From positions 1 to 53,483 of the forward strand of contig JAQVFO010000008.1 in NCBI GenBank assembly GCA_028697205.1: DNA of 53,483 bases, in the 5' to 3' direction. Both the position numbers and the translations under genes were made by a program. Origin of the DNA: Candidatus Altimarinota bacterium. Lineage in GTDB: Bacteria; Patescibacteriota; Gracilibacteria; BD1-5; UBA6164. Of the stretch, positions 1 to 53,483 are shown piece by piece; the first letter of the stretch is position 1; the number at the start of each line of letters is the position of its first letter. A model generated the notes under the pieces. The model saw only the letters and a program-made list of their open reading frames with translations, ran no database searches and was not told the DNA's origin.

Positions 1-376
1 CTCAGATTTGGTATTCTGTCTTTAAGTTTGTTATACTATATGTATATTCATTTTGTGTTAGTGGGTCTGTTGGTTTCTTATTTAGTTTTTGTAGGTTCTT
101 TATTACATTGTCTCACACTGTTCATTGGATCCATGCTGTTGCTCAGCTATATATTATATTTACTCAATTATCTGGTGTTGGGTAGAATCATTTCTCTGTT
201 AGGAATAGTTCTAGGTTTTTTCTTATACTATTTATATCTGACAGTCTTTGTCCGTCTCTTGCATTTTTTGTGTATGATTGCAGTGATATGAATGCTATAC
301 TTCATAGTATTGCTAGTATTGTTATTACTACTATTAATTCTACTAGAGTAAAGGCTTTTTTTGAGTTTTGTTGCAT
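1..376 (-). CDS. Type IV prepilin-like protein, N-terminal part (gene runs off the window)
   Basis: Partial, at least 125 residues; the 3' end lies before base 1. It starts at the ATG read from 376 down. The N-terminus is a class III prepilin signal: a short KK-containing leader, then AFTLVELIVV with the conserved Glu at mature position 5, followed by a hydrophobic helix of about 20 residues. The cleavage-site residue is Ala rather than the usual Gly. After the helix comes a pilin-like segment (ARDGQRLSDI) and a YPTPDNG stretch common in small bacterial pseudopilins. Several glycines are TGA. It should be inserted in the membrane and built into a pilus or pseudopilus after peptidase processing. 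A second prepilin gene lies at 6408-7961. Whether this one also has a large C-terminal domain cannot be seen. Confidence 0.85.
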
Positions 377-400
377 TGTCTTTTATTTATAATTTATAAA

Positions 401-428
401 GCACTAGGATTATAGATAATTCTAGTGC
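401..428 (-). promoter_or_regulatory. Hairpin just upstream of the prepilin start
   Basis: Inverted repeat with outer arms GCACTAG/CTAGTGC and an inner ATTAT/ATAAT pairing. It ends 25 bp before the prepilin ATG on the minus strand and lacks a strong T-run. It may be a weak terminator of the ribosomal cluster or a leader hairpin of the prepilin gene. Confidence 0.45.
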
Positions 429-489
429 TTAGGCAAATTTTTTAGGTTGACGATTTAAATTATAATTATATCATAAATTTTCCATTTAA

Positions 490-515
490 AAAAATCCTAC
501 TTAAGTAGGATTTTT
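490..515 (-). terminator. Terminator after rpmA
   Basis: Perfect palindrome (ATCCTACTTAAGTAGGAT core) flanked by A-run and T-run, four bases beyond the rpmA stop on the minus strand. It would end the ribosomal cluster. Confidence 0.85.
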
Positions 516-518
516 AAA

Positions 519-791
519 TTATACAACTGTTACATATGAATCAACGTAAACTCTTCAATCATATTTCTTATTTTTCTTTTCATAAAATTTTACAACACCT
601 TCTTTTGCAGCAAATAAAGTAAAATCATGTCCTTGAGAAACACCTTCTCCTGGCCAAAATTTATTACCTTTTTGTCTAACAATTATATTTCAAATTATTG
701 CATTTTGTCAACCATATATTTTTACACCAAGTCTTTTAGCTTGTGAATCTCTTCAATTGGCAGTTGATCATTGCGCTTTCTTGTGAGCCAT
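519..791 (-). CDS. rpmA: 50S ribosomal protein L27
   Basis: 90 residues. It starts directly with MAHKKAQG, so it has no Firmicutes-type cleavable N-terminal extension; L27's N-terminus reaches the peptidyl-transferase centre. Family landmarks follow: the [12 protein letters not shown] stretch and the glycine-rich [13 protein letters not shown] segment. TGA stands at conserved glycines. It is the last gene of the ribosomal cluster, 108 bp after rpsG, and is followed by a terminator. Its usual partner rplU (L21) is not adjacent. Confidence 0.96.
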
Positions 792-899
792 AATCTAAAT
801 AATTAATAATTAAATTTAATAGTTAATAATTTAAATGAAGTAAATTTAAGTTTCGTTTCACTTAGTTATTTATATTCATTTTTATCATTAATTTAAGTT

Positions 900-1328
<429 letters not shown>

Positions 1329-1461
1329 TTTTAAATTTTTTATTACAATTAAAATTTTTCTCGTATTTTCAGTAATTGCAAACTTACTCCGAGTTATAAA
1401 TTAGAATTAAAATTTAGAGTCTTTATATTAAATCTAAATCATATATTCTAAATTTTATTTA

Positions 1462-1887
1462 TTATTTTTTTGCTTTTGGTTTTTTAGCACCATAAAGACT
1501 TCTAGCTTGTCATCTATTTTTTACTCCTTCACAATCTAAAACTCATCTTACTATATGGTATCTTACTCATGGTAAATCTTTAGTTCTTCAACCTCTTATT
1601 GTAACAACAGAGTGTTCTTGAAGATTATGACCTTCTCAACCAATATAAGCATTTACTTCATATCAATTTGTAAGTCTAACTTTTGCAACTTTTCTAAGAG
1701 CCGAATTAGGTTTCTTAGGAGTCATAGTTGTAACTTTTGTACAAACTCATCTTTTAAATGGGCTTCATTTTCTTGGTTCATTTACTACTCAAGCAATAGA
1801 ATTTTTAGTAAATTGTAAAGCTGGAGCTTTACTCTTTTTTGTACTATCTTTTCTACTCTTTTTTACTAATTGGTTAATAGTAGGCAT
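1462..1887 (-). CDS. rpsL: 30S ribosomal protein S12
   Basis: 141 residues. S12 sits at the decoding centre. The start MPTINQLVKK is the family start; the KKPNSALRKVAKV and GGEGHNLQEHS blocks and the PGVRYHIVRG loop (the region tied to streptomycin response) are present, with TGA at the loop glycines. It ends in a Lys-rich tail. It lies between rpsI and rpsG, with 74 bp and 133 bp AT-only gaps upstream and downstream that could also carry promoters. Confidence 0.97.
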
Positions 1888-2005
1888 TTTAAAAATTTTA
1901 AATTTTAAATTTTAAATTAGAAAATTAATTCAATAAATTAACTAAGCTAACTATAAAAAACGGCGAAATTATATTAAATTTTCAATGAAAGTCAAATAAA
2001 ATATA

Positions 2006-2398
2006 TTATCTCTTTGACCATTGAATTCATTTTCTGGCTTTATGTTTACCTGGTTTCTTTCTTTCAACAACTCTAGAATCTCTTGTTAAAAATCAAGCAG
2101 ATTTTAAAATCTTTTTAAATGTATCTTGCTTTCAAGCTAATGATCTAGATAAACCATGTCTAATAGCTTGTGCTTGAGCAGATATTCCAGATCAAACAAC
2201 TTCAACTTCAAAGAAGAAATTATCTTTAACTTTACAAACTTTTAATGGAGCAAAAATAACATCAAATAAATCTTCTCTTGTTATATATTCTCAAACTTTT
2301 TTTCCATTAATAGTAGATTCTTTGTTTCATTCAAAAAGTTTAATTTGAGCTGTTGCAGTTTTTCTTTTTCAAATAGAAAAATCGTATCATTTATTCAT
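2006..2398 (-). CDS. rpsI: 30S ribosomal protein S9
   Basis: 130 residues. The C-terminal RDSRVVERKKPGKHKARKG stretch and final SKR tail, which reach the P-site tRNA in the family, are intact. The mid-region has the expected SGISAQAQAIRHGLSR motif. It lies 26 bp after rplM on the same strand, the usual rplM-rpsI pairing. Confidence 0.96.
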
Positions 2399-2424
2399 AA
2401 ATAGAAATATTTATTAAATTATAA

Positions 2425-2856
2425 TTATAATTTTAACTCTTCTGGCATTTGAGCACCATATTTATGGTCAACTCATGCAACTAATTTTAATCTAGAAATC
2501 ATAGATTTTTTTAGTTTATTTTTTGGTAACATACCAACAACTGCTAATTCTAAAGCTTTAGTTGGTTTTTTTACTAATAATTCAGATAAATTAGATTCTT
2601 TTAATCATCCTAAATATCCTGAATGAGTATAATACATTTTATCACTCATTTTTTTTCAAGTTGCTGCAAATTTATCACAATTTAACACAACTACGTAATC
2701 TCAATTATCAACGTGTGGAGCATAAGAAACTTTATTTTTTCCTCTTAGAACCATAGCTATTTTTGAAGCTAATCTACCAAGTGTTAATCATTTAGCATCA
2801 ACAATATACCATTTTCTTTCTAATTGCTCTAATTGTTTTGGTGTAATAGTTTTCAT
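2425..2856 (-). CDS. rplM: 50S ribosomal protein L13
   Basis: 143 residues, the usual length. L13 is an early assembly protein of the 50S subunit. Landmarks: WYIVDAKGLTLGRLAS near the N-terminus, the HVDNGDYVVVLNC strand, KMYYTHSGYLGG, and AVVGMLPKNKL in the C-terminal half. It starts 18 bp after the rplQ stop on the minus strand and is followed by rpsI. Confidence 0.96.
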
Positions 2857-2874
2857 TTAAAACCGTTTTAGAAA

Positions 2875-3234
2875 CTAAACTAATTCAAGTAATACTACTT
2901 TTGCATTATCTCCATCTCTATATTTTATTGGAGTAATTCTTGTAAAACCAGAAGTTTTACCTTTACATTTTGGGGCTACATTTTTAAATAACTCTAAAGA
3001 TGCTTCTTTTGTATATAAATAAGACATAACTTGTCTAATAGCATTTATTTCATCTTTAGTATTAACTACATTTATAAGTTTATCTATCATTGGAACAATA
3101 AATTTTGCTCTTTTTTCTGTAGTTTTTATAGATTTGTGTAAAAAGAAATTTGTTAATAAACTTCTTTCCATAGCTTTTCTATGTTGGAAATCCATTCAAT
3201 TAAATTTCAGTAATTTCTTAACTCTATGTCTCAT
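2875..3234 (-). CDS. rplQ: 50S ribosomal protein L17
   Basis: 119 residues. The real start is at 3234, giving the family start MRHRVKKLLKFNG; under the standard code the TGA at this Gly hides the first 13 residues. The HRKAMERSLLTNFF helix and the C-terminal RITPIKYRDGDNA block are typical. It sits 69 bp after rpoA, the universal bacterial rpoA-rplQ order. Confidence 0.96.
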
Positions 3235-3303
3235 TTCAGAAATTTTAAATTATAAATTATAAATTTTAATTTTGGAAATTTTAAATTCCAAATTTAATTT
3301 TAA

Positions 3304-4284
3304 TTAGTCATCTCAAAGTAATTTTAATCATCTTTCAGCTAATGCTTCTTTAATTTCAGTCATTGCTTTCTTACCAAATCATTTGATAGAAGAAAGTTTT
3401 GTTTCAGTACATTTTGTTAGTTGTTCTACTGATAAGATACTTCAATTTATCAAAGCATTTAAAGTTCTTGGAGAAAGTCACATAATCTCTATTGGAGTAT
3501 ATGTTTCTTTTTCTAGTTCTTCTTTTATTTCTTGTTTTTCTTTATTTATCAAATCTCTAACATCTCAAATAAAATGTCATTCAACTTGTAAAGATTCTTC
3601 ATTAAATATAGAGAAATATGATCTTAACATATCTCATGAAAATTTTACAGCTTCAGTTGGAGATATTATTCCATTTGTTGTAACTGTTAATTCTAATGAA
3701 TCTAAGTTAACCATATCACCATATCTAGTATTTTCAATCTCATATTTTACATTTAAAACTGGAGAAAAATTTGCATCTATTAACAATACTGCTAAATCAT
3801 CTTCCCTCTTTTTTAAATCTTCAATACTTAAATATCAAACACCTTTTTCAATTCTAATTTCTAAATCTAATTCTAATCAATCTTTATCAATTTCAGTTAT
3901 ATATAAATCTTTGTTAATTACTTCAATTCAAGCTTTTGTTTTAATATCTCAAGCAGTAACAACTCATGCTTTTGATTTAGAAAGTTTAATCCACTCAATT
4001 CAAATATCATTTTTATCAATTACTAAATCTTTTAGGTTTAACATCATGTCAATCACGCTATCTTTCACTCAAGGGATAGTAGCATATTCATGGTTTACTC
4101 ATTTAACTTTTACTCAAGTAACTCTAGTTCCTGGTATAGTAGATAATAATACTCTTCTTAAAGAATTTCAAATTGTTATACCATATCATCTAGGTAGGGG
4201 ACCAACTGTAAACTTTGAAGTATTCAATTCAACTTCTTGTTCTAAAATTTTAGGTACTCAAATTTCTTTGTGTATGATATGCAT
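3304..4284 (-). CDS. rpoA: DNA-directed RNA polymerase subunit alpha
   Basis: 326 residues, a normal length. The N-terminal dimerisation domain is recognised by GYGITIGNSLRRVLLST (about residues 33-49, glycines by TGA) and the following PGTRVTGVKV. The C-terminal helix-hairpin-helix domain, which binds UP elements and activators, spans about residues 255-320 with LSPRTLNALINGSI and IKGFGKKAMTEIKEAL. It starts 33 bp after the rpsD stop; no Shine-Dalgarno is evident. An intact CTD implies that promoter activation through alpha is possible, for example by the response regulator at 47010. Confidence 0.97.
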
Positions 4285-4317
4285 GTTTTTAGAGTTATAA
4301 AAATATAAAAGATTTTA

Positions 4318-4941
4318 TTATTTAGAATAGAACTCAATAATCTTTTGAATATCAATAATTTGATCAAAATCATCATTTCCTGGAAGTGCTTTCACAGTAA
4401 TTTTAAGGTTTTTTGAATCAACATCTATCCATTTACAACTTGAAACATTTCATTTGTTTTGTTTAGAAAATTCTTCTAATTCTTCAAGTAAAGATTTATA
4501 TAAAGGACTCTCTTTAAGTTTATCTCTTAACTCTATTGTATCACCTACTTTTAAACTAATTGAAGGAATATCAACATTTACTCAATTTAATTTAAAATGT
4601 GCATGGTTAACAAATTGTCTAGATTGCATTCTAGTTCTAGCAAAATTTGCTCTATAAACAATATTATCAATTCTAAGTTCCAACATTTTTAACATTTTTT
4701 CTCATGTAGTTCATTCAGTATGACTACCAATAGCTTTTTTATAGTAAGAAAAGAATTGTTTTTCAGATAAACCAAACATTCTTTTTGCTAGTTGTTTTTT
4801 TCTTAATTGAATTCAATATTCACTAGCTTTTTTTGGTCTTGCTACAGATCTTTTTGATTTTTCTAAATCATATTTTTCTGTACCAAATAGGTTTACCCCT
4901 TCTCTTCTACATAGTTTTTTCTTTGGTCAAGTATATCTCAT
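4318..4941 (-). CDS. rpsD: 30S ribosomal protein S4
   Basis: 207 residues. S4 is a primary 16S-binding assembly protein. It shows an N-terminal [14 protein letters not shown] segment, the [17 protein letters not shown] region, and the S4 RNA-binding domain from about residue 95 ([27 protein letters not shown]). The C-terminus ends [11 protein letters not shown], in line with the family. It lies 78 bp downstream of rpsK. Confidence 0.96.
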
Positions 4942-5019
4942 AAGGAAATTATAAATTATAAATTTTAAATTATAAATTTCGGAATTTAGTTAATATTTAG
5001 CATTCCAATTTTAACACTT

Positions 5020-5409
5020 TTATAAGCTTCTAGTTTTCTTTGGTCTACAACCATTATGAGGAACTGGAGTTATATCATATATAGCTCTTAGTTCAACACC
5101 TCAAGAAATAAGTCCTCTTATAGCTTGTTCTCTTCATGAACCAATTCATTTAACATAAACATCAACAACTTCAATTGAATGAAGAGTTTTTGCTTTAGTT
5201 ATTGCTTGTTCAGCAGCAACTTGTGCAGCATAAGGAGTAGCTTCTCTAGCTCATTTAAATCAAGCAGATCATCAACTTGCCCAAGTCAAAACATTACCTT
5301 TATCATCAGTAACACTAATTAAAGTATTATTAAATGATGCAAGTACATGAACTTGTCAATTTTGTATAATCTTTTTTGTCTTTTTAGGTTTTTTTACAAT
5401 ATTAGCCAT
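5020..5409 (-). CDS. rpsK: 30S ribosomal protein S11
   Basis: 129 residues. S11 lies on the 30S platform. Landmarks are VHVLASFNNTLISVTD near the N-terminus, the GNVLTWASGGSAGFKGARE block (several glycines by TGA), AAQVAAEQA, and the final VPHNGCRPKKTR. It lies between rpsM and rpsD in the standard order. Confidence 0.97.
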
Positions 5410-5490
5410 TCAAAAAGTTTTAAATTATAAATTTTAAATTTTAAATTATGGGAACTAAAGTTTTAAAGTTCCAAATTTAATATTTTAATA

Positions 5491-5856
5491 CTATTTTTTC
5501 TTTCATGCTACAGCAGTAGCTTTTCATTTTCTAGTTCTTGCATTTGTTTTTGTTCTTTGTCATCTTACTGGCAATTTCTTTTTATGTCTTTGTCCTCTAT
5601 AACAATTAATTTCTTGTAATCTTTTTATATTAGACGAAACAAATCTTCTTAAATCTCATTCAACTAAACATTCTTTTAATTCATCTCTTATCTTATCTAA
5701 TTCAGCTTCAGACAAAGTTTCAATTTTTCTTGTTTTTTCAATTCAAACTTTATCTAAGATTTTACAAGAAAGAGCTCTTCAAACTCAATATACATATGTT
5801 AAAGCTATTTCTACGTGTTTACCATTTGGTAAATTTACTCAAGCTATTCTAGCCAT
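5491..5856 (-). CDS. rpsM: 30S ribosomal protein S13
   Basis: 121 residues. It starts MARIAGVNLPNGK and contains the helix-two-turn-helix region ([11 protein letters not shown]), [20 protein letters not shown], and the basic C-terminal [17 protein letters not shown] tail that reaches the P site. It is 48 bp after rpmJ, the order known from spc/alpha operons. Confidence 0.97.
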
Positions 5857-5904
5857 AATTTTCTTAAATTTTAAATTATAAATTTTAAATACAAATTAGA
5901 ACAA

Positions 5905-6021
5905 TTAATTTCATTGTCTTTGTTTATGATTAGGATGTTTACAAATAATTCTAACAATCCCTTTTCTTCTTATTACTTTACAATCATTACACATTTTTTT
6001 TACAGATGGTCTTACTTTCAT
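5905..6021 (-). CDS. rpmJ: 50S ribosomal protein L36 with an added C-terminal Asn
   Basis: 38 residues: [19 protein letters not shown], then the second half of the zinc ribbon (C near 27, H near 32). Family members end HKQRQG and stop. Here the Gly codon is TGA and one further codon (Asn) precedes the TAA, so the chain is one residue longer than the canonical form. Read with the standard code, the gene would appear to end at that TGA one residue early. Confidence 0.95.
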
Positions 6022-6045
6022 ATTCACAAATTAAATAAAAATAAA

Positions 6046-6276
6046 TTATTTTTTTCTAAAAATTATTCTTCATTTTGTTAAATCATAAGGACTTAATTCT
6101 ATCAAAACTTTATCTCACTCAATAAGCTTTATAAAATTATTTCTCATTTTTCAACTTAAATATCATTTTACGATTTGTCATCAAAATTCCTCTGGTAATT
6201 GAATATCAAACACCAGACTTGGGAGTGCTTTTATAATAGTTCACTCAACCTCTATTTTATCTTCTTGTTTAGACAT
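6046..6276 (-). CDS. infA: Translation initiation factor IF-1
   Basis: 76 residues, one OB fold. It blocks the A site of the 30S subunit during initiation. It starts MSKQEDKIEVEGTI; the middle carries GKMRNNFIKLIEGDKV and the end LSPYDLTKGRIIFRKK, all close to the bacterial consensus with glycines as TGA. It is the first gene of the cluster, 30 bp downstream of the promoter at 6307-6334, and 24 bp ahead of rpmJ. Confidence 0.97.
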
Positions 6277-6306
6277 AAAAAATGACTTTATATAAAAAGT
6301 GTCGTT

Positions 6307-6334
6307 AGTTTATATATTTTTCTAAAGATGTCAA
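6307..6334 (-). promoter_or_regulatory. Sigma70-type promoter of the infA-rpmA cluster
   Basis: On the minus strand: TTGACA (6334-6329), a 16-bp spacer, TAAACT (6312-6307), 30 bp before the infA ATG. It is the only strong consensus pair between infA and the pilin gene. Confidence 0.75.
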
Positions 6335-6407
6335 AAGATTTTTTAATTATTTTTTTATTTATATTAAAACATAATTAAATAATTAATAAATTTATAAAAA
6401 TTATTAA

Positions 6408-7961
6408 TTATTTAGCACAACGGAAACCTATATAACGCTCTTTACCAGTTGATATTCTTTGTAAACTTAATGAAAATAATCATGTATTTGCATTACTATT
6501 TGAACGATCTCAACGAACAAAAACATTATTAGCTACTCAATCAGCATACCAAATATTTCAAACTCAATTAGCTATTCAATATCAAAATGCTGAACCATAT
6601 TTTTTCATATCATCTATACCATATATTCAATCATCATCATAGTCTACTCAAGAAGTAGATCATGATACTGTAGTTTGTCATTGATTGAAATTTATTCAAT
6701 CTATCGTATTTGCTTTATTTACAAATTCAGAAACATTTCATGCAAAATCGTATATTTCTTGTCAATTTGAAAGCATAAATTTTCTTTTTAAGTTACATGT
6801 ATTATCTATTCATGGTCATGTTTTTGTTCCATATGTTCTTGTTTCAGTATTTCATCAAGTTACATTACATCATAATGTCATATCTCAAGATACTCAATTA
6901 TATAAAATACCTTTTCATGCAGATTTTATTGACCAATTATCTGAACTTGCTTCAATATTTCTTGCAATTGTCATCCATTCATTATTTGTAATTAGATGAT
7001 ATCATTCTCACATATTTCTACATGCACTTATAGCTTGTTCTTGACTTATATCAGCTATAGGATATTTTCAAGCCATTGATACTATAGGTTTTCAATCCTG
7101 ATATTGCATTGTATTCCAATCAGTTCATCACACGCTACTATCTGGAGTATTTGCATCAGCATATGTCATCTCATATTTTGCAACACAAAATCATTTTTGA
7201 TTAAATTCTAAATTTCATGGAACTCAAATAAATCAATCAGGACAACTTAATGGTGCAGCACTTCATTGTCTTGATAATATAACTGACTGTAAAGCATATC
7301 ATTTTGCCACTACATTATCCTTATCAGTAAAATTAGCTACATAATTTGTAGTTGTTGTTCATAGATCAACATATCAAAGGTTTTTTATTTCATTTACAGC
7401 TTGTATAGGTAAATTTGTAACATCTTCAGTTAATATTCACAATTTTTTTCAATAAACAGTTGGGTATCTATTTGTATAATCAATTGCATATGTTTTAGGG
7501 ATTAATTTATCACTAAACAATTTAGCATTATTACTAACTATTTGCTCATTTGAAGAATCTTCTAAAAATGCCATCAATTGAAAATATTTTCTATCACCAG
7601 TTACATAATATGAAAAAAACGTTTCATCTTTTGGATCAATTCATCATTTACTATATTGCATTGTTTCTAAAATATTTTTTCACATATATCATTGATATCA
7701 TACAATAACTCCGTTAGCCCTAACTTCCACACTATTTTCAGGTAATAATAAGTCGTTTTTAGTTCTATATACTTCTAATCAATCATTTATTGCTGCTAAT
7801 TGACTTATTCTATTTGTATCTCTAACTCATGCTAAATATCAGTTATATGATATAAATCATATAGTTCACAAAATAGCTAAAACTGTTATAACAACAATAA
7901 GTTCTACTAAAGTAAAAGCATATATTTTTCTTTCATTAATTACATATATATTATTTTTCAT
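6408..7961 (-). CDS. Prepilin fused to an FGE-sulfatase/C-type-lectin domain; candidate diversified adhesin
   Basis: 517 residues. Residues 1-40 form a prepilin signal and helix (YAFTLVELIVVITVLAILG). A pilin-like neck and a linker of about 200 residues follow. From about residue 235 the chain resembles FGE-sulfatase/C-type-lectin folds: GFCVAKYEMTYAD, GKYPIADISQEQAISAC, YHLITNNEG, then the hallmark DFAGNVSEFVN, and an ending VFVRGD...TGLFSLSL...YIGFRCAK. That last stretch matches in layout the variable region of DGR target proteins (a VRGG-W-NNG-type start, then G-F-L, then GFRC). Expected place: pilus tip or cell surface. The N-terminal start ATG is followed by AT-rich coding with no Shine-Dalgarno. 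No reverse transcriptase or template repeat is in the window. Confidence 0.85.
6411..6520 (-). other. Candidate DGR variable region at the 3' end of the lectin-pilin gene
   Basis: The last 37 codons carry four CGT Arg codons (in VRG, DRS, ERY and FRC), whereas Arg elsewhere in the window is almost always AGA. Constant residues of DGR variable regions are favoured to use adenine-free codons (CGT, GGT, TTC, TGT), and the final codons here fit. This is inference; a template repeat has not been seen. Confidence 0.45.
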
Positions 7962-8143
7962 TTTTATCTTTTTTAGAAAATAACTACTATTTTTTCACTT
8001 TTATATTAATTATAAAAAAAATTTATACAAGTTTTTAGAATTATTTTTTAATAAATATTAATTAACAAATCAAAAAATTTTTGCTTTTTCATTTTTTTTT
8101 AATATTATTTCTTGGCTTAAACAAAATAATTAATTATTCAAAA

Positions 8144-9199
<1,056 letters not shown>

Positions 9200-9204
9200 A
9201 TTTT

Positions 9205-9238
9205 AAAAAAATAAGTCTCTTACGAGACTTATTTTTTT
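9205..9238. terminator. Bidirectional terminator between pheS and the flavoprotein gene
   Basis: A-run, AATAAGTCTC / GAGACTTATT arms with a TTAC loop, then T-run. It serves both converging genes and overlaps the stop codon of the minus-strand gene by two bases. Confidence 0.85.
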
Positions 9239-10466
9239 AACTTCATTTTTTACCAAAACCAAAATGTTTAATCATCCATTTAAAAGAAGCTGTACCAATT
9301 TCAGGTGGAATTTTACCATTATTATTTAACATATAATCATCAAGGAATTTTTTCCATTTAACATTCCAGTTATTATGCCAAACAAGATCATTTCCATCTT
9401 TTGGTCTGAAATAAATATCTGAGTATACACATCCTGCTTCACCACCTCACATATTCATTATACATAATACTTCAGGAGTATAAGGTTTAATTTCACCAGA
9501 TCCTGTTATCTCATTCATCAATGTTGAACAAGCAATATCTGCTTGCATCATTGCTAAGTGTCCTAATTTTGGTTGAGTCATAGCATTAATATCACCTGCC
9601 CCAAAAACATTTTTATAATCTAGGTGTCTCATTTGTTCATCTGTTGGTAAGAACCCTTTTTCATCACCTAAACCTGAATCAATTAAGAATTGTTGTCATT
9701 TGTAAACAGGAATCATTATAACCATATCAGCTTCTAATTCTGTTCCATCTTCAAATTTTATAGATTTAGCAGTAACTTCAGTAGTAACTTTTGCCATATG
9801 TAAATTTAATCATTTAGCTCACATAAGTCATCCTACTGCACCTCTTACATCATTTCAAATATCTTCAAAAAATATTTCACCAGGAGTAAATACATCAATA
9901 GTACATTTTTCTCTAATACCTTTTTGTCTTAATACATAATCCATCATAAACATAGATTCTCCTATTGGACCTTCACAAGGAGCTAAAAATGGAGGACATT
10001 TTACTCTTGTTCCCCAAACAGATTTAGCTGAACCTATAACTATTTTCCCTCATTTAAAGTTTTCTACAGCTTTAGCTAATTTCATTGCATGAACATCATC
10101 ACAAACTGAATACCCAAATTCTTCTAAACCTTTAACAGCGTTAAAATCTTTATATGCTCAAGTAGTAACAAATAAATAATCATAACTTAAAGTTTCTCCA
10201 TTTTCAAGTTCTACTGTATTTTCTTTTGGATTAACAATTTTAACTCAAGTATTTATAAAAGTATGTCCATGTTTTTCTATTACAGATTTTAAATCAAATT
10301 TAGTTTTCTCTATATTTTTACCATCATAAGCAACTTCTGGCATCATAGGTTTTAATAACATATTGTCTCTTTTATCAACAACAGTTATATCAAATCCTTT
10401 ATTTTGTAAATTATAAAAAGTTCTTATTCAAGCAAATCAAGAACCTAAGATAACTAGTTTTTTCAT
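9237..10466 (-). CDS. FAD-dependent oxidoreductase of the sulfide:quinone reductase / NDH-2 family
   Basis: 409 residues (411 if the in-frame ATG at 10472 is used). The N-terminal dinucleotide fold LVILGSGFAGIRT binds FAD; a second Rossmann element follows near residue 130; VFGAGDINAM near residue 290 is the second FAD contact. Two Cys in KCPPFLAPCEGP (about residue 160) and later Cys near residues 330-340 sit where sulfide:quinone reductases carry redox Cys, which favours SQR over NADH dehydrogenase, but this is not proved. It lies on the same strand as and downstream of the cydAB cluster, so it could feed quinol to cytochrome bd at the membrane. Glycines are a mix of GGN and TGA. Confidence 0.8.
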
Positions 10467-10600
10467 TTCCATAAGAAATAATTAAAGATATAAAATATTT
10501 ACGTTCTTATTTTAACATTTTTTATCACTAAAAACAAATATAAAAGTAGTTAAATTTGAATTTTGACTTGCAAAAATCTATAAAAATTGTCTAAATAAAT

Positions 10601-10628
10601 TTGACTAAATAGAATTTTAAAAGATAAT
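10601..10628 (+). promoter_or_regulatory. Promoter of the foreign-looking Trp-rich gene
   Basis: TTGACT (10601-10606), 16-bp spacer, GATAAT (10623-10628), followed by a 32-bp stretch to the start codon. Confidence 0.6.
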
Positions 10629-10647
10629 TTGTTCGCCATTTACTGAA

Positions 10648-10654
10648 AAGGAGA
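10648..10654 (+). promoter_or_regulatory. Strong Shine-Dalgarno AAGGAGA
   Basis: Six bases ahead of the ATG at 10661. It is fully complementary to the UCUCCUU tail of the 16S rRNA in this window. Most other genes here show no such site, so it marks this gene as different from its neighbours. Confidence 0.75.
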
Positions 10655-10660
10655 AACGAA

Positions 10661-10984
10661 ATGGAGTTGTCATATGTTGAATATAGGGCGATAATCGCCC
10701 TTGCAGTGATTCACTGGATAGCCTGGTCAGCATGGGCAAAAGCGGATTATTTCCGCAAAAGAGAAAAGTGGGACTGGGAGAGAATAAGAAGTATGTCCCC
10801 CTCAGCCATGATTACCCTGATGTCAATATGGTCGATAGACTACCCATATCCTGACAACTGGGGACCAAGGATCACAATCGACGTATTCGCAGTTGGACTC
10901 ATCCTTTTCCTAAGGTGGATTTACTTCCCCTGGAAATATGGAAAAAGGATTCCAACGAAACAAACACAAACAAAAACAATATAG
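10661..10984 (+). CDS. Unknown Trp-rich membrane protein of foreign composition
   Basis: 107 residues, not recognised. A first hydrophobic segment at about residues 9-25 (AIIALAVIHWIAWSAWA) is followed by a charged region (FRKREKWDWERIR), and a second hydrophobic segment spans about residues 73-90 (IDVFAVGLILFLRWIYF); the C-terminus is basic and polar. Nine Trp, all TGG, and no TGA: its three glycines are GGA. The DNA is visibly richer in G+C than its neighbours and uses codons such as CGC, GCC and CTG that they avoid. It has its own promoter, a textbook Shine-Dalgarno and a GC-rich hairpin after it. It separates the flavoprotein gene from the cyd genes and runs opposite to both. Best reading: a recently acquired gene that still works under both codes; the source (phage, plasmid or host) is unknown. 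Confidence 0.75.
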   Translation: MELSYVEYRAIIALAVIHWIAWSAWAKADYFRKREKWDWERIRSMSPSAMITLMSIWSIDYPYPDNWGPRITIDVFAVGLILFLRWIYFPWKYGKRIPTKQTQTKTI

Positions 10985-11002
10985 AAAGGAGAAAAATAAT
11001 AA

Positions 11003-11025
11003 AAGCCCGTGCATTGCACGGGCTT
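11003..11025 (+). terminator. GC-rich hairpin after the foreign gene
   Basis: AAGCCCGTGC / GCACGGGCTT arms with a three-base loop. It is the most GC-rich terminator-like hairpin among the protein genes. The T-run after it is poor. A second AAAGGAG lies between the stop codon and this hairpin without an open frame behind it. Confidence 0.65.
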
Positions 11026-11038
11026 AAACTTTAAAAAA

Positions 11039-11449
11039 TTAATTTGATTTATATACAATATATTTAATTAAATTATCTAAAGAAAAATCTCAAATAGGAT
11101 TTTTAAGGAATTTATCAATAAATTGTTCCTGAGTAAGTCATGTTTCTTTTCTTATTACTTCATTTGATTTTTTTATTGATAATTTTGAAAGAATATCTTC
11201 TCATAATTTTTTAGCTTCATTCATGTTTAAAAATTCATGCAATCTTTGTTTTTGCTCAGATGATAAATTTTCTCAATTTGCAAATAATTTGTAGGCTTCA
11301 ATAACTTGATTGCTTAAATCAAGTTTAGAAACAATTATACTTACAATTTTTACTGCTGTTTCTGACCTAATTACATCTGATGGACTTTTACATAATTCAT
11401 TTTCAGAATTATTAAGTCAACTTAAATCTAAATTTTCATTATTAATCAT
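11039..11449 (-). CDS. Hypothetical protein, 136 residues
   Basis: Not recognised. It is soluble-looking and helical, rich in Lys, Glu, Leu and Asn, with no membrane segment or signal peptide. A central LSSEQKQRLHEFLNM stretch and a later LTQEQFIDKFLKNPIGDFS stretch look like short helical hairpins. It has TGA at likely glycine positions, so it is native to this genome. It lies between the foreign gene and the cydB terminator, with a 72-bp AT-rich leader holding its own presumed promoter. Confidence 0.7.
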
Positions 11450-11521
11450 AAATATTTATTTAATTATAAATCACATTATTTATAATTAAAATTTAATAAA
11501 AATCAAATTTTGTATTATAAT

Positions 11522-11550
11522 AAAAAACCTGTATAAACTACAGGTTTTTT
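11522..11550 (-). terminator. Terminator after cydB
   Basis: A-run, ACCTGTA / TACAGGT arms, T-run, directly beyond the cydB stop on the minus strand. Confidence 0.85.
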
Positions 11551-11552
11551 TA

Positions 11553-12728
11553 TTAATAAACTTCTCATTTTTTAATACTATCTTTGCTTATTCTATCAGA
11601 TGATAAAGCATTCCATACCCGAGTAACATATGATAAAACTATTGGGGCAAGAAGAGTTGCGTAAGCAATCGCAACAAGAGTATAACGACTTGATGATGCA
11701 TTTATAATAGTTAGAGAACTTTGTAGGTCAGTTAATGAAGGATAAAAAACAGTATTGTTATATCAAACTAGTAACAACAAAGCTAATGCAACTCACATAG
11801 TTCAAGTTCATGCAAGCCAAAATGAATATTTATATCATTTAAAATATCCAGATCAAATTCAAGCTAAAACTAAAACAACTCAAATAAGTAAAAGTAAAGT
11901 GACAAAAGGTAAAGCTAAAAGATTATGTAAATATTTAAATTGTTCCATAAAAATCATTCACGTTACTGGGTCATATGCAAATCAATCTATTGTAACAAGT
12001 CTAAATACAAAAAATAAAAAGAAAACTAAAAATGCAATTGAAAGTGGTAAAATAGATTTTCTTGCTCTTTCTGATAATTTTTTATCATCAATATTTTTCA
12101 TAACTCTTAAAGCTGCAAGTATAGTAGAAAGAAGTACAATTGCTAATCAAAAAGAGATATTAGTTAAGAATGCTAATTGATTAGTATTCCATAATGCTTC
12201 AAATCAATGAAAAGCACTATTCCAAGTTGATACAGCTAAACTTCAATCTCATACAGATACAAGATTTGTTTTTGCTACAGTAAAATTAGCTCAAGTGAAA
12301 AAAGTAGCAACAGCAACTCATAAAAGTAATGGAGCTCAAATTCAATTTAAAAGTAGAAAAGCTTCATATGTTTTTGTTCATAAAAAGTTACTAACTTTTT
12401 TTCTATATTTGAAAGCTACTCATTCTACTATAAAAAGGAAAAGTAATGCAAACCATACAAAGAATGCACCACCAAAAGAAGTAGAGTAAAATAATGGAAA
12501 AACTGCAAAGAAAGATCATCAAAATACTACCAATGAAGTAAAAGTCATTTCATATCTTTTTCCTACTTCATTTAATATTTCAGTTTTTTCATCTTCATCT
12601 TTAGCTAAAAGTATAGCTAAAACTTGTCATCATTGAACAAACAATAAAAATACTAATATAGCTCATATAAATGAAACAATAAACCAAAGATATTGTTGCA
12701 AAGCTAATGTTGATAAATTTTCAAACAT
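11553..12728 (-). CDS. cydB: Cytochrome bd oxidase subunit II
   Basis: 391 residues. An integral membrane protein that partners CydA in the quinol:oxygen oxidoreductase. It starts MFENLSTLALQQYLWF; about eight or nine hydrophobic segments follow, with the family's N-terminal motif region (FIWAILVFLLF then GGQ by TGA TGA CAA) and a long polar loop near residues 55-70 (AKDEDEKTEILNEVGKRYE), typical of CydB proteins. It lies 33 bp after cydA in the same direction and ends at a terminator; two stop codons stand in tandem. Several hydrophobic helices contain TGA glycines. Confidence 0.9.
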
Positions 12729-12761
12729 AAATATATAATTAAATTATAAAAAGTTTTTAGA

Positions 12762-14645
12762 TTATTTTTTCTTAGTTTTTACTTCAGTTTTAGTACTCTT
12801 TTTAGTAGAACTAGATTTTGTTTCTTTTTTTGGAGTTTTTACTTCTTCATCTTTTTTAACTGTTTTCTTTGGTGTAGATTTTGTAGTTGATTTAGCAATA
12901 GGTTTAACAACTTCCTTTTTAGTTGAAACTTTAGTTTTTGTTGGTTCTTTTACTTCTGTCTTTTTAGAAGTAGTAGTTACTTTTTTTGCCTCTGCTTTTA
13001 CAGATTTAGATTCTGTTTTTTTTGACTCATTATTTACTTTTGATGTTTTTTTAGTAGTTTTAATTGATGCAGTTGAGACTTTTTTTTGTACTATTTTTTC
13101 ATCGCTAGCACCTGATTTCTCAGAAATTTTTGGTCAATCTTTTATTAAAGAAATAGCAATTTTTAAAGCAGCTATTAAAAGTAAAGTAAATATAGTTAAA
13201 AATCAGAAAAATATTGATTTTACGATAGTAGCACTTGATGCTGATAATCAAACTTTTGTTGGCAATACTTCATAAACTATCCAAGGTTGTCTACCAACTT
13301 CTGCAACAGCCCATCACAATTCAGATCATATGTAAACAATCGGTATTAAAAATAAAGCAAAAAACAATGTTGGTCTACATTTCTCAAGCTTTCTAGTTTT
13401 AGCCATATAATATATGAATGGAAAATATATTATTAAGAAAAATCCTAATCATACCATATAACGGAAAGCCCAAAACAAGAAAGGTACTGATGGAACTAAT
13501 TCTGATAAATTATTTTCATCAAAATATCAATATCCAAAATCTTTATAATTTGCTTGAAATTTTGCTAACTCTATACTAGCTAATTCTTCATTTCATTCTT
13601 TTTTCAGATTTTTATAATTTTTTAATGCTTCAATAGCTACTTTTCAATTTCTAATTCTTTCTGATACTGGAGGAATTCAATGATTTATATCTCAGTATAA
13701 TAATTCTCTAATTCATGGTACATAAGTATTTGTATTTCAATAAAGTATCCAAGATAGTACTCATGGCATTTTTATACTCCATTTTATATCTCTTATTCAA
13801 TCTTGTTGTTCATTTCCAAAAAATGCAATAGGCATAAATTCAGCACTATTTCATCAATCATAAAGTCATTCTATTGCAGCTAATTTCATTGGTTGATATT
13901 TTGCATCTTCTTTTCATGATATATCTCAAGTTATAACAGTACAGATTGAGAATACAAGTCAAAATATTGTAGCAATTTTTATACTTTTATATGCAAATTC
14001 TTTTTCCCTATTTTTCAAAAGATACCAAGCACTTATTCATATAACTACAACAGATGCTAACATCAAAGCTTGTGATAAAGCATGTCATATTTTTATTATT
14101 GAAACAGGATTAAAAATAACGGCCCATATATCTACCATCTCATTTCTCATTGTATCTGGATTAAATACCATTCAAGTTGGATTTTGCATCCATCAATTAG
14201 CTATAAGAATCCAAGTTGCTGATAAACTTCATCATATTGCTACCATCCATGCAGAAAATAAATGAAATCATCTTGATACTTTATCCCATCATAAAATCAA
14301 TACAGCCAAGAATGTAGTTTCAAGGAAAAATGCAGATAATCATTCAACTACTAATGGTGCTCAAAATATATCTCAGACAAACCAAGAATAATTTGACCAA
14401 TTTGTTCAAAATTCAAATTCTAATATAATTCAAGTTGCAACTCAAATAGCAAAATTTACAGCAAATATCTTAGTCCAAAACTGAGTTACTTTTTTCCAAA
14501 AATCACTTCATGTTTTATAATATATTGTAAACATTACAGCGATTATATATGTAATCCCTAATGTAAATGGGACAAATAACCAATGATACATTGCAGTAAG
14601 AGCAAATTGAGCTCTAGACCAATCAACAAGACCTATATCAAACAT
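12762..14645 (-). CDS. cydA: Cytochrome bd oxidase subunit I with a long Lys/Thr/Ser-rich tail
   Basis: 627 residues, while CydA is usually 450-520. The core (about 1-500) is complete: DWSRAQFALTAMYHWLFVP with the haem-ligand His near residue 21, GHALSQALML with a second His near residue 190, the GDISGKEDAKYQPMKLAA quinol-site block with a short Q loop, and GRQPWIVYEVLPT. After the last membrane helix comes a tail of about 120 residues made of K, T, S, V and E (repeated KKT, KST, TKKE), predicted disordered and highly basic. There is no stop or frame change before it, so it is part of the same chain. Order: DUF4492, cydA, cydB, transcribed from the promoter at 14892-14919. Confidence 0.93.
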
Positions 14646-14651
14646 ATAAAA

Positions 14652-14864
14652 TTATTTATGATTTAAAATATTATTTCCTACAAAATCTGATCTCTCAGCA
14701 TCATTATTAAAATATTTTTCTAAAATGTTTGGGAATAAAAAATTAGCAATAATAACAAGTATTATTGCCTTTAAAACAACAAGCTTCCATAAACTTTTAC
14801 CAAAATTTGTCATATTTTTAAGCCCATCATAATAGAAAAAAAATATCTTTTTAACAAAATTCAT
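14652..14864 (-). CDS. DUF4492-type small membrane protein of the cyd operon
   Basis: 70 residues. MNFVKKIFFFYYDGLKNM followed by GKSLW and one hydrophobic segment (VVLKAIILVIIANFLFP), then a polar tail. This matches the pattern of DUF4492 proteins, which in other phyla lie just upstream of cydA; their role is unknown but an assembly or accessory function is likely. It is separated from cydA by six bases, so translation may be coupled. It has no TGA codon. Confidence 0.75.
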   Translation of the reverse strand: MNFVKKIFFFYYDGLKNMTNFGKSLWKLVVLKAIILVIIANFLFPNILEKYFNNDAERSDFVGNNILNHK

Positions 14865-14891
14865 AGGAAAATAGGTAATATTCGCAAATAA

Positions 14892-14919
14892 ATTATATTT
14901 TATTTGGCATAAAAAACAA
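14892..14919 (-). promoter_or_regulatory. Promoter of the DUF4492-cydAB operon
   Basis: Minus strand: TTGTTT (14919-14914), 16-bp spacer, TATAAT (14897-14892), 27 bp before the ATG of the DUF4492 gene. No clear regulator box was seen. Confidence 0.65.
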
Positions 14920-14950
14920 AAAATATAATATTTTTTTATTTGACTTTATT

Positions 14951-15532
14951 CTATTTTAATCAAAAATAAAATCTCCGAGTTTTATCCACTCCTTTAGAAA
15001 TTCAAATTCTTTTTGAAATATTTACTTTTGGTAGCTTATATCAAATATCTTCTATAAATATTGGTGAATTATTATCTAATAAGTTAATTCAATTATCTTT
15101 TTTATCTATATCATAAGCTATACATACCTTTGCAGGTCAATTTGATAATTTTTTAATATTGTTTACTTTTTTTCATTTAAATTTCTCTCTATTACTAATC
15201 ATTAACTCAATTCATTTATATGGAATTACAGATCTAATCAAAACAGCTCATCAATATCATTCCTTTTCAGAAACAATATTCATACAATTATACATACCAT
15301 AAGTAAAATACACATAAAGATATCATGCTTCTTTAAACATAACTTCATTTCTTTTAGTTTTTTTTCATCAATAACTATGACTAGCCTCATCATCTTCTCT
15401 ATATGCTTCCGTCTCATTTATAATTCCTGATATTATTCATTCTGGTGTAATCTTTGTAAACGCTTTTCAAAGCAAATCTTGAGCTAGAAGTACTGAATCT
15501 TTTTCATTAAAAAATGATGATGTAAGTTTCAT
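14951..15532 (-). CDS. 3-methyladenine DNA glycosylase (MPG/AAG family)
   Basis: 193 residues, the normal length. It removes alkylated and deaminated purines. MPG-family signs: AQDLLGKAF near the N-terminus, the ETEAYREDDEASHSY block holding the catalytic Glu, RNEVMF, the YVYFTYGMYNCMNIV strand pair, and VLIRSVIPYKG. It begins four bases after the large surface-protein gene ends on the same strand, so the two may share a transcript, though their functions seem unrelated. Confidence 0.9.
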
Positions 15533-15536
15533 AAAC

Positions 15537-18500
15537 TTAATAATTAAAAATAGCTATAAAAGAAAGATTCATTGTATAAATACCTGCAGCCTGCTCTAAA
15601 TCTATTAAATCTCAAATTTTAATATTATATGTATATATATTTTTAAATCCATTAATATTAATGTTTTGAGATCAACTTCATATAACAGGATAATTATTTA
15701 TATTTTTAATTACTCATATATAAGGACTTTTATCATATCAAACTCATAAACTTCAATCCCAATCAATTATTATAGAAGCACCTCATTGAGTTTGGAAATT
15801 TGTATCTTTTACCATATTAACTTGAAATCAAGCTCAAACAGTATTTATGGTAATTATTATTTCATCTCAAGAAAAATTTAATCAAGTTCAAGATAAAACT
15901 CCCATATTTAAAGTTCAAGTACTTATAATAATTTCAGGTTCGTCAACATAAAATACTGCTCAAGTTGATGAAGAATTAGCACTATTATCAGATATCTGAA
16001 AATTATACATATATTTACCATATGTTAAATTATTAGTTGGATAAATTGCTTGCGTTGGAGTAACTGTTTTTCCTGCTAAATTTATTCAAGTTGCAGAAAT
16101 ATCTGTTCACCATGAAGTTCAATTCCACTTATACAATGATATAATGTCAGATGATGTATTTATTCCTGACTGCATGTCATTATAGTTAATAATTAAATTA
16201 TGATTTCATCAAGGAAGTAAAGTTCAACTTGCATAATTGATACTTGTAATTGATGGTGGAGTATTATCCACAGCAGAATATGCATATGTAATATAATCTA
16301 TAAATGCATTATCTGTTCATGCATTTGTAGTTCAGTCTTTAAGATAACACCATTTATATTGATGTGTTCATACAGGAACATTATTCTTTGAATATAAAGT
16401 CCATGGCACTGTTCATGACCATGCTTGTTGTTCTACATTATCAATATAAAACCTTAAAAAATCTCATCATGCTTGAGATGATACATTATACTGAAATTCT
16501 ACAGTTCAAGTTCAAGTATAAAATGTATTAGTTACTTCAAAACATGATTGAGTATTTGGAAGTCATCAATTATTACTTTCTATTGAATAAATTCATTGCT
16601 GTGGATTTGTTGTAGTTCTTGTCCAATTTCATGAAGTTACAGTATATTTTCAGGGTATTTCAAAGTCTAAAATTGAATTTATTGTTTCTCAAATATCATT
16701 TACATTTATTATGAATTGTTTTTGAAATTGTCATCAATGTCAATCATCTGTTTGAATTCTAACAGAGTATGAATTTTGTATTTCATAATCAGGTGATTCA
16801 GCTATTTTTAAAATATTTCAAGAAAGTGAAAATAACGAATTATCAGTATCTCAGACTCAAATTACAAAAGAGTATGTATGAGTATCTAGTACATCAGCAT
16901 CAGTTGTTGTTAATGTTCCAATAGTAGTTCAACTTGCAACATTCTCATTTATAATATTATTTGAAAGTGTAATGTTTGTTGGAATATTATTTGATGAAGC
17001 TTGACTTGCAATAGTAAATTTTTGTCAATTTAATAAACTTATACCTGAAACTTGCCATATATTTCATATTGTATTTGTCATAACTACTGGTGTTTCATCA
17101 GATAAACTACCATTAGAGTTACTATCATATATAAAGTAATAATTGCTACCAGTACTAAGTAAAGGAACATCAAAATTAGGATTTGCTACATCGAAATCAA
17201 GAGATACTGTTCATACATTACCTAGTTCTTGAATCTTCCATTTACGAACTAATATATCATATCATGTTGGAGCTCATGTTTGAACCCAAGTATTTCATCC
17301 TCAATCATTTGATATAACAAGAAATTCTTTATCGGCTATATCTACAAAGCTTGGAGTCATATTTGTTCATTCTCATATTGCATTTAAAGTGATTATTCAA
17401 TCAACATTTTCAGATTTTGATTTAACTTGTCAAAGATCACTAAAATCATCTCTTCAAATCCCAAATATACCATTTACAAAAGTTCAAGCAATTCAGGTTC
17501 CCCATATTATTGTTCAGTCAGATGCTAAATAATTTTCTGTTCATCAATTTAATGTAATACCATATTTCAAAGCTAAATATGACTCTATTTTCTGTCTATC
17601 TATATCACTAATTCTAGAACTATAATTTATTATTTCTGCTATTTTTCAATTATATGGAAATGGATTTGCTCAATCCAATGTCATTCAAAGTCTATAATCT
17701 GCTGTAGCTAAAGTTTGATAAGTATTTGCTGTAAAATTATCAACTTTAGTTCATTTTTCATATATATCAGTTCAATTAGCTAAAGAATTTTCATTAATTC
17801 ATATTAACATTGGCCTTCAAGACGAATATGAATATGCTCATATTTGTGCTGATCTCCAATTTGCACTAGATCATAAAGCATGTGTAATAACTTCATCATT
17901 CATTGCTACAGTAAATGCTCATAGAGTAGTTCAGGCAAATGATAATCAACAAGTTCATGAACTTAATATTCAAGATAAACAATCAAATGCAAAAGGAACT
18001 TGTCCTGATAAAGTTCAATCAATTTGATTATTTGGGACTATAACCATAAAATAACTTTTAGAATTCGATCAATTACTAAGATTTTCTAAATACTGAGTTC
18101 AATCAAAATTTATAATTGGATTAAAATTAAGATTTCAAGTATTAGTATTATTTAAATATATTGGAGAGACTCATCATCAAGCATTAAATCAATTTCAAGA
18201 TTGATCATTCCATGTCGCAAGTGATGCTCAATCTGTAGTAGTACTTGTTCATTTATCAGCTTTTAACCAAATTGATAAATTTGATGAAACTCAACCAGGT
18301 GAAATCGGAATATGATATGTTACAGTAACTTTTACTCTATAAACATTGACACTAGCAGTTCATGTTGTAGTAAATCTATATTGAAGTATTAATCAAAAAT
18401 TAGGTGAAGAAATAATTGCAGGTGTTAATCAAACTCACCAAGTATTAGCAGATCATCAATATACACTTATTGTCTTAGCAGTTGGTCAATTTACATTAGC

Positions 18501-20015
18501 TCAATAATTACTTCAAACTACATTTGTTCAATCTAAAGTTAATTGTGCAGTTGTATCTCTCATCCTTGTATTTGAAACATTCCGTTCTACATCAAACTGT
18601 ACTCAATCAATTATAGCATTTGATGGAATATTTAGTGCATTTATTCAAAAATTAGTAAGTGATATGTAATTTGAATATGCATTTCTAGTTGAAATAGTTG
18701 AAGTTGCTGCAGTTGTAGTAGTATTTCCTACTGCATTTGTTGGATTTGTCCATGAAAAAGTTCCTCATCATATATCTGTTGCAGTTCAAGCATATAAAAA
18801 ATTTAAATTTTGTAATATATTTATAGTAAAGTTTTTATCAAAAGTTCATCCCCTACCATCATCAGTTCTTATACATATATTATATGTTGACTTTACATTA
18901 AAATCAAAAACCTGATTAGACAGTAAATCACTTCAAGAAAGTGAAAAGCTTGAATCATCTGCTCCAGAAACTGAACATCAAAATGAATATGTATGAGTAT
19001 CTATAGCATCAGGATCTGTAGTCGTTAAAGATCAAACTAAAGATCAAATTGCTATTTTTTCTAAAATACTTTGATTAGAAAGAGTTATGTTAGTTGGTGG
19101 ATTATTCGGAATTGGAGGAGTAATAGTTATAGTAAAATTTTTATCAAAAGTTCATCCCCTACCATCATCAGTTCTTATACATATATTATAGCTTGATTTA
19201 GTATTGTAATCAAATACTTGATTTGAATTTAATTGATTTCAAGATATTATGAAACTTGAGTCATCTACTCCAGGAATTGAACATCAAAATGAATATGTAT
19301 GAGTATCTGAAACATCTGCATCTGTTGTTGATAAAGATCAAATATTTGTTCAAATTGGAAATCAACTTGCTATACTTTGATTTGATAAAGTTATATCAGT
19401 TGGTGGATTATTTGGAGTATAATCAACAGTAACTATTACTCTATATACATTTGCTGTAATAGATCATCAAAGAATAGTATTATTATTAGTATAACCTAAT
19501 ATTACTCAAAAATTTGAAGATAATAAATCATTAGAAGTCCATGTTGTTCCCCATAAATTAGTTAATCATCAATATGTTGTTAAAGTTTTTGCTGTTGGTC
19601 AATTAGCGTTTAGAGCCATGTTTGTTCATACAAAAGTTGTTCAATCCTTTGTTAACTGAACTGTTGTATCTCTACCTCTAGTATTTGAAACATTCCGTTC
19701 AACTTGTACCTGTATACCATTTATAACAGATCAAAAAGGCAATCAAGCTCAAGCTAGATTAAAGTTTGTAAGTGATAAATTATTTGAAGAATTGTTTCTG
19801 GTAGTCATAGCTACTGAGGCTGCAGTTGTAGTAGTATTTCCTACAGCATTTGTTGGATTTGTCCATGCATAAGTTCCTCATCATATATCTGTTGCGGTTC
19901 ATACATATGATAAAGATGTTGTTACAGCATTAACATGAAGAACAAATAAAAAAGAGATAAAAAATATGTAAATTATCTTTTTTATTATGTTATGTAGAGC
20001 AGAATAAGAAGTCAT
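15537..20015 (-). CDS. Giant secreted surface protein with cadherin-like and LamG/ConA-like domains
   Basis: 1492 residues. A hydrophobic signal segment lies at about residues 12-30 ([17 protein letters not shown]). Order after it: a beta-rich domain (about 35-196) starting YVGTATDIGGGT; two tandem cadherin-like repeats (about 195-400), each with [12 protein letters not shown], a TTDAD-type calcium motif and [10 protein letters not shown]; a second copy of the first domain (about 408-566); a ConA/LamG-like region starting LSIGLKADKG and ending at [14 protein letters not shown] (about 575-820); a variable beta region; a third cadherin-like repeat (about 1005-1108); further beta domains; and a C-terminal domain beginning [11 protein letters not shown]. 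No sortase motif or C-terminal membrane anchor is seen. Expected role: adhesion to another cell or surface. Glycine is overwhelmingly TGA, so the standard code shreds it. Confidence 0.85.
18315..18790 (-). repeat. Intragenic duplication, C-terminal copy
   Basis: Codes the second copy of the ~160-residue beta domain. Long identical stretches are shared with 19427-19910, for example around the ATTCCGT (18580/19690) and AGTAGTATTTCCTAC (18718/19832) regions. Confidence 0.8.
19427..19910 (-). repeat. Intragenic duplication, N-terminal copy
   Basis: First copy of the ~160-residue domain. The cadherin-like pair between the two copies is itself repeated: a segment of about 58 bp at 18830-18889 recurs nearly unchanged at 19132-19190. 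Confidence 0.8.
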
Positions 20016-20116
20016 TATTTAATTATCTATTAAGAAACATCGTTAATTATGATACTTAAAAAATAAATATTTCAAACTATTTTTCCTAATAAATTTATTT
20101 TAAAATATTTTTTTAT

Positions 20117-20166
20117 TTGATTTATTAAAATAATTAAATATTATTACCAATACCTATGGTATAGGT
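20117..20166 (+). promoter_or_regulatory. Promoter and CsoR-type copper operator
   Basis: TTGATT (20117-20122), 16-bp spacer, TATTAT (20139-20144), then the inverted repeat ACCTAT-GGT-ATAGGT at 20152-20166, overlapping a second one (ATACC-TAT-GGTAT). Known CsoR boxes have TACC...GGTA symmetry of this kind. The site lies over the expected transcription start, 21 bp before csoR, so a bound repressor would block initiation; Cu(I) would release it. Confidence 0.75.
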
Positions 20167-20187
20167 CTTAATATTTAATTATTCGTT

Positions 20188-20463
20188 ATGACAGATTCTA
20201 AAACTAAAGCCTTAATAGCTATTAAAAAGGCAAAAACATCACTTGAAAAAATAGAAAAGATGATAATAGATGATAAATATTGTATAGATATAATTCAACA
20301 AAATCTAGCAATAATATGACTTCTGAAATCTACAAACCTAAAACTTTTAGAGTGACATTTAGACTGCTGTGTTAAAAAATCTATATTATCATGAAACAAA
20401 GATGACTTACAAAATAAATTTGATGAAATAGTTAATATAATAAGAACTTTCCAAAATAAGTAA
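20188..20463 (+). CDS. csoR: Copper-sensing repressor CsoR
   Basis: 91 residues, all-helical DUF156 family. The Cu(I) ligand set is in place: Cys in KYCIDII (about residue 31), then His and Cys in GHLDCCVKK (about residues 56-60), the C-H-C pattern of CsoR. It represses copper-export genes and lets go when it binds Cu(I). It is the first gene of a four-gene plus-strand operon and is preceded by a matching operator, so it is autoregulated. The next gene starts 21 bp later. Confidence 0.88.
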
Positions 20464-20484
20464 TTTATATCTTTAAAATATATT

Positions 20485-21792
20485 ATGAAAAATATAAAAA
20501 TAAAGGTTTATTGAATGCATTGCAAAAGCTGCGAAGTACTTCTTGAAAATAATTTACAGAGTATACATTGAGTAAAAATAAATAAAATTGATAGTAAAAA
20601 TTGAACTTTGGATATAGATATAAATGAAGATAAACTTATTCATGACATTGAAAAACAAATTAATAAATCTGGTTTTTCAGTTGAACAAGAAACAAAAAGT
20701 ACAAAAAATAATATAAATGATTACTTAATTATAATAATTATTGCTCTTGTACTTTTAATTTTTTACTTTATATTAAATAATTTTAAGCTATTTTGATTTT
20801 TATGAAGCTTTAAAGAAGTAACTATTTGAGTAGCAATTATAACTTGAATAGTAGCATCAGTTTCAAGTTGCTTAGCAATAACATGAGGTATAATTATTTG
20901 ATTTTCTAGATATATTGATGATTCAAAATGAATATGAAGTCATATAAAAGTTCAATGATCTTTTCATTTATGAAGAATTATATGATTTACAATTATGTGA
21001 TGACTACTATGATTATTTTGATGATTTCTATGATTCTCTGTATGAGTTTATAATGTACTTTTAATAATTGCATGAGTTGTTATGTTTTATATGTGATTAA
21101 ACATATTGAAGATTGTTCCATCAATTACTCATTTTTGAATTTCAATGCCAAAAAAATTATCTCACAAAATACTTAATATTAAAAATCCTGTATTTGCACC
21201 TATAGTATGAGCTCTTACATTTTTCCTTCCTTGTTGATTTACACAATCTATGCAAATAATAGCAGTATCTAGCTGAAATTTCATAAATTGAGCGATGATA
21301 ATGTGAGCTTTTGCTTTATGAACTTTCCCTGTTTTACTTCTTGTTTGAATTTGATCATCTTATGTAAAAGATAGAAAATTTAATTTATTAAATAAAATAA
21401 TTTGAGTATTTATAATATTTTTTGCAATTTCTATACTTAGATGAGCTTCAAATTTAATTTCATTTTCAAATAATTCTACAAATAATAACCAAGAAATTAC
21501 AAGCACTAATAATTCAAATTTAATAGAAATGAATGTAGGACATAATTGAAATAACCTAGAACCTGAAACAATAAATTTGGAGTATTGAAAAAACTATAAA
21601 CTTATTATTACTCCGACTCATGATTGAATTTGATGTATGGTAACAATGATAATTCCTCAAATAAATAATACAGTTAATACTATAAAAAAATGAATTCCAA
21701 TTGAATATGATTTAGTCAACCTAAAAAAATGAAATTACAGAGTAGTTTGTTGAACTATGTGAATGTATCAAGGAGAAATAGTAGTAAAATAA
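20485..21792 (+). CDS. HMA - TauE/SafE-like membrane - cupredoxin-like fusion protein
   Basis: 435 residues in three parts. Residues 1-70 are a heavy-metal-associated domain with the GMHCKSC copper site. Residues 78-320 hold about seven to eight membrane helices of the sulfite-exporter TauE/SafE type, with GGIIIGFSRYI and FFLPCGFTQSMQ motifs. After a spacer, residues 345-435 look like a cupredoxin-type domain ending VVCGTMGMYQGEIVVK, with Cys and Met ligands (also GCMVTMIIPQ). Such fusions occur in copper operons of other bacteria; the likely job is copper delivery or export across the membrane. Glycine-rich helices depend on TGA. It sits between csoR and the ATPase, 18 bp before the latter. 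Confidence 0.82.
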
Positions 21793-21810
21793 TTTCTAAT
21801 AAAATTGATT

Positions 21811-23961
21811 ATGGAAAAAATAAATTTTAAAATATCATGAATGTCATGTAGTAGTTGTGCAAGATTAAATGAAACTAGTTTATCTAAACAAGAATGAATA
21901 AAAAATGTTAAGGTAAATTATGCTACATCAAAAGCGACTATTGAGTTTGATGAAAATAAAACTTCATTAAAAGAGATAAAAAATATAATTGAGCAAAATG
22001 GATTTTTGGTAGAAAATGATAATGGTAATGTAGTTGAAGATCAAAAAAAAGAGTATAGAATTTTATTTCAAAGATTTATATTTTCACTTATTTTCTGAAT
22101 TCCTGTACTTTTTTCAATGTTTTTTAAATTTGATTTAGGAATAAATATTTTTTGAATTTGAATATTTGATATAATTTTAAGTATACTTTCATTTATAGTT
22201 ATATTTATATTTTGATTCCATTTCCATAAAAAAGCTTTCAAACTAATTCTAAAATTTAACTTCAATATGGATTCTCTAGTTTCACTATGAAGTTTGACAT
22301 CATTTTTTTATAGCTTATATGCATTAAGCCAAAATATGAATATGTATTTTGAAGCATGAGTTTCTATAATTATATTTTTAAATCTATGAAGACTTTTAGA
22401 ATCAAAAACAAAATGAAAAGCAAATAGCGCGATAAAAAAGCTTTGAGAATTAAAAATTAAATATGTTAATTTAGTTTTAGACAACAATGAAGTAAAAAAA
22501 GAAAGTATAAAAAATATAAAGATATGAGATATCTTATTAGTAAGAGCATGAGAAAGAATTCCACTTGATTCAGAGATAATTGAATGAGAAACACATATAG
22601 ATGAAAGTTCTTTAACTTGAGAATCAATCCCAGTTATAAAAAAGAAGTGAAATCAATTACTATCATCAGGAATTAATTTAGATAATCCCATAAAAATAAA
22701 AGTTTTAAAGCTTGAAAAAGATTCTTTTCTATCACATATTATTCAACTTGTTGAAGCTACACAACTTTCAAAAGCTCCAATTGAGAAATTAGCAGATAAA
22801 ATATCTTCTATATTTGTTCCTGCTATCATAATACTTGCAATTGCTACATTTATATGTTGGTTTATTTATTCTGGTAATTTAGAAAAAAGTATAATAAATG
22901 CAGTAAGTGTTTTAGTAATAGCATGTCCTTGTGCTCTTTGACTCGCAACTCCAACAGCTATAATGGTATGAACATGACTTTGAGCAAGTAATTGAATTTT
23001 AGTTAAAAATTGAGAAACTTTTGAAAAATCAAATAAAATAAATGCAATACTTTTTGATAAAACCTGAACTCTAACTGAATGAAAACCAAGTGTTTCAAGT
23101 ATAAAAATACTAAAAGAAATAAATCACATGAATGATATTATTTCTTCATTATCATACTTATCTAATCACCCTATATCAAAAGCCATTATTGAAAAGTATA
23201 AAAATAATTTAATAAAAATAAATGATTTTAAAGAAATAAAATGAAAATGACTTATATGAAAGGTTGATAATAAAATAGTTTTACTTTGAAACAAAAAATT
23301 AGTTGAAGATAATGGTATAAATATAGATAATACTACTGAAATAATTATAAATAGAATATCAAATGAATGAGAAACTCCTACTATATTTGCATATGATAAT
23401 ATTATTGTATGTATTATTTGAATTGTAGATAAGAAGAAAGAATGAGCAAAAGAGCTAATTAAAACCTTAAAAAATAATAATATAGATACCTATATAGTAA
23501 GTTGAGATAATAAAAATACAGTTAAGCAAATAGCAAACAAATTATGAATTGAAACTTATTTTGCTGAAGTATTACCAGATAAAAAATTAGATATAGTAAA
23601 ACAAATACAAGCAAAATGAAAAAATGTTGCATTTGTTTGAGATGGAATAAATGATTCCCCTGCACTTGCCTGATCTGATTTATGAATTGCTATGGGAAGC
23701 TGAAGTGATATAGCAATGGAAACATGAAATATAGTAATAATTGATTCAAACATAAACAAAGTTTATTCTGCTTTAGAATTATCAAAAAGAACTTTTAGTA
23801 TAATAAAACAGAACTTATTTTGGGCATTTATATATAACATAATATGAATATCTTTAGCTATGTTTTGATTTTTAAACCCCATATTTGCAAGTTTTGCTAT
23901 GGCAATGAGCTCAGTAAGTGTAGTAAGTAATAGTTTAAGAATAAAAAAATTTAAGATTTAA
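21811..23961 (+). CDS. copA: Copper-transporting P1B-type ATPase
   Basis: 716 residues. One N-terminal HMA domain (GMSCSSC, residues 9-15), then membrane helices, the actuator motif TGES (about residue 275), the CPC ion site in IACPCALGLATP (about residue 372), phosphorylation motif DKTGTLTEGKP (about residue 415), the HP motif in SNHPISKA, and GDGINDSPALAGSDLGIAMG. The CPC and the CopA-type layout point to Cu(I) efflux from the cytoplasm. Nearly every catalytic glycine (TGES, DKTGT, GDG) is TGA, so it cannot be made under the standard code. It is 10 bp ahead of the multicopper oxidase. Confidence 0.95.
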
Positions 23962-23971
23962 CTATAAAAAT

Positions 23972-25486
23972 ATGAAAAATATGATACATAAAACTTATTT
24001 ATTATTAATTTTTATAATATTAATCTCTATAACAATTATAACTTATGGTTGTTTTAATTATCTTTGAACAACAAATAACAATTATTACTGAATAATGTGA
24101 TGATATAATTTAGAAAATCAAAACACATTAGATTTTTCTAATTCAAAATTTACAAATAAACTATATATTCCTAAAATATTAACTCCTATTACAGAAAGTT
24201 GATGAATAGAAAAATATTCAATTAAAGTACAATCCTGAGAAACAGAATTTTTTAATTGAATAAAAACAAGAACTTTAGGTTATAATTGAAGTTTTCTTGG
24301 TCCAACTATAAGAGTAAAAGAGTGACAAAAAATATCATTTGATATAAAAAATAATTTAGATCAACCAACAACTGTTCATTGGCATTGAGTTCATACTCCT
24401 TCAGAATATGATTGAGGAGTTTTCAATCCAATTAAACCATGAGAAACATTTAAACCAAATTTTGAAATAAAACAAGTTGCTTGAACTTTTTGGTATCATC
24501 CACATTCTATGTGAAATACAGCAACTCAAGCTTATTCTTGATTAGCTTGATTATTTATAATAGATGATGATAAATCTGAAAAACTTGAAATCCCTAAAAA
24601 TTATTGAGTTGATGATATTCCTCTTGTCATACAAGATAAAAATTTTGACAATAATTGACAATTAGTTTATTCAAATAATATGCATTCTGTTATAAATTGA
24701 ATGTATGGGAATACAATTATGGTAAACTGAAGTTTGACCCCATATCAAGAAGTTACGAAATGAGTAATTAGATTTAGGCTTCTTAACTGATCCAATGCTA
24801 GAACTTATAATTTTAAACTAAGTAATAATCAAGAATTCTATGAAATTGCTACTGATTGATGATTTGTAGAAAAACCAGTAAAATTAAATTCTATAAGATT
24901 ATCCCCTTGAGAAAGAGCTGAAATATTAATTGATTTTAGTAATTATAAAATAGGTGATAATGTAGTTTTACAAAGTAATTTTGATGAAAATCTAAATATT
25001 ATTGAATTTAGAGTTACTAAAGAAGCTAATAAAAAATATATTATTCCTAAAAGCTTGGTAAGTATTGATTGGTTAGATCCTAATTCATCTATAAAAGAAA
25101 GAACTTTCAATTTGCAAACTATGGAAAGATGAATGATGTGAAATTTACTGACAATAAACTGAAAAAATATGTATATAAACAGAGTTGATGAGAAAATTAA
25201 ATTATGAAGTACAGAAATCTGGACAATAAAAAACATACCTGGATTTTGAATGAATGTATGACACTCATTTCATATTCATGATATGCAATTTCAAATTCTT
25301 TCAAGAAATTGAAATCCCCCAGATGATTCAGAAAAATGATGGAAAGATACAGTATTTTTAAATGTATGAGACAATGTAAAAATAATTATAAAATTTACTG
25401 ATTATACTTGAAAATATATGTACCATTGTCATATATTAGAACATGAAGATAATTGAATGATGTGAGTTTTTGAGATAATAAAGTAA
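23972..25486 (+). CDS. Multicopper oxidase, probable periplasmic Cu(I) oxidase
   Basis: 504 residues. An N-terminal hydrophobic segment (about 8-26) ending with TYGCFN may be a signal or lipoprotein-type anchor. All four copper-binding motifs are present: HWHGVHTP (about residue 130), FWYHPH (about 172), GHSFHIHD (about 428) and YHCHILEHEDNGMMG near the C-terminus. These give a type 1 site and a trinuclear cluster, as in CueO and laccases. In this operon it would oxidise Cu(I) to the less toxic Cu(II) outside the cytoplasm. Oxygen is needed, in keeping with the cytochrome bd genes nearby. Met-rich insertions of CueO are absent. Confidence 0.92.
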
Positions 25487-25622
25487 AGAAAGTACTTAAA
25501 TATCTAGCTTTAAAATAATTAATAATGAATAACAGTACTATAAAGCTATTATTCATCGCTTATCATCTCTAGTTAATTTCCTAATCCCCTCTCAAGCAGA
25601 AAGTATAGCTAAGCTACTAACT

Positions 25623-25669
25623 AAAAAAAGTTCCTACAAAAATCTAACGATTTTCACAAGAACTTTTTT
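25623..25669 (-). terminator. Hairpin beyond the broken tRNA-Val copy
   Basis: AAAAAAAGTTC (25623-25633) pairs with GAACTTTTTT (25660-25669). It resembles the terminator of the real tRNA-Val at 25805-25857, as though terminator and tRNA end had been duplicated together. The 25487-25622 stretch upstream holds only a weak hairpin (25525-25556) and no gene. Confidence 0.6.
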
Positions 25670-25790
25670 AAATGGTGGGTGATATAGGATTCGTTCCTCA
25701 AACGCCGGAGACGGCTACGGGCCGAAAGACCGGAGCAACGGTCTTTCTAAAATTATTTTATAATTTTACCCTTCTTTTCGAATCCTATAT
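25664..25790 (-). pseudogene. tRNA-Val 3'-end fragment joined to a GC-rich palindromic insert
   Basis: 25664-25693 repeats the 3' flank, CCA end and acceptor/T-arm of the intact tRNA-Val (25860-25936) almost base for base. Beyond that the tRNA sequence is replaced by a GC-rich block with a GAAAGACC/GGTCTTTC hairpin, and the segment ends with the inverted copy CGAATCCTATAT (25779-25790) of ATATAGGATTCG (25682-25693). No D arm or anticodon arm can be built, so it is not a working tRNA. Confidence 0.65.
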
Positions 25791-25804
25791 TTTTACAAAC
25801 AATT

Positions 25805-25857
25805 AAAAAAACTTTCTCATAAAATTTTTTTCAAAAATTTCAAAAGAAAGTTTTTTT
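25805..25857 (-). terminator. Terminator of tRNA-Val
   Basis: AAAAAAACTTTCT (25805-25817) pairs with AGAAAGTTTTTTT (25845-25857); it lies three bases beyond the CCA end. Confidence 0.8.
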
Positions 25858-25859
25858 AA

Positions 25860-25936
25860 TGGTGGGTGATATAGGATTCGAACCTATGACCCTCTGCTTG
25901 TAAGGCAGATGCTCTCGCCAACTGAGCTAATCACCC
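25860..25936 (-). tRNA. tRNA-Val (UAC)
   Basis: Full cloverleaf with GGGTGAT/ATCACCC acceptor, anticodon loop CTTACAA, T loop TTCGAAT and encoded CCA (25860-25862). Last tRNA of the minus-strand series after the rRNA operon. Confidence 0.95.
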
Positions 25937-25950
25937 AAAGAAATTTTAAA

Positions 25951-26026
25951 TGGTACCCGAAGCAGGGCTCGAACCTACGACCTTCGCCTTAGAAGGGCGC
26001 CGCTCTTCCAACTGAGCTATTCGGGC
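25951..26026 (-). tRNA. tRNA-Arg (UCU)
   Basis: Acceptor GCCCGAA with a G-U first pair, anticodon loop CTTCTAA, encoded CCA. It reads AGA, by far the commonest Arg codon in this window. Confidence 0.93.
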
Positions 26027-26054
26027 ATATAAGATTTAATAAACATTTTATTGT

Positions 26055-26120
26055 AAGGTCTACGACCATCCCTTAAAGCTCGTCGCTCTTTCACAACTAT
26101 AGCTATTTGGGGATATAAGA
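26055..26120 (-). pseudogene. Decayed copy of tRNA-Arg
   Basis: Aligns over its length with 25977-26036 (shared TACGACC, CGCTCTT, AACT-AGCTATT and ATATAAG), but the anticodon arm and acceptor no longer pair and the CCA end is lost. Confidence 0.6.
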
Positions 26121-26122
26121 TA

Positions 26123-26180
26123 AAAGCTGAAAGGCTAAAGCAAAAAGTTCTCCACCTTCTTTCTTTAAGCTTTCAGCTTT
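26123..26180 (-). terminator. Hairpin downstream of 5S rRNA
   Basis: AAAGCTGAAAG (26123-26133) pairs with CTTTCAGCTTT (26170-26180); it may end or process the rRNA transcript. Confidence 0.5.
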
Positions 26181-26210
26181 ATTGTTTTATATATTTTAAC
26201 TTAATATCAT

Positions 26211-26332
<122 letters not shown>

Positions 26333-26430
26333 TGACATCAAGTTTAAAGAACATACTTATTGTCTTATCAAATCTGAACATTCATAGTTAGTCAAAGAAA
26401 ATTTATATAAATAAATAATCGTAAAGATGG

Positions 26431-29368
<2,938 letters not shown>

Positions 29369-29500
29369 ACCACCTAAAACTATTAGTTATTTGTCTAAAT
29401 TTTAACTCTTTGACTAACTATGATTATTCAGATTTTAAAGAACAAAATAAGTAAAATATTAGAAGAAAGTATTTAATCTACGATCTTTTTGGAAAAAAAT

Positions 29501-30971
<1,471 letters not shown>

Positions 30972-31092
30972 TTAATTTTTTATTGTATTGTTTATTATAG
31001 TTTTCCTAGATCGGTTTTTAGATTAAAACTTTCATCTAATATATTACCTATTTTATTTTAAAGAACACTCTTGTTTTTTTAAATGCCGGGTT

Positions 31093-31120
31093 ATTCTATT
31101 AAATTAATATCTTTTGTCAA
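31093..31120 (-). promoter_or_regulatory. rRNA promoter P2
   Basis: Minus strand: TTGACA (31120-31115), 16-bp spacer, TAGAAT (31098-31093), about 120 bp ahead of 16S. The gene-free stretch 30972-31365 holds this and P1 and is otherwise plain AT-rich DNA. Confidence 0.75.
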
Positions 31121-31182
31121 AACTTTTTTTAACTTTTTTATTTTGCATTAGATTTAAGACTAAAATACCCTAAAGTTGTATA

Positions 31183-31210
31183 TTTATAATATAAAAAATA
31201 TTTTTGTCAA
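31183..31210 (-). promoter_or_regulatory. rRNA promoter P1
   Basis: Minus strand: TTGACA (31210-31205), 16-bp spacer, TATAAA (31188-31183). Both rRNA promoters share a GTTTTGACAAAA context, suggesting tandem promoters that came from a duplication. Confidence 0.75.
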
Positions 31211-31365
31211 AACTTTTTTATATTATTTTATTTAACAGTTATTATTACTATTTTTACTATATATATAATTTTATAATAAAACTTTTAAATATTTTATAAA
31301 CTATTCTAATTACTTTATTTTATGATTTATTATTAATCATATTTAGTAATTATTTGTTTATGTAG

Positions 31366-31441
31366 TGGTGGGTCTGGTTGGGATTGAACCAACGACCAAT
31401 CGGTTATGAGCCGACTGCTCTAACCACTGAGCTACAGACCC
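31366..31441 (-). tRNA. tRNA with CAT anticodon (elongator Met or Ile2)
   Basis: Acceptor GGGTCTG/CAGACCC, anticodon loop CTCATAA, V loop TGGTC, encoded CCA. It has a paired first acceptor base pair, so it is not the initiator. Met versus lysidine-modified Ile2 cannot be settled by eye. Confidence 0.9.
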
Positions 31442-31455
31442 TAAAAATTTTATAG

Positions 31456-31545
31456 TGGCGGAAGGGAGGAGATTCGAACTCCTGGAACCAAAAGAGGTTC
31501 ACTCCCTTAGCAGGGGAGCCCCTTAAGCCACTCAGGCACCCTTCC
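31456..31545 (-). tRNA. tRNA-Ser (GCU)
   Basis: Class II tRNA with long variable arm, anticodon loop CTGCTAA, discriminator G and encoded CCA. Confidence 0.93.
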
Positions 31546-31704
31546 ATAAATTTGTAAAGAAACTTTTCTAGAAAAAAAGTAAAAAGCATAAAGGCAAAAG
31601 AAAATATAAAACATTTATTTTTTTATTCTAAACAAAGTTTTACAGATTTTTCTTGTAACTTTTTGCTTTTTACTTTAATGTAGAAAAATCTTTGATTTTT
31701 CAAA

Positions 31705-31792
31705 TGGCGGAGAGACAGGGATTCGAACCCTGGGTGACTTGCGCCACGACGGTTTTCAAGACCGTTCCGTTCAACCGCTCTGGCATCTCTCC
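31705..31792 (-). tRNA. tRNA-Ser (UGA)
   Basis: Class II tRNA, anticodon loop CTTGAAA (reads UCA), discriminator G, encoded CCA. The 160-bp gap to the other tRNA-Ser has an inverted repeat (AAGTAAAAAGC / GCTTTTTACTT). Confidence 0.93.
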
Positions 31793-31845
31793 AAAAACAA
31801 GTAGTATGTAAAAGAACTTTATTGTTTACTTTTTTTATACAAAAA

Positions 31846-31920
31846 TGGCTCCCCCGACTGGATTCGAACCAGTGACCAAACGGTTAACAGCCGTCTACTC
31901 TACCGCTGAGCTACGGAGGA
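31846..31920 (-). tRNA. tRNA-Asn (GUU)
   Basis: Acceptor TCCTCCG/CGGGGGA, anticodon loop CTGTTAA, discriminator G, encoded CCA. First tRNA of the minus-strand series that leads into the rRNA operon. Confidence 0.94.
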
Positions 31921-32152
31921 ATATCTATACATATTATCTACCTTTTTTATTAGGCGAGAAGGATTTTATAATTATTTTCTTTAAAGTCAAATATTTTTTG
32001 TTAAAATTTATTATTTATTATTTATCATTTTAAAATAAAAATAATTTAAACATTATTTATCATACTAAAATAGTGAAATATTTGTGTTTATTTAAAAAGA
32101 ATAATATAATTTTATTGTAATATTAAATTTTTAATTTTTAATTGATTATTTT

Positions 32153-34291
32153 ATGATAAGAGTACGTATAATTTCAATTTCGGCATTAATTCTTATACTA
32201 TTATCTGTATCTATATTATTATTTACATATAAAAATAAAGATTTATGAAATGAAGTTATTTCATCATCATTTAGTAGCAATCCATGAAGTGATAAATGAA
32301 ATATAAATTGAGTAAATATAGCTAATCCAGCTCCAACTACATCTACAAGTACTGGTACTGTTGTTACTAGTCCAACTCCAACTACATCTTGAAGTACTAA
32401 TGTAGTTGTTACCAATCCAACTCCAACTACATCTTGAAGTACTAATGTAGTTGTTACCAATCCAACTCCAACTACATCTTGAAGTACTAATGTAGTTGTT
32501 ACCAATCCAACTCCAACTACATCTACAAGTACTGGTATTGTTGTTACTAGTCCAACTCCAACTACATCTACAAGTACTGGTATTGTTGTTACTAGTCCAA
32601 CTCCAACTACATCTACAAGTACTGGTACTGTTGTTACTGATCCAACTCCAACTACATCTACAAGTACTGGTACTATTGTTACTGATCCAACTCCAACTAC
32701 ATCTACAAGTACTGGTGCTGTTGTTACCGATCCAACTCCAACTACATCTACAAGTACTGGTACTGTTGTTACTGATCCAACTCCAACTACATCTACTATA
32801 ATATATGATAACCGTATATGACTATGATCAGATACTAACTGAATTCCAATCCTTGAAAAACACCAAAATGCTCAATATATTTACTGGAATCCTAATAATC
32901 CAAATGCTAGTGATAGTAATTCTGGAACAGATCCAAATTACCCAAAACTTACCCTTGCATCCGCTTGGTCTGCTCTAAGAGATGGTTATGGTGATTGGCT
33001 ACTTTTAGCTGAATGAGCAACTTCCTCTGAATGATTTTGAGTATTAGCTCTTAGAAGTTGACTTAATACTCAGTATCCTATTGTAGTAACAACATATAAT
33101 TCAGCTGCTCCAACAGATGTATCAAAAATGAGAAAATGACTTGCTACAATTGGAACAAATGCTACTGTATCAATATTACAAACAAATAAATGACAAGCTA
33201 CAAGAAATGTCGTTTTTGAAAACATTAACTTTGATAATTCGAGTTTTGCTCCAAGAAGTGTATTTTTATTGGAATATGGACTTTGAGACATAGAGATGAA
33301 CTGGTTATTTCATAATGTTAGATTTTTACATACTCAAGTTTATATACAATGAACTTGACCATGAGACAATGATTATACTACTAACTATGTCTTCCGTCAT
33401 TGTACCTTTGCCTATTCTTGGACATCATTAGGATCACATTCTCAAGGTATTTATATAAGTAAATCTAAAAACATTACTATTGAAGATTCAATATTTTATC
33501 ACAATTGATGGCAAGTTTCACGTGATGAAACATATTGAGCTGATACATATAAACATAATATTTATATACAAACTAATGCATATAATACAATGTTTAGAAG
33601 AAATATAAGTGGACATGCCTCAAGTCATGGAATACAAATGAATTGATGAGGAACTATTATTGATAGTGTATTTGCAAGCAATCCAATTAATATACTTCTA
33701 GGTGGAGGAACAAATTATATGACAGTTAATCCAAATTGAATAAATGGATCTATAATAAATAATGTTATAGTTTGAAGTTCTGATATAAATTCAAGTTTAC
33801 CTAGTGGATTTTGAATAGATTTTAGTAATACAAGTTTAGGAACTATATGAAGTGGAAATATCATATCAAATATTGTACCAAGTAGTTGACCAACTATGTC
33901 AACATCAAGCAATAGAACATCATTTTCACTATCACCATCACCGTGAGATATTAATACTTACCCTATTAATGTAAAATGGGATCATAATATTGAATGGAAT
34001 TGGGTTCCAACAATTAATGGAGTAAATACATCATTAGATAATCAAATTTCAAGCAATTCTAATTATAAGATAAATCGTAACTATAATATTATTCATTATT
34101 CAAAAGATTTTTGAACTAATAAACAATCTCCTAGCACTCCATTTCTAGATCCTAATCGTGATCTTGGTACTTATGCTACTTCTCATGGATATAAAAATGA
34201 AGATTCTTTATGGCAAGCTATGATTAGTGACCCTACTAAACCTTGGGCTAAATTAATAAGTGATTATATAAGAGCTTGATACTGAAGATAA
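32153..34291 (+). CDS. Secreted parallel beta-helix protein with a Pro/Thr-rich repeat stalk
   Basis: 712 residues. An N-terminal membrane segment (about 6-24, ISISALILILLSVSILLF) acts as signal or anchor. Residues 59-215 are ten 15-residue repeats of the type PTPTTSTSTGTVVTD, a mucin-like stalk. The rest (about 235-650) resembles right-handed parallel beta-helix enzymes: a YIYWNPNNPNASDSNSGTD-type entry loop common in surface pectate-lyase-like proteins, then recurring strands such as NITIEDSIF and NIIVEN-type turns with HG and N ladders. Catalytic residues cannot be named. Probable role: cell-surface polysaccharide binding or cleavage. No TGA-free part; glycine is mostly TGA. A convergent terminator follows. 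Confidence 0.8.
32327..32797 (+). repeat. 45-bp coding minisatellite
   Basis: Ten in-frame tandem copies plus a 21-bp partial copy. Three central copies have SGSTNVVVTN instead of STSTG-VVT(S/D), so two sub-types are arranged in blocks. Long identity between neighbours implies recent slippage or recombination and length variation. Confidence 0.92.
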
Positions 34292-34316
34292 TTATTATTT
34301 TAATTTTTAATTAATT

Positions 34317-34346
34317 AAAAGCTACACTATTTCTAGTGTAGCTTTT
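34317..34346. terminator. Terminator between the beta-helix gene and gyrB
   Basis: AAAAGCTACACTA / TAGTGTAGCTTTT arms with a TTTC loop; it serves both converging genes. Confidence 0.88.
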
Positions 34347-34368
34347 AAAATTTATTGTATTTTATTAT

Positions 34369-36279
<1,911 letters not shown>

Positions 36280-36349
36280 AGGTTGTATCAAAATTAATTG
36301 TAATTTGCCAAATTTTAAAGATTTTTTTGAAAAAAGCAATTTTTTAAGA

Positions 36350-36386
36350 AAATAAAGCACTAAGTGTTTTGTTTAGTGCTTTATTT
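36350..36386 (-). terminator. Terminator after the HIT gene
   Basis: AAAATAAAGCACTA / TTAGTGCTTTATTTT arms; it abuts the HIT stop codon. Confidence 0.82.
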
Positions 36387-36817
36387 TATATTCTTAAATC
36401 TTCTTTAATTGGAAATCCTTGACTTTCTAACATCTTTCTCAAATACTTTCACTGAAGTTTTCATGGAATATAATGAATATGTAGATGTTCTACACTTCTA
36501 TTTGCCATAGTTTCTCTTATACAAGAAAAATAATTTTCTCAATTAAAAAATTTTTTCACAAAATTTCAAACTTCTATTAATTCAAGTATTTCTTCATCAC
36601 TAAGTTCTGTGAAATAAATCTTGTGAGAATAAGGAACTGCCATTATATGCTTTTCATTTCAAGAATATGGAGAAAGATTATGAATAATATACCAAACCTT
36701 TCATCTCCAAATAGTATGTCATTTTTGACTTTCTGCATTACAAAAAGGACAGTCATCTTTTCAGAAAACTATCTTTCATTTTTGTTTATGGTACTCATCT
36801 CTAGTTAGTAATTTCAT
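36386..36817 (-). CDS. HIT-family nucleotide hydrolase/transferase
   Basis: 143 residues. A KDDCPFCNAE Cys pair at the N-terminus resembles the zinc site of Hint-like proteins, and the triad motif HLHIHYIPG (about residues 113-121) carries the catalytic His. NEKHIMAVPYSHKIYFTELSDEE is the typical middle block. Likely substrate is a dinucleoside polyphosphate or adenylated compound; this cannot be fixed from sequence. It lies between gyrB and prfA, each on the same strand. Confidence 0.88.
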
Positions 36818-36861
36818 TGTTATTTATTTAAAATTAACATTTCAAATTTATAATTTCAAAA

Positions 36862-37938
36862 CTACTCTCCTCTACTTGCTTTTTCAAGTTGTTGAGTTTG
36901 ATCTGCAATAGCAAGTGCATCAATAATTGGTCAAAGTTTTCAACTCATTATTATAGGAATTCATGAAAAATTTTGTCATATTCTATGATCTGTAACTCTA
37001 TCTTGTGGATAATTATATGTTCTTATCTTTTCACTCCTATCTCAGCTACCAACTTGTGCAAGACGAGTATCTCATATTTCTTTTGATCTTTTTTCTTCAG
37101 CAAATGCATAAAGTTTAGATCTCAAAATCTGAAAAGCTTTTTCTCTATTTTGATGTTGACTTCTACCATCCTGACAAAATACAGCAACTCAAGTAGGAAT
37201 ATGTTTTAAATGAACAGCACTATCTGTCTTATTTACATGTTGTCATCAAGCTCCTGATGCTCTACAAAAACTCATTTCTATTTCTTCTGGTTTAATTTCT
37301 ATATCTACTTCATCTACTTCTGGAAGTACTGCAACAGTTATCGCTGAAGTATGTACTCTTCATTTATTTTCAGTTATTGGAATTCTTTGAACTCTATGAG
37401 TTCAAGCTTCATATTTAAACTTTGAATATGCTCATTCTCATTTTATTTCAAAAATTATTTCCTTTATTCCTCCTCATTCAGCCTCACTTTGTTCATCTAT
37501 TTCAATTTTATATCCTAATTCTTCTGCGAAATTTATATAAGCACGAGATAATTCACCAGCAAATAATGCAGCCTCATCTCAACCTGTTCATGCCCTAACT
37601 TCAACTATTATATTTTTCTCATCATTTGGATCTTTTGGAAGAAGTGCAAATTTCATTTTTTCCTCAAGTTCCTCTATTTTTTCTTCTGATTCTTCTTTCT
37701 GCATTAATGCTAATTCTATCATCTCTTGGTCTTTTGATGTATTTATTATTTCAACTGCTTCATTTAATGCATTATTAATAACCTTGTATTCTTTATACAA
37801 AGTAACTGCTTCTTCAATTTGTTTCTTTTTTGAAGCAACTTCTCTTGCTTTTTTTCTATCTTTCAGCACTTCTGGATTTGACATTTCTTCTGAAAGTTTT
37901 TCGTGTTCTACTACTAAATTATCTAAGTTAAATTTCAT
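36862..37938 (-). CDS. prfA: Peptide chain release factor 1
   Basis: 358 residues. RF1 stops translation at UAA and UAG. Class signs: [19 protein letters not shown] with a PxT-type tripeptide (PIT), [14 protein letters not shown] holding the catalytic GGQ (about residue 231), and [23 protein letters not shown] near the C-terminus, which is the RF1 rather than RF2 form. The GGQ is encoded TGA-TGA-CAA, so the factor cannot be made unless UGA is read as Gly. In code-25 lineages RF2, which would cut at UGA, is expected to be missing. Starts at 37938, 72 bp before the small transporter in gene order. Confidence 0.95.
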
Positions 37939-38010
37939 ATGTTTTTTATTTTTTAATTGTATTAATTTCTACAAATTATAAGAAAAAATATTAAAATAGC
38001 AATATTTAGA

Positions 38011-38331
38011 TTATTCCCACTCTAATAAAATTACCCCAAAAACACTTAATATAATTCCTATAGCTTGAAGTAATGTGAATTTTTCTTTAAAATAAAAATA
38101 ACTAACAATAACTAATATAACTGTATTTGCAGTTACTAATATAGTTGATGCTATTGCAAGATTACTTTCTTTCAAAGTTAATGCGAAAAAGTTAATTCAT
38201 ACTAAATAAAGAATCATGGAAAAAGCATACATAAAAATAGTGTTATCTAACGCCCATTTTTTCAAAAATATATCTCATAATGTCAAAAATCATCATCATA
38301 AAATTAATAATAATAGTAATTTATATTTCAT
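38011..38331 (-). CDS. Small four-helix transporter of the DMT/SMR type
   Basis: 106 residues with four hydrophobic segments (about 2-17, 33-52, 58-76, 85-102). The N-terminal GGGFLTLGDIFLKKWAL has an acidic residue in helix 1 and a lysine pair like EamA/SMR proteins, and the last helix ends GVILLEWE. The substrate is unknown. It starts four bases after obg ends, so the two are probably co-translated. Confidence 0.75.
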
Positions 38332-38335
38332 ATTT

Positions 38336-39697
38336 TTACAAATTATATTTCAAACTATCTAACTTAATTTCTTTTCATGCAATAACTACTTTTGGACTTA
38401 TATCTGCATCACTTCATCACTCAAAATAAAAACTATCATCTATATTTTCTTTTTCATAAACTTTTTTTAATTCTTTTTCAATTTTTTGCATTGCTCAGAT
38501 TTTATCTAGTACATCATAAACTCTCATCATTCATTCGTAATTTGAAAAATCAGTCATTCTAACTATTTGTTCTATTCTTTCTCATTTTATTTCAAAAGTT
38601 AAGTCTCAAACATATTTCATCTTATAGTCATTTGGATCACTTTGATCTTTTAAATCATAAAGTTTTATTTCCTCTAAATTATCATCTTGCTTTATATTTT
38701 CATCTAGATTTTTACTATAATTATCTATTAAGTAATCTTTTAATTCATCTAATCAATAAGATATAGCTGAACTTATAACAAATATTTTCTTTTTTGAATA
38801 CTTTTTCTTAAATTCACTATACATAAAATCAAGCATCTCTTTATCTAACAAATCAGCTTTTGATAATACAATTATTTCTTCCTTATTAGCTAACTCTGGT
38901 GAAAAATACTCTAATTCTTTTCTGATATCTGTATAATCTGTAAATGCTTGATCTAATCTATATAAGTCAACCATATGAAGTAAAACACCTGTTCTCTCTA
39001 TATGCTTTAAAAATTCTATACCAAGTCACTTCCCTTGAGAAGCTCAAGGGATAAGTCATGGAACATCTTCTAAAACCAAAGATTTTCATTTATAATCAAG
39101 AACTCATAGATTTGGAATCAAAGTAGTAAATGGATAATCTCAAACTTTTGCTTTTACTGAAGTCAAAGTATTTATCAAACTTGATTTTCATGCACTAGGA
39201 ATTCATATAATTCATATATCAGCAACAAGTTTTAATTCTAAATTTAATTCTAACTCTTCTCAAACATCTCATACTTCAGCAAATCAAGGAGCTTGTCTAG
39301 TTGGAGAACAAAAATGAGAATTTCAAAACCCTCATCTTCATCATCTTGCTATAAGTAATTTTTGATTGTTTTTACTTAAATCATAAATCAGTTCTCAAGT
39401 ATTTAAATTTTTTACTATAGTTCAAACAGGCACCTTTAAAATCAAGTCTTCTCCTGATGCTCAACGCATATCTTGCATTCATCAGTTTTGTCAAACTTGT
39501 GCTTTTAAAACCTTTTTATGTCTAAATTCTGAAAGTGTATTTAAGTTTTGAGTAGTTTGAATATAAACAGATCATCAATTTCAACCATCTCATCACCGAG
39601 GCCCTCATTTTGGAATACATTTTTCTCTTCTCCATCCAACAAGTCAATCTCATCATTTTCAAGCTATTACTTTGATTTTCACTTCATCTATGAACAT
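38336..39697 (-). CDS. obg: Obg-family ribosome-assembly GTPase
   Basis: 453 residues. The N-terminal Obg fold (1-160) has the expected glycine-rich loops (IAGKGGDG, KCIPKGGPRGGDGGNGG). The G domain follows with G1 GIPSAGKSS (about residue 170), switch region TTLIPNLGVLDY, G3 DVPGLIPGAS, and G4 SKAD. A C-terminal OCT-like domain (about 345-440) is present. It acts in 50S assembly and stress response. The first 45 codons carry ten TGA codons, the densest use in the window. Confidence 0.94.
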
Positions 39698-39755
39698 ATC
39701 TTTAAATTAAAAATTATTTTTTGTAAGTTTATGTAAAATTGCATTTTTTCAAAAT

Positions 39756-39785
39756 AAAAAAGTTTAGAACAACCTAAACTTTTTT
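39756..39785 (-). terminator. Terminator after the unknown gene 39808-40182
   Basis: AAAAAGTTTAG / CTAAACTTTTT arms with an AACAAC loop. Confidence 0.8.
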
Positions 39786-39807
39786 AAAACTTGTTTATTT
39801 ATTCTTA

Positions 39808-40182
39808 TTATTTTTTTCAAGTTTGATTCTGATTAATAGGAGTAATAAATGCATCTATTGGCATTAACTCAGGCTCTTTATTTAGTTTAGATAGTTCTGA
39901 CAATAAATTACCTCTTAAATCATTAAATAATTTTTGTCACTCAGAAGACAATGTAGAAACATCAAAACCTCAAAAAACTCTCTCAACAATTCATAATACA
40001 TCTTCAACTGATAATTTAGCATTATTTTCTAATGATTGTAATAAAAGACCTGTTGGACTAACTCACGCTTGTATCAATGCTCTAGTTCTATCTCTTCATA
40101 AAAGTAATCTAGCTTCAGCTGCAAAATTTATTGGAGTTCTTTTATTATTATTTCATCATCAACCTTCTCAATCTAATGCCAT
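39808..40182 (-). CDS. Hypothetical protein, 124 residues
   Basis: Not recognised. It starts MALDGEGGGNNNKRTP with glycines as TGA, then a long helical part (INFAAEARLLLGRDRTRALIQAGV, LLLQSLENNAKLSVEDVLGIVERVFGG). No signal or membrane segment. The N-terminal Gly/Asn-rich stretch looks disordered. It has its own terminator and lies between the obg cluster and the tRNAs. Confidence 0.7.
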
Positions 40183-40245
40183 ACTTTAAATATAATTAAT
40201 TAATATTTTTCTAGATTATACATATATATAACAATAATGCAAGAA

Positions 40246-40277
40246 AAAAGCAATTACCAAGTTTTGTAATTGCTTTT
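40246..40277 (-). terminator. Hairpin beyond the tRNA fragment
   Basis: AAAAGCAATTAC / GTAATTGCTTTT arms. It stands to the fragment at 40289 as a tRNA terminator stands to its tRNA. Confidence 0.7.
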
Positions 40278-40288
40278 GTTGTAACTAT

Positions 40289-40312
40289 TTATGGTGTCAG
40301 TAGGTGGAATTG
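40289..40312 (-). pseudogene. 24-bp copy of a tRNA 3' end
   Basis: Identical to the 3' flank, CCA, acceptor and start of T-arm of the CAT tRNA at 40504-40580. Beyond 40312 the tRNA is replaced by unrelated DNA (40313-40458) with two hairpins (CTACTAATTGT/ACAATTTGTAG type, and AAATCAAC/GTTGATTT). No 5' half is present. Confidence 0.7.
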
Positions 40313-40458
40313 GCTCTTCATCTACAAATTGTTTCACAATTAGTAGCATCAGTAGGCCCTCCGGCTAAATCAACTTTGGTTGATTTAGGTTAATTACAAG
40401 CTGATTACATCATCTAGTAATTAACTCCCCTCCTTTCAATCCCACATTTCAAAAAAAC

Positions 40459-40485
40459 GCATATACTTAATTATAAGTTATATGC
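40459..40485 (-). terminator. Hairpin after the CAT tRNA
   Basis: GCATATA / TATATGC arms with an extended AT-rich inner pairing; the T-run is modest. Confidence 0.55.
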
Positions 40486-40503
40486 ATTAATTTTATATAT
40501 TTA

Positions 40504-40580
40504 TGGTGTCAGTAGGTGGAATTGAACCGCCGACCTCGGGGATATGAATCCCGCGCTCTAACCAGCTGAGCTATACTGAC
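40504..40580 (-). tRNA. tRNA with CAT anticodon (Ile2 or elongator Met)
   Basis: Acceptor GTCAGTA/TACTGAC, anticodon loop TTCATAT, V loop AGGTC, encoded CCA. A31-C39 and one T-stem C-A mismatch are unusual. A UCA anticodon would need a broken stem and was rejected. Confidence 0.85.
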
Positions 40581-40627
40581 GAAATTATTTACAATTCTGT
40601 CTACTGTTACTAATTTATTATTTTTTA

Positions 40628-40702
40628 TGGTTGCGGAGGTTCGAATTGAACGAACGACCTCAAGGTTATGAGCCTTGCGAGATACCACTTCTCTACTCCG
40701 CG
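40628..40702 (-). tRNA. Initiator tRNA-fMet (CAU)
   Basis: Acceptor CGCGGAG/CTCCGCA gives the C1-A72 mismatch that marks initiators; anticodon loop CTCATAA; encoded CCA. Confidence 0.85.
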
Positions 40703-40796
40703 ATATACAAATTTAGGGACTAGTACCTAGTTTTTAGTCAATTAGTTTTCCTTTTTTAAACTAGTTACTATGTACTAACCCCTATACACTATTTTA

Positions 40797-40871
40797 TGGT
40801 ACAGCTACGGAGAATCGAACTCCGGTTTACGGGATGAAAACCCGATGTCCTAACCACTAGACGATAGCTGC
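40797..40871 (-). tRNA. tRNA-Glu (UUC)
   Basis: GCAGCTA acceptor with G-U first pair, TCGTCTAGTGG D-arm typical of Glu, anticodon TTC, encoded CCA. Confidence 0.88.
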
Positions 40872-40997
40872 ATACATTTAATGCTCGGGTATTATATATA
40901 TTTTAAAAATTAGTCAAACTTTTTACATCAAAAAATTTTGATTTTTACAAAATTTTAGTATCTTTAAGCATAATTTACAACATAATTTATTTTTAAA

Positions 40998-41588
40998 ATG
41001 TATAAATTAACTAGACAAGAGGCTTCAGAGCTATTAAATATGTCTACAAGAAGTATAGATAGATACATAAAATCTGGAAAAATAAGATCTAAAAAAGATT
41101 GAAAAATAGTTTATGTAAATCAAAATGATATAGATAATTTAAAAAACTGATGAGGTCAAAACCAAGAGATTATTGTTCCTGAAAAAAAATCTAGCTTTTC
41201 AAAGGAAAAACAAGAAACAAGTGAAGATGAAGTAGCAAAAGTAGTTCACAAAAATTCTTGAAACTCTCTTGCAGTTCTAGAACCTATTTATGAAGATTTA
41301 AAAAATGAGATAAACAAAAAAGATATAATAATTCAAGATTTATCTATTAGACTTTGAAGAGCTGAAGAAATAGCAAAAAACTCAGTTTCTATTAGTGAGT
41401 TCAAAAAATCTCAATTTTTACTTGAAGAATCTAAATGATTTTTATCAAAAGAGGTTGAAGAACTAAGAAATACAAAAGTAAAATTAAGTAAAGATTTAAA
41501 GTATGAAAAATCTACAAATAATATTTTAGTATTTTTTATTCTTGTTCTTTTAACAATAGCAATAGTAATTTGGTTTACAAAAGTATAG
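40998..41588 (+). CDS. Membrane-anchored HTH protein
   Basis: 196 residues. Residues 1-50 are an excisionase/MerR-like helix-turn-helix (KLTRQEASELLNMSTRSIDRYIKSGKIRSKK). A linker with DDEVAK-type charged residues and a coiled coil (about 95-165, with NEINKKDIIIQDL and KEVEELRNTK) follow, then one C-terminal membrane helix (about 174-192, FFILVLLTIAIVIWF). This would hold a DNA-binding head at the inner membrane, either as a one-component sensor or a chromosome-tethering protein. It lies just ahead of tRNA-Arg and the export operon; a direct regulatory link is not shown. Confidence 0.8.
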
Positions 41589-41594
41589 GACAAA

Positions 41595-41637
41595 ATAGTT
41601 AAAGAATAAAATTTAAAATTTTATTCTTTAACTATTA
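41595..41637. terminator. Long perfect hairpin after the HTH gene
   Basis: AATAGTTAAAGAATAAAAT / ATTTTATTCTTTAACTATT arms, about 19 bp, AT-only apart from two pairs. Confidence 0.8.
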
Positions 41638-41647
41638 CTTATTTTTC

Positions 41648-41721
41648 GTCCTCGTAGTTCAGTGGAAGAACAATCCCCTCCTAAGGGATAGACACAAGTT
41701 CGATCCTTGTCGGGGATACCA
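41648..41721 (+). tRNA. tRNA-Arg (CCU)
   Basis: Acceptor GTCCTCG/CGGGGAT, anticodon loop CTCCTAA, T loop TTCGATC, encoded CCA. The only plus-strand tRNA in the window; reads AGG. Confidence 0.92.
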
Positions 41722-41730
41722 TATAAAAAC

Positions 41731-41765
41731 TCTTAAACATTTCTTAAATAAAAAAGTTATATTAT
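41731..41765 (+). promoter_or_regulatory. Direct-repeat operator and -10 ahead of the export operon
   Basis: TCTTAAA at 41731-41737 and again at 41742-41748, an 11-bp period, then TATTAT at 41760-41765. This spacing is what OmpR/PhoB-type regulators use. The same repeat occurs at 46163-46180 and 46947-46964. Confidence 0.55.
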
Positions 41766-41788
41766 AGCTCATTATAATATAACTTTTT
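41751..41788 (+). terminator. Hairpin between tRNA-Arg and the export operon
   Basis: AAAAAGTTATATTAT / ATAATATAACTTTTT arms and T-run; it ends the tRNA and overlaps the presumed start region of the next operon. Confidence 0.75.
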
Positions 41789-41793
41789 TATAT

Positions 41794-42126
41794 ATGAGAG
41801 ATAAAATTATTTCTTTTTTTCTTGGAGTTTTAGTGTGATGAATAATTGTTTATGGTTATACATATTACACTACATCAAAAACAAAGACTTCTAGTTGATA
41901 TACTGCAAGTTGACAAACTAGATGAAATTTTGATCCTGCTAATATGACTGATTCACAATTAGAAAATCTTGCAAATAGAGCTTGAATAACAAAAGAGGAA
42001 CTTAAAAAAAGATTAGATGCATGAGAAAATATAAGAGATATAATTCCTATGTGATGAACTAGATGATGATCTGGTAGTACAAGAACCTTCAATAATCAAA
42101 ATCAAGGAACTTGAACTCAAAATTAA
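41794..42126 (+). CDS. Small exported or membrane-anchored protein of the export operon
   Basis: 110 residues. One N-terminal membrane segment (about 7-25, SFFLGVLVGGIIVYGYTYY), then a short helical domain (MTDSQLENLANRAGITKEELKKRLDAGENIRDIIP) and a Gly/Asn/Thr-rich end. Function unknown. It is the first gene of a run with the membrane-fusion protein (30 bp later), so it may sense or modulate the exporter. Similar DAGE/AGE-type helices occur in the secreted protein at 46338. Confidence 0.75.
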
Positions 42127-42155
42127 TATTATCTTTATTTTTTAAATAAATCAAA

Positions 42156-44252
42156 ATGAAACTAGCTTTTAGTTTTAAATACTTTTTAGCATGAATTATT
42201 ATAATTCTTGTATTAAATTACAGTACCTTTTATCAAGCAAAAAATGGCTCTTCTACTTCCTCAACTGCAGAGACAAATTCAACTGTAGAATTGGGAAGTA
42301 TAAAAAACTCTATTGAAGTTTCTTGAGTTGCTGAACTTGTTGATGAACAAAGTTTAAGTTTCAATAAAGCTGGAACAGTAACTATGGTAAATTTTAAAGC
42401 ATGAGATACAATAAAAAAATGAGATATTATTGCTGAACTTGATAGTGCAGATGCTTACAATTCTATAGATGACGCTAAACTAAATTTAGAAAATGCTAAA
42501 TTAAATTTAACTCAACTTTATGATTGACCAGATAAAAGTCAGATACTGCAATCAGAAAATTCCGTTACTACTGCACAAAATAGTTTAAACACAGCTACAA
42601 AAGAATTAGAAAATTTAAAAATTTCTCAACAAAATTCTCTTGACTCAATGCTAAAAAATATAGAAACTTCAAAAAAAGATTTAGAAACATCTAAAACAAA
42701 CTTAGAGTTATCTAAAAATGAACTTGAAACAACAAAAAAACAACAAGAGAATTCTCTTAACAACACCATAACAACTAAAAGTACTACAATTCAAAACTTG
42801 GAAGATTCTTTTAAAACAAATTTAGTAGATATAGAAAAAATTATAGAGGAGGCAGATTATATTATGTGAGTTACAGACGAAAACAAGGATAAAAACAATG
42901 CATTTGAAGATTATTTATCTGCAAAAAATACTTCATATAAAACTAGTGCTGAAAGTTCCTTACTTGAATCTATAAGTATGTATACTAACTTAAAAAAATC
43001 TTTAGCAAATTATGATTATAGTTGAGATAAAGCACTTATTAAAAATTTATTAAATCAATATTTAGCTACATATAATAAATTATATGAAACAACTGATTAT
43101 GTTTATAAGGCTGCCGATAATAGTATAGTTAGTGTTTGATCATTAACACAAACTCAAATTGATTCAATGAAAAGTAATATGTCTTCATATAGAAGTAGTT
43201 CTCTGAGTAAAATCAATTCTATAAATAACTCTATTGCATCACTTGATACCCTAACTGATACAGACTTAATTTCTGAATCAAATTCAAATTCAATTGCTCA
43301 AAAAGAAGCATCTATAAAAGCAAGTGAAGTATCAATAGAAAAACAAGAAATCAGTATAAGTAATGCTGAAAAAAGTTACAATGAAACCAAGGCTTCTTAC
43401 GCTGTTACTCTTGATTCAAAAGAAAAAGATTTAATTTCAAAAGAAAAAAGTGTTGAAATTGCAAAACTTAATTTAGAAGAATTATTAAAATGACCTACTG
43501 AAGAAAATGTAAAAAAAGCTCAGAATTCTATAAAACAAGCTGAAATAAAACTTGAAAGTGCAAACAAAAGTCTTGATGATTATAAACTTGAAGCACCTTT
43601 TGATTGAGTTGTAAGAAAAATAGATTATATGGTTTGAGATAATATTACAAATACAAATGATTCTTGAAAATATGTATATATAGAAAATCCTAACCTACTT
43701 GAGATAACTGTAATGCTTGACCAAATTGATATAACAAAAGTTAAATTGAATTGAGATGCTATAATTGTATTTGATGCTTATTCAGATATACAAGCAAAAG
43801 CCGTTGTCAGTTCTATAGATACTGAGCCAGTTCAGAACTCTTGAGTTGTATCATATGAAGTTAAACTAGTTTTAGACGACGAAACTTTTGATAAAAAGAT
43901 ATTATCTTGAATGACTGCCAATGTAGAAATCATCATTGAATCCAAAGAAAATATTTTAACTGTGAAATCATCAGTTATAACTGATGAAGATTGAAAGAAC
44001 TATGTAAATCTAATGAAGAACTGACAGACAGTAAAAACTGAAGTAGTAACTTGAATCTCAGCAAATTGATTAACTGAAATTGTGTCATGACTAAATGAGT
44101 GAGATGAGGTTGCAACTGAAGAATTTAAAGTTAGCTCAACTTCCACAACTACTACCTCATCATTATTTTCCCCTTGAGGAACAAAAAGTTCATCTTCAAG
44201 TAGTAGCAGATCATCTTCAAATGGTGAGTTCTGACCACCATGATGATTTTAA
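42156..44252 (+). CDS. MacA/HlyD-type membrane-fusion protein with an unusually long coiled coil
   Basis: 698 residues; family members are usually 350-450. Residues 8-25 form a membrane anchor. The first half-lipoyl motif is GDTIKKGDIIAELDS (about residue 90), the second YKLEAPFDGVVRKIDYMVGDNI (about residue 480); between them lie over 350 residues of coiled coil with a tandem of TSKKDLETSK-like heptads. The beta-barrel and membrane-proximal domain follow (LLEITVMLDQID, GMTANVEIIIES). The tail (about 660-698) is Ser-rich and ends GPPGGF. It should span the envelope next to the MacB-like pair. Operon spacing: 16 bp to the ATPase gene. Confidence 0.85.
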
Positions 44253-44268
44253 TATATAAATATTAAAA

Positions 44269-44931
44269 ATGATAAAATTAGAATGAATTACAAAAGAATA
44301 CAAAATGTGAACTAATATATTTCAAGTATTAAAATGAATAAACCTTGAAATACATGATTGAGACTTTGTGTCTATCATGTGACCAAGCTGAAGTTGAAAG
44401 TCTACATTAATGAATATAATTTGAATGCTTGATATAGCAAGTACTTGAAAATACATATTTAAGGAAATTGAAATAACTTGAAAAAAAGAAGACGATTTAT
44501 CAAAAATAAGGTGAAAAAATATAGGTTTTATATTTCAAAGTTATAATCTTATATCTAGAATGCCAGTTATAAAGCAAGTGATGTTACCACTTGCTTATGC
44601 TTGAATTCCTAAAAAACAAAGAGAAAAAATTGCACTTGAGGCACTTAAAAAGGTATGAATCGAAGATAAAAAAAATAATAAACCAAATGAATTATCTGGT
44701 TGACAACAACAAAGAGTATCAATTGCAAGAGCTCTAGCAATTGACCCAAATATGATCTTAGCAGATGAGCCAACATGAGCACTTGATACTAAAACTTGAA
44801 AAGAGATAATGGAACTTCTAACAAAGCTAAATGAAGAATGAAAAACAATTGTTTTAATTACTCATGAACATGAAGTTGATGCTTATGCAAAAAAACACAT
44901 CATGATAAAAGACTGACTAATAGTTAATTAA
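44269..44931 (+). CDS. MacB/LolD-type ABC transporter ATPase
   Basis: 220 residues, one nucleotide-binding domain. Walker A GPSGSGKST (about residue 38), Q loop IFQSYNLI, ABC signature LSGGQQQRVSIARALA, Walker B ILADEPTGALD, H loop ITHEHEVD. All glycines of Walker A and the signature are TGA. The subfamily (MacB, FtsE, LolD) powers extrusion or extraction rather than import. It lies 12 bp before its permease. Confidence 0.93.
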
Positions 44932-44943
44932 TAAAGTTATAAA

Positions 44944-46143
44944 ATGTTTACAGCTATTTTTGAAAATATAATAAATTCTCTGGAATCAATAAAATCTAAT
45001 AAACTTAGAGCATGACTTAGTATGCTTGGGATTATTATCTGAGTTTCCTCTGTTATAATACTTACAGCTATATGAAACTGAAGCACACAAACTATAGTTG
45101 CAAAGATAGAAGAAATGTGAACAAATATACTTACCATATCGACATGATGATGATTTTGATGATCTAGAGATAAAGCAACAGCAACAAATATACTTAGTGA
45201 TAAATTAGTAAATTCAATTAAAGAGGGAGTAACTTGACTTGACTCAGTTTTACCTATTATATCTACAAACTGACAAATAGTTTACTGAGCAAACGATATG
45301 AGTGCTACAGTTTACTGAATAGATACAAATTATTTTAAGGCAAAAAATGTTTCAATAATTTACTGATCTGACATAACTGAAACTCATATAAAAAACTTAG
45401 ATAAAGTTGCAGTTATATGACAAGATATAGTTACTGAACTTTTTGACTGAAAAAATCCTGTATGAGAAAATATAAAGATGTGAAACAATGTATTTGAAAT
45501 AGTGTGAGTTATAGAAGAAAACTCCACTCTATGATCTTATATGTTTATCCCTATTTCTACTGCATCTATAAGAATTACATGACAAAAGTATTATTCACAG
45601 ATAATAGTTGCAGTAAGTAATGCTGATCAGGTTGATGCAAAAGAAGAAGAAATAAATAGCCTACTTGAAAAAGTTTTGGAAGTAACAGATACAAATAATT
45701 TACCTTATAGAATCAGAAATCAAGCGGAGATGCTTGAAAACTTCAGTTCTATAACACAAACTTTGACATTACTTTTAAGTTGAATTGCTTGAATCTCTTT
45801 GCTTGTTTGATGAATATGAGTTATGAATATAATGCTAGTTTCAGTAACAGAAAGAACAAAAGAAATAGGTATAAGAAAAGCCATCTGAGCCTGAAAGTCT
45901 GATATACTTTTACAATTTCTAACTGAAGCATCTAGTTTAAGTATTCTTTGATGAATTATATGAATCTCATTTAGTTATTTAGTTGTATTTGTACTAAATA
46001 AATTTTCGATTGCTGCAATAATTACAACAAATTCAATTTTAATCAGTTTCTTATTTTCTCTATGAATCTGACTTATATTTGGTATACTTCCTGCGTACAA
46101 AGCAGCTAAACTTAGACCTATTGATGCACTTAGATTTGAATAA
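44944..46143 (+). CDS. MacB-type permease (FtsX family)
   Basis: 399 residues. An N-terminal helix with SNKLRAGLSMLGIIIGVSSVI (about 16-40), a periplasmic MacB core (about 50-255), then three C-terminal helices with [31 protein letters not shown] and a last ILPAYKAAKLRPIDALR signature. It works with the ATPase and membrane-fusion protein as a tripartite-like exporter, although a CPR bacterium without an outer membrane would need no TolC. Substrate unknown. Confidence 0.93.
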
Positions 46144-46162
46144 ATTTAAAAAATATTTCATT

Positions 46163-46195
46163 TCTTAAAGTGTTCTTAAAGTAAATATATATAAT
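46163..46195 (+). promoter_or_regulatory. Direct-repeat operator and -10 after the permease gene
   Basis: TCTTAAA at 46163-46169 and 46174-46180 (11-bp period, both followed by G), then TATAAT at 46190-46195. It is upstream of the secreted protein at 46338. Confidence 0.6.
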
Positions 46196-46227
46196 AAAAA
46201 GTGTAATACCCGGGAATTACACTTTTT
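46196..46227 (+). terminator. Hairpin just downstream of the TATAAT
   Basis: AAAAAGTGTAAT / ATTACACTTTTT arms with an ACCCGGGA loop. It ends the export operon; because it lies where a transcript from the preceding promoter would begin, it could also attenuate that transcript. Confidence 0.8.
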
Positions 46228-46337
46228 ACAAAAATTACAAAGTTTCCTTTGTGCTTATTAGTATAAGAATTTATAACAAAAATCAAAATTTTATATAATA
46301 AGAAAAAATTAATTTAATTCTTAAACTTTTTAGAAAC

Positions 46338-46889
46338 ATGAAAAATAAAAAGATATTAGTTTGACTATTGATTGCAACTGTTACAACTGCTTGATTATCT
46401 TATTCTTACGCTGCTGATAATTCATCTTCTTGATCTACTACAGAAACAAAAAATGAGTTTAGAAAAATGCATTCATTTGGTAGCTGATGAACTAATGTTG
46501 AGTGATTTAAAAGATGATTTAACTGAGTTGAATTAACAGATGCAGAGAAAACAGCACTACAATCAATGACTGCTGAACAAAAAAAAGCGTTTTTTGAAAA
46601 CAAAATGACAACTGAAAAAGCAAAAAGAGATGCTAAAGAAACTGTAATTGATAAATTACTAGCATGACAATCTTTAACTGCAGATGAAGAAACTATTAGA
46701 CAAGAAATTATAAAAGAAAGAGCTGATAGAAAAACTCAGATGCAAGAAAGAGAAACAAAATTTCAAGCTATAAGAGCAGTTTTAGAAAAAAATAAAAATT
46801 GAGAAACTCTAACTGCTGATGAACAAGCAATGTTGGATAACTTAAAAGATAATAATCATGGAAAATGATGATTTGGAAAACATAGATAA
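46338..46889 (+). CDS. Small secreted helical protein (Spy/CpxP-like in layout)
   Basis: 183 residues. A signal peptide (about 1-25, ending SYSYAAD) is followed by a Gly/Ser-rich patch and an all-helical, Lys/Glu/Gln-rich region (TAEQKKAFFENKMT, LTADEETIRQEIIKERADRKTQMQERE). The chain ends GKGGFGKHR. Layout and the place between an exporter and a two-component system recall periplasmic stress chaperones such as Spy or CpxP, but the LTxxQ motifs of that family are not exact. Function is not shown. Confidence 0.7.
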
Positions 46890-46910
46890 TAATTTAATAT
46901 TTACTAAGCT

Positions 46911-46943
46911 AAAAAACACTACAAAGATTTTGTAGTGTTTTTT
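46911..46943 (+). terminator. Terminator after the secreted helical protein
   Basis: AAAAAACACTACAAA / TTTGTAGTGTTTTTT arms. Confidence 0.85.
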
Positions 46944-46946
46944 ATT

Positions 46947-46973
46947 TCTTAAATATTTCTTAATGACTATAAT
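46947..46973 (+). promoter_or_regulatory. Direct-repeat operator ahead of the response regulator
   Basis: TCTTAAA at 46947-46953 and TCTTAAT at 46958-46964 (11-bp period). A TATAAT at 46968-46973 is very close behind; a second candidate -10 (TATAAA) is at 46982-46987. This suggests autoregulation. Confidence 0.5.
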
Positions 46974-47009
46974 TAAAATTATATAAACTTTATTTCATAA
47001 ATATAATTT

Positions 47010-47672
47010 ATGAGAGTTTTGGTTATCGAAGATAATGAAATATTATCAAGAAATTTAGTAAGATATCTTATTTCAAGAGATATATTTGCTGAGGCAGCTT
47101 TAGTATGAGATGATTGATTAAGAAAAGCTATTTCAAAGTATTATGATGTAATAATTCTTGATATAAATTTACCTTGAATGAACTGACTTGAAATTTGCAA
47201 ACAAATAAGAGAAAGAGAAAAAGATGTCTCAATAATTATGCTTACCTCTAGATGAACTAATGAGGATATAGTTGAATGATTAAATATATGAGCGGATGAT
47301 TATTTAGTTAAACCTTTTGAATATAATGAACTTCTAGCTAGAATGAATGCTATTATAAGAAGAAAAAATGTTAACAGAAGCAATACTTTGATAAAAATCT
47401 GAGATATAGAAATTGATTTACAACAAGTTGAAGTCAAGAAAGACTGAAAAATTATTCCTCTATCAAAACTTGAATATGATTTACTTAAATATTTATCACA
47501 AAACAGATGAGTTGCTCTATCTAGACAACAAATCTATGAAAAAGTTTGGTGAGAATTTCAAGTTGATTTTATGTTTAGCAAAACAATAGACGTTTATGTA
47601 TGATATCTTAGAAAAAAATTATGAAAGGATTTGATTGAAACAAAAAAATGATTTTGATTCTTAATTAAATAA
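47010..47672 (+). CDS. OmpR/PhoB-family response regulator
   Basis: 220 residues. Receiver domain with VIEDNE acid pocket, phosphoacceptor Asp51 in VIILDINLPG and the Lys of YLVKPF (about residue 102). The C-terminal winged helix (about 128-220) shows LSKLEYDLLKYLSQNRG, the VWGEF turn, the TIDVYVGYLRKKLG recognition helix and the GFGFLIK wing. It overlaps nothing but is two bases from the kinase start, so the two are co-translated. It probably binds the 11-bp direct repeats found upstream of this gene, the export operon and the secreted protein. Confidence 0.93.
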
Positions 47673-47674
47673 GT

Positions 47675-48937
47675 ATGACAAATAATCTTAAATCTACAAA
47701 AAAACATCTTACTATTATATTTTCTATAATAGTTTTTTTACTAATTTTGTTCTTAGAAGTTACATATTTTACTTCAAAATATATAAAAGAAGTTCAATAT
47801 GAAAAAAATGACTTCAATATATTTGTAAATTTAATTGAAAATAGAAATTTTACAATTGACGATATAATAAGTTGACCTTCAAAGTTTAGAGATAACAGAT
47901 TTGAAAGATGAGAAAATATATGAACTGGGCAAACAAAAATAAGGACTTTAAACTGAGATAGATTTCAAAGACCACAAAATTTTGTAAATTTTATACTAGT
48001 AGATAGTAACAAAAAAATCATATCTAGTGACACAAAAGATGAAATAAGTGATTCACTTTTAAACTCAATCTTAAGCAAAGATACTTATTTTGAACTTACT
48101 CAAAAATCAGGATATCTAATAAAAAAGAAACATATAAATAGTTGAAATTATGATTTAATTATGTTTAAAAAACTTAGATATAGTTTTATAGATTACTTAG
48201 ATGACTTATTATGATTAATAATTGTAAGTATTTTATTTTCTATATTATTTTATTTTATATGATACAAATTTGTTAGCAAAGTACTAAAACCAGTTGAAGA
48301 AAACATAAAAGAAATGTCTGATTTTATTCATAATGTATGACATGAATTAAAAACTCCAATTTCTGTAATAGACTCAAATATTCAACTCATAAATGATATG
48401 AAAACCTACGATAAAGAAATGACTATTGAACTGAAAAATGAGGTAATAAGACTTAATTCACTAATTGATTCTTTAATAAATTTAACAAATATTGATACTC
48501 TAAAAGATAGTGAAGAAATAAATTTAAAAGATGCCATATGAGAAGTAATAAATGAGTTTAAATATAAAATTTCTGAGAAAAAAATAGAAGTAAAAATAAA
48601 TATTCCAAAAACTTCTTTTGTGAATACAAATAAATCATATTTTTTTATGTTTTTATCAAATATTATTTGAAATGCTATCAAATATAATATAGAGAATTGA
48701 AAGATTGATATATCATATAAAAACTCTGAATTAAAAATAAAAGACAGTTGAATATGAATTGAAAAAAATGATTTATGAAAGATATTTGATAGGTTTTATA
48801 AAGCGGATAAATCAAGAAATAGTGAATGATTTTGAATAGGTCTTTCACTTGTAAAAAAAATTGCTGATATCTATAAATGGAAACTAAATGTATCAAGTGA
48901 GAATTGAAAATGAACAGAATTTAAAATAAAATTTTAA
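47675..48937 (+). CDS. Sensor histidine kinase
   Basis: 420 residues. Two membrane helices (about 12-32 and 178-198) bracket a 140-residue extracytoplasmic sensor region rich in Asn and Arg (RDNRFERGENIGTG). The H-box HNVGHELKTPIS has the phospho-His near residue 221. The catalytic domain has the N box (NIIGNAIKYN), G1 (DSGIGI), F box (FDRFYKADKSR) and G2 (GFGIGLSLVK). Glycines in G1 and G2 are TGA. No HAMP domain is evident. Its signal is unknown; neighbours suggest envelope stress or a toxic compound. Confidence 0.92.
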
Positions 48938-48990
48938 TTATTTAATTTTTTAGTAAAATAATACTACTTGTATTATTTTACTTTTTTATT

Positions 48991-50157
48991 ATGAAAAAAT
49001 TAATTGTCCTATCATTTATTTTAATAAATTTATTTACTTTAAACGTAAATGCTTACTCACTGAATAATGTAGTTAAAAATACTCAAAAATATGAAAATGA
49101 GTTTTCAAAAAAATTAAATTTATCAAAAATTGATAACAAAAAACTTGAAAAAGTTAAAAAGCAAATAGAACAACTCATTACAAAAATTGAGAATGATGCA
49201 ACAAAAGATGATACTTATAAAGAAACAATGCTTTGAAAACTTATAGCTTTATGAAATCTAATAGATAAAAAAATAAATTCTATGATTAATATTACTATAA
49301 TTGATGATAAAAGATGTACAACTTGTATGACAGATCAGATAATTATCCAATTAAATGAACTTCCTTTTTTATCAAATACAAATTATATTAAAAAAGATTT
49401 CTCAGATTCTTGAGTATCAGATTATTTAAAAGAAAATAATATAACAAAACTTCCTGCTATTATTCTTTCAACAAATAAATTAGATGATAACTGACAAATG
49501 ACTTCATTCTTAAGTGAATTGACTGATAAACAATTTTTATTAAACATTTGAGCTACTTTTAACCCATTTATAAAAAGGTCTGATAGATGATTTTTAATTT
49601 TAGAAAAAGATATTTTAGACAATATTAAATCTAATTCTTATTTACAATGAAATAAAGATGCTAAAATTACTTGGATTGAATTTAGTGATTTAGAATGTCC
49701 ATATTGTGCTAAATTACATAATAGTGATGTAGCAAGTAAAATTACTGAAACTTACTGAGATAAAGTAAATAAATACTTTAACCATTTCCCATTAGAATTT
49801 CATCAAAATGCGTTTCCTGCAGCAATGATTTTGGAATGTTTATGAGAACAAAAATGAAGTGATGCTTTTTATTCTTTAATACAAATTTCTTATTCAAATC
49901 AAAACTCAGATAAAGATTATTTAATAGATGAAGCTGTGAAATTATGAGCTGATAAAACTAAACTAAATACATGTATAAATGACTGAAAATATAGTGAAAA
50001 AATATCAAATGAACAGTCTGTTTGAGTTTCAACTTTTGGTATAGTTTGAACTCCATCAAATGTTATTATAAACAACACTACTTGAGAATACGAAATAATA
50101 AGTTGAGCTTATCCTTTTGATGAATTCAAAAAAATTATTGATATGTTATTGAAATAA
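48991..50157 (+). CDS. Exported two-domain thiol-disulfide oxidoreductase (DsbA-like)
   Basis: 388 residues. A signal peptide (about 1-21, ending VNAYS) is followed by a helical Lys-rich linker (22-85). A first thioredoxin-like domain (about 95-200) has a CTTC site at about residues 108-111 and a cis-Pro-type LPAII; a second DsbA-like domain (about 210-385) has CPYC at about residue 234, the NHFPLEFHQNA block and VGTPSNVI with cis-Pro. The CPYC side resembles DsbA/BdbD oxidases; the CTTC domain may pass electrons to it. It ends on a bidirectional terminator shared with era. A partner DsbB/VKOR is not in the window. Confidence 0.85.
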
Positions 50158-50192
50158 GAAAAAAGATGTTTGCTTAAGCAAACATCTTTTTT
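50158..50192. terminator. Bidirectional terminator shared with the end of era
   Basis: AAAAAGATGTTTGCTTAAGCAAACATCTTTTT palindrome, about 15-bp arms. The last five codons and the stop of era lie inside it. Confidence 0.85.
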
Positions 50193-51070
50193 ATAAATTT
50201 CTCATCTTGTTTCCATTTTTCTTTAGTCTTTACCCTTAAACTTAAAAATACTTTCTTTTCAAAAATCTTTTGTAAATCAAGTCTTGCTTCTTTTCAGATT
50301 GTAGAAACTAAAGTTCATCACTTTCAAATTATAATATACCTTTGACTATCAGTCTCAGTATAAATATATGCTAATATATTTAAAACATCATCTTTATCTT
50401 CAATTTCCTCAACTGAAATATAAATACTATGCGGAATCTCTTCTTTTGTATGTAAAAATACTTTCTCTCTTATAATTTCCCCAACTCTAAAAAACATATC
50501 TTGTGAAGTATAATAATCCTCTCAAAAAAGCATTTTTCCCTTTTTTAAAAATGTTTTAATTTTGTCAATTAATTCTATAAATCCAGATTTATTTGTAGAT
50601 GATATTTTAAAAGTATTTTCATTCTCTGGAATATTTATTTTTGAAGGTAAATCAATTTTTGTATAGACTTTAATTACTGGAACTTTTGCAGAAGTTAAAA
50701 GTGATTTTATATAAGTTTCTTCAGATCATCCTTCTCTAGTAGTATCTATAAAATATAAAATAACTGAGGCATCATTTATAGATGAAATTGCTTGATTGTT
50801 TATCTCAGTATTAAATACCTTTTCTGAAGCATGAATTCATGGAGTATCAAAAAAAATTATTTGACTATCAATGTCATTATAAATAGCTAAAATCCTTTTT
50901 CTTGTAGTTTGTGGTACATTTGTAGTGATTGAAACTTTTTTCCCTAAAAGAGTATTTATAAAAGTTGATTTTCATGTATTTGGCCTCCCTATAATTGCTA
51001 CATATCAAACCTTTTTTTCTTTTAAATCTGATGTTCTAGATAATATTTCTTGTAAATTTAATTCTTGCAT
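50174..51070 (-). CDS. era: Era-family GTPase
   Basis: 298 residues. G domain with G1 GRPNTGKST (about residue 31), the QTTRKRI switch, G3 DTPGI, and G4 TKID. The C-terminal KH domain (about 205-290) has IREKVFLHTKEEIPHS and the GxxG loop in IIGKGGTLVSTIGKEAR. Era binds the 3' end of 16S rRNA in 30S maturation; in this genome that tail is altered, so its contact may be too. The stop is inside the terminator hairpin, leaving C-terminal residues KKMFA. Confidence 0.93.
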
Positions 51071-51175
51071 TAAAAAAAAGTAAGGTAATAAAAGCTTATG
51101 AAAGTAAAACAAAGTTAAAGAATTCTTTAACTTTAATATATTTTTCACTTAATTTTTATTATTATAAATATTTTT

Positions 51176-51205
51176 TTGACATTTACAAAAAAAACATACT
51201 ATTAT
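51176..51205 (+). promoter_or_regulatory. Promoter of the RNB ribonuclease gene
   Basis: TTGACA (51176-51181), 18-bp spacer, TATTAT (51200-51205), 33 bp before the ATG. Confidence 0.6.
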
Positions 51206-51238
51206 TGACAATAATCTATTATTTATTTTGATTAATTT

Positions 51239-52768
51239 ATGCAGTCAAATATATTATCATTCATATCAGGAAAAAACCATCATAATTGAATAATCAGAGT
51301 GGACTATTCAGCATATGCTATGAATCAAACTAGATTAATACAAAAAAACTGAATCAATGATGAAGCTATAAAAAGAAAATATGAAGAAGCGATAAGTATA
51401 GATTGAATTGAATCTTTAGATTTAGATGATGCTATTTGGGCTGAAAGAAGCTCAACTTGATATTGTATATGGGTACATATAAGTGATGTAACTGAAGCTG
51501 TTAAAATATATTCTCCTCTTGATATTGAAGCAATGAAAAGGACAACAAGTATATATAGATGAGAATGAGTTATAAATATGTTTCCTCCTTTAATATCACA
51601 AAATTTATTATCTTTAAATGAAAATTGAGAAAAGCTTTGTTTAACTATGCAAATTGATTTAGATCAAGAATGAAAAATTCTTAATCACGTAGTTTATGAA
51701 TCAATTTTAAAAAACAAAAAAAGATATGATTACTTAAGTTTTATTGATGATTATATAAATCCTGAATCATGAAATCATAAAAATCTTCAACTTATGTATG
51801 AAATAGCTCAAAAAAGAAGAACACTAAGAAAACAGGAATGAGCAAATATGGATTATGATGAATCAGATAGAAAATTACATATATGAGATAAACAAGAGAA
51901 ACAACATCTTACACAAAAAGCAATTCCTACAACTATCATTGAAGAATTTATGATTTTAGCAAATATTGCATCTGCTATTATTACAGTTAAAAATTGATAC
52001 AATTCAATATTCAGATTACATGATTATAAAAACGAACAAGCATATTACCATAATTCAACTTGAATTCATGCATGATTAGCCTTAGAAAATTACACTCATT
52101 TTACATCACCAATTAGAAGATATGCTGATTGTGTTGTACATAGAGTAATAAAAGCTTTAATAAGAAAAGAGAACTGACCATATAGTATTTGAGAAATTGC
52201 TGATATTGCAAATTATATAAACTTTTCAAGAACAGTTATTGCAATTTTATGAAAAGAAGCTGATAATGAAATTAGATGAAAAAAAATAGTAACGAAACTA
52301 AAAAATAAAAACTGATGAAAATTAAATATTTCTCATTTTACTAAAAGTATAAGAGAAACTATTTGATCTTGAAGAAAAATTTCAAAAATAGTTGAAGATG
52401 AAATAATTAATGATTTAAAAAATTGAGAAAGATCTAATTGGGCTTGGTCAATATGAGTTTTTTTAGTTTCTGGAAATGATGAAATAAAAAAATATCTTAA
52501 AAAAGCACTACTTGATGATAAAAAATTTACACCAAAATCAGTTTTAGCTCTTCTAAATGTTACAAAAATCCTTTCTTCTGATGATAATTATTTATTTGAA
52601 ATTACTGAAGAAGAAAAATGAAATCAATTTTGTATAACAGTAACTTTCAGATGAAAAAAGTTATTTACTACATATATTAATTATGGGAAATATGCACCAA
52701 ATGATGCTATCTGAATTGTGAGAAGTAAAACACTTAAAAAAATCATTACTCATTTTTGTGGTAAATAA
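51239..52768 (+). CDS. RNB-domain ribonuclease without OB-fold domains (RNase II/R superfamily)
   Basis: 509 residues, short for RNase R (about 750-800). The catalytic RNB core is clear: [15 protein letters not shown] with the metal-binding Asp cluster (about residue 55), [26 protein letters not shown], the FRLHDY stretch and [16 protein letters not shown] with the conserved Arg/Asp. No cold-shock domains precede it, and no basic S1 tail is seen after about residue 400; the C-terminal part is diverged. It should degrade RNA 3' to 5'. The shortened form fits genome reduction. Confidence 0.88.
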
Positions 52769-52777
52769 AATATTTTT

Positions 52778-52805
52778 TTGACAAAAACAAATAATTTTTT
52801 AAAAT
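52778..52805 (+). promoter_or_regulatory. Promoter of rpsF-ssb
   Basis: TTGACA (52778-52783), 16-bp spacer, TAAAAT (52800-52805), about 80 bp ahead of rpsF. Confidence 0.7.
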
Positions 52806-52887
52806 ACTGCTAGCTTTTTAAAAGAAAGCGATTTATTTTATATCCTTCTTTATGTAAAACACATAAAGATAATAACCCAAAGGAAAT

Positions 52888-53172
52888 ATGGCAAACTATG
52901 AATTAATGCTGATAGTTAATCCAAGTATTTCTGAAGACGATAGAAATTCTTCAATTGGTGAAGTAAAAACACTTATTGAAAAAGCTTCTGGAAAAATCGT
53001 TAAAGAAGATATATGGGGAGACAGAAAATTAGCTTATAAAATTAACTCTTCTGCAAGAGGATTTTACGTACTATTTGATCTAGAATTAGATTGAAAAGAA
53101 ATAAAAACTATAACAAAAGAAATTAATTTAAATAAAAATATATGGAGACATATGTTTGTATCTAAAGATTAA
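52888..53172 (+). CDS. rpsF: 30S ribosomal protein S6
   Basis: 94 residues. It begins MANYELMLIVNPSIS; GDRKLAYKINSSARGFYVLFDLELDGKEI is the S6 core, and NIWRHMFVSKD the end. A TGA at the Gly of LDGKEI cuts the standard-code frame. A weak AAGGAA site lies close to the ATG. ssb follows after 28 bp, the usual rpsF-ssb order. Confidence 0.95.
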
Positions 53173-53200
53173 TTTTACTTTAATTTATAATAAATTTTAG

Positions 53201-53483
53201 ATGAGAACAGTTAATAAAGTTATACTTATTGGTAATATAACAAGAGACCCTGTAGTAAAAAACACTGATAAAGATAAAAAAGTAGCTCTATTTACAATTG
53301 CTACAAATAGATATTATAAAACTTGAGAAGGAGAAAATAAGAGTGAATCTGAATTCCATAATTGTGTAGCTTGGGGAAATTTAGCTGATAGAGTTGAAAA
53401 ATTTTTAGTAAAATGAAAATTAGTTTACGCTGAATGAAGACTTAGAACAAGAATTATTGACAAAGAAGATGGTACAAAACTAT
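53201..53483 (+). CDS. ssb: Single-stranded DNA-binding protein (3' end outside window)
   Basis: Partial, first 94 residues. MRTVNKVILIGNITRDPVV is the SSB OB-fold start; FTIATNRYYKTGEG, EFHNCVAWGNLADRVEKFLVKGKLVYAEGRL follow the family. It guards single-stranded DNA in replication and repair. It shares a promoter with rpsF. Confidence 0.95.

Follow-up and report, generated by a model that had tools for sequence, protein, structure and literature searches.

A lectin-ended type IV prepilin of Gracilibacteria from a family served by diversity-generating retroelements, in a genome without its own

A prepilin ending in a lectin-like domain

The window, the whole stretch of 53,483 nucleotides analysed here, is contig C1 of an assembly that totals 1.27 Mb in 19 contigs, with an estimated completeness of 99.1%, and is assigned to a Candidatus Altimarinota bacterium; relatives recovered with the protein family described below carry the label Candidatus Gracilibacteria. 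On its minus strand, positions 6408-7961 form a single open reading frame of 517 aa in which 48 TGA codons are read as glycine (genetic code 25), lying between a pheS-like gene and a ribosomal-protein/rpoA cluster (both named from their translations). A second prepilin gene (MQQNSKKAFTLVELIVVITILAILGSIAF...) lies at 1-376 on the minus strand, truncated by the contig start, and about 6.7 kb of the window (25487-32152) is free of long open reading frames when read with code 25 and may be an rRNA region. The gene under study comprises the following features:

6408..7961, minus strand: prepilin of 517 aa whose C-terminal domain is predicted to be of the FGE-type C-type-lectin kind (open reading frame, Pfam/TIGR and PDB profile matches)
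7860..7922, minus strand: prepilin class III signal and hydrophobic helix, residues 14-34, AFTLVELIVVITVLAIL (PF07963, TIGR02532)
7257..7859, minus strand: pilin body or linker module, residues 35-235 (own-genome matches)
6411..7256, minus strand: FGE-type C-type-lectin-like domain, residues 236-517 (5VF4, E 1e-5; PF03781, E 0.001, below cut-off)
6417..6524, minus strand: tail, residues 480-515, counterpart of the variable region of the sister gene (below), without a template match in the genome

The original prediction had read this gene as a prepilin signal joined to an FGE/C-type-lectin-like domain, and profile searches recovered both parts. PF07963 (N_methyl) matched above cut-off at residues 14-34, as did TIGR02532, and a class III signal with F-T-L-x-E is followed by a hydrophobic helix, the sequence pattern of a type IV prepilin. 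The N-terminal ~220 residues are common to many prepilins of this and related genomes; a protein search of the genome itself returned 25 matches, many of them over about residues 1-225. Towards the C-terminus, PF03781 (FGE-sulfatase) aligned with residues 277-416 of the whole protein (E 0.005, below cut-off) and with the isolated C-terminal domain (E 0.001, still below cut-off), and it scored above cut-off for the sister protein. When a profile of 15 homologues was compared with the PDB, the sole match was 5VF4 (E 1e-5), which is TaqVP, a variable protein of a diversity-generating retroelement (DGR) with an FGE-type C-type-lectin fold and a variable region at 341-374 (PMC6328139). The main alignment spans TaqVP 82-208; a further, non-significant stretch, weak but in register, puts the window tail, which reads VFVRGDRSNSNANTGLFSLSLQRISTGKERYIGFRCAK, on TaqVP 340-380. 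We rest the proposed C-terminal fold on these profile matches because the structure model was poor (pLDDT 38, AlphaFold). From its sequence, the gene product is most likely a modular type IV (pseudo)pilin adhesin, and its probable role is to attach the cell to others by presenting a lectin-like binding domain on a pilus.

A retroelement serves the sister gene

The closest homologue (65% identity) belongs to G002, a genome of the same genus, and the two genes form a sister group with support 100/98 when the last 45 residues are excluded from the tree. The G002 gene lies on a 6.8-kb contig (L072) with this content:

L072 59-1627: prepilin gene, DGR target
L072 1511-1635: variable region (VR)
L072, between the prepilin gene and the YafQ-type toxin gene: small open reading frame, possible antitoxin
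L072:1848-2321: YafQ/RelE-type toxin gene, between the DGR target and the Avd gene
L072:2379-3140: MutS_I-bAvd fusion, 253 aa, directly upstream of the reverse transcriptase
L072 3133-4182: DGR reverse transcriptase, motif GSIISQ/YMDD
L072 4163-4287: template (TR), followed by ribosomal-protein genes

Over 125 bases, VR and TR are 88% identical, with TR 2.65 kb downstream, and within a 99-base core 8 of the 9 mismatches fall at template adenines (P 1e-4). The template encodes IFIRGANANNGTNAGLFTMNLNRTSGNQNRNAGFR, in which nine Asn codons stand between constant, largely adenine-free codons, the arrangement foreseen in the original prediction. Profile matches on this contig were 73 bits for the reverse transcriptase, 1.5e-8 for bAvd and 0.0019 for MutS_I. 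Judged by these repeats and profiles, the G002 homologue is a true DGR target whose template, reverse transcriptase and Avd all lie in cis.

DGR components in the window's genome

The window had been noted to hold neither a reverse transcriptase nor a template repeat, and this extends to the whole genome for a DGR reverse transcriptase and template. The proposed genome-wide search for a reverse transcriptase and for a near-copy differing at adenines returned one enzyme of the DRT4 type and no template. That enzyme, the only RVT_1 match of the genome, is encoded at L001:739-2367 (G000:C11, minus strand; 542 aa, read with TGA as Gly). It matches PADLOC DRT4 at 5.5e-124 and carries the motif GPDTSN where the DGR reverse transcriptases examined have GxxxSQ, which together mark it as a DRT4-type defence enzyme and rule it out as a DGR reverse transcriptase. 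It adjoins a DnaK-like fragment. The sister's DGR reverse transcriptase found no match in the window genome at E<=10, nor did bAvd (PF22296) match there.

Repeats in the window genome were sought with three queries: the tail, a pattern derived from it and the sister's template. A blastn search for a second copy of the tail gave nothing beyond the gene itself and short matches of the kind expected by chance. The adenine-tolerant pattern, in which each non-adenine base may also be A, the exact form required of a template, hit the gene alone with up to 3 mismatches allowed. Nothing in the genome matched the G002 template at E<=1e-3; as a positive control, the same query recovered both G002 repeats, the template of a second genome, G047, and two tails in a third, G003. 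A DGR relic upstream of rplC, the site of the sister's cassette, is likewise absent; atp genes occupy that site, so the window and G002 loci are not syntenic. On reverse transcriptase, template and Avd alike, the window gene does not qualify as an active DGR target in its own genome. The predicted DGR-target reading therefore holds for the family, through its targets in G002 and G047, and fails for the window genome. The lack of a DGR reverse transcriptase and of a template repeat in this nearly complete assembly is what the original prediction had itself given as the first half of its refutation, and Avd is missing as well.

DGRs across the wider family

An alignment scan of contigs yielded 11 homologue loci, and a single-protein scan yielded none. 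In G047, from another genus, one template serves one gene in cis and two on other contigs, with 13/20, 11/13 and 17/20 of the differences at template adenines in the three targets; a fourth homologue there is unserved. Templates in these two genera (G002 and G047) share 80% identity, which makes horizontal movement of the cassette possible, perhaps into G002 after the split.

Three further genera of the same taxonomic family hold intact prepilin targets of other lectin-like types. Differences at template adenines make up 20/21 in G023, 20/21 in G024, 12/13 in G032 and 18/18 in G039, all intact prepilin targets that end in other lectin-like modules (FISUMP in two). Two targets in G008 differ exclusively at adenines (22/22 and 17/17) and both end in an Lcl_C domain, one of them on a prepilin-like body truncated by the contig end. 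Contig ends truncate several DGR targets, those of G021 and G029 are not prepilins, and many homologues sit in genomes without a DGR reverse transcriptase.

Two genomes show unusual states. In G003 (93% complete), two paralogous FGE-prepilins, L101 and L093, have template-like tails with an adenine fraction of 0.16-0.19. No reverse transcriptase was found in G003, and differences between the paralogues are spread about evenly over the gene; we rejected G003 as a genome with an active DGR. STC_112 (L148:1321-2569 / L154) has a DGR-type reverse transcriptase truncated after YMDD beside an FGE-prepilin target, and an antisense prepilin reading frame overlaps the end of the reverse transcriptase gene. 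No template is recognisable at this locus, and several orphan FGE-prepilin targets with diverged tails lie elsewhere in the genome. This may be a half-decayed DGR, or a mis-assembly.

Family-wide, we think it probable that these DGRs are largely pilus-diversifying and serve lectin-ended prepilins, some of them in trans, that cassettes are gained and lost and leave orphans behind, and that variable regions are obliged to use GGN for glycine, a mark specific to this genetic code.

Codon marks in served and unserved tails

Four CGT arginine codons had been seen to cluster near the C-terminus in a genome that uses AGA elsewhere, and the counts agree. Codons 483, 486, 509 and 514 are CGT and codon 502 is AGA, so that CGT accounts for four of the five arginines in the last 45 codons; the remaining 12 arginine codons of the gene are AGA or AGG. 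Their positions relative to the sister's template are:

6513..6515, minus strand: CGT, Arg483; constant position in the sister's template
6504..6506, minus strand: CGT, Arg486; opposite an AAT (variable) codon of the sister's template
6435..6437, minus strand: CGT, Arg509; opposite a CGT that is constant in the sister's template and has an AAT codon on either side
6420..6422, minus strand: CGT, Arg514 of the GFRC motif

Because the other window reading frames examined have 377 AGR and 19 CGN arginine codons (19/396 CGN), a chance origin of the cluster is unlikely (binomial P 2.5e-5 for at least 4 CGN of 5 Arg; within-gene Fisher test, P 0.002; both post hoc).

In the DGR-type genes (those of G002 and G047, with the template-like pair of G003), the last 39 codons contain 11-19% adenine against 38-44% in the remainder. 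The arginine codons of these genes (CGN:AGR) are 18:0 in tails and 6:39 elsewhere, and their glycine codons (GGN:TGA) 37:5 in tails and 43:177 in the rest (P 6e-18). Loss of TGA-Gly is expected at constant positions, because the glycine codon reassigned under code 25 contains a mutable adenine, and the GGN/TGA counts agree with selection against mutable constant positions. Avoidance of TGA-Gly in served tails makes DGR service in code-25 lineages simple to test for from genomes, even where no template is assembled.

The window tail departs from this pattern. It keeps AGA502 and two TGA-Gly codons, both aligned with GGN in the sister's template, and contains 33% adenine, compared with 41% in the rest of the gene. 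The original prediction's idea that CGT in place of AGA marks constant positions kept free of adenine is strongly borne out by the arginines of served genes; the window tail itself does contain codons with adenine. Unserved homologues share a weaker arginine bias (CGN:AGR 30:26 in tails, 40:147 elsewhere; common odds ratio 3.7, P 1e-5), so CGN bias alone is not diagnostic of an active DGR, and we rejected the CGT cluster as proof of DGR service.

Origin of the window tail

In the mechanism that we propose, the prepilin signal and hydrophobic helix would place the protein within a pilus filament or at the filament's tip, and the FGE-type lectin domain grafted onto it would bind an extracellular ligand, probably on another cell. 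The last ~36 codons in this family of FGE-lectin prepilins would form a ligand-facing variable region, rewritten by adenine-mutagenic retrohoming; such rewriting of the tail by a DGR is evident in the sequence of the G002 sister gene and of three G047 genes. The window lineage would once have had a cassette and then lost the DGR, and the orphaned tail would have drifted to AT-rich codons while keeping CGT arginines as a trace. Since the genome has no DGR, the window copy appears at present to be a fixed adhesin and not a diversifying one. The probable explanation, in our judgement, is a modular pilin adhesin of a DGR-served family whose own DGR is absent and was most likely lost; on the narrower question of loss as against never having had a DGR, we lean only slightly towards loss.

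Loss is suggested by sisterhood with a served gene, by the CGT trace and by the state of STC_112; the explanation as a whole is supported by a tail adenine fraction of 0.33 against 0.11-0.19 in served tails. Pointing the other way are the match of the window tail to constant template positions, the mobile-looking cassette and the CGN bias of unserved homologues. The tail matches 13 of 26 constant template positions, within the range of several unserved homologues (12-15) and below the expectation from 65% identity; this similarity is not distinctive, and we set it aside as proof of ancestry. The same figures suit a competing account to which we give about a one-in-three weight in our thinking: the window gene was never served and is an ordinary modular adhesin, a mobile cassette having captured the homologues in G002 and elsewhere and overwritten their tails. 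The tails of G002, G003 and G047 are near-identical in DNA (AGTAATAT[TA]TTCCTTCGTGG) despite lying on separate gene branches, tails cluster by DGR status and not by the gene tree, and many homologues are found without a DGR reverse transcriptase, with a CGN excess in unserved genes too. The CGT codons of the window gene could then, at the same tentative level, be inherited or under another constraint. Yet the CGN excess in the tails of unserved homologues needs explaining, for which past DGR service would be a simple answer, and the CGT of Arg509 and the L-x-R-x-S spacing fit the congeneric template.

Two other accounts seem to us very improbable. A complete, active DGR might sit in an assembly gap and diversify the window gene in trans: the assembly has 19 contigs at the completeness given above, C1 starts inside the truncated prepilin gene, and action in trans is seen in G047. 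But served tails are nearly free of TGA-Gly and far poorer in adenine than the window tail with its two TGA-Gly codons, and the congeneric template does not recognise the window tail DNA. It is about as doubtful that the C-terminal part is just an FGE/SUMF1 enzyme-like module of the ordinary kind and does not act as an adhesin, its DGR likeness reflecting a shared C-type-lectin fold only. The nearest Pfam family is indeed PF03781, and FGE-type domains commonly end in GFR(C/V); against this, the PDB profile search put a DGR variable protein first and matched no FGE enzyme, direct homologues are DGR targets, and a domain fused to a prepilin signal is more in keeping with display than with sulfatase maturation.

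Comparison with known systems

The prevailing view has CPR bacteria living attached to other cells, and pili have been reported between ultra-small cells and their hosts. Hypervariable, lectin-like prepilin targets would link programmed mutation to host attachment in a directly testable way, with the window gene as a contrast case: the same adhesin without the mutator.

Modular type IV pilins, with a functional module on a prepilin N-terminus, are known from PilB and PilC of Streptococcus sanguinis and are widespread in Patescibacteria (PMC8179133). In the parts of that census available to us, an FGE-type lectin module is absent from the modules named for the 15 commonest architectures, and programmed hypermutation, of which members of the family described here are targets, goes unmentioned. 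DGRs are enriched in CPR, where clade-2 targets usually have no recognisable membrane or conserved domain, for a reason left open (Roux et al. 2021, PMC8144416). Our systems resemble the DGRs of Patescibacteria described earlier in having bAvd-like accessory proteins (Paul et al. 2017; Roux et al. 2021). Unlike those clade-2 targets, the intact targets here are prepilins when read with TGA as Gly. Within the partly accessible literature combining DGRs with prepilins, type IV pili, Gracilibacteria or Absconditabacteria, no paper names prepilins as DGR targets; DGR diversification of prepilins in these Gracilibacteria thus seems unreported in the searchable literature, with priority uncertain.

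Like Mtd, TvpA and TaqVP, the window gene has, by prediction, a C-terminal FGE-type lectin domain, and in its homologues the variable region lies at the extreme end. Those homologues also share with the Mtd, TvpA and TaqVP systems adenine-specific TR/VR pairs, a reverse transcriptase and Avd. Unlike Mtd, which is borne on a phage tail, or the single-domain TvpA and TaqVP, they display the lectin domain on a type IV prepilin, and the window copy does so without a DGR.
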